Of a stretch of 64,000 nucleotides of DNA, positions 1 to 64,000 are shown one piece after another. The DNA is taken from NCBI RefSeq assembly GCF_024138165.1, contig NZ_CP100000.1, positions 1,674,001 through 1,738,000 on the forward strand, in the 5' to 3' direction. This DNA is from Halorussus vallis (lineage in GTDB: Archaea > Halobacteriota > Halobacteria > Halobacteriales > Haladaptataceae). Position 1 is the first letter of the stretch. Each line of letters starts with the position of its first letter. Below the pieces are notes generated by a model. It was not told the DNA's origin. It saw only the letters and a list, made by a program, of their open reading frames with translations, and did not search any database. The position numbers and the translations under genes are program-made.

Positions 1-817
1 CCATCGCGACGCCGTGCCAGTCCAGCGCGTCCAGCAGCGCGAGCCCCGCGGTTTCGAGGGCGAGGATGTCGACCGACTGGCGGTAGGCGCTCGGCCCGCC
101 GCTGTACCGCCACCCGCGTCGCTGGCGGTGCTGGAACGTCGCGACCGCCTCGCCGCGGTCGTACAGCGCGAAGAAGCCGTACTCGTCCGACGACGGGACG
201 AACTCCTGGACCATCGGAACGTGGCCCATCTCGGCGACCAACGCCTCGCAATCCGGCGATTCGTCCGGCGCGACGTACCGCGTCGAACTCCGCTGGGTGT
301 GGCTCTCGGCGAACCGGTCGGCGTACTCGGTCGCGTGGACCGTGTAGCGGGGTTTGACGATGACGTCCCGGTCCCAGTCGTCCCACTCGTCGGCCGTCCG
401 GGTTTCGGGCGTCGGGACGCCGGCGGCCTCCGCGGCGTCGAAGAGTTCGACCCGGTCCTGAACCTTCGAGAGGGTGTCGAGCGACGGCCACGGCGTGCCC
501 ACGTGTCGGGCGAACGCCGACCGATTCCGGGCCAGCGCGTAGACGTCGGCCTCGCGAAACGGGAGGACGGTCCGGACGTCGGGACGTCTGGCGAGTTCGA
601 GCAACGCGTCTTCGTACGCTCGGAGGTCCGTCGCGGGGTCGGGGACGGCGATGGCTTCGTCGCAGTATCTGGAATCGAACGCCGGCGGAGCCGCTTTTTC
701 GGAGACGGCGATCGTCCGAACGTCGCGGCGTCCCAGCGATCGGAGGGCTGCGGTGCTACTCGCCGTGTTGATCGCCGGCACGATCACCCCGGCGTCGGAG
801 GGTTGGCGTGCACCCAT
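1..817 (-). CDS. ATP-grasp carboxylate-amine ligase (partial, C-terminus beyond window)
   Basis: Reading the minus strand from the ATG at 817 gives an open frame of 272 codons that runs off the window edge. The product begins MGARQPSDAGVIVPAINTA and contains a nucleotide-binding stretch with VIVKPRYTVHATEYA, typical of the ATP-grasp fold, followed by MVQEFVPSSDEYGFFALYDR. ATP-grasp ligases join a carboxylate to an amine through an acyl-phosphate. Haloarchaea often place such 'carboxylate--amine ligase' genes near surface-glycan loci, which fits the glmU/glmS genes on the other side. The substrate cannot be read from the sequence and the C-terminal part is missing. Family assignment is by motif recognition only. 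Confidence 0.75.
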   Translation of the reverse strand, partial: MGARQPSDAGVIVPAINTASSTAALRSLGRRDVRTIAVSEKAAPPAFDSRYCDEAIAVPDPATDLRAYEDALLELARRPDVRTVLPFREADVYALARNRSAFARHVGTPWPSLDTLSKVQDRVELFDAAEAAGVPTPETRTADEWDDWDRDVIVKPRYTVHATEYADRFAESHTQRSSTRYVAPDESPDCEALVAEMGHVPMVQEFVPSSDEYGFFALYDRGEAVATFQHRQRRGWRYSGGPSAYRQSVDILALETAGLALLDALDWHGVAM

Positions 818-1300
818 GCTCCTGACATCGAGATTATGTGCGTTTGTTATACAGTCCTTGGCGGTGATACGCGACGAGCGGTGGTGTGAGAAATTGTAAC
901 AAGGCCCGGAGGCGCTTTAGAAATCTACCCCTGAACGGCCGCGAAGAGCCGATAAGTCGACCCTGCTGTCACGTATCGTCGCTGACGCTGCTCGAATCGT
1001 CGTCACTCGGGCGCGCCGACGGAAATCGGTCGGACTCCGACGCGCGAAGTCGACCGGGCGGAGTCGGACCGGCGATTCGGTTAACAGGACCGAGAAGTGT
1101 GGTCCGAGGCTGTCGCCCCCGGGATGGAGGGGTATCGGAGGAGGCAGGTGCGTATCGGAGGAGTCGGGCGAGCGACGGACACCGTCGCTCGCCCGACTCG
1201 AAGTCCCGCGACAGGTTGCTTCGCCGACTCCTTTTCTCCTCGGAGGCTGGCGGCCGAGTCAAGCCGAAAGTTGATACGGCTCGTTATCGATGCGCCACAC
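818..1300. other. Divergent intergenic region upstream of glmU
   Basis: No convincing gene is present. The region separates two divergent genes and must hold both promoters. It contains a strong hairpin at 1161-1199, described separately, and a short direct repeat GTATCGGAGGAG at about 1132 and 1152. Open frames crossing it on both strands do not resemble proteins. Confidence 0.5.
1161..1199. repeat. Perfect 18-bp inverted repeat with 3-nt loop
   Basis: Positions 1161-1178 (GAGTCGGGCGAGCGACGG) are the exact reverse complement of 1182-1199, separated by ACA. The hairpin lies about 100 bp before the glmU start. It could be a terminator, a transcript-stability element or a protein-binding palindrome. 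No T-tract follows it, so a plain intrinsic terminator is less likely. Confidence 0.7.
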
Positions 1301-2503
1301 ATGACAGTTCGCGCCGCCGTCGTGCTGGCCGCGGGTGAGGGGATGCGACTCCGCCCGCTCACTCGGAATCGGCCCAAGCCGATGTTGCCCGCCGCCGACC
1401 GCCCCATCCTCGAACACGTCTTCGACGCCCTCATCGACGCCGGAATCGAGCGCCTCCACGTCGTCGTCGGGTACAAGCGTGACCGCGTCCAGGACCACTT
1501 CGGCCCGACGTACCGCAACGTCCCCGTCAACTACGTCGTCCAGGACAAGCAACTCGGCAGCGGCCACGCCCTGCTGCAGGCCCGCGAGGGCGTCGCCGGC
1601 GAGTCGGGTTTCCTGGTCGTCAACGGCGACCAGGTTGTCGAGCGCCAGATGGTCGCCGACGTGCTCGACGCCTTCGAGTCCGGCGACGCGAGCGCGACGC
1701 TGGCGGCCGCCGAGGGCGCCGACGTCTCCCACTACGGCGCGCTCGTCGTCGAGGGCGACCGCGTGGTCGAACTGGTCGAGAAACCCGAGGAGGACGACTA
1801 CCGCCTGCTCAACGCGGGCGTCTACGCCTTCGACGAGACCATCTTCGACGCCGTCGAGGACACCCCGCGCGTGCGGGGCGAGCTCGCGCTGACCGACACC
1901 ATCGAGCGACTCATCGAGGCCGACCTGCCGGTTCGCGGCGTCGCCACCGAGGGGCTGTGGGTCGACGCGACCTACCCCTGGGACCTGCTGTCGGTCGCCG
2001 AGGACCTCCTGCTCGCCGGGCGAGTGGTCGAACCCGCGCTCGAGGAGTCGGTCTGGGTGGCCGACAGCGCGGCGATCCACGACGACGCCACTCTCCAGGG
2101 GCCGGTCGTCGTCGGTCCCGACTGCGAGGTCCGGGCGGGCGCGGTCGTCGGCCCGTTCGCCGCGCTCGGCCGGAACGTCACCGTGGGCGCGAACGCCGTG
2201 GTCGAGCGGTCGGTGCTCGACACCGACGCGCGCGTCGGCGCGAACGCCACGCTGTTCGACTGCGTAACCGGCCAGGGCGTCCACCTCGGCCCGGCGACGA
2301 CGGTGCCGGGCGGTCCCGGCGACGTCCGGGTCGACGACCGCGTCTTCGCCGACCGGCGCCTCGGCGCGGTGCTGGCCGACCGCGTCCGGGCCGAGGGCGA
2401 CGTGAGCGTCGCGCCCGGAACGCTCGTCGGGCCGAACGCCCACCTCCGGACCGGCGTCACCGTCGACGAGAACATTGATGAGCGGGCGGAGGTCTTCCGC
2501 TGA
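1301..2503 (+). CDS. glmU: Bifunctional sugar-1-phosphate nucleotidylyltransferase/acetyltransferase (GlmU-type)
   Basis: The 400-residue protein begins MTVRAAVVLAAGEGMRLRPL, and the LAAGEGMRLRPLT...PKPMLP motif is the nucleotide-binding loop of sugar-1-phosphate nucleotidylyltransferases. Residues from about 240 onward show the hexapeptide repeats of a left-handed beta-helix acyltransferase (GANAVVERSVLD, VGPNAHL). The likely role is acetylation of glucosamine-1-phosphate and transfer of UMP to give UDP-GlcNAc. An in-frame extension to 1097 exists, but the conserved nucleotide-binding loop starts right after the ATG at 1301, so I chose that start. The stop at 2501-2503 is one base before the glmS start, which indicates an operon. 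Sugar specificity is inferred from the glmS neighbour. Confidence 0.9.
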   Translation: MTVRAAVVLAAGEGMRLRPLTRNRPKPMLPAADRPILEHVFDALIDAGIERLHVVVGYKRDRVQDHFGPTYRNVPVNYVVQDKQLGSGHALLQAREGVAGESGFLVVNGDQVVERQMVADVLDAFESGDASATLAAAEGADVSHYGALVVEGDRVVELVEKPEEDDYRLLNAGVYAFDETIFDAVEDTPRVRGELALTDTIERLIEADLPVRGVATEGLWVDATYPWDLLSVAEDLLLAGRVVEPALEESVWVADSAAIHDDATLQGPVVVGPDCEVRAGAVVGPFAALGRNVTVGANAVVERSVLDTDARVGANATLFDCVTGQGVHLGPATTVPGGPGDVRVDDRVFADRRLGAVLADRVRAEGDVSVAPGTLVGPNAHLRTGVTVDENIDERAEVFR

Positions 2504-2504
2504 T

Positions 2505-4298
2505 ATGTGCGGCATCATCGGGTACGCGGGGCCGAGCGGCGACGCCCTCGACGTGCTGCTGACGGGGCTGGAGGGGCTGGAGTACCGCGGCTACGACTCG
2601 GCGGGCGTCGCGCTGGCGAACGGGTCGCTCGACGTCTGCAAGCGCGAGGGCGAGATTCAACGCCTGCTCCGTGCGGTCGACGGTGACCTGGGCGGGCCGG
2701 CCGGCATCGGCCACACCCGCTGGAGCACCCACGGCCCGCCCTCGGACCAGAACGCGCATCCCCATACGGACTGCACGGGCGAGGTGGCCGTGGTCCACAA
2801 CGGCATCATCGAGAACTACGATGCGCTCCGGGCGGAGTTAGTAGAAAAGGGCCACGAGTTCGACAGCGAAACCGACACCGAGGTCGTCCCGCACCTGATC
2901 GAGGACGCGCTGGCCGCCGGGAAATCGCCCGAGGATGCGTTCCGCGAGGCGGTCTCACAGCTGGAAGGGAGCTACGCGCTGGCGGCCGTCTTCGAGGGCT
3001 CGGACGCCGTGCTGGCGACCCGAGACGGTTCGCCGCTGGTCGTCGGCGTCGGCGACGACGCGGCGTACCTGGCGAGCGACGTGCCCGCGTTCCTGGACTA
3101 CACCGATAAGGTGGTGTACCTGGAGGACGGCGAGTTCGCGCGACTGGAGAACGGGGCGTGGGGCGTGACCGACCGCGGCGGACGGCTGTTGAACAAGTCG
3201 GTGAGCCAGGTGGAGTGGGACGCCGAGGAAACCGCCAAGAGCGGCTACGACCACTACATGTTGAAGGAGATCCACGAGCAACCCCGGGCGCTCCGGCAGT
3301 GTCTCCGCGGGCGCGTCGACGAGATGACGGGGTCGGTGAATCTGGAGGAGTTAGGCGAGTTGGAGCCCTCCGAGGTTCAGTTCGTCGCCTGCGGAACGAG
3401 CTACAACGCCGCGCTGTACGCGACGCAGTTGCTCCACGAGGAAGGGATTCCCGCCCAGGCGTTCCTGGCGAGCGAATACGCCACCTCGCCGCCGCCCGTG
3501 CAGGAGGGGACGCTCGTGGTGGGGATTACCCAGAGCGGCGAGACGGCCGACACGCTGGCGGCGCTGCGGTCGGTTGCCAATCACGGCGTCGAGACGCTGG
3601 CGGTAACGAACGTCGTGGGGTCGACGGTCGCCCGGGGGTGTGACCGAGCGATGTACATTCGCTCTGGTCCCGAAATCGGCGTGGCCGCGACCAAGACGTT
3701 CTCCGCGCAGGCCGTCGCCGCGAACCTGGTGGCGCTGTCGCTGACGGGACAGACGAGGAAGTCCCGCGAGGTCGTCGAGGCGCTGCGTAATCTGCCGGGG
3801 CAGGTCCAGGAGATATTGGATTCGTCGCGCGCAGAGGAGGTTGCTGAACGGTTCCTCGACAGCGAAGCGTACTTCTTCATCGGCAGGGAGTGCCACTATC
3901 CCGTCGCGCTGGAGGGTGCGCTGAAGATGAAGGAGATCACGTACAAGCACGCGGAGGGGTTCGCTGCTGGCGAGTTGAAGCACGGCCCACTGGCGCTGGT
4001 GACCGGCGAGACGCCCGTGTTCGCGGTGGTGACGGGCGACGGTGAGCCCGCGACGAAGACCATCGGGAACGTGAAGGAAGTGGAGGCGCGAGACGCGCCG
4101 GTGGTCGCGGTCACAGATGGAAGGTCGGACGTTGCTCGGTACGCCGAGGAGGTGCTTGAAGTGCCCGAGACGCATCCCAGGTTAGCGCCGGTGCTGGCGA
4201 ATGTCCAGTTGCAGTTGGTGTCGTACTACGTGGCGAAGGAGCTGGGGCGGAGTATCGATAAACCGCGGAATCTGGCGAAGAGCGTGACGGTGGAGTAA
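2505..4298 (+). CDS. glmS: Glutamine--fructose-6-phosphate aminotransferase (isomerizing)
   Basis: The 597-residue protein starts MCGIIGYAG. Cys2 becomes the N-terminal nucleophile of the class II glutamine amidotransferase domain, which fixes the start at 2505 rather than the upstream ATGs at 2475 and 2478. Residues 1-220 are the glutaminase domain (GHTRWSTHG, HNGIIENY). Two SIS isomerase domains follow (ITQSGETADTLAAL; KHAEGFAAGELKHGPLALV), and the C-terminus PRNLAKSVTVE is the classic GlmS ending. It makes glucosamine-6-phosphate from fructose-6-phosphate and glutamine, feeding the UDP-GlcNAc route completed by the upstream gene. Length and domain order match the family. Confidence 0.97.
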   Translation: MCGIIGYAGPSGDALDVLLTGLEGLEYRGYDSAGVALANGSLDVCKREGEIQRLLRAVDGDLGGPAGIGHTRWSTHGPPSDQNAHPHTDCTGEVAVVHNGIIENYDALRAELVEKGHEFDSETDTEVVPHLIEDALAAGKSPEDAFREAVSQLEGSYALAAVFEGSDAVLATRDGSPLVVGVGDDAAYLASDVPAFLDYTDKVVYLEDGEFARLENGAWGVTDRGGRLLNKSVSQVEWDAEETAKSGYDHYMLKEIHEQPRALRQCLRGRVDEMTGSVNLEELGELEPSEVQFVACGTSYNAALYATQLLHEEGIPAQAFLASEYATSPPPVQEGTLVVGITQSGETADTLAALRSVANHGVETLAVTNVVGSTVARGCDRAMYIRSGPEIGVAATKTFSAQAVAANLVALSLTGQTRKSREVVEALRNLPGQVQEILDSSRAEEVAERFLDSEAYFFIGRECHYPVALEGALKMKEITYKHAEGFAAGELKHGPLALVTGETPVFAVVTGDGEPATKTIGNVKEVEARDAPVVAVTDGRSDVARYAEEVLEVPETHPRLAPVLANVQLQLVSYYVAKELGRSIDKPRNLAKSVTVE

Positions 4299-4506
4299 GG
4301 GTGACTCTTTTCTGGGGTACTCGGCCATTTGGCTACTGCGTTCGGGTTCACACGCCGATCCGATCTGGTTACCGATGAATCGCGAGAAATTTAACTTCGA
4401 CGGAGACCCGTTCTAGGTCACTTAGCAGACGAAGTCAATTCTACGTGAACTATTGTACGACTAACACAGTTACCCCGGATGGCGTGCACTCAAAGAAGAC
4501 GCCGAA

Positions 4507-5373
4507 TTACATTTTTGACTGCATAAGACTGAGTGCCACTTCAGGGTCTCGGAATCGGTAGTCAATAGCATCGTATAATTGAGTTGAGTCAAGGGTGCTG
4601 TCTGTTGGCCGAGGGGCCTCTTGACCGAATTCTTCAGTACTAATCGGGGTTATTAGTTCGGAGTCAAAGCCGTAGACATTGGCTAGTATAATCGTAAAAT
4701 CATATCGAGACATGGAACGTGGACCGGTCGCATGGTAGGTACCTGTAAGTTTCTCTTCTCCGATATTGAGGCAGGTCTGTGCTAAATCTGGCGCGTACGT
4801 CGGAGCAGAGATTTGGTCGTCCACGATAGTTAGCTCATTCCCCTCTTTGAGTTCCCCGAGTGCCCACGTGACGAAGTTGGAATTTGCCACTCCGTAAATT
4901 ACGCTCGGTCGGAGGATAGTCGCTGCATCCGCAATTTTTGCCGCCTGTTCGCCTGCGTACTTGGTTTCGGCATAATAGTTCGGTGGGTCAATGGGGTCAG
5001 ACTCAACGTAGGGTGAATCCTCCGGACGACCGGGAAACACGTAGTCGGTCGAGAGGTAGATTAGGTGAGCATTGACTGTATTTGCCGCAATGGCGACGTT
5101 ACGTGTTCCAGCGGCGTTCACCGACCATGCGCGATTACGTTCAGACTCGCAGTTGTCGACCGCGTGGAACGCTGCGGTATCAACGATGACGTCCGGAGCG
5201 ATTTGTTCAATAACGCTACTCGTCCGTTCAGAGTCGGTTTTATCTAATCTGACGTCTGTTTTGTCGGTTTCTGTAGTGAGATATGTTGCGTGAACCTCCA
5301 TTCCGGCGTCAGAACCGATAGTAACGACGTTCGATCCGACAAGTCCAGAGCCACCAATGACGAGTAGTCTCAT
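4507..5373 (-). CDS. rmlD: dTDP-4-dehydrorhamnose reductase family (RmlD-like)
   Basis: The 288-residue SDR protein begins MRLLVIGGSGLVGSN, the dinucleotide-binding glycine motif. It has LSTDYVFPG and a YYAETKYAGE catalytic Tyr-x-x-x-Lys, both hallmarks of RmlD. It would reduce dTDP-4-keto-L-sugar to the L-rhamnose-type product with NAD(P)H. An upstream ATG at 5388 adds five residues, but the ATG at 5373 sits directly before the Rossmann strand. The gene lies 31 bp downstream of the LhgO-like gene on the same strand, and the divergent rmlC and rmlA genes supply the other steps. Base composition is distinctly more AT-rich than glmUS, as is usual for surface-glycan loci. Confidence 0.88.
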   Translation of the reverse strand: MRLLVIGGSGLVGSNVVTIGSDAGMEVHATYLTTETDKTDVRLDKTDSERTSSVIEQIAPDVIVDTAAFHAVDNCESERNRAWSVNAAGTRNVAIAANTVNAHLIYLSTDYVFPGRPEDSPYVESDPIDPPNYYAETKYAGEQAAKIADAATILRPSVIYGVANSNFVTWALGELKEGNELTIVDDQISAPTYAPDLAQTCLNIGEEKLTGTYHATGPRSMSRYDFTIILANVYGFDSELITPISTEEFGQEAPRPTDSTLDSTQLYDAIDYRFRDPEVALSLMQSKM

Positions 5374-5404
5374 GCACAGTCGTTGCAAGCAGCGGATTAA
5401 AATA

Positions 5405-6610
5405 CTACTCTATTCGGTCAAGGACCGCATCGGCAAGAACGTCGCCAAACGGGAGTGAGGATGTGAGTCCTGGCGAAACTGCGTTCAGGACATGGGTAGA
5501 CCGTGGTCCGTGTTTGAAGAGCGGATCTTTGATGAGCGTACCGTCATTGCGAACAATTTGGGCGCGTATGCCCGCATAACTCTTCCGGAAATCGTCGGAT
5601 TTAACTGCCGGCACAAGTGACTGTGCCGCTTCAACGAACGCATCCTTTCGGTAGGACTTGTTCAATTCTGAAAGTCCAACACTAACCATCTTTGTAGAGG
5701 TAAACAGCTTCCAGAACCCATTGTACCTGAGCGTTGAGATTAGTTCAGAGGTGTTAAATTGAGTGTTGTTGTATGCCTCGCGACCGAGTGCAAGTACGGC
5801 GTTCGGGCCGATGATCACCTTATCGTCTGTACGCCGCGTGAAGTGGACTCCTAGAAACGGTAGTTCGGGATCAGGAGTTGGGTAAATCATTGAGTTCACG
5901 AGGTTTCGCTTCTGGGGGACAAGTTCGTAGTACTCCCCGCGGAAGGGTACGATTTGATATTGCTCGCCGATTCCCATCTGGTAAGCAAGTTTATCGGCGT
6001 ATAACCCTGCGGTGTTCACGATGTAGGACGCGGTGAGCGTTCCGTTGGACGTAAGGAGGTGGTGGATGTCACCTGATGTGCGGACTGCTTTAACTTCATA
6101 ATCCATATAGAAGTCAACTCCAAGGTTTTCGGCATCGCCGGCAAGCGAATAAACGTACTTCTGGGAGTCCACGGATGCAGCTTCCGGACAGTACAAGGCG
6201 GCTTCTCCAGCCGCATGAGGTTCATGCTCACGTATTGCGTCCCTGTCATCTAAAATCCGAGTTTCGACATCGTTCTCAGTTGCCTGCTCCTGAATTTCCG
6301 TCAACCGTTGGCGTTCCACTTGGTCGGTTGCAACTACGAGAACACCGAGTTCGGTAATTGGAATATCGTTGTCCGCACAGTACTCCTTCATTCGCCGGGT
6401 TCCCTCGGTCGCAAACCTGGCCTTCAATGACCCTGGAGGGTAATTGAACCCAGGATGGATAACGCCGGAGTTCCGACCACTCTGATGTGCTGCGAGGTGA
6501 TGTTCCTTCTCAATGACGCAGATGTCAAGAGCCGTCTGCTGGGCTAGATGATAGGCTACCGAACAGCCGATACACCCACCGCCGACGACCGCGACATCGT
6601 ATTCGGGCAT
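5405..6610 (-). CDS. FAD-dependent oxidoreductase, L-2-hydroxyglutarate oxidase (LhgO)-like
   Basis: The 401-residue protein starts MPEYDVAVVGGGCIGCSVAY, with the GGGCIG FAD-binding motif at the N-terminus. The DAO-type fold continues through HQSGRNSGVIHPGF and ends with ALNAVSPGLTSSLPFGDV. This HQSGRNSGVIH...PPGSLKA pattern is characteristic of LhgO-type oxidases, which convert L-2-hydroxyglutarate to 2-oxoglutarate. Genes of this type also occur inside archaeal surface-polysaccharide clusters, where their real substrate is unknown. Here it is sandwiched between rmlD and the divergent rmlC. The open frame extends 37 codons upstream to 6721, overlapping the rmlC start, but the FAD motif places the true start at 6610. 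Confidence 0.8.
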   Translation of the reverse strand: MPEYDVAVVGGGCIGCSVAYHLAQQTALDICVIEKEHHLAAHQSGRNSGVIHPGFNYPPGSLKARFATEGTRRMKEYCADNDIPITELGVLVVATDQVERQRLTEIQEQATENDVETRILDDRDAIREHEPHAAGEAALYCPEAASVDSQKYVYSLAGDAENLGVDFYMDYEVKAVRTSGDIHHLLTSNGTLTASYIVNTAGLYADKLAYQMGIGEQYQIVPFRGEYYELVPQKRNLVNSMIYPTPDPELPFLGVHFTRRTDDKVIIGPNAVLALGREAYNNTQFNTSELISTLRYNGFWKLFTSTKMVSVGLSELNKSYRKDAFVEAAQSLVPAVKSDDFRKSYAGIRAQIVRNDGTLIKDPLFKHGPRSTHVLNAVSPGLTSSLPFGDVLADAVLDRIE

Positions 6611-6710
6611 ATTCGATAGTTGAAAAAGACCATCTTGAAGATTCTGTTTGAGGGATAGACTGGGGTTACAGGAAATCAGAAAAGCTAAGAACGGATGATG
6701 ATATGCCCAG

Positions 6711-7190
6711 ATGAACAGCATGATACACGATGTAGAGTTGAAAGACCTCCAAATTAATACGGACGAACGAGGGTCGTTGACAGAAATCTGGCGCGACGAC
6801 TGGGACTTCTATGCCGGCAGAGACGAACCGGCGATGTCCTACTTCTCGGTATCGTACCCAGGTATCATCCGCGCGTGGCATCGCCACCACCGCGGACAAA
6901 TTGACCATTTCGTGGTACCCCACGGGAAGGTGAAGGTCGGCATCTACGATGATCGCGACGATTCACCGACACAGGGTGAACTTGATACGTACATCATCGG
7001 GGAAGGGAATATGAAGGCGATTCGCATCCCCGGTGACTGCTGGCATGGTTTCAAGGTCGTTGGCGATGAGCGTGCGACCCTCATCAACTTTCCAACGAAT
7101 CTTTACGACTACGACGATCCCGATGAGGAACGACTGCCATATGACACGGACAAAATCCCGCACGATTGGGAAGAACCACCGCACGAGTAA
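6711..7190 (+). CDS. rmlC: dTDP-4-dehydrorhamnose 3,5-epimerase family (RmlC-like)
   Basis: The 159-residue cupin-fold protein contains IIRAWHRHHRGQIDHFVVPH followed by GKVKVGIYDDR, and later IRIPGDCWHGFKVV. These match the RmlC pattern in which the first histidine segment and the IP..HGF motif line the active site. It would epimerise C3 and C5 of dTDP-4-keto-6-deoxyglucose. The ATG at 6720 is an alternative start. The gene opens a plus-strand operon: rmlA begins 3 bp after its stop. The tail DKIPHDWEEPPHE is longer in acidic residues than bacterial RmlC. Substrate could be a related dTDP- or UDP-keto sugar. Confidence 0.85.
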   Translation: MNSMIHDVELKDLQINTDERGSLTEIWRDDWDFYAGRDEPAMSYFSVSYPGIIRAWHRHHRGQIDHFVVPHGKVKVGIYDDRDDSPTQGELDTYIIGEGNMKAIRIPGDCWHGFKVVGDERATLINFPTNLYDYDDPDEERLPYDTDKIPHDWEEPPHE

Positions 7191-7193
7191 CAC

Positions 7194-8267
7194 ATGAAAG
7201 GCGTCATTCTTGCTGGCGGGACCGGATCCCGATTGCGGCCCATCACCCACACTGGTCCAAAACAGCTTGTACCCATCGCGAATAAACCCGTTCTAGAGTA
7301 CGCACTTGACGACTTAAAGGAAGCCGGCATCACCGAGATTGGAATCATCCTTGGTAACAAAGGCCGTGATGAGATTCAGGCGTACTTCGGTGACGGTAGC
7401 GACTTCGGCGTTAATATCACTTACATTGTGCAGGGCGCACCACTCGGGCTGGCCCACGCCGTGGGATGTGCGCGGGACTTCGTTGGCGATGACTCGTTTG
7501 TGGTCTACCTCGGCGATGATTTGATGCGCGGCGGGATTACGGAACTCGTCGAAGACTTCACCGCGGACGAGTACGCTGCCGGAATCGGCCTTCAGAAAGT
7601 CAATGATCCCTCTCGATACGGTATCGTCGATGTGAACGACGGTGGTGACGTAATCAAACTAGTGGAGAAGCCGGACGACCCACCAAATGACCTCGCACTC
7701 ATTGGCGTTTACGTCTTTACACCGGCCATCTTCGACGAAATCGAAACTCTAGGGAAGTCGTGGCGCGGGGAGTACGAGATCACCGAAGCGATTCAGGGCT
7801 TGCTCGACGACGGTGAGCGGATTCAGAGCCACGTTGTCCAGGGTTGGTGGAAAGACACCGGGAAACCGAAGGATGTGCTCCACGCGAACCAGCTGGTGTT
7901 AGATGACATCGAATCATCAATTCGAGGTACGATTACGGCCGAAGAGAGCGTGCGCGGTCGTCTACAACTTGGTGCCGGAAGTATCATCGAGGAGGGGGCA
8001 ATCGTTCGCGGACCAGTATCGATTGGCGAGAACACAGTAATCAAATCTGGCACCTACGTCGGACCGTACACGAGCATCGGAGACGAATGCATCATCGACG
8101 GTGCGCATATCGAGTCAAGCGTTGTAGTCGGGGAGTCAGAGATTAGCGCGGAACGTACCATCGTAGACAGCCTCATCGGCCGACGTGCTAATATCACCAC
8201 AAACTATGAGAAAAAACCCGAAGGCGAACGTCTCGTTGTCGGCCAAAATTCATCGTTAGAACTGTAA
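7194..8267 (+). CDS. rmlA: Glucose-1-phosphate thymidylyltransferase (RmlA, long form)
   Basis: The 357-residue protein begins MKGVILAGGTGSRLRPIT with the nucleotidyltransferase signature GGTGSRLRP and PKQLVPIANKP. GDDLMRGG provides the metal-binding aspartates. It is longer than short-form RmlA (about 290 residues): residues from about 245 onward carry left-handed beta-helix hexapeptides (GAGSIIEEGAIVRGPVSIG), the archaeal long form. It activates glucose-1-phosphate with dTTP to start dTDP-rhamnose synthesis. It is translationally packed between rmlC (3 bp upstream) and the zinc-ribbon gene (2 bp downstream). No clear rmlB is visible in the window, unless the epimerase-like gene at 8461 fills that place. 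Confidence 0.92.
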   Translation: MKGVILAGGTGSRLRPITHTGPKQLVPIANKPVLEYALDDLKEAGITEIGIILGNKGRDEIQAYFGDGSDFGVNITYIVQGAPLGLAHAVGCARDFVGDDSFVVYLGDDLMRGGITELVEDFTADEYAAGIGLQKVNDPSRYGIVDVNDGGDVIKLVEKPDDPPNDLALIGVYVFTPAIFDEIETLGKSWRGEYEITEAIQGLLDDGERIQSHVVQGWWKDTGKPKDVLHANQLVLDDIESSIRGTITAEESVRGRLQLGAGSIIEEGAIVRGPVSIGENTVIKSGTYVGPYTSIGDECIIDGAHIESSVVVGESEISAERTIVDSLIGRRANITTNYEKKPEGERLVVGQNSSLEL

Positions 8268-8269
8268 AC

Positions 8270-8458
8270 ATGCCCAAAATCATTACGCTCAGCTGTCCGG
8301 ATTGTGGGACGATCGTCGCCGGAAATGTCCTTGAGAACCGTCGGGAAATGAAGTGTCCCGGCAGAAACTGCGAAACTGTCCTGCAGTTCTCGTACTTCGA
8401 CAAGGACGAACAGCAACATATACTTGAACATCGCAGCCAGTACAGGATGGAGGATTAA
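8270..8458 (+). CDS. Small zinc-ribbon protein in rml operon
   Basis: The 62-residue product MPKIITLSCPDCGTIVAGNV... carries a CPDCG knuckle near residue 9 and a second cysteine pair (CPGRNC) near residue 30, which is enough for one structural zinc site. It has no signal peptide or membrane segment. It starts 2 bp after rmlA and ends 2 bp before the epimerase gene, so it is co-transcribed and probably translationally coupled. Small CPxCG zinc proteins are common in haloarchaea and mostly unstudied. A role tied to the sugar operon, for example as a partner or regulator of the enzymes, is only inference. Confidence 0.75.
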   Translation: MPKIITLSCPDCGTIVAGNVLENRREMKCPGRNCETVLQFSYFDKDEQQHILEHRSQYRMED

Positions 8459-8460
8459 TT

Positions 8461-9390
8461 ATGACTACACTCATCACCGGTGGACTAGGGTATCTCGGTT
8501 CTCGACTTATTCGGGAACTTCCGAACAATCCCCAGTTTTCGCAGGAAACCATCCGAATTCTAGACAACTTTCGCCAACCGCGTTTTCATGCGTTGTGGGA
8601 CCTACCCCCGTATGCGGACTACGAGTTCGTTGAAGCCGACATCCGTGACGAAAACGCGGTAAGAAGTGCGATGGAAGACGTTGACACGGTATTCCATCTA
8701 GCGGCGATTACCAACGCACCCGAGACGTTCGACATCCCCGAGAAGACGTGGGAAGTGAACTACGACGGGGCGTTGAACGTCTACGAGGCGGCCCGTGATG
8801 CTGATGTTTCCGAGTTCGTTAACGCGGTCACCTGCTCGGTTTATGGGACGACGGAAAAGAAGATAGAGGAAGACTTCGAATGTGACCCGGAGTCACCATA
8901 CGGGGAAGCGAAACTGGAAGCTGAACAGGAGATGTTCGACCGCTACGACGGTGAGATGGGTCTTACAGGACTACGATTGGGAACGGTTTACGGTTGGTCT
9001 ACTGGAATGCGGTTCGACACCGTGGTGGACAAGTTCGCACTATTGGCAGCGACGGGCCAACCACTGACGGTGTACGAGGGCGCGGAGGATCAGAAGCGAC
9101 CGTATCTGCACGTTCACGATTCGGTCCGGTCGATGATCTTCGCTGCGAACAAGTTGGGGGACGGTGAGGCGTACAACGTGGTCGGTCAGAATGGCCGATT
9201 GCAGGATGTCGTGGACGCCATCGTTACACACTTCCCCGACGTAGATATCGGGTACACTGAAGTTGAGCATCTGAATCAGCTCTCGTACGTCGTGAGTGAC
9301 GAAAAAATACGGAACGAAGGATTCGAGACATGTTACACGCTGGACCAGGGCGTTGAGGAGCTAGCGGATAAATTCAGAGCCTTCCTCTAG
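8461..9390 (+). CDS. NAD-dependent nucleotide-sugar epimerase/dehydratase (extended SDR)
   Basis: The 309-residue protein starts MTTLITGGLGYLGSRLIREL with the TGGxGYxG NAD motif. Downstream are VFHLAAITNAPETF, NAVTCSVYG with the catalytic serine region, and SPYGEAKLEAE with the Tyr-x-x-x-Lys pair. This is the extended SDR fold of UDP-glucose 4-epimerase and dTDP-glucose 4,6-dehydratase relatives. Length fits. In this operon it may act as epimerase, reductase or the missing RmlB-like dehydratase, but sequence alone does not decide. Its last 17 bp overlap the convergent GT2 gene at 9374. Confidence 0.85.
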   Translation: MTTLITGGLGYLGSRLIRELPNNPQFSQETIRILDNFRQPRFHALWDLPPYADYEFVEADIRDENAVRSAMEDVDTVFHLAAITNAPETFDIPEKTWEVNYDGALNVYEAARDADVSEFVNAVTCSVYGTTEKKIEEDFECDPESPYGEAKLEAEQEMFDRYDGEMGLTGLRLGTVYGWSTGMRFDTVVDKFALLAATGQPLTVYEGAEDQKRPYLHVHDSVRSMIFAANKLGDGEAYNVVGQNGRLQDVVDAIVTHFPDVDIGYTEVEHLNQLSYVVSDEKIRNEGFETCYTLDQGVEELADKFRAFL

Positions 9391-10447
9391 TCCCACTATT
9401 TTTAGTACTGTCGTAGTACTTTAGGATTATTACGTACGGAATGCTGTAAAGCGCTTTAAGGAGCGTCGAGAGCCATGTCGCAAGCGGCTCAGGGACGCCG
9501 AATCGCGCCAGCGGAATTAAGGGCGTTGCGTCGCCGATTAGTTCTGCGTCGTCGCGCTTTCGAAGTCGTTGAACTGCGGCTCGCTTTCTCTGAATAGCGC
9601 CGAGGTTGTTCATGACCCAGTACTGCGCCCGGAGCTTTGCTAGGACATGGCTGAACCCCTTCAATGCCGCAACACCCCAGAGCAGTAGCTCTGTAAGGAG
9701 TAGCGAGGGAAGGAGCAGTATAAGCGTCCGGACCTGAAGGTGTTTTAAGAGAATCAAGTATCTGTTCCGCTCCATGTTGTAGAACCGCCACGGTGGAAGC
9801 GGACGGTCGTACTTATGGTACACGACGGAGCTGGGTACGAATAGTACGTCCCGCCCTGCAAGCCGTGCGCGCCATGCCAGATCAAGGTCCTCGTAATAAA
9901 ACTCAAAGTCTTCGTCAAACCCTCCTATTTCGTCGAGCAACTCACGGGTTATTACAAATGCGCAACCTGAGACGGAGGGGACGACCTCCTCTTCGGTGTA
10001 CGCCGATGATTGGCAGTCAAGCCCTCGACAGAACCCGAGTCCGGTGTAGTGAGCGAGATTTCCGCAAGTGTTCACTTTCTTCGGATCCTCGTAGTACAGT
10101 ACCTTCGACGTTGTGATTTCGGCCTGCCCGTCAGTCAGTGGGGCTACGAGACATTCGAGCCAGTCCTCTTCCACCACTACATCGGGATTTAATACGGCGA
10201 TGAACTCTCCTTTTGCGGCAGCGAACCCAATGTTGTTTCCACCTGCATACCATTCGTTCGCGTCATTCACCACGAGACGGACTTCCGGATGCTCCTCGGT
10301 TACGTATTCAACGCTACCGTCGTCAGAATTATTGTCCACGACGATAACTTCGTAATCCTCGGCTGTTTGGGCGAGCAGGGACGGCAGGCAGTCCTGGAGG
10401 TCGTCTTTTCCGTCCTTGTTGACAACTACAACACTTGTTTTCGTCAT
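9374..10447 (-). CDS. Family 2 glycosyltransferase with C-terminal membrane segment
   Basis: The 357-residue protein begins MTKTSVVVVNKDGKDDLQDC and shows the GT-A fold of GT2: IVVDNNSDDGS, AVLNPDVVVEEDWL (DxD-like metal site) and GGFDEDFEFYYEDLDLAWRA (the ED acid motif). A hydrophobic stretch near residues 235-260 (LILLLPSLLLTELLLW) suggests anchoring to the inner face of the membrane. This pattern is typical of rhamnosyltransferase-like enzymes that extend lipid-linked glycans. It lies 13 bp downstream of the sugar transferase on the same strand. The sugar donor is unknown; the dTDP-sugar genes nearby are suggestive. Confidence 0.9.
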   Translation of the reverse strand: MTKTSVVVVNKDGKDDLQDCLPSLLAQTAEDYEVIVVDNNSDDGSVEYVTEEHPEVRLVVNDANEWYAGGNNIGFAAAKGEFIAVLNPDVVVEEDWLECLVAPLTDGQAEITTSKVLYYEDPKKVNTCGNLAHYTGLGFCRGLDCQSSAYTEEEVVPSVSGCAFVITRELLDEIGGFDEDFEFYYEDLDLAWRARLAGRDVLFVPSSVVYHKYDRPLPPWRFYNMERNRYLILLKHLQVRTLILLLPSLLLTELLLWGVAALKGFSHVLAKLRAQYWVMNNLGAIQRKRAAVQRLRKRDDAELIGDATPLIPLARFGVPEPLATWLSTLLKALYSIPYVIILKYYDSTKNSGTRGRL

Positions 10448-10460
10448 ATCGGAGGTTCTC

Positions 10461-11894
10461 TCATCGAGAAGAGGAGCGCTCCTTCAAAAATTGTCTGGAA
10501 ATCTCGGAGAGCACGGCCCAAATCTGTCTAATTACGATTTTGACGTCAAGCCAGAACGACTGATTCTGAATATATTCGAGGTCGTATCGGAGCTTTTTCG
10601 CGGGTTCGGTGCTCTTCACATCGTTTATCTGGGCCAGCCCCGTCAGTCCCGGTTTGACAAACCACCGCATTCGCCACATCTTGGTCGTCATTTCCAGGAA
10701 TTGTTCCTCGTCTGTCCACACCGCACGAGGTCCGACGACGCTCATCTCTCCCCATAGTATCGACCACAGTTGCGGTAGTTCGTCAAGGTGTGTTCGTCGA
10801 AGAATCTGACCGACTTGCGTAATGCGATCATTATTCTCATCTTCTTTCGGTACTGCTGACTCAGGTTCCAACGACATCGTCCGGAATTTGTAGACGGTGA
10901 ACGTGTCTCCGAACTCAGCCGTTCGTTCTTGGCTGTATAAGACTGGGCTACCGCTATCGAACTTAAGAATGAGAGCTATCACTATAATAACTGGCATAAA
11001 CGAAACAATACCAACGGTTGCGAAACCAATATCGAAAGCTCGCTTCAGAACGTAATCTTGCCAGTCCCAAGGCTCAAGATCGATATCTACAAGCGTGCTT
11101 TCGCTGCTAGCTGTCGAGATTAAAACACTTTCGGCGTGTTCTCTCTGGATTTTCGCTTCGACACCGTGTTCGTAGCAGGTATTGAGTACCCCAAAGAACT
11201 CCGCCCGGTCCGATTTTGAGAATGCGAGAATAACGGTGTCAATATCGTGCTGGATTAACATTTCGTTGAGACGGGAAACACCCCCGAGATAATTTAGTCC
11301 GTCAACCGAAGCACTGCCGCTTCCGTCCGTTACGGCTACGCGCTCAGGCACACTCTCAGCGGCATGGTTTTGATACCCACGTAACGATACATAACCCACA
11401 ACGGAGATGTCGATTACCTCGTAGGCTTCCTGAATTCGGTGAATATCGTCACCGACAATGATCGCTCTTTTTTCATTGGCAGGTCGATTGCGAATCCCGA
11501 CAAACCACACGGGTAAACTGACGAGCAGAACGGCCATCAACAGCACCAGCGTCGAACGTGGGAGTCGATAGGTATAGTCAAAGTACCCGATGGTCGCGAG
11601 CGCTAGCGTCGCCACGACCACCCGTTTCTGTGTGAGGAAAATTGTGTCGAGAATTCGCCGTGGCCGGGGTTTGAATAATGGAAATAGGCTGGCGACGGTG
11701 ATGCTGATGGTCGATATCAACGCTAGCCGGAACTCAGCACCGGTCAGTACGGCTGCTGGCAACCGATTGAACACTGGCACAAACTCAGTAGAAAACCGCT
11801 GGACCGTCGGCTGATTTGAGAGAAGGACTGCAGAAGCACTCCCAAGAACCGCACCAATCACACTCAATGCACGATACTTCAATCCGGAAACCAT
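10461..11894 (-). CDS. Polyprenyl-phosphate glycosylphosphotransferase (initiating sugar transferase)
   Basis: The 477-residue protein has several N-terminal membrane helices (residues 5-140), a CoA-binding-like Rossmann region (residues 170-260), and a C-terminal bacterial-sugar-transferase domain. The latter contains RAFDIGFATVGIVSF, SPVLYSQERTAEFG, FTVYKFRTM and VGPRAVW, the WbaP/PglC catalytic signature. It transfers sugar-1-phosphate to a polyprenyl phosphate to start glycan assembly. An in-frame GTG at 11978 would add 28 polar residues. I prefer the ATG at 11894, which directly precedes the first membrane helix. The GT2 gene follows 13 bp after its stop. Confidence 0.9.
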   Translation of the reverse strand: MVSGLKYRALSVIGAVLGSASAVLLSNQPTVQRFSTEFVPVFNRLPAAVLTGAEFRLALISTISITVASLFPLFKPRPRRILDTIFLTQKRVVVATLALATIGYFDYTYRLPRSTLVLLMAVLLVSLPVWFVGIRNRPANEKRAIIVGDDIHRIQEAYEVIDISVVGYVSLRGYQNHAAESVPERVAVTDGSGSASVDGLNYLGGVSRLNEMLIQHDIDTVILAFSKSDRAEFFGVLNTCYEHGVEAKIQREHAESVLISTASSESTLVDIDLEPWDWQDYVLKRAFDIGFATVGIVSFMPVIIVIALILKFDSGSPVLYSQERTAEFGDTFTVYKFRTMSLEPESAVPKEDENNDRITQVGQILRRTHLDELPQLWSILWGEMSVVGPRAVWTDEEQFLEMTTKMWRMRWFVKPGLTGLAQINDVKSTEPAKKLRYDLEYIQNQSFWLDVKIVIRQIWAVLSEISRQFLKERSSSR

Positions 11895-11999
11895 CGTTAC
11901 TGACGCAGGTTTTGGAAGGTGCTTAAAGGCTGTGCATTGGGGGTTGAGGTACGTCCCCTGATACCACCTCTTGGGCACCCTTCGACCACTTTACGCCTA

Positions 12000-14900
12000 C
12001 TAGTTTGGTTTCAGTTCATGCGGCGGTTCGCTCCGGATGATTTCGTTGAGTAATCGCTCCATGTGTTCCGCCGGTCTTACTGCGTCGTAATTTTCCGTAT
12101 TTCTACTTCGTGCTTCGACAAGTTCGGGGTTCGAAATAATATCCTCGATACGCTGTACAATAGCATCTGCCGATACATCCTCAACGATGAATCCCGCTTC
12201 ATTTTCTCGAACTCGGTCCGCAGGTGCACCAATGTCGAAACACATAACCGGCAATCCCAGTAACATCGCTTCAGAAGTGGTGAACGAGAACGTCTCAGGC
12301 CAGATACTCGGTATAAGACATATGTCGACGTCATATCGCTCTATCTGGTCGTTCAAATCTGCATAGTCCTCGTATCTACCGTGGACCCGGAAGTCACCAC
12401 CCGCCGCTTCGTATCCTGCAGGATAGTCTTTTGTCTCTCCGAGTACAACAATCTCAAATGGGAGGTGTTCGAGGCGTTCATCCTGGGCAAGTGTCGATAG
12501 GATATCCATCCCTTTGTGATAGCCGATAGCGCCGATTATGCCGACGGTCAGCAGGTCAGAATCGAATTCATGGACGCGTCGTTCGAGTTGGTCAATTCCC
12601 GTAATCCCATGTTCAATTTCTGTCAATTCCGTTGTATCGCCGTACGCGTCGGCGAGTATCCGTCTCGAAGACTCCGAAAACGCGACGATTGAATCAGAAC
12701 TCTCTAAAAGTGCGCCCATCTCGCATCGCCATTCACCAATCTCGAAGCATTCGTCGTAGATTACGTTGTGATCGGAGTGGGTGTTGTTCTCCAGGCACTT
12801 GCGGCAGGTATCGAGATCGTCCGGGACGCCACAGAACTCACCGGTATCGTCGAGGAGATTCCAGCTCGGACAGACCCAGAAGTAGTCGTGTACGAAACAG
12901 GTCGTCGGCACATTTAGCTCGCGAACATGCTTTACGACTTCCGTGGGATTTGGCCATGCGACCACATTGTTGACAAACACGTGGTTAATCCCCAGTACGT
13001 CCTTCAAACCCTCGATATTCTCGTACTCGAACGCGTCGAAGACAAACTTTTGAGTCACCCCTTCGCCAATGTATTCGAGAACGAACTGATCGTCGTGGTA
13101 CTGGAACGTCAGCAATATCGTCGGATGTCCCTCGCTTTGGAGGTGCTCGGCGATTGTCTCACGGTACATATTTGCACCGCCTCCGAGGTCGTGGTCGATG
13201 AGAAGGTAGCTCTCCTTCTCGGACGTGTCCGAATCAATAATCACTTTGAGCGCCTCTCGGACCTCTTTGAGCGGATTTCGGTCGTTGTACTTGTCGATGA
13301 CGCGCTGATACTCAGGATGCTTTTCGAGGAGGTTGTTGAGGTTCTTCTCCAGGAGTTCTTGTTTCTCCTCGCCGAACGACGCACCGTGCTCGTGGAAAAC
13401 GAACAGGTTCGGAGCGAGCACGTTCTCGAATCCTCGCTTATGGGCGCGTCGAGACCAGTCGTTCTCTTCGCCATATCCCCGTCCGAAGGTTTCGGCATCG
13501 AACAGTCCGATTTCCTTGACGACGTTGCAGTTGAACGCCATGCAGAAGCCGACTCCTGTCGGGATCTCGTACGTCTTTTCGGGGCCGTACTCCCGGAAAT
13601 ACCCGTCGAGCGTCTCGGTCGAGAGTTCTTTGAACAGCGGGTTGTCCTCCTGGAACTCCGGGAAACTTGCCAGCGTCGCGGCGTTAGAGAACGGAGTCAC
13701 GCTCGCGACCTGCGTGGGCCTGTCGAAGATGGGCTTGAACAGCCGATCCAACCAACCCTCCGGGACGACAGTATCCGTGTTGAGTATGACGAAGTGATTC
13801 TCGGCGTAGGTCGCAGCCTCGTTGACTGTCTTGACGAAGCCATCGTTCTCCGACTTCTCTATCGTTTTAACCGTGATGTCCCGCTCCGGCACGTCGCGGA
13901 GAGACGACAACAACTTCTCGATGCGCTCGTCCGGGCTAGCATCGTTGACGACGATGAGCCGACAGTTGCTTGAGTTCTCGAGAACGCTTTCGAGGCATCG
14001 CTTCGTGTCGTCGAACGCATTGTACACTGGCACGATGATGTCGACCATTTCGGAACGAGATTGAGCAGTTCTATTCGATCTACTGCAAAGATTCCGCAGA
14101 TACGTCCCGTCACAGGCCACCTCCGAATTCACCTCTTCGTCGCTTGTTCCGGCGGTCGCGTCTCGCTTTCGCCAAGAATCAAATCGACGGGCAAATTCTC
14201 GCGCCCCGCCGTGTTTGAGTATTCTGTATCCTTTAGAGGAGAGTCGCCGATACTCGCTCACCGTCTGGTCAGCAGAGAGAACCCCTTCCGTGAGTCGGTG
14301 ATAGCTCCGACGACGAAAACTGTCGTTCGGAAGCGCCCGCTCCACGAACGAACGGTACTTCTGTATGAGATGCCACGCCTTACTGTGCTTGACTTGATGG
14401 AGTTCGTCTCTTAGTTCGTTGACGGTGTCGCTCTTTGATTGTAACTCGCCTTGCAGTTCGTCGACGGTGTTGCTCTTTGATCGTAACTCGTCTCGCAATT
14501 CGTCAATTGTTGTATCCTGCTCCGCTGTCCGACATTCCAATTCGTCGATGTCTTCCTCAAAATTGGTGCGTAGCTGTTGGACCTCCGGTTCGTTAAGGAA
14601 GAAGTCGGAATTTAGTCGTTGGCTCGCCGTCGTCTTTTTTAATACCTCGTGTTTGTATTGTGGTTTCTTTAATAGTCCGAGAACGAGATCATCTATTGTC
14701 GATACCGGGATGAGTTCCGATTCTTTCCTACAATCGGATAACTCCGAATGATTAGGAACCGCAAGTATCCCCGTTTCTTTCGCCTCCCCGAAGAAATTCT
14801 TCGAGTTTCCTTTGTAATTCGACGGATTGTAGGCGTCGGCGTGGTATAGAAAGGTGTCGTATCCGAAATCGGACATCGCCTCCACGACTTCCCATCCTTT

Positions 14901-15551
14901 ATCTACGGAGTTACATTCGGCGAACACCACCGGCTTGTGAGCACGGATGGTTTCATCCCCTCCTCGAAGGATGTCGGCCTCAGCCCCCTCAACATCGAGT
15001 TTGAGGAGTTTGCAATCGGCGAGGTCCAAGTCGTCGAGTGTACTCACTTCGACCGACGTCGAACTGGTTGCATGCTCGATAGCGCCATCAAGCTCGTTGG
15101 CGCCGAAGTTCTGATTCTCTTCCACTTCGACATCGTCTATCTGTAGATTCCCTTGTTGGTCAGATAACGCCTCGTTGAAGACTTCGACGTTTGTGAGATT
15201 ATTTAGTTCGACGTTCCGTCGCAGTAACTCAAAATATTCCTTCTGCGGCTCGAAGGCGTAGACAGTTCCTTCTTGACCGACGTAGTCAGCAAACGCCAGA
15301 CTGTGTGTCCCGATAAATGCACCCGCGTCGACGATGGTATCTCCTGGGCTGACGAACTCTGAGAGTAATTCGAGTTCAAGTTCCGCCCACTCCCCATATG
15401 CTTCAAGCGAACGACCTATGACGGAGTCAGCCTCAAAAGCCAAGAGTTGCCCGTATCGGCAGTTAATCTGCTGTGCCATATTGCAGTCCACGATAGAAAC
15501 GATCGGATTAAAAGCTGTCGGTCTCATCGAACTGGAATCAGGAGCACTCAT
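12000..15551 (-). CDS. Multidomain FkbM methyltransferase / GT2 / GT4 glycosyltransferase fusion
   Basis: This 1183-residue protein has three enzyme units. Residues about 60-260 form an FkbM-type SAM methyltransferase (TIVDAGAFIGTHSLAF, KLLKLDVEGAEADIL). Residues about 330-395 are a heptad-rich coiled coil with repeated DEL blocks. Residues about 500-740 are a GT2 domain (VDIIVPVYNAFDDTKRC, LIVVNDASPD, VILNTDTVVPEGWLDR, RGYGEENDWSRR). Residues about 790-1175 resemble a GT-B/GT4 enzyme (GGGANMYRETIAEHL, GYHKGMDIL, LPSIWPETFSFTTSEAM with the donor-site E). It may build and O-methylate a glycan in one polypeptide. An alternative start is the ATG nine codons in. Fusion of all three is unusual, but each motif is intact. 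Confidence 0.88.
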   Translation of the reverse strand: MSAPDSSSMRPTAFNPIVSIVDCNMAQQINCRYGQLLAFEADSVIGRSLEAYGEWAELELELLSEFVSPGDTIVDAGAFIGTHSLAFADYVGQEGTVYAFEPQKEYFELLRRNVELNNLTNVEVFNEALSDQQGNLQIDDVEVEENQNFGANELDGAIEHATSSTSVEVSTLDDLDLADCKLLKLDVEGAEADILRGGDETIRAHKPVVFAECNSVDKGWEVVEAMSDFGYDTFLYHADAYNPSNYKGNSKNFFGEAKETGILAVPNHSELSDCRKESELIPVSTIDDLVLGLLKKPQYKHEVLKKTTASQRLNSDFFLNEPEVQQLRTNFEEDIDELECRTAEQDTTIDELRDELRSKSNTVDELQGELQSKSDTVNELRDELHQVKHSKAWHLIQKYRSFVERALPNDSFRRRSYHRLTEGVLSADQTVSEYRRLSSKGYRILKHGGAREFARRFDSWRKRDATAGTSDEEVNSEVACDGTYLRNLCSRSNRTAQSRSEMVDIIVPVYNAFDDTKRCLESVLENSSNCRLIVVNDASPDERIEKLLSSLRDVPERDITVKTIEKSENDGFVKTVNEAATYAENHFVILNTDTVVPEGWLDRLFKPIFDRPTQVASVTPFSNAATLASFPEFQEDNPLFKELSTETLDGYFREYGPEKTYEIPTGVGFCMAFNCNVVKEIGLFDAETFGRGYGEENDWSRRAHKRGFENVLAPNLFVFHEHGASFGEEKQELLEKNLNNLLEKHPEYQRVIDKYNDRNPLKEVREALKVIIDSDTSEKESYLLIDHDLGGGANMYRETIAEHLQSEGHPTILLTFQYHDDQFVLEYIGEGVTQKFVFDAFEYENIEGLKDVLGINHVFVNNVVAWPNPTEVVKHVRELNVPTTCFVHDYFWVCPSWNLLDDTGEFCGVPDDLDTCRKCLENNTHSDHNVIYDECFEIGEWRCEMGALLESSDSIVAFSESSRRILADAYGDTTELTEIEHGITGIDQLERRVHEFDSDLLTVGIIGAIGYHKGMDILSTLAQDERLEHLPFEIVVLGETKDYPAGYEAAGGDFRVHGRYEDYADLNDQIERYDVDICLIPSIWPETFSFTTSEAMLLGLPVMCFDIGAPADRVRENEAGFIVEDVSADAIVQRIEDIISNPELVEARSRNTENYDAVRPAEHMERLLNEIIRSEPPHELKPN

Positions 15552-15601
15552 ACAGTTAAGAAACGCTAAAGTGACTGAGGGAGAACGGAAGTGGTGTACC
15601 G

Positions 15602-16372
15602 ATGATCGCTAATATGTACGAGTATCGGGAGTTGATAAAAAATCTCGTCAGAAAGGACTTTAAGCTCAAGTATCGGTGGTCGATACTCGGATTCGCCTGG
15701 TCCCTCATCAACCCGATTTCGCTTGTTCTCGTCTACACACTCGCTTTCAACGTGATTCTCTCTGTACCGATCGAAAACTTCACGCTCTATCTCGTCTCCG
15801 GATTGTTCCCATGGATGTTCTTTGCCTCAACCATGCAAGGTTCAACTACCTCAATTCTAGGGAATTCAGGTTTAGTGAAAAATATGTCATTCCCTCGTGG
15901 GATTATGCCGCTAGCTGACCTCTTGTTCAACTTCGTGGAGTTCCTTCTGACGCTCACCGTCTTTTTCCCGATTGCGTTTCTCTTCTTCGGGGCTGACCTC
16001 TCGATGGCGATACTGGCATTTCCGGCCGTTCTGCTCTTACAGTTCATTTTTCTCTACGGAATATGTCTGACGCTTTCTGCAGGCACCGTCCTGTTCCGAG
16101 ATCTTGAACACATTGTCGAGATCATCATTCGTCCACTATTTTGGATGACTCCGATTGTGTATGAAATGTCGCTCGTGCCGGGGAACTTCCGTTTTATATA
16201 TATGCTGAATCCGTTCGCTCCGTTCGTGATTTCGTATCAGTCGATCTTCTACAGAGCTGAGTTTCCGCAACTAAATTACGTTGAGTCCATGTTGTTCTGG
16301 ACCACCCTCTCGCTCATCGTCGGATCATTGGTTTTTAAGAGATACTCTCCTTATTTCGCGGAGGAAATATAA
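15602..16372 (+). CDS. wzm: ABC-2 type polysaccharide export permease (Wzm-like)
   Basis: The 256-residue membrane protein starts MIANMYEYRELIKNLVRKDF and has the conserved LVRKDFKLKYRWSILGFAWSLINP amphipathic entry motif of Wzm/KpsM/TagG permeases. About six hydrophobic helices follow. With the ATPase it would flip a lipid-linked glycan across the membrane. The ATG at 15614 is an alternative start. Its TAA overlaps the ATPase ATG by one base, so the two are translationally coupled. It is divergent from the 1183-residue transferase gene, 50 bp away. Confidence 0.92.
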   Translation: MIANMYEYRELIKNLVRKDFKLKYRWSILGFAWSLINPISLVLVYTLAFNVILSVPIENFTLYLVSGLFPWMFFASTMQGSTTSILGNSGLVKNMSFPRGIMPLADLLFNFVEFLLTLTVFFPIAFLFFGADLSMAILAFPAVLLLQFIFLYGICLTLSAGTVLFRDLEHIVEIIIRPLFWMTPIVYEMSLVPGNFRFIYMLNPFAPFVISYQSIFYRAEFPQLNYVESMLFWTTLSLIVGSLVFKRYSPYFAEEI

Positions 16373-17130
16373 TGAGGAGAGCTATCCATATCGAGAATCT
16401 CTCGAAGAGATTTACGTTACAGCGTGAGCAGAATCTGAAAACATTCGTGATGAATGCGCTACGAAACCGAATTACGCGCGAACAGTTCTGGGCCTTGCAG
16501 AACGTCAGTCTTGACGTACAGAAGGGGGAAACGTTTGGTATCGTCGGCGCTAACGGTTCCGGAAAGAGCACCCTTCTTAAGTTGGTTGCCGGAATCCTAA
16601 CGCCGACCGAAGGGTCAATCGACATTGATGGAGTCGTAGCTCCAATTATCAACCTCGGTGTCGGATTCAACCCGGACCTCACCGGTAAAGAGAACCTATA
16701 TCTCAATGCTTCGCTATATGGACTGGGAAGAGATGATATAGATCGCATCTACGACGACATCGTGGCGTTCTCCGAACTCGGTGAGTTCATTGAGGAACCA
16801 ATCAAGACGTACTCTAGCGGAATGAAGATGCGTCTAGGCTTCTCCATAGCCGTCCATATTGACCCCGATGTACTCCTCATTGACGAGGTGCTCGCCGTCG
16901 GTGACGAAAAGTTCCAAGAAAAATGTATGGAAAAGATAAACCAATTACAGCGGGATGGGAAAACGATACTTTTCGTCTCCCACAGCGCGGCACAGGTGCG
17001 AGAACTCTGTTCGCGCGTTTGTCTACTCGAAAACGGTGAAGTAGTAGACGTCGGTCCCTCTGATACGGTTCTCGCAAAGTACGCAGGTATTCTAGAAACG
17101 GATGCTGACGCTCAAGTGAGAGAACTATGA
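16372..17130 (+). CDS. wzt: ABC polysaccharide exporter ATPase (Wzt-like)
   Basis: The 252-residue ATPase has a Walker A GANGSGKST at residues 59-67, signature YSSGMKMRLGFS, Walker B VLLIDEVLAVGDE and the switch histidine in LFVSHSAAQ. The insert and the VGFNPDLTGKENLYLN segment are typical of the Wzt/TagH/KpsT branch. At 252 residues it lacks the C-terminal carbohydrate-binding domain found in some Wzt proteins that recognise a modified chain end. It therefore probably exports without a cap signal. The stop overlaps the following GT2 start by 4 bp. Confidence 0.93.
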   Translation: MRRAIHIENLSKRFTLQREQNLKTFVMNALRNRITREQFWALQNVSLDVQKGETFGIVGANGSGKSTLLKLVAGILTPTEGSIDIDGVVAPIINLGVGFNPDLTGKENLYLNASLYGLGRDDIDRIYDDIVAFSELGEFIEEPIKTYSSGMKMRLGFSIAVHIDPDVLLIDEVLAVGDEKFQEKCMEKINQLQRDGKTILFVSHSAAQVRELCSRVCLLENGEVVDVGPSDTVLAKYAGILETDADAQVREL

Positions 17131-18104
17131 ACCCTACCGTCAGCGTTATTATCGTCAACTGGAACGGGAGAGAGTACCTCGGACCATGTCTAGAGTCGCT
17201 CCAAGCCCAGTCGTTTACCGACTTCGAGACAATCGTCGTTGATAACGGCTCCACCGATGGAAGTGTCTCCTTCGTTGAGCATAATTTTCCCACTATCACG
17301 GTAGTAGAACTAGAAGAGAATCAGGGATTCTGTGGCGGGAACAACGCCGGTATTAAGCGAGCAAACGGCGATTACATAGCGTTACTCAACAACGATACGG
17401 TCGTCGACTCCAAATGGCTGGCCGAATTAGTTGACGCTGCGGAAACGACCGATGCGGACTTTTTCGCTTCCAAGATGCTTCTCTACGACGACCGGGATGT
17501 CGTCGACACGTGTGGGGACTACTACTCAACGCTAGGAGTTGCGGGAAAGAGAGGCCACCTTGACGATGCCGAGAAGTTCAAGAATTATGAGGAGGTCTTC
17601 GGCGCGTGCGCAGGCGCTGCACTCTATAGCAGAGAGTTACTCGAAGACGTCGGACTGTTCGACGAGGACTTCTTCCTGAGCTACGAGGATGTCGACTTGG
17701 GCTTCAGAGCGCGACTGAGAGGATACCGGTGTCTCTTCGTCGCTGATGCTGTGGTGTATCACCACCTCAGTTCTACCATCGGTGAGAACAGCGAAACGTA
17801 CGTGTATCACGGACAGCGCAATTTGGAATACGTCTTTGTGAAGAACCTCCCATCCCGACTTCTCATTCAATACCTCCCCAGACACCTCCTCTACAACGCG
17901 ATTGCCTGTTTCTATTTTACCTTCGTCGGCCAATGGAGAGCATTCTTCCGAGCTAAATGCCACGCTTTGATGGCGTTACCAACCCTTCTTCAAAAGCGGC
18001 GAGAAATACAGCAGAGACGCCAAGTAGAGTCGATGGAAATCAGTTCGCAAATACAAAGCCATGGGTTGGTAAGCAAAATCATAAATAAACTCCAAAGACT
18101 GTAA
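17127..18104 (+). CDS. Family 2 glycosyltransferase (rhamnosyltransferase-like)
   Basis: The 325-residue protein begins MNPTVSVIIVNWNGREYL and shows VVDNGSTDGS, ALLNNDTVVDSKWLAE and LFDEDFFLSYEDVDLGFRAR, the complete GT2 set of nucleotide, metal and acid motifs. A weakly hydrophobic C-terminal region (about residues 245-275) suggests membrane association. It forms the third gene of the wzm-wzt operon with a 4-bp overlap. It resembles the GT2 at 9374 in organisation, suggesting the two add successive sugars of one chain. Acceptor and donor are unknown. Confidence 0.9.
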   Translation: MNPTVSVIIVNWNGREYLGPCLESLQAQSFTDFETIVVDNGSTDGSVSFVEHNFPTITVVELEENQGFCGGNNAGIKRANGDYIALLNNDTVVDSKWLAELVDAAETTDADFFASKMLLYDDRDVVDTCGDYYSTLGVAGKRGHLDDAEKFKNYEEVFGACAGAALYSRELLEDVGLFDEDFFLSYEDVDLGFRARLRGYRCLFVADAVVYHHLSSTIGENSETYVYHGQRNLEYVFVKNLPSRLLIQYLPRHLLYNAIACFYFTFVGQWRAFFRAKCHALMALPTLLQKRREIQQRRQVESMEISSQIQSHGLVSKIINKLQRL

Positions 18105-18591
18105 CGGTTCTCCAAGCTTCGCTCGACGGCCTCGGACTATTGAATGTACTCAGATTAAAGGGTCCGACACTGGATCTTCACCCCAGCCGCATGTTCGTAT
18201 CACATAGGCTGGCGCATAATTGTTCGGCGCCAACGACGACCTAGACGTAGTTGTCGTGAATTCCACTATGGTTCACACTGTATCAAGTATCCGGCGCAGC
18301 CACGGCTTGAACTGCGAAATCAGATTAAGCACGACGATGACCACGACCGTCATCATGGCCACATGGAGTTTCGCCTCAATAGCACGGTCACGGGCAAGCG
18401 TCGAAACACCGAAACGACCGTCAAGAGGAAGCACTGAACGGCAGGGAAATTCGCAATCAAACCAATTAGACCACTAGGCGGTGCAGGAATAGTCCGGAAG
18501 ACGGAAACCGAAATTACGCGCGGCCATCTTCAACTCCTAGTGGAATCGGCATCAGATTCCACGGTGGTCGAAACGGGCCTTCGGTAAGCGG
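18105..18591. other. Degenerate intergenic segment
   Basis: Nearly 490 bp without an intact gene. Short open frames on both strands have no recognisable motif. The minus strand at about 18280-18390 could encode a hydrophobic stretch, but it has no clear start or continuation. Given the broken dehydrogenase just downstream, this is probably scrambled remnant DNA, perhaps left by an insertion sequence. Confidence 0.45.
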
Positions 18592-19244
18592 AGATGACCA
18601 AGTACGCCAACAACACATTCTTCGCGACCAAGGCTAATCAACGAACTCAAGAACGTCTACAGGGAGTATAACGGTGAAGCTTACAATGTCGCTGAGTCAA
18701 TCAGTCTAGACGGCCGTATCGGCGAGCGGTTCCTCCGCAGCGGCGTCGGCTGGGCGCCAATTGCTCCCCCAAGAACACGGCCGCGATGAGCGCGGCTGCC
18801 CGCGACGCTGGGTACGAGCCTTCACTGCTAGAGGCCACCGTCGAAGTGAACGAGAAGCAACCCGAGCACCTAATCGACCTTCTTGAATCACACATCAACC
18901 TCGGGGGTACGAGTGCGGCAGTCCCAGGACTCGCATTCAAACCCGGCATCGACGACGTTCGAAACCCCCGGGCGATTCCCGTTCTCGAAGGTCTGCAGGA
19001 GCGCGGTGTCGAGGTCGTTGGCTACGACCCAGTTGCGACCGAAAACATGGGCCAGCATTTCCCCAACAGGGTGCGCACACCGTTAGCCTCCACGACACTC
19101 GACGGTGCGGTCGTTGTCACCGACTGGGACGAGATCGCCGCGCTCAACGAGGAGTTCGACGCGATGGCCGACCCGGTGGTCGTGGACAGACGTCGGGTGA
19201 TCGAACAACGAAAGGGAATTACCTACGAGGGATTGACTTGGTGA
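18592..19244 (+). pseudogene. Remnant of UDP-glucose/GDP-mannose 6-dehydrogenase (C-terminal half, frameshifted)
   Basis: Successive frames give AEMTKYANNTFFATK, then LINELKNVYREYNGEAYNV and [18 protein letters not shown], then [20 protein letters not shown]. The last runs into an intact frame from 18786 with [20 protein letters not shown]. This is the central and C-terminal part of a nucleotide-sugar dehydrogenase of the UGD/AglM family, in which the CxPKD segment carries the catalytic cysteine. At least two frameshifts are needed, and a TAA lies in frame just before AEMTKYANN. The N-terminal NAD domain is missing. The locus evidently once made a UDP-hexuronic acid. Confidence 0.85.
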
Positions 19245-19397
19245 AGTTATATCTCTGAACGGTCACCTGAGAAGCAGAAGGATTCCATTCTCTGAGTCCC
19301 GTCCCAACGCATTGAAGCTTGCCTCGTCTCAACAGCGGAGGTACACCTTGAAGAAGACTTGCAACGAGCAGTACGATACAGAAGAACGGTCTACCAG

Positions 19398-21770
19398 CTA
19401 CGCTGAGACGCTGACGTTCCCGCCGTTCTGAACTGCTGACTCGGGGACCGTCACCGACCGATCGCCGATGGAGTAGGTCCCCGGGTATGGTACCGTAATC
19501 AAGAACGACCCGTCTGCCTTTGTTTGAGTCGATTTAGTGTAAGTGAATGATGTACCGTCGACGTTCACCTGCTTCGAGAGTCGAACCGTCTCATTCGGCG
19601 ACGCCTCGCCAGTAACGTTTGCGCCGGGAACGAGCGCGAAAACCTTCACGGAGCCGTCGTCGCTAGCGAACATCGCGCGGTAATGCGAAAGCCCTTCGTC
19701 GGTCGCGGTTCGCATGCCGAAGTTCCTGTGGAGGCGGACGTACATCGACTTCTTTGGAGCTTCCCGAACGAGGTTCAGGTCCTTCGTGACGACGAAGCCG
19801 ACTCGATTGCGGTGTTTCTGATACTGCTTTTCGGGATTTTGTGAAGCGAGGAATTCACGGTAGCTGTGCTGGGCGTACCGATACGATCGGGCTTCTCCAT
19901 TCACGAAGTAGTTGTACATCCGGTTTCGCCCCCACTTGCTTAGGACGAAGTTCTGGGGGTACTCCATCCCGTTCTCGTCGGAGTAGTCCGCCATCCACGC
20001 CGCAGCCTGGAACTGATCCCCATTGATCTTGACCTGCTCGTGTTTCACCGACGTCTGGACGGCCCCGACGCTGGAGACGAGCAGGAAGAGGACGACCAGC
20101 GGTGCGACCGTCTCTCGGTCGAGGGTGTCGAACGAGGGCAGCGAAACACGAGTTTCCTCCTCGCCCGGACGGCTGCTCTTTTTACGAACGAATGCGGGAA
20201 GCGCTACGATGTCGAGTTTCGCCGCGAACCAGACGAAGCCGACGCCGGCGAGTACGGCGAGGAACGACGACAATTCGCCCGAAAAGCGCCGCTGGAACAG
20301 CGCGAGCGTGAGGAACCATGTGGCGTAGGTCGTCACGACAAGCCAGCCCTCGTCACGGCGCTGGTAACCATATACCAGTCCCCAGACGAGAATCGGCAGT
20401 CCGACGAACCACGCAAGTCCGAGTTCGAGCGGCGGGCCGAGCAGGAAGCCGAGCGTTCCGCCCATCAGCGACTGAGCTTCGGCCGCACCGCCACCGTTAC
20501 CGAGCAGGACACCGAACTGCTGGTTCAGTCGGTCGCCGTATGTCGGTAACAGTGTCTGAAGAACGACTAACCCTCCAAGCACCCCTGCAACTTCGGCCGC
20601 GCCGAGAACGAACGCGGGCATCTCAGCACGGTAAATCGCCTCTGCAAGTACCGAGACACCGAGGACGCCGACCAACAACAGCGCGGGGGAGTACGTCACT
20701 ACGTCAGTGTGCCAGCCGAATCCGGTGTGCGCCAAGTGCGTGAACACGGTCGCCACTGCGAGTCCTGCGGCGATGGGCGCACTCGCGACCACCGGCGAAC
20801 GTCCAGCGCGAACGTCCGCAAGTACTCGAACTGCGACGTAGAAACCGAGCGCTCCAATCAGAAGTGGTCCTGCCTCCCAGGACATTACCTGTCCGGCGAC
20901 CGCGATCCCCAGCACGCCCGAAGCAAGCCACGTCTTCGGCTCTCGAAGCTCATCCTCCGAAACGTTCGAGAGCCAGACCAACGACAGCGCGGTCAGCGCG
21001 AGCCACGGATAGTCGAAGGCGTGGTGGTCAGCAAACCCGAGCCCAGTTCGATACGCGAAGCCCGGAACCGTCGCCAGCATCAACACCGACGCAACGCCGA
21101 TTCGCCGGTCGTCGGTCACGCGAACCGCCAGTGCGTAGACCAAGACACCAACGATCACGCCCGCCACCACCGGATACCACGCGAGCACCCACCCCGACGC
21201 CTCGGCCCCGAACAGGTTCGTCAGCCACCACAGCGTCGCGACCATCAGCGGCTCACCCTTCGCAACTTCCCCGGGAAGCCCCGACAGCACGCTTAAGTCG
21301 AAGACGCCACTCGCTTCGACCGCGAGCTGGTCAACCCAGTAGCGGTAGTAGTAGGGGTCATTCGAAGAGAGTACGACGTACTTCCCGCGAAAGACGTTCG
21401 AGATGATGTATGCTCGCATCAGTGCAACGAACGCCAGGGCACCCCCGAGCGCGACTGCCGTCTCGCGCGAAATAGAGGGAAGCGATAGCGATGGGAGCGG
21501 CACCGAAGTTCCCTTCTCACCATCCTCAGACGCCGGTTCGCCGTCCAAGCTCGCTCGCACGCCGCGAGGGTCGGAGAGCGCGTACTCGCCGTCGTCCTTC
21601 GAGACGATGTTCCGAGACACCAGTTCGCCGAAGGTACCCGAGTCGAGGGGCACATCATCGAAGGTCCACCCATCGGTTCGCTCGTCGACCGAAAGGACCT
21701 CCCGGAGGTCGGCTTCGACTCCCGGTTTCTCCGCGAGGAGGTCGTCGGTCGCCTCCCGAGCTTCAGTCAT
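19398..21770 (-). CDS. STT3/AglB-like oligosaccharyltransferase homologue with altered WWDYG motif
   Basis: The 790-residue protein has a soluble N-terminal region of about 110 residues, then about 11-13 membrane helices, then a C-terminal extracytoplasmic domain. The membrane part contains LSSNDPYYYRYW, the DxD-like first-loop motif of STT3 (DPYYY), and GFADHHAFDYPWL, which resembles the second acidic motif. In canonical AglB the catalytic domain carries WWDYG; here the corresponding place, near residue 613, reads SKWGRNRMYNYFVNGE. The C-terminus has a small beta-sandwich-like domain (TKADGSFLITVPYPGTYSIG). Start choice: the ATG at 21770 begins the conserved region; 21782 is possible. It probably transfers a lipid-linked glycan, to protein or another acceptor. 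Confidence 0.8.
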   Translation of the reverse strand: MTEAREATDDLLAEKPGVEADLREVLSVDERTDGWTFDDVPLDSGTFGELVSRNIVSKDDGEYALSDPRGVRASLDGEPASEDGEKGTSVPLPSLSLPSISRETAVALGGALAFVALMRAYIISNVFRGKYVVLSSNDPYYYRYWVDQLAVEASGVFDLSVLSGLPGEVAKGEPLMVATLWWLTNLFGAEASGWVLAWYPVVAGVIVGVLVYALAVRVTDDRRIGVASVLMLATVPGFAYRTGLGFADHHAFDYPWLALTALSLVWLSNVSEDELREPKTWLASGVLGIAVAGQVMSWEAGPLLIGALGFYVAVRVLADVRAGRSPVVASAPIAAGLAVATVFTHLAHTGFGWHTDVVTYSPALLLVGVLGVSVLAEAIYRAEMPAFVLGAAEVAGVLGGLVVLQTLLPTYGDRLNQQFGVLLGNGGGAAEAQSLMGGTLGFLLGPPLELGLAWFVGLPILVWGLVYGYQRRDEGWLVVTTYATWFLTLALFQRRFSGELSSFLAVLAGVGFVWFAAKLDIVALPAFVRKKSSRPGEEETRVSLPSFDTLDRETVAPLVVLFLLVSSVGAVQTSVKHEQVKINGDQFQAAAWMADYSDENGMEYPQNFVLSKWGRNRMYNYFVNGEARSYRYAQHSYREFLASQNPEKQYQKHRNRVGFVVTKDLNLVREAPKKSMYVRLHRNFGMRTATDEGLSHYRAMFASDDGSVKVFALVPGANVTGEASPNETVRLSKQVNVDGTSFTYTKSTQTKADGSFLITVPYPGTYSIGDRSVTVPESAVQNGGNVSVSA

Positions 21771-22889
21771 TGATGTTCGCATGCTGTGAGGGTAGTATAA
21801 AACCTGCGACAATCACCTAGAGGAGCGGTTTGACCCCGCGGATTCTCGAGCTCTACACGGCAGAAGATTGCACCGTCCTCGTGACCACGCCCGAGGTCCC
21901 GTCGGCCGTCCGCTTACTATTTTGTCCTGAGTGAAGGTATTCGCCGCGGAAAAGTCGCGGGGCAGAGAGAAATTCTACACCCCCTCAAACGTCGTTTCGA
22001 ACTCACAGAACCGACGAGAGGCACACTAGCGCAGCTAGAACTTCGCTACACCCTCCAATTCTTCCGGGAGAACGGTTGTAGGGTAGGGGTGTAGAAATAT
22101 GGAGGTGGTCAGTTTGTCTGTCGCACCGCGCGCGTCGGTACGTCAATCCGTAGATTGAAGAGAGAAGGCCTAAACGTCCAGCACGGATTTTTACGGGTGA
22201 ACGAATCGCTGAGGGCCGAATTGCCCGAAATCGACACAGAAGTGTGGGTGTATCCCCCGATCCTTCCTTTGGGAGAGTAGTCTGTTCGCTAAACGGCGAT
22301 ACCCACTCATTCGCCGGAACGAGCATTTATCCGAGAATGTGGCCCTCTCACGGCGGATCTGTGCATTCGCGTTATGTGGAGTAATCGGCGATTCTTTAGG
22401 CTGAAACCCCGGAATTCGACACAGATACCGGGGATGTACCGTCAAATTCGAGTTTCGGCGCGCTCCACATCGCATTCGAAGGTGGTTCCACATACTACCT
22501 TAGGCACGTTCGAACCTCGAATCAGTGCAGATAGTCCATCTCTGCCGTCAGAACAGCCAAAAAACTGCCTGGCATGCACGTGCCGGAACACCTGCTCTCT
22601 CGAACCTCGATTTCAGTACGCTACACCCCTTTCCACAGTCATACTCCCGGAAATCGGGTGGTTTCGTAACGAGGGTTACAGCGCCAGAAGCAGACGTTTT
22701 GACGAGAAGCAGAAGGAACGAATGGGGATAGCCGTGGTGTTCCAGAAGGTGTAGATAATCCACAAACTTGGTCAGTTCTATTCGTTAACACCGTAGAAGG
22801 AATATCGGAGGTACTAAGGCGTAAAATAATGAGCGCCCAATTGAAGGCACAGCATTTCGGAAGCGGCCTGTATTGGCTCTGCTGTATCA
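21771..22889. other. Long intergenic region (about 1.1 kb), no gene supported
   Basis: Open frames here are short and unlike proteins. Visible features are several scattered copies of CTACACCC or its complement (about 21976, 22046, 22090, 22621) and two CGACACAGA words (about 22232 and 22417). A short plus-strand stretch near 21845-21930 could read ELYTAEDCTVLVTTPEVPSA, which recalls MinD/ParA-like ATPases, but it has no start and stops quickly. The last 100 bp must include the promoter of the beta-helix gene. Confidence 0.4.
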
Positions 22890-24515
22890 ATGGCTTCCGA
22901 TACGAAGTTCTCGCAGACTGAAACGAAAAACTCAGACTCGTCTGACGTAGCGAACGAGGGCGGAGCTTCTACGTTGTCTGCGACTTCGACCGGGCGAACG
23001 CGACGGTCTGTTCTAAAAGGAATCGCCGCCGCGGGGCTGGCCGCCCCGCTGGCGAGCGCGAACGCGAGCGCGCGCTCGCCGAGCGACTACGAGGATCGGT
23101 TCGGCACCATCGTCGACGTCACCGACGCGGGCGCCGACCCCAACGGCGACGAACCCATCACGGGCGTCCTGAACGAGCACACCGACGACGACACGCTGCT
23201 CTACTTCCCCGAGGGACGCTACTACGTCGACCGGCAGTTCCGATTCACCGGCTTCGACAACTTCGGGATGGTCGGCGACGGCGCGACGCTCGTGCCCGCC
23301 GACTACTCGAACTACCGCGACGACGGCGGCAACTGGCGGATGTTCCGCCTCGGCATTCACTACCGACCGGGCCGCGACCTGCTCTTCGAGGGGTTCACCG
23401 TCGACCAGACCGCCGACAACACGGGGCTGCGCGTCATCGAGGCCGACATCGCCGACGGACTGGAGGTCCGCGACGTGAACGTCGTGGGTAAACACGATAG
23501 CGGTGTGAAGGGGCCCGGACGCTTCTGCGTCAACGACGCCGACGGTAGCGGTATCGTCGAGAACTTCAACGCCCCCGACGGCGGCGCGTGGGTCCACAAT
23601 ACGCCCAACGAGGGTAATCTTTGGCGTGGCCCGACAGGCATCCTCTGTAACCACTACAACCGCGGCCAGATTACGTTCAAGAACTGCTCGCTCGGCAGCT
23701 TCCCCGACAACGGTCTCTACGCCCTGAGCGACGGCGGACAGGTCCGCGTCGAGGGCGGCCATTACGAGAACAGCTACGGCTCCAACATCCGCCTCGGCGG
23801 CCCGAAGAGCTACGTCTCGGGGGCGACCGTCGAGGTCAACGATGGCGGCGGCCAGAACACGAATCAAATCGGTATCCGACTTGAGCACGGCGACGTGCGT
23901 GTCTACGGGTCCACCGTCAACATCACGCAGCCGAACGGGGCCGCCATCCGCACGATTCGCCCCAGCAACGTCCACATCGACCGGACCGACATCGTCGTCC
24001 GCGGCGATATCGTCACGCGCGGAATCAACATCAGTCCCAGCACCGGAAGCGTCACCATCGACGAGAGTACCATCGACTTCGACACCGCCGGCGGGCCGGC
24101 CATCCGCATCGAAGACGCGGGCGACGACCCCGAGCGCGTCCTCATCGAACAGACGAAGATTACCGGCGATGCGGGCCACGAAACGAACCGCGCGGGCATC
24201 TGGAGCAACCGCGACAACGTGAAGTACCGCGCGGTCGACGTCCGCCAGACGGGATCGAGCCTGCGGCGCGCGCTCGTCAACAACGGTGACGACGCCCTCA
24301 TCTACGACAGCAACTTCGTCGGCAGCGATACTGCGGTCTACAACGTCGGCAGTGACGCCTGGATCGAGTCCATCCGCGCCGAGACGAACAACGGCAACAA
24401 GGGTGTTTGCCTCAAAGACGGTAGCGACATCCTCGTCAAGAACAGCACCATCGAGAACGGCATCGAACTCGACGGCGTCGACGACTACCGCGCGTGGGGC
24501 AACGAGTACCCCTGA
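22890..24515 (+). CDS. Tat-exported right-handed beta-helix (pectate-lyase-like) protein
   Basis: The 541-residue protein has a Tat signal: TRRSVLKGIAAAGLAAPLAS at about residues 37-56, preceded by a Ser/Thr-rich leader. The mature part begins with VDVTDAGADPNGDEPI, the typical N-cap of pectate-lyase/glycoside-hydrolase-28-like beta-helices, then continues with short repeated turns (FEGFTVDQTADNTG, NVHIDRTDIVVRG). Such proteins bind or cleave polysaccharide outside the cell. No catalytic residues can be assigned. Its GC content returns to the high genomic level, unlike the glycan locus before it, and it stands alone as a monocistronic gene. Earlier in-frame ATGs are absent. Confidence 0.85.
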   Translation: MASDTKFSQTETKNSDSSDVANEGGASTLSATSTGRTRRSVLKGIAAAGLAAPLASANASARSPSDYEDRFGTIVDVTDAGADPNGDEPITGVLNEHTDDDTLLYFPEGRYYVDRQFRFTGFDNFGMVGDGATLVPADYSNYRDDGGNWRMFRLGIHYRPGRDLLFEGFTVDQTADNTGLRVIEADIADGLEVRDVNVVGKHDSGVKGPGRFCVNDADGSGIVENFNAPDGGAWVHNTPNEGNLWRGPTGILCNHYNRGQITFKNCSLGSFPDNGLYALSDGGQVRVEGGHYENSYGSNIRLGGPKSYVSGATVEVNDGGGQNTNQIGIRLEHGDVRVYGSTVNITQPNGAAIRTIRPSNVHIDRTDIVVRGDIVTRGINISPSTGSVTIDESTIDFDTAGGPAIRIEDAGDDPERVLIEQTKITGDAGHETNRAGIWSNRDNVKYRAVDVRQTGSSLRRALVNNGDDALIYDSNFVGSDTAVYNVGSDAWIESIRAETNNGNKGVCLKDGSDILVKNSTIENGIELDGVDDYRAWGNEYP

Positions 24516-24585
24516 TTTCGCTCGCGCCGATCCCGTACGCACCCCGATCTTTTGCTCGTGGGTTCAGGTCGTCTCGACACCGGTG

Positions 24586-24879
24586 ATGCAGTTCCATTTC
24601 GAGGATTTTTGTCGGCGTGGCATCCGCAGTCCCGAGAAGTCACTCCTCCACGCGTTCTGCCGACGGATATTTCTGGACAATCCCTACGCCCGAGTGGCAG
24701 TTCGCAATCGACAGCACGCTACCACCTTCGTGTTGCGATCTCTGCCTCTCTATCACGTCATCGTCGCGTACACGTTCGGTCACGCGTTCAACCACGAACG
24801 ATACGGGGCGTACGGCCGCGCATGGGCGGCGTACGTCCGCGACCCGGACGGACGGCGGGTCGAACTCAAGATTCACTGA
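24586..24879 (+). pseudogene. Possible VOC/glyoxalase C-terminal remnant
   Basis: A 97-codon open frame ends with WAAYVRDPDGRRVELKIH, which matches the C-terminal strand of vicinal-oxygen-chelate proteins, where the glutamate is a metal ligand. The preceding residues (MQFHFEDFCRRGIRSPEKSL...) are not recognisable as the rest of such a fold, and there is no second betaalphabetabetabeta module. It may be a decayed gene, or a chance frame. The intact VOC gene at 26640 ends with the related CFLRDPEGNLVELLEA. The remaining 24516-24995 interval contains nothing else that I can support. Confidence 0.35.
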
Positions 24880-24995
24880 AACCAGTGTGGTCCGCCACGA
24901 ACGAGAGGACTCCCGAGTGCCAAGCAGCGTCGAAGCCACCGACCCACCACGGACCGATACTATTTGGCGATTGGCTTGGTACGACGTAGCAACGT

Positions 24996-26507
24996 ATGTC
25001 CGCGACGCCCGACCGCGACTCGTTCGACCTCTGTGAGGCCACCGTCGACGATATCCACACCGCTTTCGAGGCAGGAACACTCACCGCCGAGGCGCTCGTC
25101 GAGCGCTACCTCGAACGAATCGAGGCGTACGACGACGAACTGAACGCGATTCTGACCGTGAACGACGACGCCCGCGTGCGAGCGGAACACCTCGACTCCC
25201 GTTTCGAAACCGACGGCCTCGTCGGCCCGCTGCACGGCGTGCCCATACTCGTGAAGGATAACCAGAACACCCACGACATGCCCACCACGGCGGGGGCGCA
25301 GGCGCTCGCCGAATCCGTGCCACCCCGAGATGCGTTCATCGTCGACCAACTCCGTGATGCTGGCGCCATTGTCCTTGCGAAGACGAACCTCCAGGAGTTC
25401 TCCTTCGGCGTTGACACCATCAGTTCGCTCGGCGGCGAAACCCGTAACGCCTACGCGCTCGACCGGCGTCCCTCGGGGTCGAGTGGCGGGACGGCCGCGG
25501 CGATCGCGGCGAACCTCGGGGCGGTCGGCACGGGCTCAGACACGTGTTCGTCGGTGCGGTCGCCGCCCGCGTTCAACAACCTCGTCGGCGTTCGACCCAC
25601 TAGGGGACTTGTCAGTCGGACCGGTATCGTCCCCCTGAGCGAGACCCAGGACACGGCCGGCCCCATCACGCGGACCGTCGCGGACGCCGCACGGCTGCTG
25701 GACGCGATGAGCGGTTACGACCCGGACGACCCCGTCACTGCGCAGGGCGTCGGGCGGGTCCCCGAAGACGGCTACGTCTCCCACCTCGACGAGCGCGGAC
25801 TCGACGGTGCGCGAATCGGCGTCGTCCGCCAGTTCTTTGGATTGCAGAACGAGACGAGCACCCATGAGGCAGCGGCCGAGCAGGTGACTGCCGTCATCGA
25901 GCACGCCATCGAAGAACTGGAGGCGGCGGGCGCGACGGTCGTCGACCCCGTCGCAGTCGCGGACACCGACTACCTGAAATCAGCTCGCGTCCTCCAGTAC
26001 GAGTTCGAGCGTGACGTCGACCGCTATCTGGCGGCGCTGGACGACCCGCCGTACGACTCACTGGGAGAAATCGTCGAGTCGGGGACGATTGCACCGGCGG
26101 TCGAGGCCCGCATCGAAGCTGCCGGAATTCTCGATATCGACGTCGAGGCGCTCGAGCAGAACACGGGATACCTCCGGCGGCTCGAACGACGGCGGCGGCT
26201 CGCGGTCGACATCGAACGCCGACTGGTCGAGCAAGACCTCGACGCACTCCTGTATCCGCCGTCGACGATTCCGCCTGTGGAGATTCCCGAGAACCAACCG
26301 TTCGAAGAGATGAACTGCGAGTTGGCCGCCCACACGGGTTTGCCGTCGATCGTCGTTCCGGCCGGCTTCACGGACGACGGGCTGCCAGTCGGCGTTGAAC
26401 TCCTGGGCCGAGCGTTCTCTGAATCTCGGCTGTTCGAACTCGCGTACGCGTACGAACAAACGACGAACCACCGACGGCCGCCCGAGGGCTTCGGCGAGAG
26501 TGCGTGA
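24996..26507 (+). CDS. Amidase-signature family hydrolase
   Basis: The 503-residue protein has the amidase-signature Ser-cisSer-Lys triad. The lysine is in GVPILVKDNQNTHDMPTTAG (about residue 87). The glycine/serine loop is RPSGSSGGTAAAIAANLGAV, and the catalytic serine is in TGSDTCSSVRSPPAFNNLVG. The usual DTGGSIR is changed to DTCSSVR, but the serine is kept. These enzymes hydrolyse amides to acid plus ammonia; GatA is a relative, but no GatB/C genes are nearby and the position is isolated. The ATG at 24996 is followed directly by the family N-terminal helix. Substrate unknown. Confidence 0.88.
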   Translation: MSATPDRDSFDLCEATVDDIHTAFEAGTLTAEALVERYLERIEAYDDELNAILTVNDDARVRAEHLDSRFETDGLVGPLHGVPILVKDNQNTHDMPTTAGAQALAESVPPRDAFIVDQLRDAGAIVLAKTNLQEFSFGVDTISSLGGETRNAYALDRRPSGSSGGTAAAIAANLGAVGTGSDTCSSVRSPPAFNNLVGVRPTRGLVSRTGIVPLSETQDTAGPITRTVADAARLLDAMSGYDPDDPVTAQGVGRVPEDGYVSHLDERGLDGARIGVVRQFFGLQNETSTHEAAAEQVTAVIEHAIEELEAAGATVVDPVAVADTDYLKSARVLQYEFERDVDRYLAALDDPPYDSLGEIVESGTIAPAVEARIEAAGILDIDVEALEQNTGYLRRLERRRRLAVDIERRLVEQDLDALLYPPSTIPPVEIPENQPFEEMNCELAAHTGLPSIVVPAGFTDDGLPVGVELLGRAFSESRLFELAYAYEQTTNHRRPPEGFGESA

Positions 26508-26639
26508 ACGGTATGTAGAGCAGCGGTCGAAGGGGTCCTCATCGGGTGAGTCGAGTACCGCGAACTCGACAATCAATCGCTTGCCCCCAGACCGACCAAA
26601 ACGAACACCGTTTTCCGAGTCCCAACCGCCCTATCACGT

Positions 26640-27065
26640 ATGACCGAAACCGAACCGACCGCACACCACTTCGGCGTGACCGTCACCGACCTCGACCGCG
26701 CGGTTGAGTTCTACAACGAAGTATTGGGCCTCGACGTCCTCGACCGATTCAGCGTTTCCGGCGAGGAGTTCTCGAAAGGTGTCGGCGTCGACGGCGCGAC
26801 CGGAAACTTCGCGCATCTGGACGGCGGGTCGGCCCGCGTCGAACTCGTCGAATACGACCCCGAAGGCGACGCCCACGACACAGCGCACGTCAACCAACCG
26901 GGCGCGAAACATCTTGGCGTCGCGGTCGACGACCTCGACCGTTTCTACGAGGAGCTCCCGTCGGATGTCAAAATGCTGAGCGAACCCCAGACGACCGCGA
27001 GCGGGACGACAATCTGCTTCCTCCGCGACCCAGAGGGTAATCTCGTCGAACTCCTCGAAGCCTGA
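26640..27065 (+). CDS. VOC family protein (glyoxalase/dioxygenase-like)
   Basis: The 141-residue protein contains two betaalphabetabetabeta modules. HHFGVTVTDLDRAVEFYNEV gives the first metal-ligand histidine, SARVELVEYDPEG the first glutamate, KHLGVAVDDLDRFYEEL the second histidine, and LRDPEGNLVELLEA the second glutamate. This is a complete single-domain vicinal-oxygen-chelate protein that would bind a divalent metal as a dimer. Lactoylglutathione lyase-like, dioxygenase-like and resistance functions all share this fold, and the sequence does not choose between them. It is monocistronic, 132 bp after the amidase gene. Confidence 0.85.
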   Translation: MTETEPTAHHFGVTVTDLDRAVEFYNEVLGLDVLDRFSVSGEEFSKGVGVDGATGNFAHLDGGSARVELVEYDPEGDAHDTAHVNQPGAKHLGVAVDDLDRFYEELPSDVKMLSEPQTTASGTTICFLRDPEGNLVELLEA

Positions 27066-28059
27066 GTAGAACTTCTGAGGAGCGTCGCTCCCGAGTGGAA
27101 CCTCACTGGCGTTCGACACACGTAGGGTGATATCCTCACTCGCCGTACCCGGCGAGACTTCCTCACTATCGAGCAATGAGAGTAGATGCACCACTCGCGA
27201 TCATAAGCGACGCATCGGACTGGAGGACTCCACAGGCTTCCACATTCGATGAGCGTCCCTGAGACGGTCGTTTCGCTATCGTCGGCGTCGCCTGCTGGTC
27301 CCTGTCGATTCACACTCAGCGAATTCACCCGCAAGAAGCCCTGTGTCGTGAGTCTTGGTGAAGTGTGAGCGGATGCATCCGAGAGGGAAAGAAAAGAGCG
27401 GTGTAAGTCGAAGTGCTGAAAAACGGGCGCAGTGCCCGGTGAGAAAGCAGCGTGCGCGCACTCTCTAACAGAGCGAACGACCAAGGCTCGTCGACAGGCT
27501 CACTGGTCGTGCATTCACACATGGCTGCTGTCATGCGGTTTTCCGGGATAGCGGGGCACCGACACGACAACCTATGCGAATACCCACGATTCTGCAATGG
27601 CGAATCACCGGCTATCGCCAGCGAGCGTCCGAATACCACCATCTCGTGGACGCGCACGTCCCATGGCCCACGGCCATCGAAAGACGTCACACTCTCCATC
27701 AAAACACTGGTCTTACCCTTTTTTGCGGGTGTTCAGGCCGGGTGTGAAGATTGAGTGACTCCCGGAGAAAGGGCGAGCAGTGATTTCGAGGCTGGAGAAT
27801 GGTTTGATTCGACTGTGATTCAACCGTGACCTTCTGATGAAAGAAAGAGAGCTGTTCAAGAGGAGTGCTTCTGACTGAGAATTTGGATATCGCATCTGTT
27901 TTTCGAGCGCTTTCGTATTGGTACACGAGTTTGCCCATGGCCTCGGACAACTCCTCGCTGGGCGTCCTCGACCAGGAAGAAAACTCATCGAATTAGATAG
28001 TAGACACAACTACGGCCAGTACTCTTAGTATTCTCCGGAAAGTAGTGAAATATATAACG
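27066..28059. other. Intergenic region of about 1 kb, no gene supported
   Basis: The segment is AT-richer than the genes around it and carries many stops. Minus-strand open frames at 27325-27702 and 27713-28009 have no recognisable motif and no ribosome-binding context. One of them includes SEAMGKLVYQYESARKTDAI, which looks protein-like but is too short to classify. This may be decayed DNA. The last 30 bp (ATATATAAC at about 28050) supply the likely TATA element of the PadR gene. Confidence 0.4.
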
Positions 28060-28362
28060 ATGTACGACCTCACCGGCTTCCAGCGCGACCTGCTGTACGC
28101 CATCGCGGGCAAAGACGAACCACACGGCCTCGCCATCAAGGAGGAACTCGAAAACTACTACGACAAGGAGATCCATCACGGCCGCCTCTACCCGAATCTC
28201 GACACACTCGTCGAGAAGGGTCTGGTCGAGAAGGGGCAACTCGACCGTCGCACGAACTACTACGGACTCACGAGTCGCGGCGACCGAGAAATCAGCGCCC
28301 GCCTAGAGTGGGAACAACAGTACATAGACGACGAACAGGAGGAGTCCACGAGAGCCGAGTAG
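28060..28362 (+). CDS. PadR-family winged-helix transcriptional regulator
   Basis: The 100-residue protein begins MYDLTGFQRDLLYAIAGKDE and contains the PadR winged helix: PHGLAIKEELENYYDKEIHHGRLYPNLDTLVEKGLVEKG, then the wing RRTNYYGLTSRGDREI. Haloarchaeal PadR proteins of this size bind DNA as dimers and often act on neighbouring genes. An in-frame GTG at 28045 would add five residues, but the ATG at 28060 starts the family's usual MYDLTGFQRDLL. A TATA-like ATATATAAC lies immediately upstream, implying a leaderless or near-leaderless transcript. The convergent flavin monooxygenase gene is 88 bp away. Confidence 0.9.
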   Translation: MYDLTGFQRDLLYAIAGKDEPHGLAIKEELENYYDKEIHHGRLYPNLDTLVEKGLVEKGQLDRRTNYYGLTSRGDREISARLEWEQQYIDDEQEESTRAE

Positions 28363-28450
28363 CTGCTCCGTGGTAGTGTCGTGGAACGATAACTCAGTGG
28401 AACTGCCTCCAGCGTCGAGGCCAACAGACGGCGGTACCACACCGAACCGC

Positions 28451-29599
28451 TCATTCTGCGAGTCCGAGTCGCTCCTCGCCCATCCGCTCGCCGCTCGCGG
28501 CGAGCCGTCGCCCGTAGTCCAGTCGGTCGTCGGCCCACGCCGAAAGCGCTCGGTCGAGTCGGTCGCACCGGTCGAGCGCCGCGTCCAGGGTCACCCCGTC
28601 GCCGGCGGCCTTCGAGGTGCCCGCCGCGGTGTGCGGTCGCGCGACGAACGCCGCGTCTCCGAGCAAGCACGTCCGGTCGAAGACCAGCCGCGGAATCCGA
28701 AGGTCGTAGATGGCCTGCACGAACGGCTCGTCGGTCCCGGCGACGAGACGGGTGAACACCGCCGGAAGCACGTCGTCGGCCCGTTCGAGTTGCGCTCGGA
28801 CGACTCGCTCGCACGCCGCGCCGGGCGGCACCGAGAACGTCCGTCGAACGCCGGAGTCGTCGGTCAATAGCGCCTCGCGGTCGACCGTCGCGCCCGCGGG
28901 GTCGTACCAGACCCAGTTGAGCCGCCGCGAGCCGGAAGCCACCGACCCGTCTTCACCGGGAATCAGGTAGCCCAAAATCAGCAGGTTCGACCCGGAGTAG
29001 AAGACGAAGGTGTCCTCGAAGGCTTCGACGACCTCGTCCGGAAGTTCGGCCTCGGGGACCACCCCGCGCCACGCCACGTAGTCGGCGAACTCGGGCGAGA
29101 CGTCGGGGAGGAGTCGCTCGCGGGTCGCCGACGGACCGCCCTCCGCGACGCCGAGGAGGTCGGCCGCGACCGTCTCCCCGTCGGCGAACCTCGCAGTGGC
29201 CAGGTCGCGCTCACCACCCGTCTGGACTTCGACGACCTCCCGGCCCATACGATAGCGGTCGTCCGGGAACGCCGAACGAAGCTGGCGGTATACGCCGTCC
29301 CACGAAGTGAAGGTCATCGACTCCTCGTACGATCGGGCGACGCTTCCGTCGCGGTCCAGGTACTCCCTGCGCTCGGTCGCGACGGTGAGGTCGTCGGGGT
29401 CGGCGATATCGTACTCCGAGAGGAATTCGAGGACGTTGGGCTGGGCGACGATGCCCGCCCCGCGACTCTTCAGTTCGCCGGCAGACTGCTCGTACACCGT
29501 GACGTCGTGGCCCGAGCGGTCGAGCGCGATGGCCGCGAACAGTCCGGCCATCGACCCGCCCGAGAGCACCACGTCGAGGGAGTCGGTGCCGTCGTACAC
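28451..29599 (-). CDS. FAD-dependent aromatic-ring-type monooxygenase
   Basis: The 382-residue protein starts at a GTG and reads MYDGTDSLDVVLSGGSMAGLFAAIAL, the N-terminal FAD motif with GGSMAGL in place of GxGxxG. Residues near 280-320 contain CLLGDAAFVARPHTAAGTSKAAGDG, the second FAD/ribose motif (GDAAH..P..G.G) with F replacing the usual H. These are class A flavoprotein hydroxylases such as those acting on phenolic or urate-like rings. The central region LAEGGPSATRERLLP is consistent with the DG motif. No start ATG lies upstream in frame. Substrate cannot be stated. Confidence 0.85.
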   Translation of the reverse strand: MYDGTDSLDVVLSGGSMAGLFAAIALDRSGHDVTVYEQSAGELKSRGAGIVAQPNVLEFLSEYDIADPDDLTVATERREYLDRDGSVARSYEESMTFTSWDGVYRQLRSAFPDDRYRMGREVVEVQTGGERDLATARFADGETVAADLLGVAEGGPSATRERLLPDVSPEFADYVAWRGVVPEAELPDEVVEAFEDTFVFYSGSNLLILGYLIPGEDGSVASGSRRLNWVWYDPAGATVDREALLTDDSGVRRTFSVPPGAACERVVRAQLERADDVLPAVFTRLVAGTDEPFVQAIYDLRIPRLVFDRTCLLGDAAFVARPHTAAGTSKAAGDGVTLDAALDRCDRLDRALSAWADDRLDYGRRLAASGERMGEERLGLAE

Positions 29600-29718
29600 G
29601 GTGTAGAGTACGGAACCCGAGACACGAAAGTCGCGCGGCCCTCGCGTGTTCGACGAACTTCGGTGCAGCGAGCGCGGGCGCCACCACGTTTTTCCCGTCG
29701 GAGTGAAACCATGGAGTG

Positions 29719-29838
29719 ATGTCTCAGACCGAACTGGCGCAGTGTCCGATCTGCGGATGGACCGGCCAAGTCTCGGACCTCGAAGAATCCGGAGGCGGAA
29801 CTGCGTGCCCCGCCTGTGGACAATCGATTCCGGTGTAG
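29719..29838 (+). CDS. Small CPxCG zinc-ribbon protein
   Basis: A 39-residue protein MSQTELAQCPICGWTGQVSD... with CPICG at residues 9-13 and CPACG near residues 30-34. The two CPxCG knuckles can bind one zinc ion. Haloarchaea encode many such proteins of under 70 residues; some affect biofilm, motility or stress responses. It starts 120 bp from the divergent flavin monooxygenase. The composition (high GC, acidic) and both knuckles being intact argue that it is real despite its size. Confidence 0.75.
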   Translation: MSQTELAQCPICGWTGQVSDLEESGGGTACPACGQSIPV

Positions 29839-29985
29839 CGTCACGGGGTCACGAACGGAAGACGTTCGACCAATCTGCTCTTTTCGAAGGGCACGCTCGA
29901 TAACCGAGAGGAAGTCTCGGAGTACCGATTCCGTTCTCGCCCTCGCTTTGAGGAGGCCATCGGTCGCTCTCTTCAGAGGACGTAG

Positions 29986-30138
29986 AAGGGCCCGTCGAGC
30001 TACGGCGAGAACGTCACGGACCCCGTGACGGGAACAGTCGCCGACGGCGACGGTGCGCCCATCTCGGGGGAGGTTCACTTCGACCCGTGGCTCGACCGGC
30101 CGGCGAACGCGACGGTGACGGTCGAGTCAGGGTCGTAA
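29986..30138 (+). pseudogene. Fragment of a secreted protein domain
   Basis: A 50-codon frame without a start follows a stop at 29983 and reads SYGENVTDPVTGTVADGDGA...PANATVTVESGS before TAA. VTGTVADGDGAPISGEV is typical of carboxypeptidase-regulatory-like beta-sandwich repeats of cell-surface proteins. It appears to be the broken tail of a larger gene. It could also be chance, since GC-rich frames readily encode acidic peptides. Confidence 0.4.
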
Positions 30139-30201
30139 TCGTCCTCGGATTCCCCTTGGGAACTCCGTTCTACTATTTCAAAACCAGAGCATCGACGCAG
30201 A

Positions 30202-30223
30202 CCCACACCCCGTAACGAGTGAC
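30202..30223 (+). repeat. Origin recognition box ORB1 (upstream, forward)
   Basis: 22-bp element ending in GTAACGAGTGAC and beginning CCCACACC. It matches ORB2 and the reverse complements of ORB3 and ORB4 at most positions. It lies 296 bp before orc1, in an intergenic region. Confidence 0.8.
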
Positions 30224-30258
30224 AACACCGACGACGGCAGGCGAAAATTGGCTGTCGA

Positions 30259-30280
30259 GACACACCCCACAACGAGTGAC
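30259..30280 (+). repeat. Origin recognition box ORB2 (upstream, forward)
   Basis: 22-bp element, GACACACC...CACAACGAGTGAC. It differs from the inverse of ORB4 at only two positions. Same orientation as ORB1, 57 bp further on. Confidence 0.82.
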
Positions 30281-30340
30281 AGTGGGACCTCATCGAGGTT
30301 GGACTGAGAAAGTGGGAACAAAATACTGCACAAGATTCGC

Positions 30341-30480
30341 GCACTCGGTGCAGGTATGTTCGTTACGTTCTCACTCGGTGTCCGGAGTGGGATGCCAAGT
30401 GACTATATACATAAAGCCACTCTATAATACAAAATAGCGTAATATCGGCGGCTCTAAGACACCTCACTCGTTATGCGGTA
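30341..30480. promoter_or_regulatory. Inverted half-ORBs and AT-rich unwinding region before orc1
   Basis: CACTCGGTG occurs at 30342-30350 and 30372-30380, 30 bp apart, and CTCACTCGTTA at 30463-30473. All three are the reverse-strand form of the ORB core (CACCGAGTG or TAACGAGTGAG). Between them, 30400-30447 is strikingly AT-rich (TATATACATAAA, TATAATACAAAATA), as expected of a duplex-unwinding element. The orc1 start follows at 30519. Role inferred from position and from haloarchaeal origin structure. Confidence 0.65.
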
Positions 30481-30518
30481 TCGCTGCCTTTATTACCTGA
30501 GTGTAATAGCTTTCACCT

Positions 30519-31721
30519 ATGACGGGTGCGTCGGAATCGGACTTCAGCGATATATTCGAGACAGGAGATGTTTTTGCTAATCGGGAGTTGCTCCGTGTCG
30601 GTCATGTTCCGGAGTTAACCCGAGTTGTCGGCCGAGACGAAGAAGTACAAGAGGTCGGAAGTTCGCTGGGACCAGCGATACAAGGCGGTCCACCGGAGAC
30701 GATAATCGTCTACGGGAAAACGGGGACAGGCAAGTCACTCGTTACGCGGTGTACCACTCGAGAGGCCCATCGGAGAGCAACCGAAAACGGGTACACCCTC
30801 CAATACTCATACGTTGATTGCTCGGACTACCAGACGGAAGCGAAAGCCAGCCGGGAGATGGCGAAGGAACTCGGCAAGAACCTTACTGCCGAGGTAGATA
30901 TCCCACGCGTCGGCATCAGCGCCTCAGACTACCGAGACATCGCCTGGGAACTACTTGATGAACACGATGTTGATTCGTACATCGTCATTCTCGATGAAAT
31001 AGATAAACTTGAAAACGACGAGATAATACGGAGTCTTTCAAGGGCACGTGAAAGCGGAAAAGCCGACGTGCACGTCGGAGTTATCTGTATCAGTAACAAA
31101 ATCGAGTATCGAGAACGGCTCAACGAACGAGTCGATTCGAGTTTACAGGACAACGAGCTGTTCTTCCATCCGTATGACGCGAACCAGCTTCGGGACATCC
31201 TCGAGAACCGTCGAGACGCGTTCAGCGAGGGTGTCCTTGCGGGTGACGTGATTCCGAAGGCGGCAGCACTCGCTGCACAGGAGCACGGAGACGCTCGAAA
31301 GGCCATCGATATCCTGTACGAATCTGGACGGCTCGCAGAGAAGGTTGGCGATGAAACAGTCACCGTCGCCCACGTCGACGAGGCTCAGACCGAAGCGGAG
31401 GTCAACCGTTTTCAGGAGTTAATCAGTGGAACGACGCCGCACGTGAAACACACGCTTCGAGCACTTGCACTCCTCACCGAGAACAACGATCGAAACGCAT
31501 TTCGAACACACGAAATTTACACCTGTTACGAGCGACTTGTCGAACAAGAAGGAAGTACTCCGCTTTCGGAGGACCGTGTGTACCGCCTTCTCAAAGAACA
31601 ATCCTTCTTGGGAATCACAGAGAGTAATCACACTGGCGGTGGACCCGGGGAAGGAAGCTACCTCGAACACCGACTGATGGGTGACTCTCAGGTCGTAGTC
31701 AAAGCTGTGGAGCAGAGTTAG
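30519..31721 (+). CDS. orc1: Orc1/Cdc6 family replication initiator
   Basis: The 400-residue AAA+ protein has Walker A GKTGTGKS at residues 66-73, Walker B SYIVILDEIDKLEND near residues 145-158, sensor-1 VGVICISNK, and the box VII/sensor-2 region DARKAIDILYESGRLAE near residue 255. A C-terminal winged helix (TCYERLVEQEGSTPLSEDRVYRLLKEQ) would bind origin DNA. The N-terminus (IFETGDVFANRELLRVGHVPE) is standard for haloarchaeal Orc1. ORB repeats flank it on both sides, in inverted orientation, so the gene sits inside its own origin. Haloarchaea carry several orc paralogues, each tied to its origin; this looks like an accessory-origin paralogue, inferred from its ORB type. Confidence 0.95.
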   Translation: MTGASESDFSDIFETGDVFANRELLRVGHVPELTRVVGRDEEVQEVGSSLGPAIQGGPPETIIVYGKTGTGKSLVTRCTTREAHRRATENGYTLQYSYVDCSDYQTEAKASREMAKELGKNLTAEVDIPRVGISASDYRDIAWELLDEHDVDSYIVILDEIDKLENDEIIRSLSRARESGKADVHVGVICISNKIEYRERLNERVDSSLQDNELFFHPYDANQLRDILENRRDAFSEGVLAGDVIPKAAALAAQEHGDARKAIDILYESGRLAEKVGDETVTVAHVDEAQTEAEVNRFQELISGTTPHVKHTLRALALLTENNDRNAFRTHEIYTCYERLVEQEGSTPLSEDRVYRLLKEQSFLGITESNHTGGGPGEGSYLEHRLMGDSQVVVKAVEQS

Positions 31722-31792
31722 GTGAACTTGGTTTTTCGCATTGCCGTTTCAGAGCATTTATCGCTGATTCTAGTAAGTCACCCGCAGATTTG

Positions 31793-31814
31793 GTCACTCG
31801 GTACGAGGTGTGTC
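31793..31814 (-). repeat. Origin recognition box ORB3 (downstream, inverted)
   Basis: Reads GACACACC...GTACCGAGTGAC on the minus strand. It lies 71 bp after the orc1 stop. Confidence 0.82.
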
Positions 31815-31845
31815 CATTCCTAAGATTCAATCTGGAATTGTAGCT

Positions 31846-31867
31846 GTCACTCGGTGTGAGGTGTGTC
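31846..31867 (-). repeat. Origin recognition box ORB4 (downstream, inverted)
   Basis: Reads GACACACCTCACACCGAGTG followed by AC on the minus strand. It lies 53 bp after ORB3, a spacing close to that of ORB1-ORB2 (57 bp). Together they give an inverted pair of ORB doublets around orc1. Confidence 0.82.
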
Positions 31868-31978
31868 CGTTCTACGCAGGAAGGTGCCAGTCAACCACGG
31901 AGAGAGTGTAATACCTCATTCGGCATCCCAATGGAAGAATGATGATACGCAAACACGGCAGGTACTGACGTCAACCGA

Positions 31979-34054
31979 CTACTCCGGTCGTTCGTCGAGC
32001 GGTTTCCGCATCTCCGGTTCGTCGAGATGGCAGGCGATGCAGTGCGACTCGGACTCGCCTTCGACGTCTGCTAACGACGGGTCCTCGGACTCGCAAATCT
32101 CACCGATTTTCTGGGGACAGCGCGTGTGGAACGAACACCCGCTCGGCGGATCGCGCGCGCTCGGAACGTCTCCCTCCAGTTTGATTCGATTCGTCTCCTC
32201 CTCGGGCGCGAGCGACGGAATGCTCGACAGAAGCGCCCGGGTGTAGGGGTGGTACGGCGGCCCGAAGATATCCGCGACCGGGCCCGATTCGATAATCTCG
32301 CCGAGGTACATGACCGCCACGCGGTCGCAGATGGCCTCGATGACGCTCAGATCGTGGCTAATGAGGAGGTACGACGTGTCGTACTCCTCGCGGAGTTCGT
32401 CGAGGAGATTAAGGATGCTCGCCTGGACGCTCACGTCGAGCGAGGAAACCGGTTCGTCGAGGATGACCAACGCCGGGTTCGCGGCGAACGCCCGGGCGAT
32501 GGCGACCCGCTGTTGCTGGCCGCCCGATAGCTCGTGCGGGCGCTTCTCGACGATGTCCCGTCCGAGGTTCACCTGCTCGAGGAGCGACTCGATTCGCTCG
32601 GTTCGTCCCACTTCGTCTTCGTCGGTGAACAACTTCAGCGGTCGCTCGAGTATCTGCCGAACGGTCTTGTTCGGATTCAGGCTCGCCTCGGGATCCTGGA
32701 AGATGATTTGGCACTCTGCCCGGAAGTCGTCGACGCCCGATTTCGCGAGTTCGGAGATATCCTCGCCGCGGTACTCGATGGTGCCGTCGGTCAGCTCGTG
32801 AAGTCGGAGGAGCGTTCGACCGAGGGTGCTCTTTCCGCACCCACTCTCGCCGACTAGGCCGACGGTTTCCGACTTGCGGACTTCAATCTCGACGTCGTCG
32901 ACCGCTTTCACCGGATCGTGGTCGCCGAGCAGGTTCTGGACGAACGACCCCTCGTCGTAGTACTTCTGTACTTCGTCGGCTTCGAGAATCGGCTCGCCGG
33001 GGTCGTATGTCCGACCGTCGCCTGTCTCGACTTCGATGGGATTGTCGACGACGGTTCTCCAGCGGTGGCACCGCGACTCGTGGCCGGACTCGACCGTCTC
33101 CATCTCGATATCCCCCGCGTGACAGTCCTCGGTCGCGAACTCACAGCGGTTGGCGAAGATACAGCCCCGAGGCAGTTCGAATAGGTCGGGAATCCGCCCG
33201 GGAATCGGCCGTAGGTCCTTGTTCGTCCCGAGTTCCGGCGTGGTCGCCAATAGCGCCTGCGTGTAGGGATTCGACGGAGACATGAACACGTCCTCGACGC
33301 TGCCCTTCTCCATCATCTCGCCGGCGTACAGGATGTTGACGCGGTCGGCGATCTCGGAGATGACGCCGAGGTTGTGAGTGATGAGGAGGATGCCCGAGTC
33401 GTACTCGGTCTTCAGCTCCTCTATCAGGTCGAGGATCTTCGCCTGGGTCGTCACGTCGAGGCCGGTCGTCGGTTCGTCGAGGATGAGCAGGTCCGGGTTG
33501 CACGCCAGCCCGATGGCGATGAGCGCTCGCTGCTGCTGGCCGCCCGAGAGTTCGTGGGGATACCGCGTCGCCGCGTCCTCGGGGTCGGGGATGTTGACCT
33601 GGTCGAGAACCTCGTGGACGCGGTCGGTCGCCGACGTCTCCGCCGCGACGCTTTGGTGGAGTTCGATGGTTTCCTCGATCTGTTCGCCGATGGTCAAACT
33701 GGGGTTCAGCGCCGTCGAGGGGTTCTGGGCGACGTGGGCGATTTTGTTCCCGCGAAGTGACCGGAGCTCGCCCTTCGACGCTGCCAGTAGGTCGGTGCCC
33801 TCGAAGTCGATCGAACCGCCGGAAACCCGGCCGTTGCTGTCGAGGTACCGGACGATGGCGAGCGCGAGCGTGCTCTTTCCACTACCGCTCTCGCCCGCGA
33901 TGCCGAGGGTTTCGCCCTTCTCAAGCGTCAGCGATACGTCTCGGAGCGCCTTGATGCTGGTGTCGCCGACGTCGAATTCCACGTTCAGCGAGTCGACGTC
34001 CAGCAGCAGTTCGCCAGACTGTTCGGATTCGGTGTGTGTTCGTTGGGTGCTCAT
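31979..34054 (-). CDS. Opp/Dpp-type ABC importer, fused double ATPase (DppD-DppF)
   Basis: The 691-residue protein joins two ATPase domains. The first (residues about 15-340) has Walker A GESGSGKST, signature LSGGQQQRALIA and Walker B LLILDEPTTGLD, then a cysteine-containing OppD-type tail (CIFANRCEFATEDCHAGD). The second (residues about 350-680) has GESGCGKST, LSGGQQQRVAIA and VILDEPVSSLD, with its own tail CSFHTRCPQKIGEIC. The two cysteine clusters may bind iron-sulfur or zinc. It energises import of peptides, or in haloarchaea possibly sugars or glycosides. It overlaps the upstream permease by 4 bp and is the last gene of the operon starting at 37577. Confidence 0.93.
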   Translation of the reverse strand: MSTQRTHTESEQSGELLLDVDSLNVEFDVGDTSIKALRDVSLTLEKGETLGIAGESGSGKSTLALAIVRYLDSNGRVSGGSIDFEGTDLLAASKGELRSLRGNKIAHVAQNPSTALNPSLTIGEQIEETIELHQSVAAETSATDRVHEVLDQVNIPDPEDAATRYPHELSGGQQQRALIAIGLACNPDLLILDEPTTGLDVTTQAKILDLIEELKTEYDSGILLITHNLGVISEIADRVNILYAGEMMEKGSVEDVFMSPSNPYTQALLATTPELGTNKDLRPIPGRIPDLFELPRGCIFANRCEFATEDCHAGDIEMETVESGHESRCHRWRTVVDNPIEVETGDGRTYDPGEPILEADEVQKYYDEGSFVQNLLGDHDPVKAVDDVEIEVRKSETVGLVGESGCGKSTLGRTLLRLHELTDGTIEYRGEDISELAKSGVDDFRAECQIIFQDPEASLNPNKTVRQILERPLKLFTDEDEVGRTERIESLLEQVNLGRDIVEKRPHELSGGQQQRVAIARAFAANPALVILDEPVSSLDVSVQASILNLLDELREEYDTSYLLISHDLSVIEAICDRVAVMYLGEIIESGPVADIFGPPYHPYTRALLSSIPSLAPEEETNRIKLEGDVPSARDPPSGCSFHTRCPQKIGEICESEDPSLADVEGESESHCIACHLDEPEMRKPLDERPE

Positions 34055-34932
34055 CGTGATTTGTTAGCCGTCTTCGGGTCGAGGACGTCTCTGAGGCCGT
34101 CGCCTAGCAAGTTCGTGGCCATTATCGTCAGCATCAGCGCGAGACTCGGCCAGATTAGGTACCACGGCGTCTCGTAGATGTGCTGGCGAGCCGTCGCGAT
34201 CATGAAGCCCCAGTCGGGGTACGGCGGGCCCGAACCGAGGCCGAGGAACGACAGCGACGTCGCAATCATGATGGCGTAACCGACGCGGATGGAGCCCTCG
34301 ACGACGATGGGCGCCGTGACGTTCGGCAGTATCTCCCGAAAGAGAATGTGAACGTCTGACTCGTTGCGCGCCTGCGCGGCGAGGACGTAGGGTTCCTCGC
34401 TCTCGACGAGAGTCGCGGATCTCGTGACGCGCGCAATACGTGGCGTGAACACGAGGCCGATGGCGATGATGACGTTCAGTACGTTCGAGGGGAGCGCGAC
34501 GAGGATGAGCAGGCCGAGCAACAGCGTTGGCACGCTCATCACGATGTCCATCACGCGCATCAGCACCTCGTCGACGCGACCCTTCGAGTAGCCGGCCACG
34601 AGACCGATGGGCACGCCCAGCGACAGCGAGAGCGCCGTCGCGCCGAAGCCCAACAGGAGGCTCGTTCGCCCGCCGACGATGACCCGCGACAGCAGGTCGC
34701 GTCCGAGATGGTCGGTCCCCAGCAGGTACTGACCACTGGGCCCCTGATACCGGTCGAGGATGTGGTTGGCCAGCGGATCGTAGGGGGTGATCGTCTGGCC
34801 GAGCGCCGAGACGACGATTATCGGGACGAGTATCGACAGTCCGACGACGGCCTTTCGGTTGTGGAGCAGTTCGTACACGAGGTCGGGCACGCGAAGTCGG
34901 TCACGGAACGAAGTCGTATCCTTCGTCGCCAT
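34051..34932 (-). CDS. Opp/Dpp-type ABC permease (DppC-like)
   Basis: The 293-residue permease begins MATKDTTSFRDRLRVPDLVYEL with a cytosolic tail. It contains the DppC N-terminal extracytosolic loop (YDPLANHILDRYQGPSGQYL, GTDHLGRDLLSRVIVGGRTSL), six predicted helices and the EAA-like loop EPYVLAAQARNESDVHILF. It pairs with the DppB-like permease, whose stop overlaps its start by one base. The two form the membrane pore of the importer. Confidence 0.93.
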   Translation of the reverse strand: MATKDTTSFRDRLRVPDLVYELLHNRKAVVGLSILVPIIVVSALGQTITPYDPLANHILDRYQGPSGQYLLGTDHLGRDLLSRVIVGGRTSLLLGFGATALSLSLGVPIGLVAGYSKGRVDEVLMRVMDIVMSVPTLLLGLLILVALPSNVLNVIIAIGLVFTPRIARVTRSATLVESEEPYVLAAQARNESDVHILFREILPNVTAPIVVEGSIRVGYAIMIATSLSFLGLGSGPPYPDWGFMIATARQHIYETPWYLIWPSLALMLTIMATNLLGDGLRDVLDPKTANKSR

Positions 34933-35888
34933 CAGCTATCACCTAAGGTGATTCGGGGATCCAACGCGGAGTACACGATGTCAGCCACGAGGTTCGCGAG
35001 GATGAACGCGGCCGTCGGGATGAGGATGCCTGCCTGGATAAGCGGCAGATCGCGATTCGAGATTGCCTGAACTACGAGGCGGCCAATGCCGGGATACGCG
35101 AATATCTCCTCGATTATTACCACGCTGCCCATCATCCAGCCGAAGTTCAGCGCCAGTACGGTGATGGTCGGCAGCAGGCCGTTGCGGAGCGCGTGCTTGA
35201 ACAGCACCTTCGATTCGCCCATTCCCTTCAGGCGGGCGGTCCGGATGTAATCGGACTCGAGGGTTTCGACCATCGACGAGCGGGTCTGGCGGAGGACGTA
35301 GGCGAAGACGATGACGTTCATCGCCAGCGCCGGTAACAGCAAGTGGTAGAGCCACGGCCAGACCCCCTGATTGAGCGGGACGTGGCCACCACTCGGGAAC
35401 AGGTTCAAGGGCGGCCTTGTCAGCGCGAGCAACAACAGCGTCGCGCTCACGAACGACGGGACGCTCACGCCGACGTACGCGAGGTTCGTGATGGCGCTGT
35501 CGACGATCGTGTCACGCTTGGCGGCGACGAGGACGCCGAGCGGGATCGCCGTGACGATGGACATGGCCATCGCGACGAATGCGAGTTGCATCGTCCGTAT
35601 CAGTCGCGGCCATATCATCTGGAGGACCGGCTGGCCCGAGATGAGGCTCGTCCCGAAGTCCCCCGTGAAGACGCCGACGACGTAGTCGACGTACTGGACC
35701 GTGAGCGGGCGGTCGAGTCCGAGTTGGGCGCGGGTCTGTTCGATGGCCTGGTCGGTCGCCTGCGTCCCAAGGATGACGTTGGCCGCACTCCCCGGGAGGA
35801 CGTGCGTGATGACGAAGACGGCGCTCGCGACGACGAACAGCGAGAGACACGCCACCGCCACCCGTTTCACCAGATACAGTTTGTTCAT
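34932..35888 (-). CDS. Opp/Dpp-type ABC permease (DppB-like)
   Basis: The 318-residue permease starts MNKLYLVKRVAVACLSLFVV, the usual first helix, followed by the ITHVLPGSAANVILG loop typical of DppB. The EAA loop is DYIRTARLKGMGESKVLFKHALRNGLLP. Six helices are predicted. It is 27 bp downstream of the substrate-binding protein gene and one base overlaps the next permease, so the four genes are one operon. Confidence 0.93.
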   Translation of the reverse strand: MNKLYLVKRVAVACLSLFVVASAVFVITHVLPGSAANVILGTQATDQAIEQTRAQLGLDRPLTVQYVDYVVGVFTGDFGTSLISGQPVLQMIWPRLIRTMQLAFVAMAMSIVTAIPLGVLVAAKRDTIVDSAITNLAYVGVSVPSFVSATLLLLALTRPPLNLFPSGGHVPLNQGVWPWLYHLLLPALAMNVIVFAYVLRQTRSSMVETLESDYIRTARLKGMGESKVLFKHALRNGLLPTITVLALNFGWMMGSVVIIEEIFAYPGIGRLVVQAISNRDLPLIQAGILIPTAAFILANLVADIVYSALDPRITLGDS

Positions 35889-35915
35889 TGTTGTCTCTCT
35901 TCGATAGTGGCTGGG

Positions 35916-37577
35916 TTAGTTAGACTGTGAAATAGCGGCGTACTGGAGGTGATCCTTGATCAGCGTCGGGTACAACTCGTAGTTCTGGACGTTCTCGTTG
36001 TAGGCGCCGAAGATGTCGGGGAACACCGTCTCCAGCCACGCGCCCTTCTCGTGGTTGATACGCTGGCACTTCGCCAGCAGTTCCGCGCGCTTCTTCTCGT
36101 CGGTCGCGGCCACCGCCTTGTTTAGGGTCTTGTCGTACTCCTCGTTGCTCCACCTGGCGGTGTTCCACTTCCCGTCGGAGTGCATCGCGAGTAGCGGAAT
36201 CGTACTGTCGACGACGCGCGTCGACCAGTTGCTCACGTACCAAGTGTCGTCCTTGTTCCAGTGGTTCGACAGCCAGTTCTCCTCGGTGAGCCGCTTGATC
36301 TTGAACGTGATGCCGATCTTCTGCATCTGCTGTTTGAACACCTGTGCCAACACCTGCTTCTCGGGACGGCCCGTGTCGTAGAAGAGAGTCGGGAGCTTCA
36401 GACCGCCGCCGTGGCCAGCTTCCTTGAGCTTCTGTTTGGCCTTCTTCGGTTTCGCGGTCGTCCCGAACATGTGGCCCTTGTCCAAACTGTCGTCGTAGTA
36501 CTTGTGAATCGGCGTAATCGGACTGTGGTGACCGATTGAGCCACGGTTCGAGATCGCGGCGAGCATTTGCTTTCGATCCATCCCGTACTTCATCGCCTGG
36601 CGGACGGCCAGGCTCTGGAACGGTTTGATGGTCGTGTTCAAGACGATCGGCATCTGGAGCCCGCTGGTCCGCTGGGTGAGCTTGGCCTGTCCTTTGACCT
36701 TGTTGGTGAGCTTCGCTGGCAGTCGACTCAGGCTGTCGGCTCGCCCGTCGGTGAGCATGTTCACCCGCGCAATCTGGTCCGGCTGGACCTTCCACGTCAT
36801 CTTGTCCAGATACGGGAGCGGCTTGCCGTCGACCCCGGCGAGGTGGTAGCTATCACTCGCTTTGAAGGTGGTCGAATTGCCTTTCTGCCAGTTCGTGACC
36901 GTGAACGGACCGCTGCCGTAGTCCGTCTGTTCGAGTTTTGAGGGGTCGTCTTCGAGCACGTTCTTCGGCGCGATGCAGAACGTGCTCCCCGTCTCGGAGA
37001 TGCGGCGCGGATACTCGGTGTCCGAGCGCTTGAGGGTGAACTTGATCGTATGGTCGTCAATGACCTCGACGCTCTTCAGCGGCGAGAGGTCCTTCTCGCA
37101 ACCCGAACACTTGTCCGACCGCATGAAATCGACGGTCGCCTTGACGTCCTCGGCGAGCACCTTCTGGCCGCCCGTGTTGGCGAAGGTGGCGTTCTTCTGC
37201 AGGTGGAACGTGTACTCGGTGTAGTCGTCGTTCGTGTCCCACTTCTTCGCGAGGTTCGGTTGGACTTTGAACTCCCGGTCGACGCGCGTCAGTCGATCGT
37301 ACATCGTCTCCTTGGCGAGATAGTCCGCTTTGTACCCCTTAAACGGAGAGAGTGACTGCATTCCCTGCCCCCACGCGACTCGCATGTGACCGCCGCGCGG
37401 AAGGTTTTGTGGCGTCTCGGTGTCCGAATCCGTCGTCCCACTACTGCCCGAGTTCGCGGTCTGAGTCGTTCCGCTGCCCTGATCGTTGTTCTGCCCGGTA
37501 CAGCCTGCGAATCCAGCCAAACCAGCGACGAGTCCGGTTTTGAGCACCGTCCGCCTGTCGTTCGGGGTGCGCGCCAT
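35916..37577 (-). CDS. ABC importer substrate-binding lipoprotein (family 5)
   Basis: The 553-residue protein has a Tat lipoprotein signal: RRTVLKTGLVAGLAGFAGC, with the twin arginine at residues 8-9 and lipobox cysteine about residue 26. A Gly/Ser/Thr-rich linker follows. The mature part is an SBP_bac_5 fold: GGHMRVAWGQGMQSLSPFKG near the start, TVDFMRSDKCSGCEKDLSPL, and YGSGPFTVTNWQKGNSTTFKA. It captures an oligopeptide or, in some archaea, an oligosaccharide. It heads the operon; transcription probably starts in the shared promoter region at 37578-37918. Confidence 0.92.
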   Translation of the reverse strand: MARTPNDRRTVLKTGLVAGLAGFAGCTGQNNDQGSGTTQTANSGSSGTTDSDTETPQNLPRGGHMRVAWGQGMQSLSPFKGYKADYLAKETMYDRLTRVDREFKVQPNLAKKWDTNDDYTEYTFHLQKNATFANTGGQKVLAEDVKATVDFMRSDKCSGCEKDLSPLKSVEVIDDHTIKFTLKRSDTEYPRRISETGSTFCIAPKNVLEDDPSKLEQTDYGSGPFTVTNWQKGNSTTFKASDSYHLAGVDGKPLPYLDKMTWKVQPDQIARVNMLTDGRADSLSRLPAKLTNKVKGQAKLTQRTSGLQMPIVLNTTIKPFQSLAVRQAMKYGMDRKQMLAAISNRGSIGHHSPITPIHKYYDDSLDKGHMFGTTAKPKKAKQKLKEAGHGGGLKLPTLFYDTGRPEKQVLAQVFKQQMQKIGITFKIKRLTEENWLSNHWNKDDTWYVSNWSTRVVDSTIPLLAMHSDGKWNTARWSNEEYDKTLNKAVAATDEKKRAELLAKCQRINHEKGAWLETVFPDIFGAYNENVQNYELYPTLIKDHLQYAAISQSN

Positions 37578-37918
37578 ACGTCACCACAACCCAGCAACAA
37601 TGGTTAACAATTCGGTCGAATATAGTAGTCCCTTTTTATACTAAACCACCTCTCGGCCGAGAATCCGCACCTCTGACCGGAGAGAAATCGAAGAATTCGA
37701 TTTCGGGCCGGAAGTAGCTCGAAGCGGTTCGTTCGGTCTTCGATCGGCGTTTTCGGCCGACTCGGATCGCGAGTAAATTCCGAAAGCCAAGCGAACGAAG
37801 CACTCCGACGAGCGAGATTGGGTCGAGAGTCGACGACCTCCAGGAGTACCGTTTGCTACCCGTACACATGTGCTCCCGAAACGTTAATTCCGGTATCCCA
37901 CAATCAACGCTCGATTCC
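37578..37918. promoter_or_regulatory. Divergent promoter region between importer operon and aldehyde dehydrogenase
   Basis: 341 bp with no supported gene. TTTTTATACTAAA at about 37631-37643 is a good TATA candidate for one direction. ACACATGTG at 37865-37873 is a short palindrome close to the aldehyde dehydrogenase start, related to the CATGT core seen in the other promoters of this locus. Confidence 0.45.
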
Positions 37919-39364
37919 ATGGTCGAACCCCCCATCGCGAAACAGTACATCGACGGCGAGTGGTGCACGGCCGGAACAGAATCGTTCGACGTGATCAACC
38001 CCGCGACCGAAGAAGTGGTCGCGACGGTGCCGTCGGCGACCGACGAAGAGGTATCGAACGCGCTCGCCGCCGCAGACAGGGCCCAGGACGAGTGGAAGAA
38101 CCGCCCGGGAATCGAGCGAGCGAACCTCCTGCGCGAGATGGGTGACGTCATCGAGGAGAGCGTAGCCGACGTCGCGCCGCTACTGGTCGCCGAGCAGGGC
38201 AAGCCGCGTTCGTCGGCCGAGAGCGAAATCGTCGCGACGGCCGACCTGGCCAGGTACGTCGCCGGCTGGGGCCGACGCATCGAGGGCGACATCGTCCCCA
38301 GCGACAACGAGCGCGAATCCATCCACCTCCAGCGCCACCCTGTGGGAACCGTCGTCGGTATCGTACCGTGGAACTACCCCATCTCCATCTTCACTCGGAA
38401 GGTGTTCCCGGCGCTCATCGCGGGCAACTCGATCGTCGTGAAACCCAGCGAGGAGACGCCGCTGGCGACGATTCGTCTCCTCCAACGATTCGACGAGGAA
38501 CTCGACCTCCCGGACGGGCTCGTCAACCTCGTTCTGGGGGGCGGCCAGGTCGGCGAGCGACTCGTGACCGCCGACCGAACCGACTACGTGACGATGACGG
38601 GGAGCACCGAAACCGGCAAGGCCATCATGCGCGCGGCGGCCGACTCGCTAACGCCGGTTTCGCTCGAACTCGGCGGGAAGGCGCCAGCCATCGTCTGCGC
38701 CGACGCCGACATCGACGAGGCGGTCGAGGACGTACTCACCGCACGAATCACGAACGCCGGCCAGGTCTGTACGTGCGCCGAGCGCGTCTACGTCCACGAA
38801 TCGGTCGCCGAGGAGTTCACCGAGAAATACGTCGAGGCCGCCAGCGCGGTGTCGGTCGGCGACCCGACGACCGACCCGGACATGGGTCCGCAGGTGAACA
38901 CGGCCGAGTTACGGAAGACCGACGACGCGGTCCGGTCGGCGGTCGACGACGGCGCGTCGGTTCGACTCGGCGGGCAGACGCCAGCGGGGAGCGAATTCGA
39001 ACGGGGCTATTGGTACGAACCGACGGTCCTGACGGACGTCGACCAGTCGATGGACGTCATCCAATCGGAGGTGTTCGGTCCGGTCACCCCCATCGTTCCC
39101 GTCTCGTCTGTCGAGGAGGCGATCGAGTACGCGAACGACGTGGAGTACGGCCTCTCGTCGTACGTTTACACGACCGACTACCGGACGGCCATGCGCGCCG
39201 CCGAGGAACTCGAGTACGGCGAGACGTACCTCAATCGTACGCTCGGTGAGGCGTGGCAGGGCCACCACATCGGGTGGAAAGAGTCCGGGCTCGGCGGCGA
39301 AGACGGCAAGTACGGCGTGCTGAAGTACACCCAACTGAAGAGCGTTTACCACGACTACAGTTAA
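37919..39364 (+). CDS. NAD(P)-dependent aldehyde dehydrogenase (first copy)
   Basis: The 481-residue protein starts MVEPPIAKQYIDGEWCTAGT. It has TMTGSTETGKAIM (NAD site), LELGGKAPAIV (general-base glutamate) and ARITNAGQVCTCAERVYVH with the catalytic cysteine in the NAGQVC context. An in-frame extension to 37853 exists, but the family N-terminus starts at 37919. It oxidises an aldehyde to an acid. It is followed 1 bp later by a zinc alcohol dehydrogenase, so the pair may run an alcohol-aldehyde-acid route. Close relatives include lactaldehyde, glycolaldehyde and succinate-semialdehyde dehydrogenases; which applies is unknown. Confidence 0.92.
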   Translation: MVEPPIAKQYIDGEWCTAGTESFDVINPATEEVVATVPSATDEEVSNALAAADRAQDEWKNRPGIERANLLREMGDVIEESVADVAPLLVAEQGKPRSSAESEIVATADLARYVAGWGRRIEGDIVPSDNERESIHLQRHPVGTVVGIVPWNYPISIFTRKVFPALIAGNSIVVKPSEETPLATIRLLQRFDEELDLPDGLVNLVLGGGQVGERLVTADRTDYVTMTGSTETGKAIMRAAADSLTPVSLELGGKAPAIVCADADIDEAVEDVLTARITNAGQVCTCAERVYVHESVAEEFTEKYVEAASAVSVGDPTTDPDMGPQVNTAELRKTDDAVRSAVDDGASVRLGGQTPAGSEFERGYWYEPTVLTDVDQSMDVIQSEVFGPVTPIVPVSSVEEAIEYANDVEYGLSSYVYTTDYRTAMRAAEELEYGETYLNRTLGEAWQGHHIGWKESGLGGEDGKYGVLKYTQLKSVYHDYS

Positions 39365-39365
39365 T

Positions 39366-40418
39366 ATGAGCCGAGCAGCAGTTCTCACGGAGTATGGCGA
39401 ACCGCTCTCGATCAAAAACCGGGACGCGCCGGAGGTGACACCGGACGGCGTCGTCGTCGAAACCGAGGCCTGCGGTATCTGTCGAAGCGACTGGCACGGC
39501 TGGAGGGGCCACTGGCCGGGCACGCCTCCGGAGGGCCACGTACTGGGTCACGAACCCGCCGGAACGGTCGTCGCCGTCGGGGAGGAGGTCGAGACCTTCC
39601 GCGAGGGCGACCGGGTCGGCATCCCGTTCAACGTCGCGTGCGGCCACTGCGAGCACTGTTGGGACGGCGAGTCGCAGGTCTGTGCGAACGGACTCAGTCT
39701 CGGGTTCAGCCCCGACCTGCCGGGTGCGTTCGCCTCCGAGTTCGCGATTCCCCACGCCGATTTCAACGCCACGCACCTCCCCGAGTCGATGAGCGCCGTT
39801 GAGATGGCCGGCCTTGGGTGTCGGTTCGCGACGTCGTTCCACGCGCTGGCGCACAAGGCCAACGTCTCAGCCGGTGATTGGCTCGCCGTCCACGGTTGCG
39901 GTGGCGTCGGCCTCTCCGCAGTCCACGTCGCCGACGCGCTCGGCGCGAACGTCGTCGCGGTCGACCTCAGCGACGACTCCCTGGAGATGGCCGCCGCGGT
40001 CGGCGCGACCGCCACAGTCGACGCCGAAACGACGGACGTTCCGGCGGAGATCCAGTCCATCACGGACGGCGGCGCGGACGTCTCGGTCGACGCGCTCGGT
40101 ATCGCCGAAACGTGCCGGAACTCGGTGGCCTGTCTCGGAACGCAAGGCCAGCACGTCCAGGTCGGGATGACGACGGACGAGGAGGCGGGCGAGATTTCGC
40201 TGCCCGTCGACGGGATGATCAACGACGAAATCGAGTTCGTCGGGGCGAAGGGGATGCCGCCGAACCGCTACGACGAACTGCTGGGGATGATCGCGACGGG
40301 GAAACTCTCCCCGGAGAAACTGATCACCGAGCGCGTGGCCCTCGAAGACGTCTCGGAGCGGTTGGCGGCGATGGACAACTTCGGCACCGTCGGCATCGAA
40401 GTCGTCACGTCGTTCTGA
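39366..40418 (+). CDS. Zinc-dependent alcohol dehydrogenase (MDR family)
   Basis: The 350-residue protein has the catalytic zinc ligands in TEACGICRSDWHGWRGHWPG and GHVLGHEPAG, and the structural-zinc cysteines in CGHCEHCWDGESQVC. The Rossmann motif VHGCGGVGLSAVHVADALG lies near residue 177. The family is the medium-chain dehydrogenase/reductase group. Its partner is the aldehyde dehydrogenase immediately upstream (gap 1 bp), so they are certainly cotranscribed. It ends 56 bp from the convergent enolase-superfamily gene. Confidence 0.92.
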   Translation: MSRAAVLTEYGEPLSIKNRDAPEVTPDGVVVETEACGICRSDWHGWRGHWPGTPPEGHVLGHEPAGTVVAVGEEVETFREGDRVGIPFNVACGHCEHCWDGESQVCANGLSLGFSPDLPGAFASEFAIPHADFNATHLPESMSAVEMAGLGCRFATSFHALAHKANVSAGDWLAVHGCGGVGLSAVHVADALGANVVAVDLSDDSLEMAAAVGATATVDAETTDVPAEIQSITDGGADVSVDALGIAETCRNSVACLGTQGQHVQVGMTTDEEAGEISLPVDGMINDEIEFVGAKGMPPNRYDELLGMIATGKLSPEKLITERVALEDVSERLAAMDNFGTVGIEVVTSF

Positions 40419-40474
40419 GAGACTGCCGGATGCGTTCCGGGTTTTCGATGGTGTCTGTCGACCCCGTTTTTCGT

Positions 40475-41596
40475 TCACTCCGACCGGTCGAGGTCGTGAA
40501 TCAGGTCCCAGTTGAGTTCGACCCCGAGACCCGGTCCCGAAGGCGGTTCGACCGCACCGTCCTCGGCGACGATGGGGTCTTTCAGGAGGAAGTCCCGCGA
40601 CTCGGGCGTCCAGCCCGGCGGTTCGATGGGATACTCACACCACCGCGCGTTCGTACACGCGAGCAAGTGGAGGTTGGCCGCGAACCCGAGGCCGTCGTTC
40701 CACGTGTGCGGAGCGAACTCCAGTCCGTGGGTTTCGGCCATGCCCGCGACCTTCTTCCCGTTGAGGATACCGGTCGCCAGCACGGCGTCGGGTTGCAGTA
40801 CGTCGAGCGAACCCTGCTTCACGAACTCTCGGAAGTGGTGCATTCCGTTGTTGAACTCTCCACCGGCGATGGGGATGTCGGTCTTCTCGCGGAGGCGTGC
40901 GAGCCCTGCGTAGTCGCGACGGTCGAGCGGCTCTTCGAGCCAGCCGACGTTACCGATGTCCTCCAGTTCACGGGCCACCGCGAGTGCCTCGCCGAACGAC
41001 CACTTCTCGACGTCGACCATCGGGACGCTCCAGCCCATGTTGGCGTCCATCATGAGCGTCAGGTCGGGGTACTCCTCGCGAATCTGCCGGGCGGCCTCCA
41101 GGTCGGGACCCGGGTCCTCGCCGTGGCAGCGGAGTTTCACGGCCTCGAAACCCTCGTCCACCCGGTCGCGGACGTACTCTAGTCGCTCCGCCGCGGGTTG
41201 GCGCTCACCGGTCGAGGCATAGGCCGGAATCGGGTCACCGCTCCCGCCGAGCAGTTCGTAGACGGGCTTGCCGGCGTCCTTGCCGACGATGTCCCAGAGC
41301 GCAACCTCGAAGTGCCAGGGCCGCGGCCCCCAGAGGTTGAGCGGGTCCATCTTCTCGATCAGGTGTTCGACGTTCCGCGGGTCCTCGCCGACGAGGAACA
41401 TCTCGGCGAGTTCGAGGTAGTCCATCCGGCCCGCGAAGCCCGACGCCGACGCGACGCCGGAGATGCCCGCGTCCGTCACGAGTTCGAAGAGAAGGACCTC
41501 GTGTTCGGTCTGTTCGTATCCCGGCTTCCAGGCTGGCTCCCAGCCGTGTTCCATCTGGTATCGCAGGTGATACTGATTGACGTCAGTGATCTCCAT
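40475..41596 (-). CDS. Enolase-superfamily sugar-acid dehydratase (mandelate racemase subgroup)
   Basis: The 373-residue protein has the capping domain (residues 1-115) and a modified TIM barrel. The catalytic lysine motif is AVKLRCHG (K-x-R rather than the commoner K-x-K). The metal ligands are in LMMDANMGWS, VGWLEEPLDR and IAGGEFNNG, and the His-Asp dyad is represented by DVLQPDAVLATGIL and EFAPHTWNDGLGF. These features place it in the mandelate-racemase subgroup, which includes sugar-acid dehydratases (galactonate, fuconate, rhamnonate). In this locus it would dehydrate a sugar acid made by the aldehyde dehydrogenases. The substrate cannot be fixed from sequence. Confidence 0.88.
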   Translation of the reverse strand: MEITDVNQYHLRYQMEHGWEPAWKPGYEQTEHEVLLFELVTDAGISGVASASGFAGRMDYLELAEMFLVGEDPRNVEHLIEKMDPLNLWGPRPWHFEVALWDIVGKDAGKPVYELLGGSGDPIPAYASTGERQPAAERLEYVRDRVDEGFEAVKLRCHGEDPGPDLEAARQIREEYPDLTLMMDANMGWSVPMVDVEKWSFGEALAVARELEDIGNVGWLEEPLDRRDYAGLARLREKTDIPIAGGEFNNGMHHFREFVKQGSLDVLQPDAVLATGILNGKKVAGMAETHGLEFAPHTWNDGLGFAANLHLLACTNARWCEYPIEPPGWTPESRDFLLKDPIVAEDGAVEPPSGPGLGVELNWDLIHDLDRSE

Positions 41597-41810
41597 AGGT
41601 GTCGCTCGAAGGTGGTGGGTAGATTCGTATAATAGTTCACCCGAACATGTGTGAACGAGTACCGAAACCGTGTCCGAACACGCCGCCGACCGGCTTCGTG
41701 CGGCGGAACGAATCGGAGGCTCCTTTTTGGCCGTACTCGTGCCGGGTAACTTATACCGACCTTCATGTTCAGCACAACGGGAATAGGGGTTTTGCCGGTT
41801 CGTTAGGACG
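41597..41810. promoter_or_regulatory. Divergent promoter region with palindrome and CATGTTC sites
   Basis: Contains GTTCAC at 41635-41640 and GTGAAC at 41651-41656, an inverted repeat with a 10-bp spacer, which encloses GAACATG (41643-41649, the reverse of CATGTTC). CATGTTCA also lies at 41764-41771, just after TTATAC (41752-41757), a likely TATA element for the plus-strand gene. GTATAATAG at 41628-41636 is the TATA candidate for the minus gene. Sites near both TATA boxes suggest control by one regulator. Confidence 0.5.
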
Positions 41811-43259
41811 ATGTCGGTAGAGACTGAACTCAGAACCTACGACCTCCTCGTCGACGGCGAATCGATAGCGGCCAGCGACGGTGACCGATTCGAGACGCGT
41901 AATCCCGCGACCGAAACGGCGTTCGCTGAAGTCGCACGGGGAACCGCGGCCGATATCGACGCCGCCGTCGGCGCCGCGAAGGCGGCGTTCTCGAAGTGGA
42001 ACTCGATGGCTCCCCAGGAACGCGGTCGGCTGCTCAACGACCTCGCCGCCAAGATTCGCGCCCAGAAGGAGAGTCTGGCGCTTCTGGAGACGCGCGACAA
42101 CGGCAAGCCGCTGTCGCACGCCCGGAGCGACGTGGAGACGTGTGCGCGGTACTTCGAGTACTACGCGGGCATCGCCGACAAGGTCCACGGCGACAGCATC
42201 CCGCTGACCGACGAGTACGTCGACTACACCGTTCGGGAACCGCTGGGCGTCACGGGCCAAATCATCCCTTGGAACCTCCCGATAAACATCTTCGGACGGT
42301 CGGTCGCGCCGGCGCTGGCGACCGGGAACGTCGCCGTCGTGAAACCGGCCGAGCAGACCCCGGTGACCGCCCTGGAAGTCGGCCGGCTCGCGGTCGAAGT
42401 CGGCATTCCCGACGGCGTATTGAACGTCGTCCCCGGTTTCGGCGACGAAGCGGGCGCCGCGCTCGCCGAACACCCCGACGTCGACGGCGTCAGTTTCACG
42501 GGCTCGGTCCCCACTGGAATCGAGGTCGGTCGAACCGCCATGAAGAACGTCACGCAGGTCCACCTCGAGCTCGGCGGGAAGAGTCCGAACGTCGTGTTTC
42601 CGGACGCCGACTTCGAGAACGCCATAGAGAGCACGATGGCGGGAATCTTCGCGAACGCAGGGCAGGTCTGTTCGGCGGGGTCTCGACTGCTGGTCCACGA
42701 GGACATCCACGAGGAGTTCGTCGACGAACTGGCCGACAGGGCCGCCGACCTCGAACTCGGCTCCGGGGACGAGGACCCCGACATGGGGCCGCTCGTCTCG
42801 GAGGCCCAGTTCAAAAAGGTCACGAGCTATCTCGATATCGGGCGCGAAGAGGTCGGCGAGCCGGTCGTCGGCGGGGGCGTCCCCGACCGCGAGGGCTACT
42901 TCGTCGAGCCGACCATCTTCGACGACATGGACAACGACGCGCGCATCGCCCAGGAGGAGATATTCGGGCCGGTGTTGTCAGTCATCGAGTTCTCCGACGA
43001 GGAAGAAGCCATCCAGATCGCGAACGACGTCGACTATGGTCTAGTGGCGGGAATCCACACCGAGAACCACGACCGCGCCCACCGGTTCGCTCGGGACGTC
43101 GACGCGGGACAGATTTTCATCAACGAGTGGTTCGCGGGCGGCGAAGAGACACCGTTCGGCGGCTTCAAGCGGAGCGGCTTCGGCCGTGAGAAGGGACTGG
43201 CGGCCGTCGACGCCTACACGCAGGTAAAGAACGTCTGCGCGAACATCTCCCGTCGCTGA
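41811..43259 (+). CDS. NAD(P)-dependent aldehyde dehydrogenase (second copy)
   Basis: The 482-residue protein begins MSVETELRTYDLLVDGESIA. It carries SFTGSVPTGIEVGR, HLELGGKSPNVVFPDADF and FANAGQVCSAGSRLLVH with the catalytic cysteine, and ends in the oligomerisation strand NVCANISRR. It is diverged from the copy at 37919 (a different NAD-loop serine context and C-terminus), so the two likely handle different aldehydes. The ATG at 41811 fits the family N-terminus. It is preceded by a TATA-like TTATAC and a CATGTTCA site. Confidence 0.92.
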   Translation: MSVETELRTYDLLVDGESIAASDGDRFETRNPATETAFAEVARGTAADIDAAVGAAKAAFSKWNSMAPQERGRLLNDLAAKIRAQKESLALLETRDNGKPLSHARSDVETCARYFEYYAGIADKVHGDSIPLTDEYVDYTVREPLGVTGQIIPWNLPINIFGRSVAPALATGNVAVVKPAEQTPVTALEVGRLAVEVGIPDGVLNVVPGFGDEAGAALAEHPDVDGVSFTGSVPTGIEVGRTAMKNVTQVHLELGGKSPNVVFPDADFENAIESTMAGIFANAGQVCSAGSRLLVHEDIHEEFVDELADRAADLELGSGDEDPDMGPLVSEAQFKKVTSYLDIGREEVGEPVVGGGVPDREGYFVEPTIFDDMDNDARIAQEEIFGPVLSVIEFSDEEEAIQIANDVDYGLVAGIHTENHDRAHRFARDVDAGQIFINEWFAGGEETPFGGFKRSGFGREKGLAAVDAYTQVKNVCANISRR

Positions 43260-43373
43260 GAGTCGGCGGACTGCGGATTTTCTCCGTTTCGGAGTCGGTC
43301 GACGAGAACCGTTATAAACGGGATGCCATGTTCACCTCAAGCCGTATGTCACATCTTTCGTTACGAATGGGTG

Positions 43374-43787
43374 ATGAGCGTCGAAACGGCCAAGCGGTAC
43401 TTCGAACTGATGGATAGCGCTTCGGCGGGAACCGACGAGGTCATGGACCTCTACGCCGACGAGCCGGTTCTGCACTCCTCTCGAGAGGGTGTCGTCCGCG
43501 GACGCGACGACATCCGAGCGTTCTACGAGGCGAACGGGGAGTTCTTCACCGGCGGGGAACACCACATGGAGCGGTTCCACGAGGCGGGCGACACGGTCGT
43601 CTGCGAGGGGTATCTCGACGGCGAGACGCGGGTCGGTCGATCCGCAGACGGCGTGCCGCTCTGCGACGTCTTCCAGTTCAACGACGACGACGAGATCGTC
43701 GCCTTCCGGGCGTACCTGGACTACCGCGGGTACGTCGACGAAGTGCCCGAAGACGTCCCGAACGTCAAGGCGGAGGCAGAGGACTGA
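43374..43787 (+). CDS. SnoaL/NTF2-like protein
   Basis: The 137-residue protein MSVETAKRYFELMDSASAGT... has the NTF2/SnoaL cone fold pattern: the N-terminal helix, ADEPVLHSSREGVVRGRDDIRAFYEAN, a beta-rich middle (HHMERFHEAGDTVVCEGYLDG) and a final strand FQFNDDDEIVAFRAYLDYRGY. Family members are isomerases, cyclases, hydratases or binding proteins for small organic molecules. The in-frame ATG at 43328 is another possible start, but the conserved helix begins at 43374. The alcohol dehydrogenase starts one base after its stop, so they are co-translated. Confidence 0.82.
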   Translation: MSVETAKRYFELMDSASAGTDEVMDLYADEPVLHSSREGVVRGRDDIRAFYEANGEFFTGGEHHMERFHEAGDTVVCEGYLDGETRVGRSADGVPLCDVFQFNDDDEIVAFRAYLDYRGYVDEVPEDVPNVKAEAED

Positions 43788-43788
43788 G

Positions 43789-44916
43789 ATGGCGACCCAA
43801 GAGCACGACCAAGAATCCATCCCGGAAACCGGCGAACTGGTCTACATCGACGGTCCGAGGGAACTGGAGTTCAGAGAGTACGAAATTCCCGACCCTGACC
43901 CGGAAGCGGTCGTGACGGAAGTCGTACGGACCAACGTCTGTGGCTCCGAGCTCCACGTCTGGAAAGGCGACCATCCGCTGCAGGATTGCGTCCTCGGTCA
44001 CGAGGCCATCTGTCGAATCAGCGAACTCGGCGAGAAGGTCGAAACCGACAACGCGGGCACTCCCGTCGAAGAAGGTGACCTCGTCGCGCCAGTCTACTTC
44101 CAGACCTGCCAGCGATGCGAACACTGCCGACGCGGGGAGTTCTACCGCTGCGAAAACGACTACGAACACACCGGCGAACACCCCGACGTCTGGCCGCACT
44201 TCCACGCGCCGTGGGCGACGCACTACTACCTTCACTCGCGAAATCACTTCTACAAGCTCCCCGAGGAGCTGGAATCGAATCCGGGCGTGGCGGCCGCCGC
44301 CAACTGCGCGCTATCGCAGGTGATGTTCGGACTCGACCGAACGGGTCTCGAATACGGGGACACGCTCGTCGTCCAAGGCGCGGGCGGACTCGGGTTGAAC
44401 GCGACCGCCTACGCGAACGAGTGCGGAGCAGAAACCATCGTCATCGACGGGTTCGACGGACGCCTCGAACGTGCGCAGGAGTTCGGTGCCGACCACGTCA
44501 TCGACTTCCGGGAGTTCGACACCGTCGACGCGCGGGCCGACCGAGTTCGCGAACTGACGGACGGCGTCGGCGCCGACGTCGCCATCGAAGTGGCCGGCGT
44601 CCCGGAAGCGTTCGGAGAAGGCATCGAACTGCTCCGAAAAGGTGGTCGGTACCTCGAGATGGGGAACGTTCGGCCCGGCCACACGATCGACTTCGACCCC
44701 GGGAAGCTCACTCGCAAGTCGATCGACGTGACGACGGCCGTCGAGTACGACCCTTGGAAGCTCTACGAAGCGCTGGAGTTCCTCGCCGACACCATCGACG
44801 ACTATCCGTACGAAGACCTCCTCGACGCGGAATACGCACTCGCAGAGGTCGAAGACGCACTCAAAGCGTCCGAAGCGCGCGAGATAACGAGGGCGACACT
44901 GGTTCCCAAGTGGTAG
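43789..44916 (+). CDS. Zinc-binding dehydrogenase (MDR family)
   Basis: The 375-residue protein starts MATQEHDQESIPETGELVYI. It shows the catalytic zinc region RTNVCGSELHVWKGDHPLQD and VLGHEAICRI, structural cysteines in CQRCEHCRRGEFYRC, and the nucleotide motif VQGAGGLGLNATAYANECG. It follows the SnoaL-like gene at a 1-bp gap and belongs to the same unit. It differs from the alcohol dehydrogenase at 39366 by an N-terminal extension and a longer middle loop, so it probably acts on another step of the same catabolic route. Confidence 0.9.
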   Translation: MATQEHDQESIPETGELVYIDGPRELEFREYEIPDPDPEAVVTEVVRTNVCGSELHVWKGDHPLQDCVLGHEAICRISELGEKVETDNAGTPVEEGDLVAPVYFQTCQRCEHCRRGEFYRCENDYEHTGEHPDVWPHFHAPWATHYYLHSRNHFYKLPEELESNPGVAAAANCALSQVMFGLDRTGLEYGDTLVVQGAGGLGLNATAYANECGAETIVIDGFDGRLERAQEFGADHVIDFREFDTVDARADRVRELTDGVGADVAIEVAGVPEAFGEGIELLRKGGRYLEMGNVRPGHTIDFDPGKLTRKSIDVTTAVEYDPWKLYEALEFLADTIDDYPYEDLLDAEYALAEVEDALKASEAREITRATLVPKW

Positions 44917-45000
44917 CCGGCCGACGCACTGTCGTAGCACAACGGTTATCAGATATCGTCGTAGAACTCCAGCACAACACCGCGAAATTCGGTGCCGAGA

Positions 45001-45741
45001 ATGTTAACGGCAAAAGTGACCGTTCGATACGAAGACGACTGGACGGCCGAGCTCCGGAAGTACGACGTGTTCGGCGAATTTCTCGCCTCCACGTTCCGCG
45101 ACCGGCAGTATTTCGGTCTTCTCGCGCTCGAAACCGCGGCCGAGGACTACGACGCCGTCGTCCAGACGATCCGAGAGCACGAGAACACGGTATCGTTAGA
45201 CGTCATCGAAGAGTACGACGTCGAGGGGCCGGATCGGATCTCGGCGACGCTGATGATACAGGGCCAACACTTCGAGTACACTCCGCTTCAACTGCTACTC
45301 CACGAAGGCTTCCTCCCACTCGGTGGATTCGGCGAACTCCAGAACGGTACCGAGAGTTTCGACCTGCTGTTGACCAGCCGAGACGACCTGTCGCTCGCCG
45401 TCGAACTGCTCGAACGCTTCGGAACCGTCGAAGTCAAATACGTCTCTCGGGAGTTCCAGCGGAAGATAACGCCGAGCGTGACCGTCTGGCACGAGATGCT
45501 TGAGTCGGTTCCCGCTCGCCAGCGTGAGATTCTGAACAAGGCACTCAACGAGGGATACTTCGAGATTCCTCGGCAGATCACACTCCAGGAGCTCGCAGAC
45601 GAGATGGACATCGCCAAAACGACCGCGTCTCAACACCTCAGGAAAGCCGAGAAGAAGATCATGGAGTTCTTCATCAAGTACATCAACCTCTCGGCGACGG
45701 ACGGCCGCCGAAAGTCCCTCGACCATGACAAGCGCGCCTAG
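45001..45741 (+). CDS. Bat-type helix-turn-helix transcriptional regulator (HTH_10)
   Basis: The 246-residue protein starts MLTAKVTVRYEDDWTAELRK. Residues 1-175 form the haloarchaeal N-terminal effector-like region; the C-terminal HTH_10 domain (ITLQELADEMDIAKTTASQH, then LRKAEKKIMEFFI) is that of bacterio-opsin-activator-type regulators. A GTG at 44992 would add three residues; the ATG at 45001 is preferred. It closes the catabolic locus and is the best candidate for the regulator binding the CATGTTC sites upstream, but that is inference. Confidence 0.85.
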   Translation: MLTAKVTVRYEDDWTAELRKYDVFGEFLASTFRDRQYFGLLALETAAEDYDAVVQTIREHENTVSLDVIEEYDVEGPDRISATLMIQGQHFEYTPLQLLLHEGFLPLGGFGELQNGTESFDLLLTSRDDLSLAVELLERFGTVEVKYVSREFQRKITPSVTVWHEMLESVPARQREILNKALNEGYFEIPRQITLQELADEMDIAKTTASQHLRKAEKKIMEFFIKYINLSATDGRRKSLDHDKRA

Positions 45742-45933
45742 CAGACAAACGGAAAGCCAGTCACTTTCGGCCGTAAGTTAGCACTTGGAGTAAATCGATT
45801 AGTAACCGATTGGACGAGTCTACGTGTAAAAGCGGTTAGTGCGAAACGGAGTCGTTTCTCGGTTCGACCGTAGAACGGCCCCTCCGTAGAGAAACGAAGT
45901 AGAACCGACAGAAGACCGCCGATAGAAACCGAC

Positions 45934-46224
45934 TCAGATACGGGGACTGACGTAGATTCGTCCGTCGCTATGGACGGAGACGGTGTACTGCTCGACGGTC
46001 AGTTCCAGATGCCAGTCCTGGTCGGGCGAGGCGTTCTGGAAAAGCGCGTCGACGGCGTCGACGTCGATCTGCTCGTAGAGGTTCACGTCGAGTTCGGTGA
46101 TGTCGACGCCCTCAACGTCGGCGAGGGCCTCGCAGATCTTGACGCTCACTTCGTCGGTCTGGGCGGGGTCGTAGCGCGAGCGGTGCTCGGCCGAGATCGA
46201 GGAGTGTTTTGCAGTGGTGGGCAC
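45934..46224 (-). CDS. HalOD1-domain protein
   Basis: The 96-residue protein consists almost entirely of the haloarchaeal output domain 1: SVKICEALADVEGVDITELDV followed by NLYEQIDVDAVDALFQ and LELTVEQYTVSVHSDGRIYV. In larger proteins this domain is the output of haloarchaeal response regulators; stand-alone copies of this length are common. No receiver or kinase domain is attached. It would be cytoplasmic. Confidence 0.85.
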   Translation of the reverse strand: MPTTAKHSSISAEHRSRYDPAQTDEVSVKICEALADVEGVDITELDVNLYEQIDVDAVDALFQNASPDQDWHLELTVEQYTVSVHSDGRIYVSPRI

Positions 46225-46294
46225 AGTTACAAGTAGTCGGTGGCGTGCATTAAACTCCCATCAGACGACCGTCTGACGTCCGTCTCATCGAGAG

Positions 46295-46606
46295 TCACTC
46301 GGAGCTTTCGAGGTGGTCGCGCGCGAACTCCGACAGCGACTCCCAGCCGAGTTCGTCGCCGAGTCGCTCGACGGCCGCGCCAAACGATTCGCCCGCTGAA
46401 ACCGTGCGTTCCTCGCCGGAAGGAGTTAACCGTCGGTTCGCGTGGTCGACGTCGGTTTCGAACAGCGCGTCGTCGTCCTCGTTGTAGAACCACGCGCCGC
46501 CGCCCTTGACCTGCGAGACGCCGACGAACTGCGCTTCGTCGTGGCGGTCGCCCTCCATGGGCCAGTCCTCGTACTTCCGGTTCGCGGCCGCGTCGTCTTC
46601 GGACAT
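46295..46606 (-). CDS. Conserved haloarchaeal hypothetical protein
   Basis: A 103-residue very acidic protein, MSEDDAAANRKYEDWPMEGD..., with a central GGGAWFYNEDDDALFETDVDH segment and a C-terminal helix. No signal, membrane helix or known catalytic motif is seen. The acidic, well-balanced composition and lack of an equally good alternative frame support it being coding. It is transcribed on the same strand as the HalOD1 gene 70 bp downstream. Function unknown. Confidence 0.7.
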   Translation of the reverse strand: MSEDDAAANRKYEDWPMEGDRHDEAQFVGVSQVKGGGAWFYNEDDDALFETDVDHANRRLTPSGEERTVSAGESFGAAVERLGDELGWESLSEFARDHLESSE

Positions 46607-46691
46607 GGGCCCGAACGTAGGACCGCGAGACGGTTAATCCCGGTGGCGCACGCGGGGCGTTCCGGCTCCCGGTCCTGAACTGGCATGCGAG

Positions 46692-47654
46692 TCAATCACC
46701 CTCGGTCCTCGCGTCCTCGCTCGGCGCGACCGTCCGGCGCAGTCCCGCGAGGACCCGCCGTCGTTCGGTCAGCGCGAAGCCGACCGCGACGATCGCGAAG
46801 CCGACGACGGTTCGCAGCGTCACAGCCTCGTCGACGAGCAACCAGCCAAGCAGCGCCGCGACGACCGGCACGACGTAGGAAACCAGCGCAGTACGGACCG
46901 CGCCGACGCGGTCGATGAGGTCGAAGTACGCCGAGTACGCGCCGGCGGTCGAGACAACGCCGAGGTACGCGAGCGCGACGACCACTGCGAACGGCACCGC
47001 TCCGGACGCCGACTCGCCGAGGCCGAGGCTGACGAGGTGGAGGAGCAGTGCGCCGACGAGCAGTCCCCACCCGGTCGTCGCCAGCGTCGGAATCCGAGGG
47101 GAGAACCGCCGGGAGAGGACGCTCCCGAGCGCGAGCGACGCCGCGCCGCAGAGGACGATCCACGTCCCGGCGTTCGCGGGGTCGAACAGATGCCGGGGGT
47201 CGGGACTGGCCACGATACCGACGCCGACGATGCCCAACAGAACACCCAGGAGCTCGAGCAGGCCGAGTCGCTCGTCGGTGACCAGCACCCAGGCGAACGC
47301 GGTCGCGAGCACGGGGTTGAGCGCGAACACGACCGCGGCGGCCGCGCTCGTCGTGAACTGCTGGCCGACGAAGAGGAAGCCGTTCGCCGCGGCGATGGCG
47401 AACACCCCCGAGGCGAGGACGGCCAGCCAGTCGTCGCGGGTCTTCGGCAGCCACTCGTCGTACCGGAGCGCGACGACCGGGAGGACGACCGCGGCGGCGG
47501 TGTCGAGTCGGCCGGCCGCGAACAGCACCGGCGGGACGTGACGGAGGCCGACGGTGATGGCGACGTACGACCCGCCCCACGCGAGCGCGACGAAGGCGAA
47601 CAGGCCGACCGCAATTCCCCGGGGTCCGACCCGCTCGCGAGCGGTGAAGTCCAC
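46692..47654 (-). CDS. EamA/DMT-superfamily membrane transporter
   Basis: The protein has ten predicted helices in two EamA repeats. The first repeat begins GLFAFVALAWGGSYVAITVG and the second GTWIVLCGAASLALGSVLSR. It would export or import metabolites such as amino acids. The frame extends upstream to 47759, with ATGs at 47759 and 47729, but 30-odd residues of polar, non-family sequence would precede helix 1. I prefer the GTG at 47654 (320 residues, normal for the family). Substrate unknown. Confidence 0.85.
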   Translation of the reverse strand: MDFTARERVGPRGIAVGLFAFVALAWGGSYVAITVGLRHVPPVLFAAGRLDTAAAVVLPVVALRYDEWLPKTRDDWLAVLASGVFAIAAANGFLFVGQQFTTSAAAAVVFALNPVLATAFAWVLVTDERLGLLELLGVLLGIVGVGIVASPDPRHLFDPANAGTWIVLCGAASLALGSVLSRRFSPRIPTLATTGWGLLVGALLLHLVSLGLGESASGAVPFAVVVALAYLGVVSTAGAYSAYFDLIDRVGAVRTALVSYVVPVVAALLGWLLVDEAVTLRTVVGFAIVAVGFALTERRRVLAGLRRTVAPSEDARTEGD

Positions 47655-47785
47655 GTCCGAGGAAAGCGCGCGAGCGTGAAAGCCCTTGGTCCTGCGGCAG
47701 TTGTCTGGGGGTTCGTGGCCGGGACTCATCAACTCGCTATCCAATATCAGAAAACTCATAACTGTGAACCGAACGCTTCCGAACG

Positions 47786-47950
47786 ATGCAACGAACCTCC
47801 GTGCAGGAAATGTCCGAGGACCTCCTCGGCGTACTCGTCGGCGACGAGTGTCGATGGTGCGCGACGGGAACGCTGGCCCGCGAGGAGTTCAAGAGCGACG
47901 ACGCGGTCGTCTGCGAGAACTGCGGGACGCCCGCGGTTCGCGTCTGGTAA
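47786..47950 (+). CDS. Small zinc-ribbon protein
   Basis: A 54-residue protein MQRTSVQEMSEDLLGVLVGD... with CRWC near residue 22 and CENCG near residue 43, making a single zinc ribbon. It ends PAVRVW. It is divergent from the EamA transporter. Small proteins of this organisation recur in haloarchaea; no function is known. Confidence 0.78.
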   Translation: MQRTSVQEMSEDLLGVLVGDECRWCATGTLAREEFKSDDAVVCENCGTPAVRVW

Positions 47951-47966
47951 CCTCAACACCTCTTTC

Positions 47967-48407
47967 TCACTTCGCGTCGCGCACGAACGGAGCGTAGCGG
48001 ACGCCGCGCTCAACGACGAACCAGGGAACGACCAGACACGCCCCCAGAAGATTCGCCAGCACGTCCGCCAGACCGAAGTACCGCGCCGGAAGCGCTCCTT
48101 GGACGAGTTCTATCGAGACGCCGAACGCGAAGGCGGCGAGGAGTACGAAGCCGTCTCGTTTCGTTCGTGTCCATCCCCGGTCGGCGGTCGCATACGCCAG
48201 GACGTAGGCGAATCCGGCGTACGCGGTGAAGTGGAGTTTCTTGTCCCAAATCGAAACCCGGCCGTCGGGCGGTTGCGGAACTGCGTCGAATAGCGAGAAG
48301 TACGCGATAACGCCCGTAACCAGTGCGACCGCACTCCACCGAACCAACCGCGGAGCCAACGGAACACGAATTCGAGACACGTCCAGAGACGGTCGGCACC
48401 GCAACAT
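47967..48407 (-). CDS. VanZ-like membrane protein
   Basis: The 146-residue protein has about four membrane helices and the VanZ-family signature: SIWDKKLHFTAYAGFAYVLA, VSIELVQGALPARYFGLADV, LANLLGACL. The frame extends to 48509, but the ATG at 48407 removes a long arginine-rich leader that does not look like the family. VanZ proteins confer low-level teicoplanin resistance in enterococci; the archaeal role is unknown since there is no peptidoglycan target. Confidence 0.82.
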   Translation of the reverse strand: MLRCRPSLDVSRIRVPLAPRLVRWSAVALVTGVIAYFSLFDAVPQPPDGRVSIWDKKLHFTAYAGFAYVLAYATADRGWTRTKRDGFVLLAAFAFGVSIELVQGALPARYFGLADVLANLLGACLVVPWFVVERGVRYAPFVRDAK

Positions 48408-48536
48408 AAATTCAGCCGGAACCGCCGAACGAGTCGTTCGCGTCGGAGTGGCTACGAGACGCCGCGCTCCTCGTCTGCCGCAAACTCTCGTCGTACGCCC
48501 GAACCACAAGGAGTACGCACTCCGCCGTTCAGGTCG

Positions 48537-49709
48537 TCAGGCGCACGCCCGACGGATACGCTCGTCGACTATCTCCATCGGTTCGCGCCGGCCGTCGGCG
48601 GTGATCCGGCCGCCGACGAAGTCGAGCAGGTCGAGGTCCCGGAGGAGGCCTCTGGCCTTCGAGCGGTCGATGCGTAACTCGCGCTGTACCTCGTAGAGGG
48701 TCGTCGACTTCACCACCGCCGACTTGAGCTCGTCGAGCGTCACGTGCGTCGGAAGGTCGACGCCCGGCGGGAGGTCGGTTTCGTCGACCGCGTCTGCGAG
48801 TCGGTCGTCCGACGGGGACGACCGACTCGCGTCCGCCGCTGCCGGTTCGGTCGAACCGGTGTCGGCGGTAGCGTCGGATTCAGAACGGGGACCGCCGGCC
48901 GAGTCCGACGTCTCGACTTCGGCTCGCCCCGATTCCGACTCCGTCTCGGGATCGGCGACCTCGGTTTCCGCGCCGGACTCCGAATCGATGCGCGCGTTCG
49001 GCCGGTGGATACCGTGTTTGATCATGTGGTGGCGGACGGTCTGGGGCGTCACGCTCGCGCCGAGCGCCTCGGTCATCTCGGCGAACGTCTCGTGGGCCTC
49101 GTAGGCCTCGCGGAGGCGCTCGGGGTCGCGGTAGGACGGCGACGCCGATTCAGAAGTCGGTTCGTCGTCCGCAGTCCGGTCGACGTCGGAAGCGTCCACC
49201 TCTCGCTCTTCGGTTTCCCCGTCCTGCGCGACCGTCACCGTCTCCGATTCGGCGGTACCCGCGTTCGCCTCGCTCGACTCGGGCGGGAGCGCGACCCCGC
49301 CGTCGGTCACCTGCGGTTTCGCGATGTCGGGCGACGGGTCGGCTTCCGGCGTCGCGTCGGCCGTCGGGGACTCGTCGGTGGCGGTCCCCGGTTCCTCGGC
49401 GAGAGTCTCCGGGGACGGCCCATCCTCGACGGTTTCTCCGGTGGCACCGATTTCGACCTGCAACGGAATCTCCAGCGTCGCCGCGTCGCCGTCGATGGGA
49501 AGTTTGGTTCCGTCCGGGAGCGTGACCGACACGTCTCCGGCAAGTGCGTCGAGGGACGCGCACTCGATTCGGGCCGGAAGCGTGACGGTGACGGTTTCGC
49601 CGTCAACCAGGGTTCGTCCGGGCGTCTGTACGTCGCCGACGGAGACGCCGGCACCGTCGACGCCCTCAATGAGCGTCGCGAGGTCGCGGAGTGCGTGAGG
49701 AGCAGTCAT
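48537..49709 (-). CDS. Haloarchaeal protein with two HTH-like segments and a low-complexity middle
   Basis: The 390-residue protein has an N-terminal region about residues 1-95 with beta-rich stretches (VTVTLPARIECASLDALAGD), a long acidic Ser/Thr/Glu/Pro-rich linker, a homeodomain-like helix-turn-helix near residue 200-245 (LREAYEAHETFAEMTEALGA, VTPQTVRHHMIKHGIHRP), another low-complexity linker, and a C-terminal winged-helix-like domain (TLYEVQRELRIDRSKARGLL, RDLDLLDFVGGRIT). It is likely a DNA-binding regulator. No cognate target is visible. The IS200/IS605 element lies upstream of its start. Confidence 0.75.
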   Translation of the reverse strand: MTAPHALRDLATLIEGVDGAGVSVGDVQTPGRTLVDGETVTVTLPARIECASLDALAGDVSVTLPDGTKLPIDGDAATLEIPLQVEIGATGETVEDGPSPETLAEEPGTATDESPTADATPEADPSPDIAKPQVTDGGVALPPESSEANAGTAESETVTVAQDGETEEREVDASDVDRTADDEPTSESASPSYRDPERLREAYEAHETFAEMTEALGASVTPQTVRHHMIKHGIHRPNARIDSESGAETEVADPETESESGRAEVETSDSAGGPRSESDATADTGSTEPAAADASRSSPSDDRLADAVDETDLPPGVDLPTHVTLDELKSAVVKSTTLYEVQRELRIDRSKARGLLRDLDLLDFVGGRITADGRREPMEIVDERIRRACA

Positions 49710-50193
49710 AGGTTCGGGGAGTTACCCGAGGCAGGTCACGCATCTAACAAAAAGATATTGTAAGGGTTCAAATCTATGCGCCATTATTTATACCGCGTTT
49801 CCGGGGACGCGAAGCTCGGAACGTCGGGGTGGATAACTCGGAACGTACAAGTAGGGCGTTCGACGGTGAGCATCGACTCCCGGCGATAAGTATGTCGGTG
49901 ACATCCTCCCCGCCGTAAACGGCGAGGCTTCCCACAAGGACAGCCCTTGCTGAGTTGGGAACCTCGGGTTTGCATCCCGTCGTGATACTGGGAGTGCCAC
50001 GCACCCGTTATCCCTATCCTCGGTGGATTCGGGAGTACCTTGCTTGTTTTCTGACGGTATCCACAGCAGGCGACTCGACGGGGATACCGTCGAACGACCG
50101 AGTGGAACTCCCGATACTGTCTCATTCCATCGGGCGGATGGACCGCCTCGGTTGGCATCAAAAACAGGTTATACCCCCGTAAATCTCCCGATA
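49710..50193. mobile_element. Probable 3'-end remnant of an IS1341-type (tnpB) element, minus strand
   Basis: On the minus strand the stretch reads GGAAGCCTCGCCGTTTACGG and then GGGGAGGATGTCAC, containing the hairpin CGCCGT-AA-ACGGCG at 49911-49924. This is the pattern I associate with the 3' (right) end of haloarchaeal tnpB elements, where the reRNA scaffold lies. Upstream on that strand the frames are broken and no tnpB catalytic domain survives, so it would be a solo end. The assignment is from pattern memory, not an alignment. Confidence 0.4.
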
Positions 50194-50306
50194 ACGGCGC
50201 TGTATCCGCGTGCTAAAGCACGGAGTGTTAGCTGAAAGTAGCGCTAAGCCCCCACCCTCAACGGAGCGACCGAAGGGAGCGGAGTAGGGTGGGGATACAG
50301 CGCCGT
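50194..50306. repeat. Large nested inverted repeat left of tnpA
   Basis: The outer arms ACGGCGCTGTATCC (50194-50207) and its exact complement (50293-50306) enclose two smaller hairpins. One is GCTAA...TTAGC around 50212-50232. The other has arms CCCCACCCT (50250-50258) and AGGGTGGGG (50286-50294). The second closely resembles the hairpin at the right end of the adjacent element (52008-52056), including CCCTCAA and the GGAGTAGGGT side. Confidence 0.75.
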
Positions 50307-50401
50307 CATCACCTGTTCGTATAGCAATACGGTTGCAGGCCCACAGACCCACGTAGTCGCAACGTTTTTGCATTGAGGTACCGTACAAATTTGCGAACCC
50401 A

Positions 50402-50809
50402 ATGGAATACGACCTCGATTCGGGAGCGCATTCGACGTATTCCCTGCACTACCACCTGATACTCACCACGAAGTATCGGCGCGGAGTGTTAACCGAGGAG
50501 CGAACCCAATTCATTCGCGGGGTCATCAGCGGGTTCACGGACAAGTACGGCGTCGAACTGACGAACCTTGACGGAGAGGACGACCACGTTCACATCCTGT
50601 TCCGAGCGAAACCCACCACGGACCTCGTGAAGTTCATCAACACGGTCAAGGGCGCGACCGCCCGCCGTATCCGAAACGAGTACGCGGACGAACTGAAGAC
50701 TGAACTGTGGGGCGACTCGTTCTGGAACGACTCGTACTGTCTCATCTCGACGGGGCAGGTGTCGCTGGACGTGCTGAAGAAATACGTCGAGAATCAGCGG
50801 GAGAGTTGA
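50402..50809 (+). CDS. tnpA: IS200-type transposase TnpA (HUH endonuclease)
   Basis: The 135-residue protein has the HUH motif in LDGEDDHVHILFRAKPTTDL (His-Val-His) and the catalytic tyrosine in LDVLKKYVENQ near the C-terminus. The N-terminus HYHLILTTKYRRGVLTEE is characteristic. It cuts single-stranded DNA at the element ends during peel-and-paste transposition. Its TGA overlaps the tnpB ATG by one base. All key residues are present, so it looks active. Confidence 0.96.
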   Translation: MEYDLDSGAHSTYSLHYHLILTTKYRRGVLTEERTQFIRGVISGFTDKYGVELTNLDGEDDHVHILFRAKPTTDLVKFINTVKGATARRIRNEYADELKTELWGDSFWNDSYCLISTGQVSLDVLKKYVENQRES

Positions 50810-52041
50810 TGTACTACGCCTACAAGTACCGTCTCAAGCCGTCCGACGCCCACCGCGAGGAGTTGGACCGCCACCGCGACATTTGTAGGCAACTGTACAA
50901 CCACACGCTCTACCGCCTCAACGAGTACCAAGACGAACACGGCGAACTACCGTCCATGACCACCCTGCGGTCGGAACTACCCAACCTCAAGAAGTGGTGG
51001 GACGGCCTCTCGGACGTGTACTCGAAGGTTCTCCAGACCGTCGTGGAACGGCTGTTCGACAACCTCAAAGGACTCTCCGCGCTCAAGGAGAACGGCTACG
51101 GCGTCGGTCAACTCAAGTGGAAGCCACTACGCGAGTTCCGAAGTTTCACATACAGCCAGTCTGGCTTCAAGCTCGACAAGAAGGGCGGTCAGACCGTGCT
51201 GTCCCTCTCGAAACTCGCGGATGTGCCGATACGGCTCCACCGCGCCATCCCCGACGACGCCGACGTGAAACAGGTCACGGTGAAGAAGGAACCGACGGGC
51301 AAGTGGTTCGCCACGTTCGGTATCGAAGTTAACCGCGAACCGCCCGAACCGCCTGCGAATCCCGAGCGGTGCGTCGGTATCGACGTGGGAATACTCAAGT
51401 ACGCCCACGACACCGACGGTACGGCGGTCGGGTCGCTCGACCTCTCCGCCGAACGGGAGCGGCTGGAACGCGAACAGCGGTCACTCTCGCAGAAGGAACA
51501 CGGGTCGAACAACTGGGAGGCGCAACGGCGTCGGGTTGCGGAGTGTCACGCCGACCTCCGACGGAAGCGCCGTGACTTCCTCCACAAACTCTCTGCCTAC
51601 TACGCGCGGGAGTACGACCTTGTGGCGGTCGAAGACCTGAACGTGAAGGGGATGATGGAATCACCGTCGAACAGTCGCAACACGGCGTCAGCGGCGTGGC
51701 GGACGTTCCTCTCGTTGCTCGAATACAAATGCGACCGCGAAGGGACGCACTTCGTGGCGGTCAACCCGAGAGGGACGACGAAAGAGTGCGCGACGTGCGT
51801 CGTCTCGACGGAGAAGCCGCTATGGGTCCGTGAACATTCCTGTCCTGCCTGCGGGTTTGAGGCGGACAGGGATGCGAACGCGGCGTGGAACATCCTTTCT
51901 CGCGGTCTACAAGATGTAGGAGTGGGACACTCCGAAGGAACGCCTGTGGAGACTGCGCTCCCTGTAGATACGCCTGTATCTGCAAAGCGCGTCGTTGAAT
52001 CAGGAAGCCCTACCCTCAAGGATCGAACGGCGAAGCCGTGA
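50809..52041 (+). CDS. tnpB: RNA-guided nuclease TnpB
   Basis: The 410-residue protein starts MYYAYKYRLKPSDAHREELD at the TGATG overlap. The split RuvC motifs are intact: CVGIDVGILKYAHDTDG (Asp), LVAVEDLNVKGM (Glu) and CPACGFEADRDANAAWNIL (Asp). The zinc finger uses ECATC and CPACG. TnpB proteins are guided by an RNA made from the 3' end of their own gene to cut the empty donor site. The scaffold would be the hairpin-rich 3' end at 52008-52056. Upstream in-frame sequence within tnpA is not part of the protein. Confidence 0.96.
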   Translation: MYYAYKYRLKPSDAHREELDRHRDICRQLYNHTLYRLNEYQDEHGELPSMTTLRSELPNLKKWWDGLSDVYSKVLQTVVERLFDNLKGLSALKENGYGVGQLKWKPLREFRSFTYSQSGFKLDKKGGQTVLSLSKLADVPIRLHRAIPDDADVKQVTVKKEPTGKWFATFGIEVNREPPEPPANPERCVGIDVGILKYAHDTDGTAVGSLDLSAERERLEREQRSLSQKEHGSNNWEAQRRRVAECHADLRRKRRDFLHKLSAYYAREYDLVAVEDLNVKGMMESPSNSRNTASAAWRTFLSLLEYKCDREGTHFVAVNPRGTTKECATCVVSTEKPLWVREHSCPACGFEADRDANAAWNILSRGLQDVGVGHSEGTPVETALPVDTPVSAKRVVESGSPTLKDRTAKP

Positions 52042-52064
52042 GCGAGTAGGGTAGGGTAGTTCAC
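52008..52064 (+). ncRNA. Predicted reRNA (omega RNA) scaffold and right end of the IS
   Basis: CCCTACCCT (52008-52016) pairs with AGGGTAGGG (52048-52056), with an inner stem ACGGC/GCCGT at 52027-52031 and 52035-52039. The segment overlaps the last codons of tnpB and ends at TTCAC, as in guide RNAs of TnpB systems. The guide would be the DNA just beyond 52064. Not shown to be transcribed. Confidence 0.55.
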
Positions 52065-52192
52065 ACGCCGATTTTATCTAATTGATAGGCGCTAACGCGC
52101 CGCCGGACCCGGCCGAGTCGGCCCCAACCAAACCATGAAAGCAAAGCCGACCCGGCCGACCGAATCCGACCGAAACTCGCAAATATCGAGGT

Positions 52193-53356
52193 TTAGAACA
52201 GCGCCTCCAACTCGCCCGCGTCGTCCTTCACGAGGTTGTTCAGGTTCTGCTGGCTCTCCTCGCGGATGTCCTCGATGTTGTCCTGGGTTTCGATGGCGAT
52301 GCCCTGGAGCTGTTTGATGCGCGGGACGTCGGTGACGCCCGAGAGCAGGGTCACCGCCGCGACGTGTTCCGAGTCCTCGACGGGGTAGTCGCCGCCCCGG
52401 ACCTCCATGCTCGCGGTCTCGTTCTCCAGCCACTTGCGCCCGCGCTCGATGCCTTTGCGGTTGAGGTAGTCGGAGGGACCGCTCATCACGACCAGCGAGC
52501 GGTCGGTGCTCCTGACCTCGCAGGGGAGGGTGAGACGGCCGAGCGCCGCCTTCCGGACGAGGCTGGTCAGGCGGTTCGTGGTTTCGGTGGCGTCGAGTTC
52601 GCTGTCGCGGAAGCGCCCGAGGAGCCCGCCGTTGGGGTTCTCGACCTGCTCGGTCGCGTAGCCGATGGTCGAGACGCCGCCGCACGAGAGCGTGTTGATG
52701 ATTTCGCTGGAGTCGACGACGCTCTCGCCGACCTTCTGGCCGGGCTGGACCTCGCCCGCGGCGAAGAGCACGCCGAACCGCCGAACGATCTCCTCGTTGA
52801 TGCGGTCGTAGCCCCCGCGCATCGACTCGCCGGTTTCGCGCCAGGCGTCGTTGTCGAACACCAGCAGGTTGTCCACCTGGTCGACGAACGTCTTGAACGA
52901 CCGCGCGGCGTTCAGCGTGTAGATGCCGCCCTCGTCCTGGGCGGGGAGCACGCCCAGACCGTACACCGGCTCGGTGTAGATGCGCTTCAGGTGCCCCGAG
53001 AGGACGGGCGCGCCGCCGGAGCCGGTGCCGCCGCCCATCCCCGCGACCACGAGGAAGGCGTCGATTTCGTGGACCGGCACCTGGTCGACGGCGCCCTGAA
53101 TCTCGTCTAAGTCCTCCTCGGCGATGTCGGCGCCGAGTTCGTTGTCGGCCCCGACGCCGTGGCCCTTCACGCGGGCCTGACCGATGAGCACGCGGTTGCG
53201 CTCGGGGACGTTTTGGAGTCCGGCGAGGTCGGCCTTCGCGGTGTTGACCGCGATGGCAGACCGGACGACGTCCGCGCCGATGCGCCGGTCGTACTCGACG
53301 AACTTGTCAACTATCTTGCCGCCAGCTTGACCGAAGCCGATCATTGCGAGCTTCAT
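52193..53356 (-). CDS. cetZ: CetZ tubulin-family protein
   Basis: The 387-residue protein starts MKLAMIGFGQAGGKIVDKFV, the classic CetZ N-terminus with the GTP-binding T1 loop, and has the tubulin signature VVAGMGGGTGSGGAPVLSG (T4 loop). The T7 region (DSSEIINTLSCGGVSTIGYA) is present. CetZ proteins control cell shape and motility in haloarchaea and are distinct from FtsZ in N-terminal sequence. The C-terminal tail NLNNLVKDDAGELEALF is acidic. The length is typical. Of the CetZ groups, the MKLAMIGFGQAGGKIVDKF start resembles CetZ1-type, but I cannot be certain. Confidence 0.95.
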   Translation of the reverse strand: MKLAMIGFGQAGGKIVDKFVEYDRRIGADVVRSAIAVNTAKADLAGLQNVPERNRVLIGQARVKGHGVGADNELGADIAEEDLDEIQGAVDQVPVHEIDAFLVVAGMGGGTGSGGAPVLSGHLKRIYTEPVYGLGVLPAQDEGGIYTLNAARSFKTFVDQVDNLLVFDNDAWRETGESMRGGYDRINEEIVRRFGVLFAAGEVQPGQKVGESVVDSSEIINTLSCGGVSTIGYATEQVENPNGGLLGRFRDSELDATETTNRLTSLVRKAALGRLTLPCEVRSTDRSLVVMSGPSDYLNRKGIERGRKWLENETASMEVRGGDYPVEDSEHVAAVTLLSGVTDVPRIKQLQGIAIETQDNIEDIREESQQNLNNLVKDDAGELEALF

Positions 53357-53856
53357 GTTTTGTGCCTCCTAACGCCGACGAGAGGGAGTTACCCCGCCGC
53401 TTACCGAAGTTAGCGTCCCTCTTATCGGCCTTCAGGACTACAGGTCGCCGGATAATCACATAGTTATACGCGAGCAAACGGCGTTTCAGGCCGTTCCACA
53501 CGACGATTCCACGTCGGCGGAGTTGTTTTCGAACGCTGATAATCTCGGCCTGAAACGGAACCGAGGTTCCTCGCCGAACCGTCGTGGTCACGACCGATTT
53601 CTGATGCGTCAGTAGTGAGTAAATTTGACCAAATCGTATCATCTTCCGGCGATTTCCCGGCGCGACGAGCGGGATTCGTTCGGCGGCAAGCGACGCGTAA
53701 CGGACGACGCGAACACCGTTTCGTCCTCCTCGAAGCGACATATTTTCCGTTTCGTCGTCCGAAGGAGGACACGATTCCGGCCTTCGACCTCGGACGGGCG
53801 ACGAATTGCATCGGTGGCTTCGACGGGGCTATCAGGCTCCCGGCGGAACGGGGCAT
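53357..53856. other. Divergent intergenic region between cetZ and trmY
   Basis: 500 bp with no supported gene. Frames in both directions are short and unlike proteins. It must hold the promoters of cetZ (AT-rich TCACATAGTTATACGCG at about 53456-53472 is one candidate TATA region) and trmY. Confidence 0.4.
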
Positions 53857-54453
53857 ATGCGACAGTTCATCGTCCTCGGCCACGACGCGCCGACGACTCC
53901 GGAGTTCTCGCTCGACGACCTCGCGGGCGGCGCGGGCCGACTCGACGTGCTGTGTCGGTGCGTCAACTCGGCGTTCTTCCTCTCGCACGCGATTCGGGAG
54001 GACGTCCGGACCAACCTCGTGCTCGGCGACGAACTGACGATTCGCTTCGAGGGGTCGGAACTGCGGCGGCTCAACCCCGACGAGCGCAGCACCGCGGCGC
54101 TGATTCGCAACGCCCTGGGGAAGAAAGACGAGGCCATCGGTCACATGGAGGCCGAGAGTTCGCCGGGCGTCTACCTCTCGAAGCGCGGATTCGAACCGGT
54201 GCTGGAGGCGGCCGCCAGCGACGGCACCGTCGTGCAACTCCACGAGGACGGCGACCCGGTGGTGGACGTCGAACCGCCGGAGAATCCCGTGTTCGTCCTC
54301 TCGGACCACAACGACTTCGAGGAGAGCGAGGAGGCCTCGCTGGCTGACGCGGCCGACCAGCGCGTGCGCCTCGGCCCGGAATTGCTCCACGCCGACCACG
54401 CCATCACGGTTGCCCACAACTACCTCGACACCGAAGGGTACGAGGTGTACTGA
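53857..54453 (+). CDS. trmY: tRNA (pseudouridine(54)-N1)-methyltransferase
   Basis: The 198-residue protein starts [20 protein letters not shown], the TrmY N-terminus, and has [17 protein letters not shown] and [15 protein letters not shown], then [20 protein letters not shown] at the C-terminal knot. TrmY is a SPOUT methyltransferase that methylates pseudouridine 54 of archaeal tRNA to m1-pseudouridine. The frame extends upstream to 53806, but the conserved start is the ATG at 53857. Length matches haloarchaeal homologues. Confidence 0.94.
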
Positions 54454-54471
54454 GATGCCCGGGACGAATCG

Positions 54472-54936
54472 ATGCGCGTGAGCGTGGTCGGCGGCGGAAC
54501 CGTCACCGAAGAGCAGGCGGCGGCCGCCGAAGCGGTCGGACGCCACCTCGCCGAGCGCGGCCACACCATCGTCTGCGGGGGCCTCGGCGGCGTCATGGAG
54601 GCCGCCTGTCGCGGCGCGAGCGAGGCCGGCGGGACGACCATCGGCATCCTCCCCGGCGAGGATCGCGCGGCCGCGAATCCCTACGTGGACGTGGCGGTCG
54701 CCACGGGACTCGGCCACGCCAGGAATCCGCTGGTGGTGATGAACGGCGACGCCGTAATCGCCGTCGACGGCGGACCGGGGACCCTCTCGGAGATCGGCTT
54801 CGCGGGAGTGTTCGAGAGGCCAATTGCGGGCCTCGGGACCCACGACGCGCCGGGGGTCGAACCGGTCGAGACGCCCGAGGCGGCGGTGAGGTTCGTCGAG
54901 AGCGCGGTCGGCGAGACGACGGACCGCGAGGAGTGA
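54472..54936 (+). CDS. SLOG-fold protein of the TIGR00725/LOG-like group
   Basis: The 154-residue protein begins MRVSVVGGGTVTEEQAAAAE and has VCGGLGGVMEAACRGASEAGG, TIGILPGEDRAAANPY, and AVIAVDGGPGTLSEIGFA. The GGxGGVME and PGGxGTxxE-like motif pattern is that of the SLOG superfamily (LOG, DprA, TIGR00725). LOG enzymes cleave cytokinin-like nucleotides to the base plus ribose phosphate; TIGR00725 members are mostly uncharacterised nucleotide-binding proteins. It is 18 bp downstream of trmY on the same strand and probably cotranscribed. Confidence 0.85.
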   Translation: MRVSVVGGGTVTEEQAAAAEAVGRHLAERGHTIVCGGLGGVMEAACRGASEAGGTTIGILPGEDRAAANPYVDVAVATGLGHARNPLVVMNGDAVIAVDGGPGTLSEIGFAGVFERPIAGLGTHDAPGVEPVETPEAAVRFVESAVGETTDREE

Positions 54937-55043
54937 CCGCCGCGGCGGTCACTCCTCGCGCCGAGCGCACGCTGGAGCGGCGCCCTCGCGAGTGCGCTAG
55001 CGCGGCGACCAGACTGAAGGGGGTCCGTCTGCTAGTTGGTCGG

Positions 55044-55358
55044 ATGCCACTCGACGATTCCCAGTGGAATCAGGCCGACCCCGACGAGAGCGTCGTCTCG
55101 CTAGTCCGGGGATTCCTCGAATCGGAGCGCCCGACCGCCTACTCCATCGAGGAGATATTCCAGCAGGCCGAGTCGAACGTCCATGCCGAGTCGTCGTCGA
55201 CGTGGGAGGACGTCGGCGCGCTCCTCGGCGAGCAGTCGGCGGAAGACCGGTACCGGTGGGCGTTCGAGTACCTCGTCTACGAGGGCGTCCTCGAGAAGCG
55301 AGTCGCGGTGAGCGGCGGCGAGCGCGTCGAGTACTATCGCGCGACGGGGGACCGATAG
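55044..55358 (+). CDS. Conserved haloarchaeal winged-helix-like hypothetical protein
   Basis: The 104-residue protein MPLDDSQWNQADPDESVVSL... contains ERPTAYSIEEIFQQAESNVH and EDRYRWAFEYLVYEGVLEKR, followed by VSGGERVEYYRATGDR, which together look like a winged helix (helix-helix-wing). An in-frame ATG at 54933 would overlap the preceding stop, but its first 37 residues are arginine-rich and unlike the rest. Function unknown; a DNA-binding role is inference. Confidence 0.7.
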   Translation: MPLDDSQWNQADPDESVVSLVRGFLESERPTAYSIEEIFQQAESNVHAESSSTWEDVGALLGEQSAEDRYRWAFEYLVYEGVLEKRVAVSGGERVEYYRATGDR

Positions 55359-55408
55359 ACGGGAGAATCCGGAAGGGTTAAAGTCGTGACGCGCATCGTT
55401 CGACGTGC

Positions 55409-55481
55409 GGGCCGGTGGGGTAGCTTGGTATCCTTCGGCCTTCGGGTGGCCGTAACCGCAGTTCGAATCTGCGCCGGCCCA
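55409..55481 (+). tRNA. tRNA-Pro (CGG anticodon)
   Basis: 73 nt folding into a full cloverleaf. The acceptor stem is GGGCCGG with CCGGCCC, and the discriminator base A is at 55481. The D stem is GGGT/ATCC and the anticodon stem CGGCC/GGCCG, with loop TTCGGGT giving anticodon CGG (reads CCG, Pro). The T arm is GCAG-TTCGAAT-CTGC. No CCA is encoded. Its 3' end is the apparent boundary of the integrated element to the right. Confidence 0.95.
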
Positions 55482-55545
55482 CTGGGTATATATACCTTTT
55501 CCCGCATTCTTTGATAGTTAGCCACCGCTTCGGGAGGTGGCTCTG

Positions 55546-55815
55546 ATGGCGGTTCCGCTCCACAACACCGACAGCGACCGCCACACCTGCGACTACTGCC
55601 AGGCCCACGTCAGCCGGAGTTTCCGGCGAACCTACGGAACCGAGAGCGGACGCGCGAAGCGATGTCCCGAATGCGACTCCTGGCCGCGCATCGAACACGG
55701 TTCGGCGCGCGGCAAGGACGTTGACCATCCCGATCCCCAGGACCACGCCAATCGAAACGGTGGCCAGGAACTCCGCCGGCCGCGCGTGGCCGACGGAGGT
55801 GAGACGTCGTGGTAG
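55546..55815 (+). CDS. DUF7563-like zinc-finger protein of haloarchaeal elements
   Basis: The 89-residue protein begins MAVPLHNTDSDRHTCDYCQA, with CDYC near residue 15 and CPEC near residue 40 (RCPECDSWPRIEHGSA). This pattern is what I recognise from proteins repeatedly found next to tRNA genes in integrated haloarchaeal elements and proviruses. The ATG at 55546 begins the conserved MAVPLHN; a GTG at 55537 is possible. It opens a run of tightly overlapping genes leading away from the tRNA. The last stretch after residue 60 is less conserved. The family name is from memory. Confidence 0.75.
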   Translation: MAVPLHNTDSDRHTCDYCQAHVSRSFRRTYGTESGRAKRCPECDSWPRIEHGSARGKDVDHPDPQDHANRNGGQELRRPRVADGGETSW

Positions 55816-55919
55816 CGTTCGTCCGCGCGAGCGAACTCTACGACGTGGCGGCCGGCGTCTCGTTCACTCATCCTGCCGAGCAGGAGGGCCACGACGTAAC
55901 CGGTAGCCGGGAGTGGTGA
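55809..55919 (+). CDS. Very small overlapping ORF (36 aa)
   Basis: A GTG-started frame overlapping the previous gene by 7 bp and giving VVAFVRASELYDVAAGVSFT...EQEGHDVTGSREW. The length and the start inside the upstream stop are consistent with the tightly packed genes of this element. There is no recognised domain. The call rests on position and composition only. Confidence 0.4.
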   Translation: MVAFVRASELYDVAAGVSFTHPAEQEGHDVTGSREW

Positions 55920-56041
55920 AGGTGGCCGCTCCTGCTCGCTACGGACCTCGTAGCAACGGCTACCGTCGGCGGGATGGCCCGGGCTCCGTCGCTAGTCGGC
56001 TCAATCGTTCGAAGTCCGGCCAACGGAGGCATTCGGCGTGA
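55916..56041 (+). CDS. Very small basic ORF (41 aa)
   Basis: GTG-started, overlapping the previous stop by 4 bp. The product VKVAAPARYGPRSNGYRRRD...VASRLNRSKSGQRRHSA is rich in arginine, unlike the acidic host proteins, so it might bind nucleic acid. The ATGA/GTGA-type overlaps on both sides support real translation coupling. Function unknown. Confidence 0.4.
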   Translation: MKVAAPARYGPRSNGYRRRDGPGSVASRLNRSKSGQRRHSA

Positions 56042-56472
56042 ATCCGCGCGGTGAGACTCCCGCGTGGCAACGCCGGCTCAAGCGGAAACTCGGCGAGAAT
56101 CCAGCGCGGTTTCTCGACCACGATCTCGTCGAGCATGGGTCGGGTCACACCGACCATACGCTCCAGCGACTCGTCTTCGCCCGCATTCGCGGCATCGATA
56201 GACTCGAAGTCGTGAACGCGTGGATTGCAGTCGAGCGGAAACTCGACCGCGGTCCGCGGAGCCGCGTCATCGACTTGCTCGAAGAACGGAGGGCATACCT
56301 CGAAGAGTACGGTGAGCGTGACCTCCCGAATCTGAGCGCCGAGGAGCGCCGTGAACGCGCCCTGTCGCTCTACAAACAGTCACCGAAGTCTGACACCGAG
56401 TCCGGCGAGGAAGCGCTCTCGGCCGCCCAGAAGCTTCAGAGGATGCGGTCCGAGCGAGGTGAGACGGCGTGA
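56038..56472 (+). CDS. Element-encoded hypothetical protein (144 aa)
   Basis: Starts with a GTG overlapping the upstream stop by 4 bp. It reads MNPRGETPAWQRRLKRKLGE, then VFARIRGIDRLEVVNAWIAV and IDLLEERRAYLEEYGERDLP, a helical protein with charged segments. No known motif. It ends with a 4-bp overlap with the DUF7845-like gene. The consistent overlaps show this is one operon from 55546. Confidence 0.6.
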   Translation: MNPRGETPAWQRRLKRKLGENPARFLDHDLVEHGSGHTDHTLQRLVFARIRGIDRLEVVNAWIAVERKLDRGPRSRVIDLLEERRAYLEEYGERDLPNLSAEERRERALSLYKQSPKSDTESGEEALSAAQKLQRMRSERGETA

Positions 56473-56699
56473 CCGTCTACGTCGACCTCGCGCCCCACGA
56501 GTTCGCCGCGAACTACATCTTCGACGAAGACGGGCTCAGCCCGTTCTTCGGGTGTGACTACGTCGTCAAAGCCAACGGCGGAAGCCACGTCGCCGAGTTC
56601 CAGTTCGAGGGAAAAACGTGGGTCACGAAGCTCTACTACCAGGATTCCGGAATCATGAATCCTGGCGCAACGACTCCTCAGGGGACTGATTCTCGTTAA
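56469..56699 (+). CDS. N-terminal part of DUF7845-like protein (frame A, before a frameshift)
   Basis: 76 codons from a GTG: VDLAPHEFAANYIFDEDGLS then FEGKTWVTKLYYQDSGIM, ending GTDSR at a TAA. This is the beginning of the same protein that continues in another frame from 56690, as the line EFAANYIF...GLSPFFGCDYVVK to VREFRIHVFRHPREDP is what a DUF7845-like N-terminal region looks like. Either the gene is broken or a -1 shift joins the frames. Confidence 0.65.
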   Translation: MTVYVDLAPHEFAANYIFDEDGLSPFFGCDYVVKANGGSHVAEFQFEGKTWVTKLYYQDSGIMNPGATTPQGTDSR

Positions 56700-56704
56700 A
56701 CGAA

Positions 56705-58105
56705 GTGCGAGAGTTCCGGATACACGTCTTCCGCCATCCGCGCGAAGACCCGGTGAAACAGCAGAAAGCGAACTTCCACATCTCTCCGCGTTGGCAAGGG
56801 ATGCGCGTTGAGAACAGCGACGGCGATGTGAGCGAGCTCTCCGTTCCTGACGATTTGACCGAAGGCATCAACGTGCGTGCCGTAGGGGCAAACATCGAGT
56901 TCGACCACTACCGATACCTGCTCCAGCGTGCTGCCTCAGCACACGACGTCAATCCGGGGTACTTCGCGAATCCTCACGAACACAGTAACGTCCAAGACGC
57001 CGAGCGCTACGTCCGACTTCACAAGGCTCGAAGCGGTCCGATTCACGCTCGCGATGGGCCGATTGCGAAGATGGCACATCTCCTGGAGAATGATCGCGAC
57101 GGCTACCGGAAGCTCGTACAGAACGAGCGCGACGAACACGGCCGCCACCTCCCGGGATACTACCACACAGTCACGCTCGGTCCGCGACGCACCGAGGCTG
57201 CGTTCCCATCGCACTCACTTCCGAAGGAAGTGAAGCACTACTACTCGCGAGAGGCCGCCGGGATGCCCGAGTCGGAAGCGCTTGCTCATCCGAAACTCGG
57301 AGCCTCGTATCAAGTGAGTCGATGGGACCAGAGACTCGGTGTCACCGACGACGATCTCGCCCAGCTGACTGAGGAACTCGAAGAGACTGTGTTGGCAGTC
57401 CTCGCCGAGGCAGGTCTCCCGGTGCGCCCGGGCGACCGTGACATGAAAGGCGAAATTGAGACCCGAGGACCGTACGTTCCCGACGCCTATTTCGAAGCGA
57501 GCGAGAGCAATCGCGACCGGAATCTCGTCTCACTCAATCTGACCAGAATCGAGCAGCGCCAAGAGAGTGTGGTCATCAAGCATCTCTCGGACGGGTTCTC
57601 TCCGGTCGAGTGGGAGTCACTTGAGAAACTGGTGACTGATGGCGGCACGGTTTCGCCCGCGGATATCGCCGACGACTACGGCCGACACGTTGACTCCGTT
57701 CGCCGGGCGCTCAAGCGTCTCCCCGACTTAATCGAACACGACTACGGATGCGTGAAGCTCCGGAGCGACTACATCGCCGAGTACGTTCACGAGGCAGTCG
57801 AACAGGCCCGAGACGCGACTCAGCGGGCGGTTGAAGCGACCGCGAAGGCAGCAGAAGCAGCGGAGCGTGGCGTCGACGAGACGACGAGTGCGTTCATTGC
57901 GTTCTGTGCGAGACACGGTATCGAAGTCGACGACCGTCACGAGGCGCGCCTCACCCTTCGGATGGGTGGAGTGCGTGACGCCCAACGACGAGTCCAGCAA
58001 GCGTACCGACTCTGGGTGAACGCCGGCAAGGACCCAGCACGGTTCCGAGAGGCGCAGCTCCATCTCGGTGAGCGAGGCTACGGGGTCGCCTGGCAGTTCC
58101 TGTAG
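56705..58105 (+). CDS. DUF7845-like element protein, main part (frame B)
   Basis: 466 residues from a GTG at 56705, the frame itself being open from 56690. It shows NFHISPRWQGMRVENSDG, HYYSREAAGMPESEALAHPK, a winged-helix-like part (VTDGGTVSPADIADDYGRHV, DSVRRALKRLPDLI) and an alanine-rich helix with a C-terminal RFREAQLHLGERGYGVAWQF. DUF7845-type proteins occur in haloarchaeal proviruses and integrated elements; the helix-turn-helix suggests DNA binding, perhaps in replication or regulation. It may be expressed with its N-terminal part (56469-56699) by frameshifting, or separately from the GTG. The family name is from memory. Confidence 0.65.
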   Translation: MREFRIHVFRHPREDPVKQQKANFHISPRWQGMRVENSDGDVSELSVPDDLTEGINVRAVGANIEFDHYRYLLQRAASAHDVNPGYFANPHEHSNVQDAERYVRLHKARSGPIHARDGPIAKMAHLLENDRDGYRKLVQNERDEHGRHLPGYYHTVTLGPRRTEAAFPSHSLPKEVKHYYSREAAGMPESEALAHPKLGASYQVSRWDQRLGVTDDDLAQLTEELEETVLAVLAEAGLPVRPGDRDMKGEIETRGPYVPDAYFEASESNRDRNLVSLNLTRIEQRQESVVIKHLSDGFSPVEWESLEKLVTDGGTVSPADIADDYGRHVDSVRRALKRLPDLIEHDYGCVKLRSDYIAEYVHEAVEQARDATQRAVEATAKAAEAAERGVDETTSAFIAFCARHGIEVDDRHEARLTLRMGGVRDAQRRVQQAYRLWVNAGKDPARFREAQLHLGERGYGVAWQFL

Positions 58106-58561
58106 CCGGCGACGGCTGAGAGGCATCACTATCGATTCCCGCCCTTTTCCGAAACCCCAGTTTGTCTAACTCCGATACCTATGCAACCCGATTTGTACTT
58201 CTCCGAGCGACCCGACGACGATCTCAACCCGTCGGCCACCGGAACTCGACCGGGGCGGTCGAGATTCCGGTTAGGGGTGTGGCTAAGGCCACAATTTCAA
58301 AACACCACCGCCGGCGGTTGGCGGCGTCGCTGCGACACTGCCCCGAAGGGGCGCGCGAAAATTTAGACCGGATGATCCAGCAGTACGGGCGCGCGCGTAG
58401 TAAGGAAACTGAAGTCAACCCCTCCCCCTCAGCCCTCGGCAACTATTTTATACTGAGTCACCGCTCTCAGGCGTGTTAGGGTCATTAATTTCTTGGACTT
58501 ACCAATTACAGCCATAATCATTATTATTGATTATGTAGTTGTGCTCTTGGAGTGGGAAACA
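58106..58561. other. Intergenic region before the murein-hydrolase cassette, with repeat R1
   Basis: 456 bp. A 61-codon frame from the ATG at 58181 to 58366 (MQPDLYFSERPDDDLNPSAT...) could be a small gene, with low confidence. The first repeat copy (R1) lies at 58384-58427. Just before the cassette, an AT-rich stretch with TAATCATTATTATTGATTA (58512-58530) and a palindromic AATCATTATTATTGATT is a likely promoter or operator. Confidence 0.4.
58384..58427 (+). repeat. Element repeat R1
   Basis: Imperfect GC palindrome at 58384-58399 ending GCGCGTA, with GTCAACCCC beginning exactly 30 bp after its first base (58414). The same 30-bp spacing occurs in R2 and R3. It borders the left side of the hydrolase cassette. 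Confidence 0.8.
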
Positions 58562-60349
58562 ATGCCAGACGAACACCCGTTAGTTCAATTTCAAGAGGGG
58601 GGAGAAGCTGCGATACTGAACTACGACGTTCCAGATTCTACATCCTATTCCATCAACTCGATCATTGAACTCGATTATCCAGAGAACTGCTTCAGTGAGT
58701 ACGCTAAACGGGTCCCTCCAGACACGTTAGAAACTGTGAAAGGGACTGAACCAGAGAAGCTGGCCGAAGACGTCAAAGACGGGTTAGAGAAAGGAGAAAT
58801 CAACCCAGCCCTGTTCAAAACAACATTCTCGAAAGCTGTCCCGAACGTCTTCTTTAAAGAAGCGATTCTACGGCCGAGTCGGTTACTTAATCCCAACGTT
58901 GTAGACAGGCCAGCTATACCAGATGGCGGTGATACTCAAACAATAGACGCGACAGATGATGTAGATGTTCGGCGGAAGCGACTCCTCAACGACTACGAGA
59001 CTCGCGATCATCTGTCGACAGACAGCCGCTTCTCTCGGCTGCGAGCCATTAGTCCAGAGATTATCGCGAACATGGCATTGAAGGGATATACGTTCACATG
59101 TGGGACGAACGCCTTTGGCGAGTACGAGCCAGCATTCATCCCAGAACCTGAGAAACCAAAACCCCAGTTAGCGCTCGTTGAGGAGTACCGACTCTCGAAT
59201 TTCTTCGGTGATTATGGTGCTGGCCGAACAGTGAAGACGCACTCCCTTTTTCCGGGAGAAGAATCGAAGATTTCGATTAAGACGTTCAAAAGCAATGAGC
59301 GAGAGCGACAAGAGACCTCAAGCATCCTTGAGTCACTCACTCGAGAGTCAGCAGAGGAGTTCGAGCGAACTCTCCAAGAAGAGCACTCTACTAAGGTAGC
59401 GAAGGACAAGAGCAACGAGTTCACTTGGAACTTAAGCCGTGAAGCTTCCGCTACTGTTCCGATACCGATTCCGCAAGCCAAAACGGTTGCTACAATCACC
59501 GATAAGATAACTGGCGCATTCGGAGGTACAAAAAAGGCGAAGTCATCGCGAGAACAGACGGCCAAAACCGTCAAATCAGCCGTCAACAAGCACGCCCTCA
59601 ATAAATCCTCCAAAAGGGACCTCAATGTAAATACCTCAACGACAGCCAAAGAGCAGGTAACCGAGGAGCAGTCGATTGAGCGGACAATTGAGAACATCAA
59701 CATGAGCCGGACACTGAACCTAGTCTTCCGGCAGATGAACCAAGAGTTCATCAGCGTCTATCATCTCGTCGATGCTCGAATCGCGTTCTGGAACGGCTAT
59801 CCCGATACCTATGAAGAAGTTCCCCTGCACAAGTTAGATAGCCTGTTGGATCGCGTCTTAGTAGATGGAGACGTCGAAGTGGAAGTCGACGGCGAAGTAC
59901 ATGCTCTAAATGTCCGAAGTGAAATCGACGACCAACTGAAGTCAGAACTCCGGCAAATCTACGACCATGTCGGAGAGATTCACGAGAACTTCATCGAAGA
60001 GGTGGAGCGTGGCGATCTTCGATACTGGCGGGTGAACCCCAACCTAATCGATCAATATCGAGAACGAGAAGTTGACGGCATCATCCTTTCAACCACAGAA
60101 ACGACGCTTCGCACGGACGGGGTTATCGTTGAAGCACTCTTAGGTCAGGGAGAGGCTCTTGATGAGTATTCTGAGCAGATGCAAGAAGAATCCGTCGAAG
60201 CAACTGAACAAAACAACGAGCTCTTGGACGCTCACGTACAGCGTGAAACCCTCGCTCGAACCATCGTCGACAAGAAGGATAAGGAGGCGGCGGAAATCTA
60301 TGAGATGGTGTTCCCACCAGAGGAGGATGAAGCGGGCGCGGAAGAATGA
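58562..60349 (+). CDS. Large uncharacterised partner protein of the murein-hydrolase cassette
   Basis: The 595-residue protein starts MPDEHPLVQFQEGGEAAILN; a frame extension to 58493 is rejected because the ATG at 58562 gives the polar, conserved-looking start. It has no signal peptide. A central region (residues about 203-245) reads VEEYRLSNFFGDYGAGRTVK and SLFPGEESKISIKTF. Then comes a long charged, heptad-like stretch (SSILESLTRESAEEFERTLQ), a hydrophobic patch (ATVPIPIPQAKTVATITDKI), RTLNLVFRQMNQEFISVYHL, and a C-terminal segment DGVIVEALLGQGEALDEYSE. No enzymatic motif is recognised. GC is low for this genome. Its stop overlaps the next gene by 4 bp. It might be a carrier, structural or pore-forming partner of the hydrolase; that is inference. 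Confidence 0.8.
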   Translation: MPDEHPLVQFQEGGEAAILNYDVPDSTSYSINSIIELDYPENCFSEYAKRVPPDTLETVKGTEPEKLAEDVKDGLEKGEINPALFKTTFSKAVPNVFFKEAILRPSRLLNPNVVDRPAIPDGGDTQTIDATDDVDVRRKRLLNDYETRDHLSTDSRFSRLRAISPEIIANMALKGYTFTCGTNAFGEYEPAFIPEPEKPKPQLALVEEYRLSNFFGDYGAGRTVKTHSLFPGEESKISIKTFKSNERERQETSSILESLTRESAEEFERTLQEEHSTKVAKDKSNEFTWNLSREASATVPIPIPQAKTVATITDKITGAFGGTKKAKSSREQTAKTVKSAVNKHALNKSSKRDLNVNTSTTAKEQVTEEQSIERTIENINMSRTLNLVFRQMNQEFISVYHLVDARIAFWNGYPDTYEEVPLHKLDSLLDRVLVDGDVEVEVDGEVHALNVRSEIDDQLKSELRQIYDHVGEIHENFIEEVERGDLRYWRVNPNLIDQYREREVDGIILSTTETTLRTDGVIVEALLGQGEALDEYSEQMQEESVEATEQNNELLDAHVQRETLARTIVDKKDKEAAEIYEMVFPPEEDEAGAEE

Positions 60350-61896
60350 CTGGCCCCCTCAGGAACCGCGAAGCGGTTACTCCCGATGATGTAGTCAGCA
60401 ACACAGACCGAGTTTTGTCAACCGATGCAGTCGTCGAGTTCTCACCTATGTTTCGGTCAGTATCGGGTACGCCCCAGCAATTTGTTATCTCTTACATACT
60501 GGGCGAGCAGAACACTGACCGATATCGAGTGGACAAGCAATTTCAGGCAGTCGTTGACGAACTGGTACGAATATTGACTGAGCCTCCGTTGGAAACCTCA
60601 GTAGCGGCTCCAGTTATTCAGGATGCAGACGAACGAAAAAGAAGTATCCTCTCGGACTCGCCGGCGTGGTTTCGAGTCGCACCAAATCCAGACGCATCGG
60701 ATGCATCAACGTTTTACGAACTTCCTCAGATGAGTTTGGTGCGAAAGTACTGGGAGGACGTCGATACCATAGCAGAACGAGTGGGCGTAGGTCCAGAATT
60801 GGTGAGGGCTGTCATGTATATAGAGACGACTCGGGGGTGGTACGACGAGATACCCAACTGGTTCGATGCAAACAAGTCAATTCTCCCAATGAACGTGCAT
60901 GTTGACTATTGGGATGACACGGGGATCACGCGAGAGTATTTCGAACAACCACATGTGAACATCCTCTTCGGTACGTATCTTCTACGGGAACTACTCGAAC
61001 GAGTCGAGAACCCGACCGTCGAAAAAGTTGGTACACTCTATAACAATCTAGCGGCCGAGAAAGTTTCGAACTACGGCGCACGAGTTGCCCGTCTCATCGG
61101 TACCCAGCCTTGGTACAGAACTACAAGGACGAGCGCTGCCGCTCAACCAGTATCACTTGCGCACGGAGCAGACATCTTGGGCGACAGCGTTGGGGTTAAT
61201 GGGAAGAATAATCCAGAGGATATCCGCGGGCTGAAAAACCGGTTCATTGAACTCGGGTTCGACTGGTTGGGGTCGAACTCGACGCTTGATGCCGCAACTC
61301 TTGATACGATTAAGCTGTTTCAATCCATTGTACGGGGGCAACGATCTGTCAGTGGTGATGGGCGAGTCGATGTCCCCGGGCCGACATACAATTGGGTGAT
61401 ATCATCCAAAGCCCCCCGCTGGCAGCGAATGCCAGCGGGGGCAATGGATGGGACGACAGGATTCTACAATTTCGAGCTCATGGAGGAGACCAACGAACAC
61501 TTCGACTACGGAACGAACTGGATGGCCGATACAATTCGAAGTGCAGGAGTGTACTACCGTGAAACCTATCTTCGAGTTCATCCTGATGCGGCTCTGCTCA
61601 CCATCAACGACGTAAGTTTGCCTAGAGGGGGGCCAGCGCCGCCCCATAACGGACATCAAACCGGACTAGATTGCGACATCCGTTTGCCACGAATCGATGG
61701 GACGGCACCAGGACAAACAACGCACGAACACGCGGAGTACGACCGTGAAACGACGCGAGGGCTCCTTCACGCTCTGACGGTGCAGCCTCTGGTTACGAGG
61801 ATTCTTTTCAATGACCCTGTCCTCGCTAGTGAAGGACTCTGTACTCCTCACGCTGGACATGATGATCACATCCATTTCGAGATTCGACCACCGTGA
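60346..61896 (+). CDS. Multidomain peptidoglycan hydrolase (lysozyme-like, PG-binding-like, MepA/M15-type peptidase)
   Basis: The 516-residue protein has three parts. Residues about 135-270 look like a lysozyme/transglycosylase fold: GPELVRAVMYIETTRGWYDE, with E160 as candidate acid, and LLRELLERVENPTVEKVGTL. Residues about 275-350 resemble a peptidoglycan-binding domain (SVGVNGKNNPEDIRGLKNRF, LFQSIVRGQRSVSGDGRVD). Residues about 395-516 match murein endopeptidase MepA/M15: LPRGGPAPPHNGHQTGLDCD with His437 and Asp444 as metal ligands, and GHDDHIHFEIRPP with His508 and His510. There is no signal peptide or membrane helix. Haloarchaea have no peptidoglycan, so bacteria are the plausible target. 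It is coupled by ATGA overlap to the 595-residue partner. Confidence 0.9.
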   Translation: MTGPLRNREAVTPDDVVSNTDRVLSTDAVVEFSPMFRSVSGTPQQFVISYILGEQNTDRYRVDKQFQAVVDELVRILTEPPLETSVAAPVIQDADERKRSILSDSPAWFRVAPNPDASDASTFYELPQMSLVRKYWEDVDTIAERVGVGPELVRAVMYIETTRGWYDEIPNWFDANKSILPMNVHVDYWDDTGITREYFEQPHVNILFGTYLLRELLERVENPTVEKVGTLYNNLAAEKVSNYGARVARLIGTQPWYRTTRTSAAAQPVSLAHGADILGDSVGVNGKNNPEDIRGLKNRFIELGFDWLGSNSTLDAATLDTIKLFQSIVRGQRSVSGDGRVDVPGPTYNWVISSKAPRWQRMPAGAMDGTTGFYNFELMEETNEHFDYGTNWMADTIRSAGVYYRETYLRVHPDAALLTINDVSLPRGGPAPPHNGHQTGLDCDIRLPRIDGTAPGQTTHEHAEYDRETTRGLLHALTVQPLVTRILFNDPVLASEGLCTPHAGHDDHIHFEIRPP

Positions 61897-61949
61897 ATGG
61901 CTTGCCCCATTCCACTCAAAATCTCTCGGCGAACTCAATTCCGACCGAT

Positions 61950-61995
61950 TACGCGCCCGCGCGTAGTTAAGGAAATAGAGTCAACCCCCCGCCCC
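61950..61995 (+). repeat. Element repeat R2
   Basis: Perfect palindrome TACGCGC-CC-GCGCGTA at 61950-61965, with GTCAACCCC at 61980, 30 bp from the first base. It lies 53 bp after the hydrolase gene. Confidence 0.82.
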
Positions 61996-62103
61996 ATCAC
62001 CAATTGTCAATAGGTAATACCACTGTCCGAAAATGGCAGTCGAGTCTAGGTCGATACTGCGCAGAATTGGCGGAACGCGAAGTACCGAAAAATCGCCACG
62101 GAG

Positions 62104-62150
62104 TACGCGCCCGCGCGTAGGCACGTAACGGAAGTCAACCCCCCGGGGGA
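62104..62150 (+). repeat. Element repeat R3
   Basis: The same palindrome TACGCGCCCGCGCGTA at 62104-62119, and GTCAACCCCCC at 62134, again 30 bp from the first base. R2 and R3 are 154 bp apart. The interval 61897-62237 contains only these two repeats and no gene. Confidence 0.82.
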
Positions 62151-62237
62151 GGGTACCGCCCACAGAATATCAGCGGTAGAGGCTCTGTCGCTGATTTGGC
62201 GAGGACGAAACTATCTCGAGACAAACGGACACCGATC

Positions 62238-62552
62238 TCAGTCCGCGATGGTGCGTTCGACAGTATCTGACGGTGACTCTGAAGCAGTAGTAGAAGGACG
62301 AGCGATGGTGAGTCGGCCGAAACAGTGATCGTGAGAACACAGCGAGAACCGGCGAGATTCAGCGGCTAACGCAAGCCGGACGCGCATGTAATCACCGAGA
62401 TTCCTCGACATCGCTCCGCCATCGGCTGCGGTCGCACATGCCGGAACCGGCGAATCCTCCGCGTACCGATGGATTGCGTAGGCACCGGTCGAGCGAGTTC
62501 GCAATCCGTACTCTGGGAGGTCTGCGAGCGCGACCGTGAACAGGTCGGTCAT
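62238..62552 (-). CDS. Element-encoded hypothetical protein paired with AbrB-like gene
   Basis: The 104-residue protein MTDLFTVALADLPEYGLRTR... has a pair of cysteines in SLCSHDHCFGRLT and an acidic tail. No domain recognised. Its start overlaps the stop of the AbrB-like gene by one base (TGATG), showing translational coupling. It may be a partner of the regulator, as in toxin-antitoxin style pairs, but there is no motif support for that. Confidence 0.55.
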   Translation of the reverse strand: MTDLFTVALADLPEYGLRTRSTGAYAIHRYAEDSPVPACATAADGGAMSRNLGDYMRVRLALAAESRRFSLCSHDHCFGRLTIARPSTTASESPSDTVERTIAD

Positions 62553-62866
62553 CAGTCGCCTTCCATGGAGCTGGCGGTCGCCTGATCGCCGAGAACATCG
62601 CGCTCACCCGGCGAGAGCTTACGCTCTCGCTCACGTTCGACGAGCGCTTCTTCTGAGGAGTTCGCCGTCCGGTTGTCGCCAACGTTGGGGATAGGTACCT
62701 TCAGGACACCTTCTTCGTGGTCGTAGGAGACGAAGACGTGATAGTCATCGGTGAGTTCGCCTCCGTCGACGAGGCCGTTGTGTTCGAGAATTGCCTTCGG
62801 AATGGTGATACCGGCGGTGAGATGGTCTTTGGTTCCACTGAGACGGCGGATTTTGACACGATGCAT
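62552..62866 (-). CDS. AbrB/SpoVT-like DNA-binding regulator
   Basis: The 104-residue protein reads MHRVKIRRLSGTKDHLTAGI, then TIPKAILEHNGLVDGGELTD and VFVSYDHEEGVLKVPIPNV, the swapped-hairpin AbrB pattern (beta strand, ITIPK..L, strand). Such proteins bind DNA as dimers, as transition-state regulators or antitoxins. The C-terminal 40 residues are acidic and disordered. It forms a two-gene unit with the downstream gene. Confidence 0.75.
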   Translation of the reverse strand: MHRVKIRRLSGTKDHLTAGITIPKAILEHNGLVDGGELTDDYHVFVSYDHEEGVLKVPIPNVGDNRTANSSEEALVERERERKLSPGERDVLGDQATASSMEGD

Positions 62867-63495
62867 GGCACGGCGATATACCGTCTCGTATAAAATGCTA
62901 TGGGTCGGATAGATTCTGCCTATGGACGCGAGTGAGATGATTCTGTCCTTGTTTAAATATTTATATTTTTATAGGATTGAATCGGCTGCGCGCAATGTAG
63001 AGCGTGAATGTATCATGTCCGGTATTGACCCCCCACGGCTGGTAGAAACTGTGTACTGAATACAGGGCGCGTATCGGTCACACGGCTTTTCTGAGCTTGA
63101 TGGTACGGACAAGAAAACATGTAAAAAATATCTGAAGATACGGGCTTTGGTAGCGGGTGTCGCCCAGACCGTCCGGAATCAGTACACTTTTTATCGACCG
63201 AGCAGATTTTTCCGACGATTCGTTCTATGACCAGCCGGCTCGCGGTTCGTCCGGTGTTCGACCCCCTCTCGCCCCCCGCCGCGCGACGGGCCCGATAGCC
63301 GCAGCACTCGGGTTCGTTTCGCTACCTCCTCGGTAGTCGCACTCCCTCTCGATCAGATACGCATATGCCGACACCCACGGAGTCACCGGCCAATTGCCGG
63401 GGCTCGAACGATCACGTACCGACACGCGAACCGAAGTCAAACCGCTCACTCGAACCACTCGGCGGTGCGCTAACACCCCGCGGGGGTGGTCTTCG
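62867..63495. other. Intergenic region at the right side of the element
   Basis: About 630 bp. AT-rich at 62951-62978 (TGTTTAAATATTTATATTTT), likely promoter DNA. No copy of the tRNA-Pro 3' end is present that could mark the right attachment site. Frames at 63225-63495 are not protein-like. I see nothing else here. Confidence 0.4.
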
Positions 63496-64000
63496 ATGAT
63501 TGCTGCCAAGCGCTTGCTGTGGCGTAACCGGGACTTCCGGCGCTTCTTTGCCGGGCAGTTCACTACGAACGCCGGAGATAGCCTCTACACGGTCGCGGTA
63601 CTCTGGCTCGCCTTCGAGCTGAGCGGGTCGACCCTCATCACCGGCGCCCTGAACGCGATACTGCTACTCCCGTGGCTGCTACAAGTGTTCGCCGGGCCAC
63701 TCGTCGACCGCCTGCCGCTTAGATCCATCCTCGTCGGGTCACAGGTGGTTCAGGGCGTTGTTGTGCTCGTCCTGCCGCTCGCAGCGGTGACTGGACATCT
63801 AAGCGTCGGCGTCCTGTTCGTCGTCGCCCCGGTTCTAATGCTTGCCACGCTCGTAATGGCGCCGATGGAGACCGCGCTACTCCCTCGTATCGTTGATGAC
63901 GAGCGACTCTCCGAGGCCAATTCCGCCATGGCGACGGTGACACTCGGGCTGGATATGGTGTTCGATGCAATCGGGGGCGGTTTCATCGCCGTCTTCGGAG
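63496..64000 (+). CDS. MFS transporter (partial, C-terminus beyond window)
   Basis: The first 168 residues of a major facilitator superfamily protein: MIAAKRLLWRNRDFRRFFAG followed by FTTNAGDSLYTVAVLWLAFE and LLLPWLLQVFAGPLVDRLPL. The loop GPLVDRLPLRSILVG is the MFS signature loop between helices 2 and 3, and about five helices are covered. Drug or metabolite efflux is the usual role. It runs off the window end. It may lie outside the integrated element, but the boundary is not visible. Confidence 0.85.
   Translation, partial: MIAAKRLLWRNRDFRRFFAGQFTTNAGDSLYTVAVLWLAFELSGSTLITGALNAILLLPWLLQVFAGPLVDRLPLRSILVGSQVVQGVVVLVLPLAAVTGHLSVGVLFVVAPVLMLATLVMAPMETALLPRIVDDERLSEANSAMATVTLGLDMVFDAIGGGFIAVFG

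What the first reader, a model, noticed from the sequence alone, without database searches (positions are those of the whole stretch)
58562..61896. Two-gene murein-hydrolase cassette in a haloarchaeon: candidate antibacterial system
The second gene encodes a protein with a lysozyme-like region (E160), a PG-binding-like region and a MepA/M15-type endopeptidase (His437, Asp444, His508/510). Cells of this class have S-layers and no peptidoglycan, so self-remodelling is unlikely. The first gene, coupled by a 4-nt overlap, is a 595-residue protein of unknown function with a hydrophobic patch and long amphipathic stretches. The cassette is lower in GC than the host, bordered by repeats, and sits inside an apparent integrated element. 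Killing of bacterial competitors is the simplest reading; archaeal peptidoglycan hydrolases that lyse bacteria have been reported. A linked conserved partner protein would make this a system rather than a lone enzyme.
Basis: partly seen in the sequence, partly recalled or inferred. Interest (0 to 1): 0.92.

Follow-up and report, generated by a model that had tools for sequence, protein, structure and literature searches.

The report
Haloarchaeal carrier with swappable bacteria-targeting effector
A salt-loving archaeon carries a two-gene cassette in which a protein of a previously unnamed family sits directly upstream of an enzyme predicted to cut bacterial cell wall in two places; in other archaea and bacteria the same first gene is followed by unrelated, often toxin-like genes, which suggests an undescribed modular weapon.

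Summary
Gene 2 (60346-61896) encodes an SLT-lysozyme-like domain (E160), a PG-binding-like stretch and an M74 (MepA) endopeptidase above Pfam's cut-off. H434, H437, D444, H505, H508 and H510 are kept in all nine aligned relatives. One relative of the module sits next to a holin gene in a viral contig, so the module is used as a phage endolysin. Two other haloarchaea carry it fused to a Pfam muramidase or to a subtilase. Aiming at bacterial wall is the best reading.
The partner gene (58562-60349) is the new part. It matches no Pfam, NCBIfam, PHROGs, PADLOC or PDB family, but has relatives in four other haloarchaea, one cyanobacterium and a Sinorhizobium plasmid. In all six loci where the next gene is visible, a tightly spaced co-directional gene follows (-8 to +33 nt), different each time: this hydrolase, an OmpA-terminal protein, an HEALH protein, an Ntox44 toxin, an unknown, and an 87-aa ORF. 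So gene 1 looks like a generic carrier for exchangeable effectors. No signal peptide or TM helix is apparent and this genome has no contractile sheath, so the export route is open. Both AlphaFold models failed; no activity is shown.

The parts
58562..60349 (+). P0001, carrier-like protein, 595 aa; unnamed family; no signal peptide or TM helix by hydropathy
   Evidence: no hit in Pfam, NCBIfam, PHROGs, PADLOC or PDB above threshold
58562..58711 (+). Conserved N-terminal segment of the carrier (PLVQFQEGGEAAILNYDVPDSTSY...IELDYP...F), shared by the haloarchaeal and cyanobacterial homologues
   Evidence: alignment; Leptolyngbya copy
59156..60328 (+). Conserved carrier core (residues about 199-589): GxYGAGRTxKTxSLxPGE, helical stretches round a Gly/Ser-rich amphipathic segment, ERxIENINxSRTLNxVFRQxNQ
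60346..61896 (+). P0002, predicted bifunctional peptidoglycan hydrolase effector, 516 aa; start codon overlaps the stop of P0001 (ATGA)
60646..61119 (+). SLT/lysozyme-like domain (residues about 101-258), putative catalytic E160
   Evidence: 31% identity to Photobacterium P0005; sub-threshold match to lytic transglycosylase C in the PDB
61168..61416 (+). PG_binding_1-like region (residues about 275-357)
   Evidence: PF01471 hits in homologues P0006 and L054, alignment; no direct hit in P0002
61417..61893 (+). M74 (MepA-type) endopeptidase region (residues about 358-516): H434, H437, D444, H505, H508, H510
   Evidence: Pfam PF03411 E 7.9e-6; invariance
58371..58425 (+). Upstream copy of the bordering 55-nt repeat (..GCGCGCGCGTAG..AGTCAACCCC..)
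61937..61991 (+). First downstream copy of the bordering repeat
62091..62145 (+). Second downstream copy of the bordering repeat

Best explanation
P0001 is the invariant half of a two-gene, polymorphic-toxin-like module. It is a carrier or docking protein, made together with whatever effector lies directly downstream, that helps that effector leave the cell or reach a target. P0002 is the effector of this copy: a peptidoglycan-degrading enzyme with a glycan-cleaving SLT-lysozyme-like domain, a peptidoglycan-binding-like segment and a zinc endopeptidase of the MepA type, meant for bacterial wall, which the host lacks. Supported by sequence: the domain assignments and intact metal ligands; the constant upstream gene with a changing downstream gene; the cassette's foreign composition, private border repeats and patchy distribution. 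Inferred: physical interaction of the two proteins, export, and antibacterial action. More speculative: that the carrier inserts in membranes through its Gly/Ser-rich amphipathic segment.
For: Effector: M74 above the Pfam cut-off; six active-site residues invariant in nine sequences and kept in two more haloarchaea. A standalone homologue in viral contig L054 lies next to a Pfam holin and hits PHROG endolysins. In haloarchaeon G166 the same module is fused to a Pfam N-acetylmuramidase, an independent pairing of glycosidase with M74. The N-terminal domain occurs alone in Photobacterium. Carrier: homologues in four other haloarchaea, one cyanobacterium and a Sinorhizobium plasmid. Next gene co-directional at -4, -8, +6, +2, -4 and +33 nt in all six readable loci. 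The downstream genes share no significant similarity, and three of the five non-self ones carry features that Zhang et al. 2012 list for polymorphic toxins: Ntox44 (E 7e-18), C-terminal OmpA (E 5e-18), and an HEALH metalloprotease-like motif (by eye). Horizontal character: absent from 17 congeners, low GC3.
Against: No fold for P0001 or P0002: AlphaFold gave mean pLDDT 37.5 and 38.5. No export signal found, and no evidence that the two proteins touch. One downstream gene (G870) is only 87 aa and another (G267) has no recognisable domain, so 'effector' is domain-supported in four of six loci, and in one of these four only by a motif. Only six loci could be read. Close spacing of co-directional genes is common in prokaryotes and its chance level was not measured. 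No adjacent immunity gene is evident, though none is needed against a wall the host lacks.
Confidence: 0.6

Rival explanations
1. P0001 is itself a pore-forming toxin. The two proteins form a binary weapon in which P0001 breaches the outer membrane or S-layer and the downstream enzyme acts on what lies beneath.
For: In four of seven homologues the Gly/Ser-rich segment, flanked by predicted helices, ranks among the most beta-amphipathic windows. There is no hydrophobic helix, as in water-soluble pore formers.
Against: In P0001 itself this segment is not among the top windows. No match to any pore-former family. The fold is unknown.
Confidence: 0.2
2. P0002 is a lysin captured from a bacterial virus or provirus and the pair is a decaying genomic passenger without function in the archaeon.
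For: The PG-binding/M74 module is a phage endolysin in L054; the cassette is foreign in composition.
Against: Both ORFs are intact and overlap by 4 nt; all catalytic residues are kept; the carrier is conserved in other haloarchaea at 35-40% identity to P0001; no phage-record match for either protein; no holin was recognised beside the cassette.
Confidence: 0.12
3. The effector is delivered by a haloarchaeal contractile injection system, with P0001 acting as spike adaptor or cargo.
For: Archaeal peptidoglycan hydrolases without signal peptides are somewhat enriched in genomes with a sheath (PMC12352652, P = 0.059). Sheath genes occur in the P0001-bearing G870 and in the Leptolyngbya genome.
Against: No sheath (PF04984) in the window's own genome, nor in three of the four other P0001-bearing haloarchaea.
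Confidence: 0.07
4. The enzyme is released to feed on peptidoglycan of dead bacteria (scavenging), not to kill.
For: Enzymology alone cannot separate feeding from killing; no tool result speaks for feeding in particular.
Against: The carrier elsewhere precedes a Ntox44 toxin and an OmpA-terminal protein, which have no obvious nutritional role.
Confidence: 0.1

Closest known systems
Archaeal peptidoglycan hydrolases Woldo and Danwoldo of Halogranum salarium (PMC12352652)
   Same: Haloarchaeal enzymes against bacterial peptidoglycan, modular catalytic plus PG-binding design, patchy distribution
   Different: Those are Tat-secreted single proteins with M23 or glucosaminidase domains and PG_binding_1 repeats. 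Here no signal peptide is apparent, the domains are SLT-like plus M74, and a partner gene overlaps. That survey required Pfam catalytic plus wall-binding domains in one protein, and P0002 gives no PG_binding_1 hit, so it may have been missed
Polymorphic toxin systems (Zhang et al. 2012, PMC3482391)
   Same: Constant delivery part with exchangeable toxin parts, including Ntox44, a C-terminal OmpA and an HExxH-type protein
   Different: Constant and variable parts are separate coupled genes, the constant part is a family absent from Pfam and NCBIfam, and no known trafficking domain is seen
Bacterial MepA (peptidase M74)
   Same: HxxHxTGxxxD and HxxHxH active-site pattern
   Different: Embedded in a PG-binding/M74 module and fused to an SLT-like domain; no signal peptide apparent; found in an archaeon
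Haloarchaeal contractile injection systems (archaeal T6SS, PMC11566945)
   Same: Haloarchaeal antagonism with toxin genes
   Different: No sheath in this genome; the published system kills archaea by contact
Phage endolysin in a lysis cassette (viral contig L054)
   Same: Same PG-binding/M74 module, 41% identity
   Different: There next to a holin, without carrier or SLT-like domain

Membership tests
Peptidase M74 (MepA) | Curated profile match | tested here: met
   PF03411 26.1 bits against a cut-off of 25
Peptidase M74 (MepA) | Conserved His/Asp metal and active-site residues | tested here: met
   H434, H437, D444, H505, H508, H510 invariant in nine sequences; their assignment to MepA roles is from general knowledge
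Peptidase M74 (MepA) | Fold | tested here: inconclusive
   AlphaFold mean pLDDT 38.5
SLT/lysozyme superfamily | Profile or structure match plus catalytic Glu | tested here: inconclusive
   Glu conserved, PDB match E 0.71 only, no Pfam hit
PG_binding_1 | Profile match in P0002 | tested here: not met
   No PF01471 hit in P0002 or elsewhere in its genome; homologues of the same stretch do hit
Polymorphic toxin systems | Constant part with non-homologous exchangeable toxin parts | tested here: met
   Six loci, unrelated downstream genes; three of the other five carry a recognised toxin-type domain or a toxin-type motif
Polymorphic toxin systems | Known secretion or trafficking domain | tested here: not met
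   No hits for the carrier in Pfam, NCBIfam, PHROGs, PADLOC
Polymorphic toxin systems | Adjacent immunity gene | tested here: inconclusive
   None recognised beside P0002; not expected if the target is peptidoglycan; not examined systematically in the other loci
Contractile injection system cargo | Sheath gene in the genome | tested here: not met
   PF04984 absent from G000
Woldo-type secreted archaeal hydrolase | Sec or Tat signal peptide | tested here: not met
   No hydrophobic N-terminal segment or RR in P0002; SignalP was not available

The most novel reading that the evidence does not exclude
The P0001 family is an undescribed delivery module, shared by archaea and bacteria, that exports or injects whatever protein is encoded directly downstream, independently of Sec, Tat and contractile machines. 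Haloarchaea use one version of it to put a two-activity peptidoglycan hydrolase onto bacteria.
Probability: 0.3. Interest if true: 0.9.

Novelty: new variant of a known kind. Interest (0 to 1): 0.72.

Why it matters
Weapons of archaea against bacteria have been shown only recently, and those are single secreted enzymes. A modular carrier with exchangeable effectors would explain how archaeal hydrolases lacking signal peptides get out. It would give a sequence handle (the P0001 core, alignment A6) to find more archaeal and bacterial effectors, and would link archaeal and bacterial toxin pools through shared mobile parts.

Tried and rejected
(1) A dedicated hydrolase pair: rejected, because the pair as such was found nowhere else and the two halves occur apart. 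(2) Contractile injection as the general route: disfavoured. (3) Structure: AlphaFold of P0001 alone and of P0002 with four relatives both failed, so fold searches would have been meaningless and were not run. (4) Border repeats as proof of an empty site: the single copy in congener G011 lies in a different gene context, not an empty site. (5) Weak carrier hits in G107 and G653 treated as chance; the G731 hit (E 1e-9) is kept only as a possible distant relative. (6) Viral contigs and phage records for the carrier: none. (7) Origin of the module: the tree does not resolve donor or direction. (8) Nostoc Nos_2, the 599-aa gene upstream of the module, is not a P0001 relative.

Full report
What is there. 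Two overlapping genes lie at 58562-60349 (P0001, 595 aa) and 60346-61896 (P0002, 516 aa), with a 4-nt ATGA overlap. Third-position GC is 0.54 and 0.53, against 0.80-0.93 for CetZ, EamA and Amidase in the same window. A 55-nt repeat lies once upstream and twice downstream; its core pattern occurs at these three places only in the 5.05-Mb genome. A single further copy in a congener lies in another context, so this is not an empty site. Neither protein has a relative in the 17 congeners searched, nor in 41 further family and order members.

The effector. P0002 hits Pfam Peptidase_M74 above its curated cut-off. Its C-terminal half is 43-55% identical to proteins of cyanobacteria and of bacteria binned as Bacillota and Terriglobia. 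Six residues fitting the MepA pattern, H434, H437, D444, H505, H508 and H510, are invariant in nine sequences and kept in the haloarchaeal relatives G166 and G290. The stretch 275-357 gives no PG_binding_1 hit in P0002, but does in two homologues of the module. The N-terminal domain is 31% identical to a standalone Photobacterium ORF, with E160 conserved; its best PDB profile match is a lytic transglycosylase, below significance. I therefore call this domain SLT-lysozyme-like, not proven.

Independent support for peptidoglycan as substrate. In viral contig L054 the PG-binding/M74 module is a whole 256-aa protein immediately followed by a Pfam holin, and it hits PHROG endolysins. In haloarchaeon G166 it is fused to a Pfam N-acetylmuramidase, and in G290 to a subtilase. 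The pairing of a glycan-cleaving domain with M74 thus seems to have arisen twice in haloarchaea with different glycan-cleaving domains. Haloarchaea have no peptidoglycan (established knowledge), so the target is most likely bacterial. Haloarchaeal peptidoglycan hydrolases that kill bacteria are known (PMC12352652).

The carrier. P0001 matches nothing in Pfam, NCBIfam, PHROGs, PADLOC or the PDB above threshold. tblastn found a relative on Sinorhizobium meliloti plasmid pAK76 (E 2e-22) directly upstream of a gene with Ntox44. A two-sequence profile then found relatives in three of 391 class members besides the host (a fourth hit, G107, is judged chance). A five-sequence profile added G870 and a near-complete copy in the cyanobacterium Leptolyngbya cf. 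ectocarpi (E 3e-113), whose downstream side is lost at the contig end. The haloarchaeal copies are 36-52% identical to each other over the aligned parts.

The downstream gene changes. In the six loci where it can be read, the next gene is co-directional, with spacing of -4 (this genome), -8 (G267), +6 (G392), +2 (G260), -4 (G870) and +33 nt (S. meliloti). Products: the hydrolase; an unknown 301-aa protein; a 359-aa protein ending in an OmpA domain (E 5e-18); a 249-aa protein with HEALH; an 87-aa ORF; and an Ntox44 protein. They share no significant similarity. OmpA at the extreme C-terminus, HExxH peptidases and Ntox44 all appear in the polymorphic-toxin catalogue of Zhang et al. 2012 (PMC3482391), who also note that toxins of one such class lack immunity genes and may be aimed at distant organisms. 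The constant upstream gene with variable toxin-like partners is what led me from 'hydrolase cassette' to 'carrier with exchangeable effector'.

How it may get out. Neither protein has a signal peptide or a TM helix by hydropathy (SignalP not available). The host has no contractile sheath, nor do three of the four other haloarchaea with the carrier; one does. The route is therefore unknown. A Gly/Ser-rich segment between predicted helices is among the most beta-amphipathic windows in four of seven homologues but not in P0001 itself; this is only a hint of membrane insertion.

Limits. AlphaFold failed for both proteins, so no fold is known and no fold search was made. Only six downstream genes could be read, two of them without a recognisable domain. 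The chance level of close co-directional spacing was not measured. Interaction, export and killing are inferred.

Verdict. The enzyme is a new member of a known kind (archaeal wall hydrolases). The carrier with swappable effectors is a new variant of polymorphic toxin systems, possibly a new delivery principle.

Noticed in passing
L049:8531-17574 (G290) and L048:7312-18001 (G166): In two other haloarchaea the PG-binding/M74 module ends proteins of 920 and 1035 aa (subtilase or N-acetylmuramidase fused) that are the last of three large co-directional genes; the two giant upstream genes of L049 have no Pfam hit. Possibly another undescribed effector-carrier operon.
   Followed up: partly
L049:262-1581: An eCIS_core (PF13699) protein lies in the same 18-kb stretch as the G290 subtilase-M74 protein; G290 has a contractile sheath gene elsewhere.
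   Followed up: partly
L054:4962-7029: Viral contig with M74 endolysin, holin and a coiled-coil protein in a row; looks like a lysis cassette.
   Followed up: partly
L013:4799-8767: Photobacterium GJ3: LysM protein, transposase, SLT-like ORF and a small membrane protein in a row; might be a toxin-immunity locus.
   Followed up: no
window 55409-55482: tRNA-Pro just left of the low-GC region; no duplicated 3' end of 14 nt or more found in the window.
   Followed up: partly
window 56705-58105: DUF7845 protein with a helix-turn-helix segment directly upstream of the cassette.
   Followed up: no
window 62552-62866: Small gene with a sub-threshold MazE/AbrB-like match right of the cassette.
   Followed up: no
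L044 (G731): A roughly 1070-aa protein in a cyanobacterium-phylum genome matches the carrier core weakly (E 1e-9) and is followed by another co-directional gene; possible distant branch of the carrier family.
   Followed up: partly
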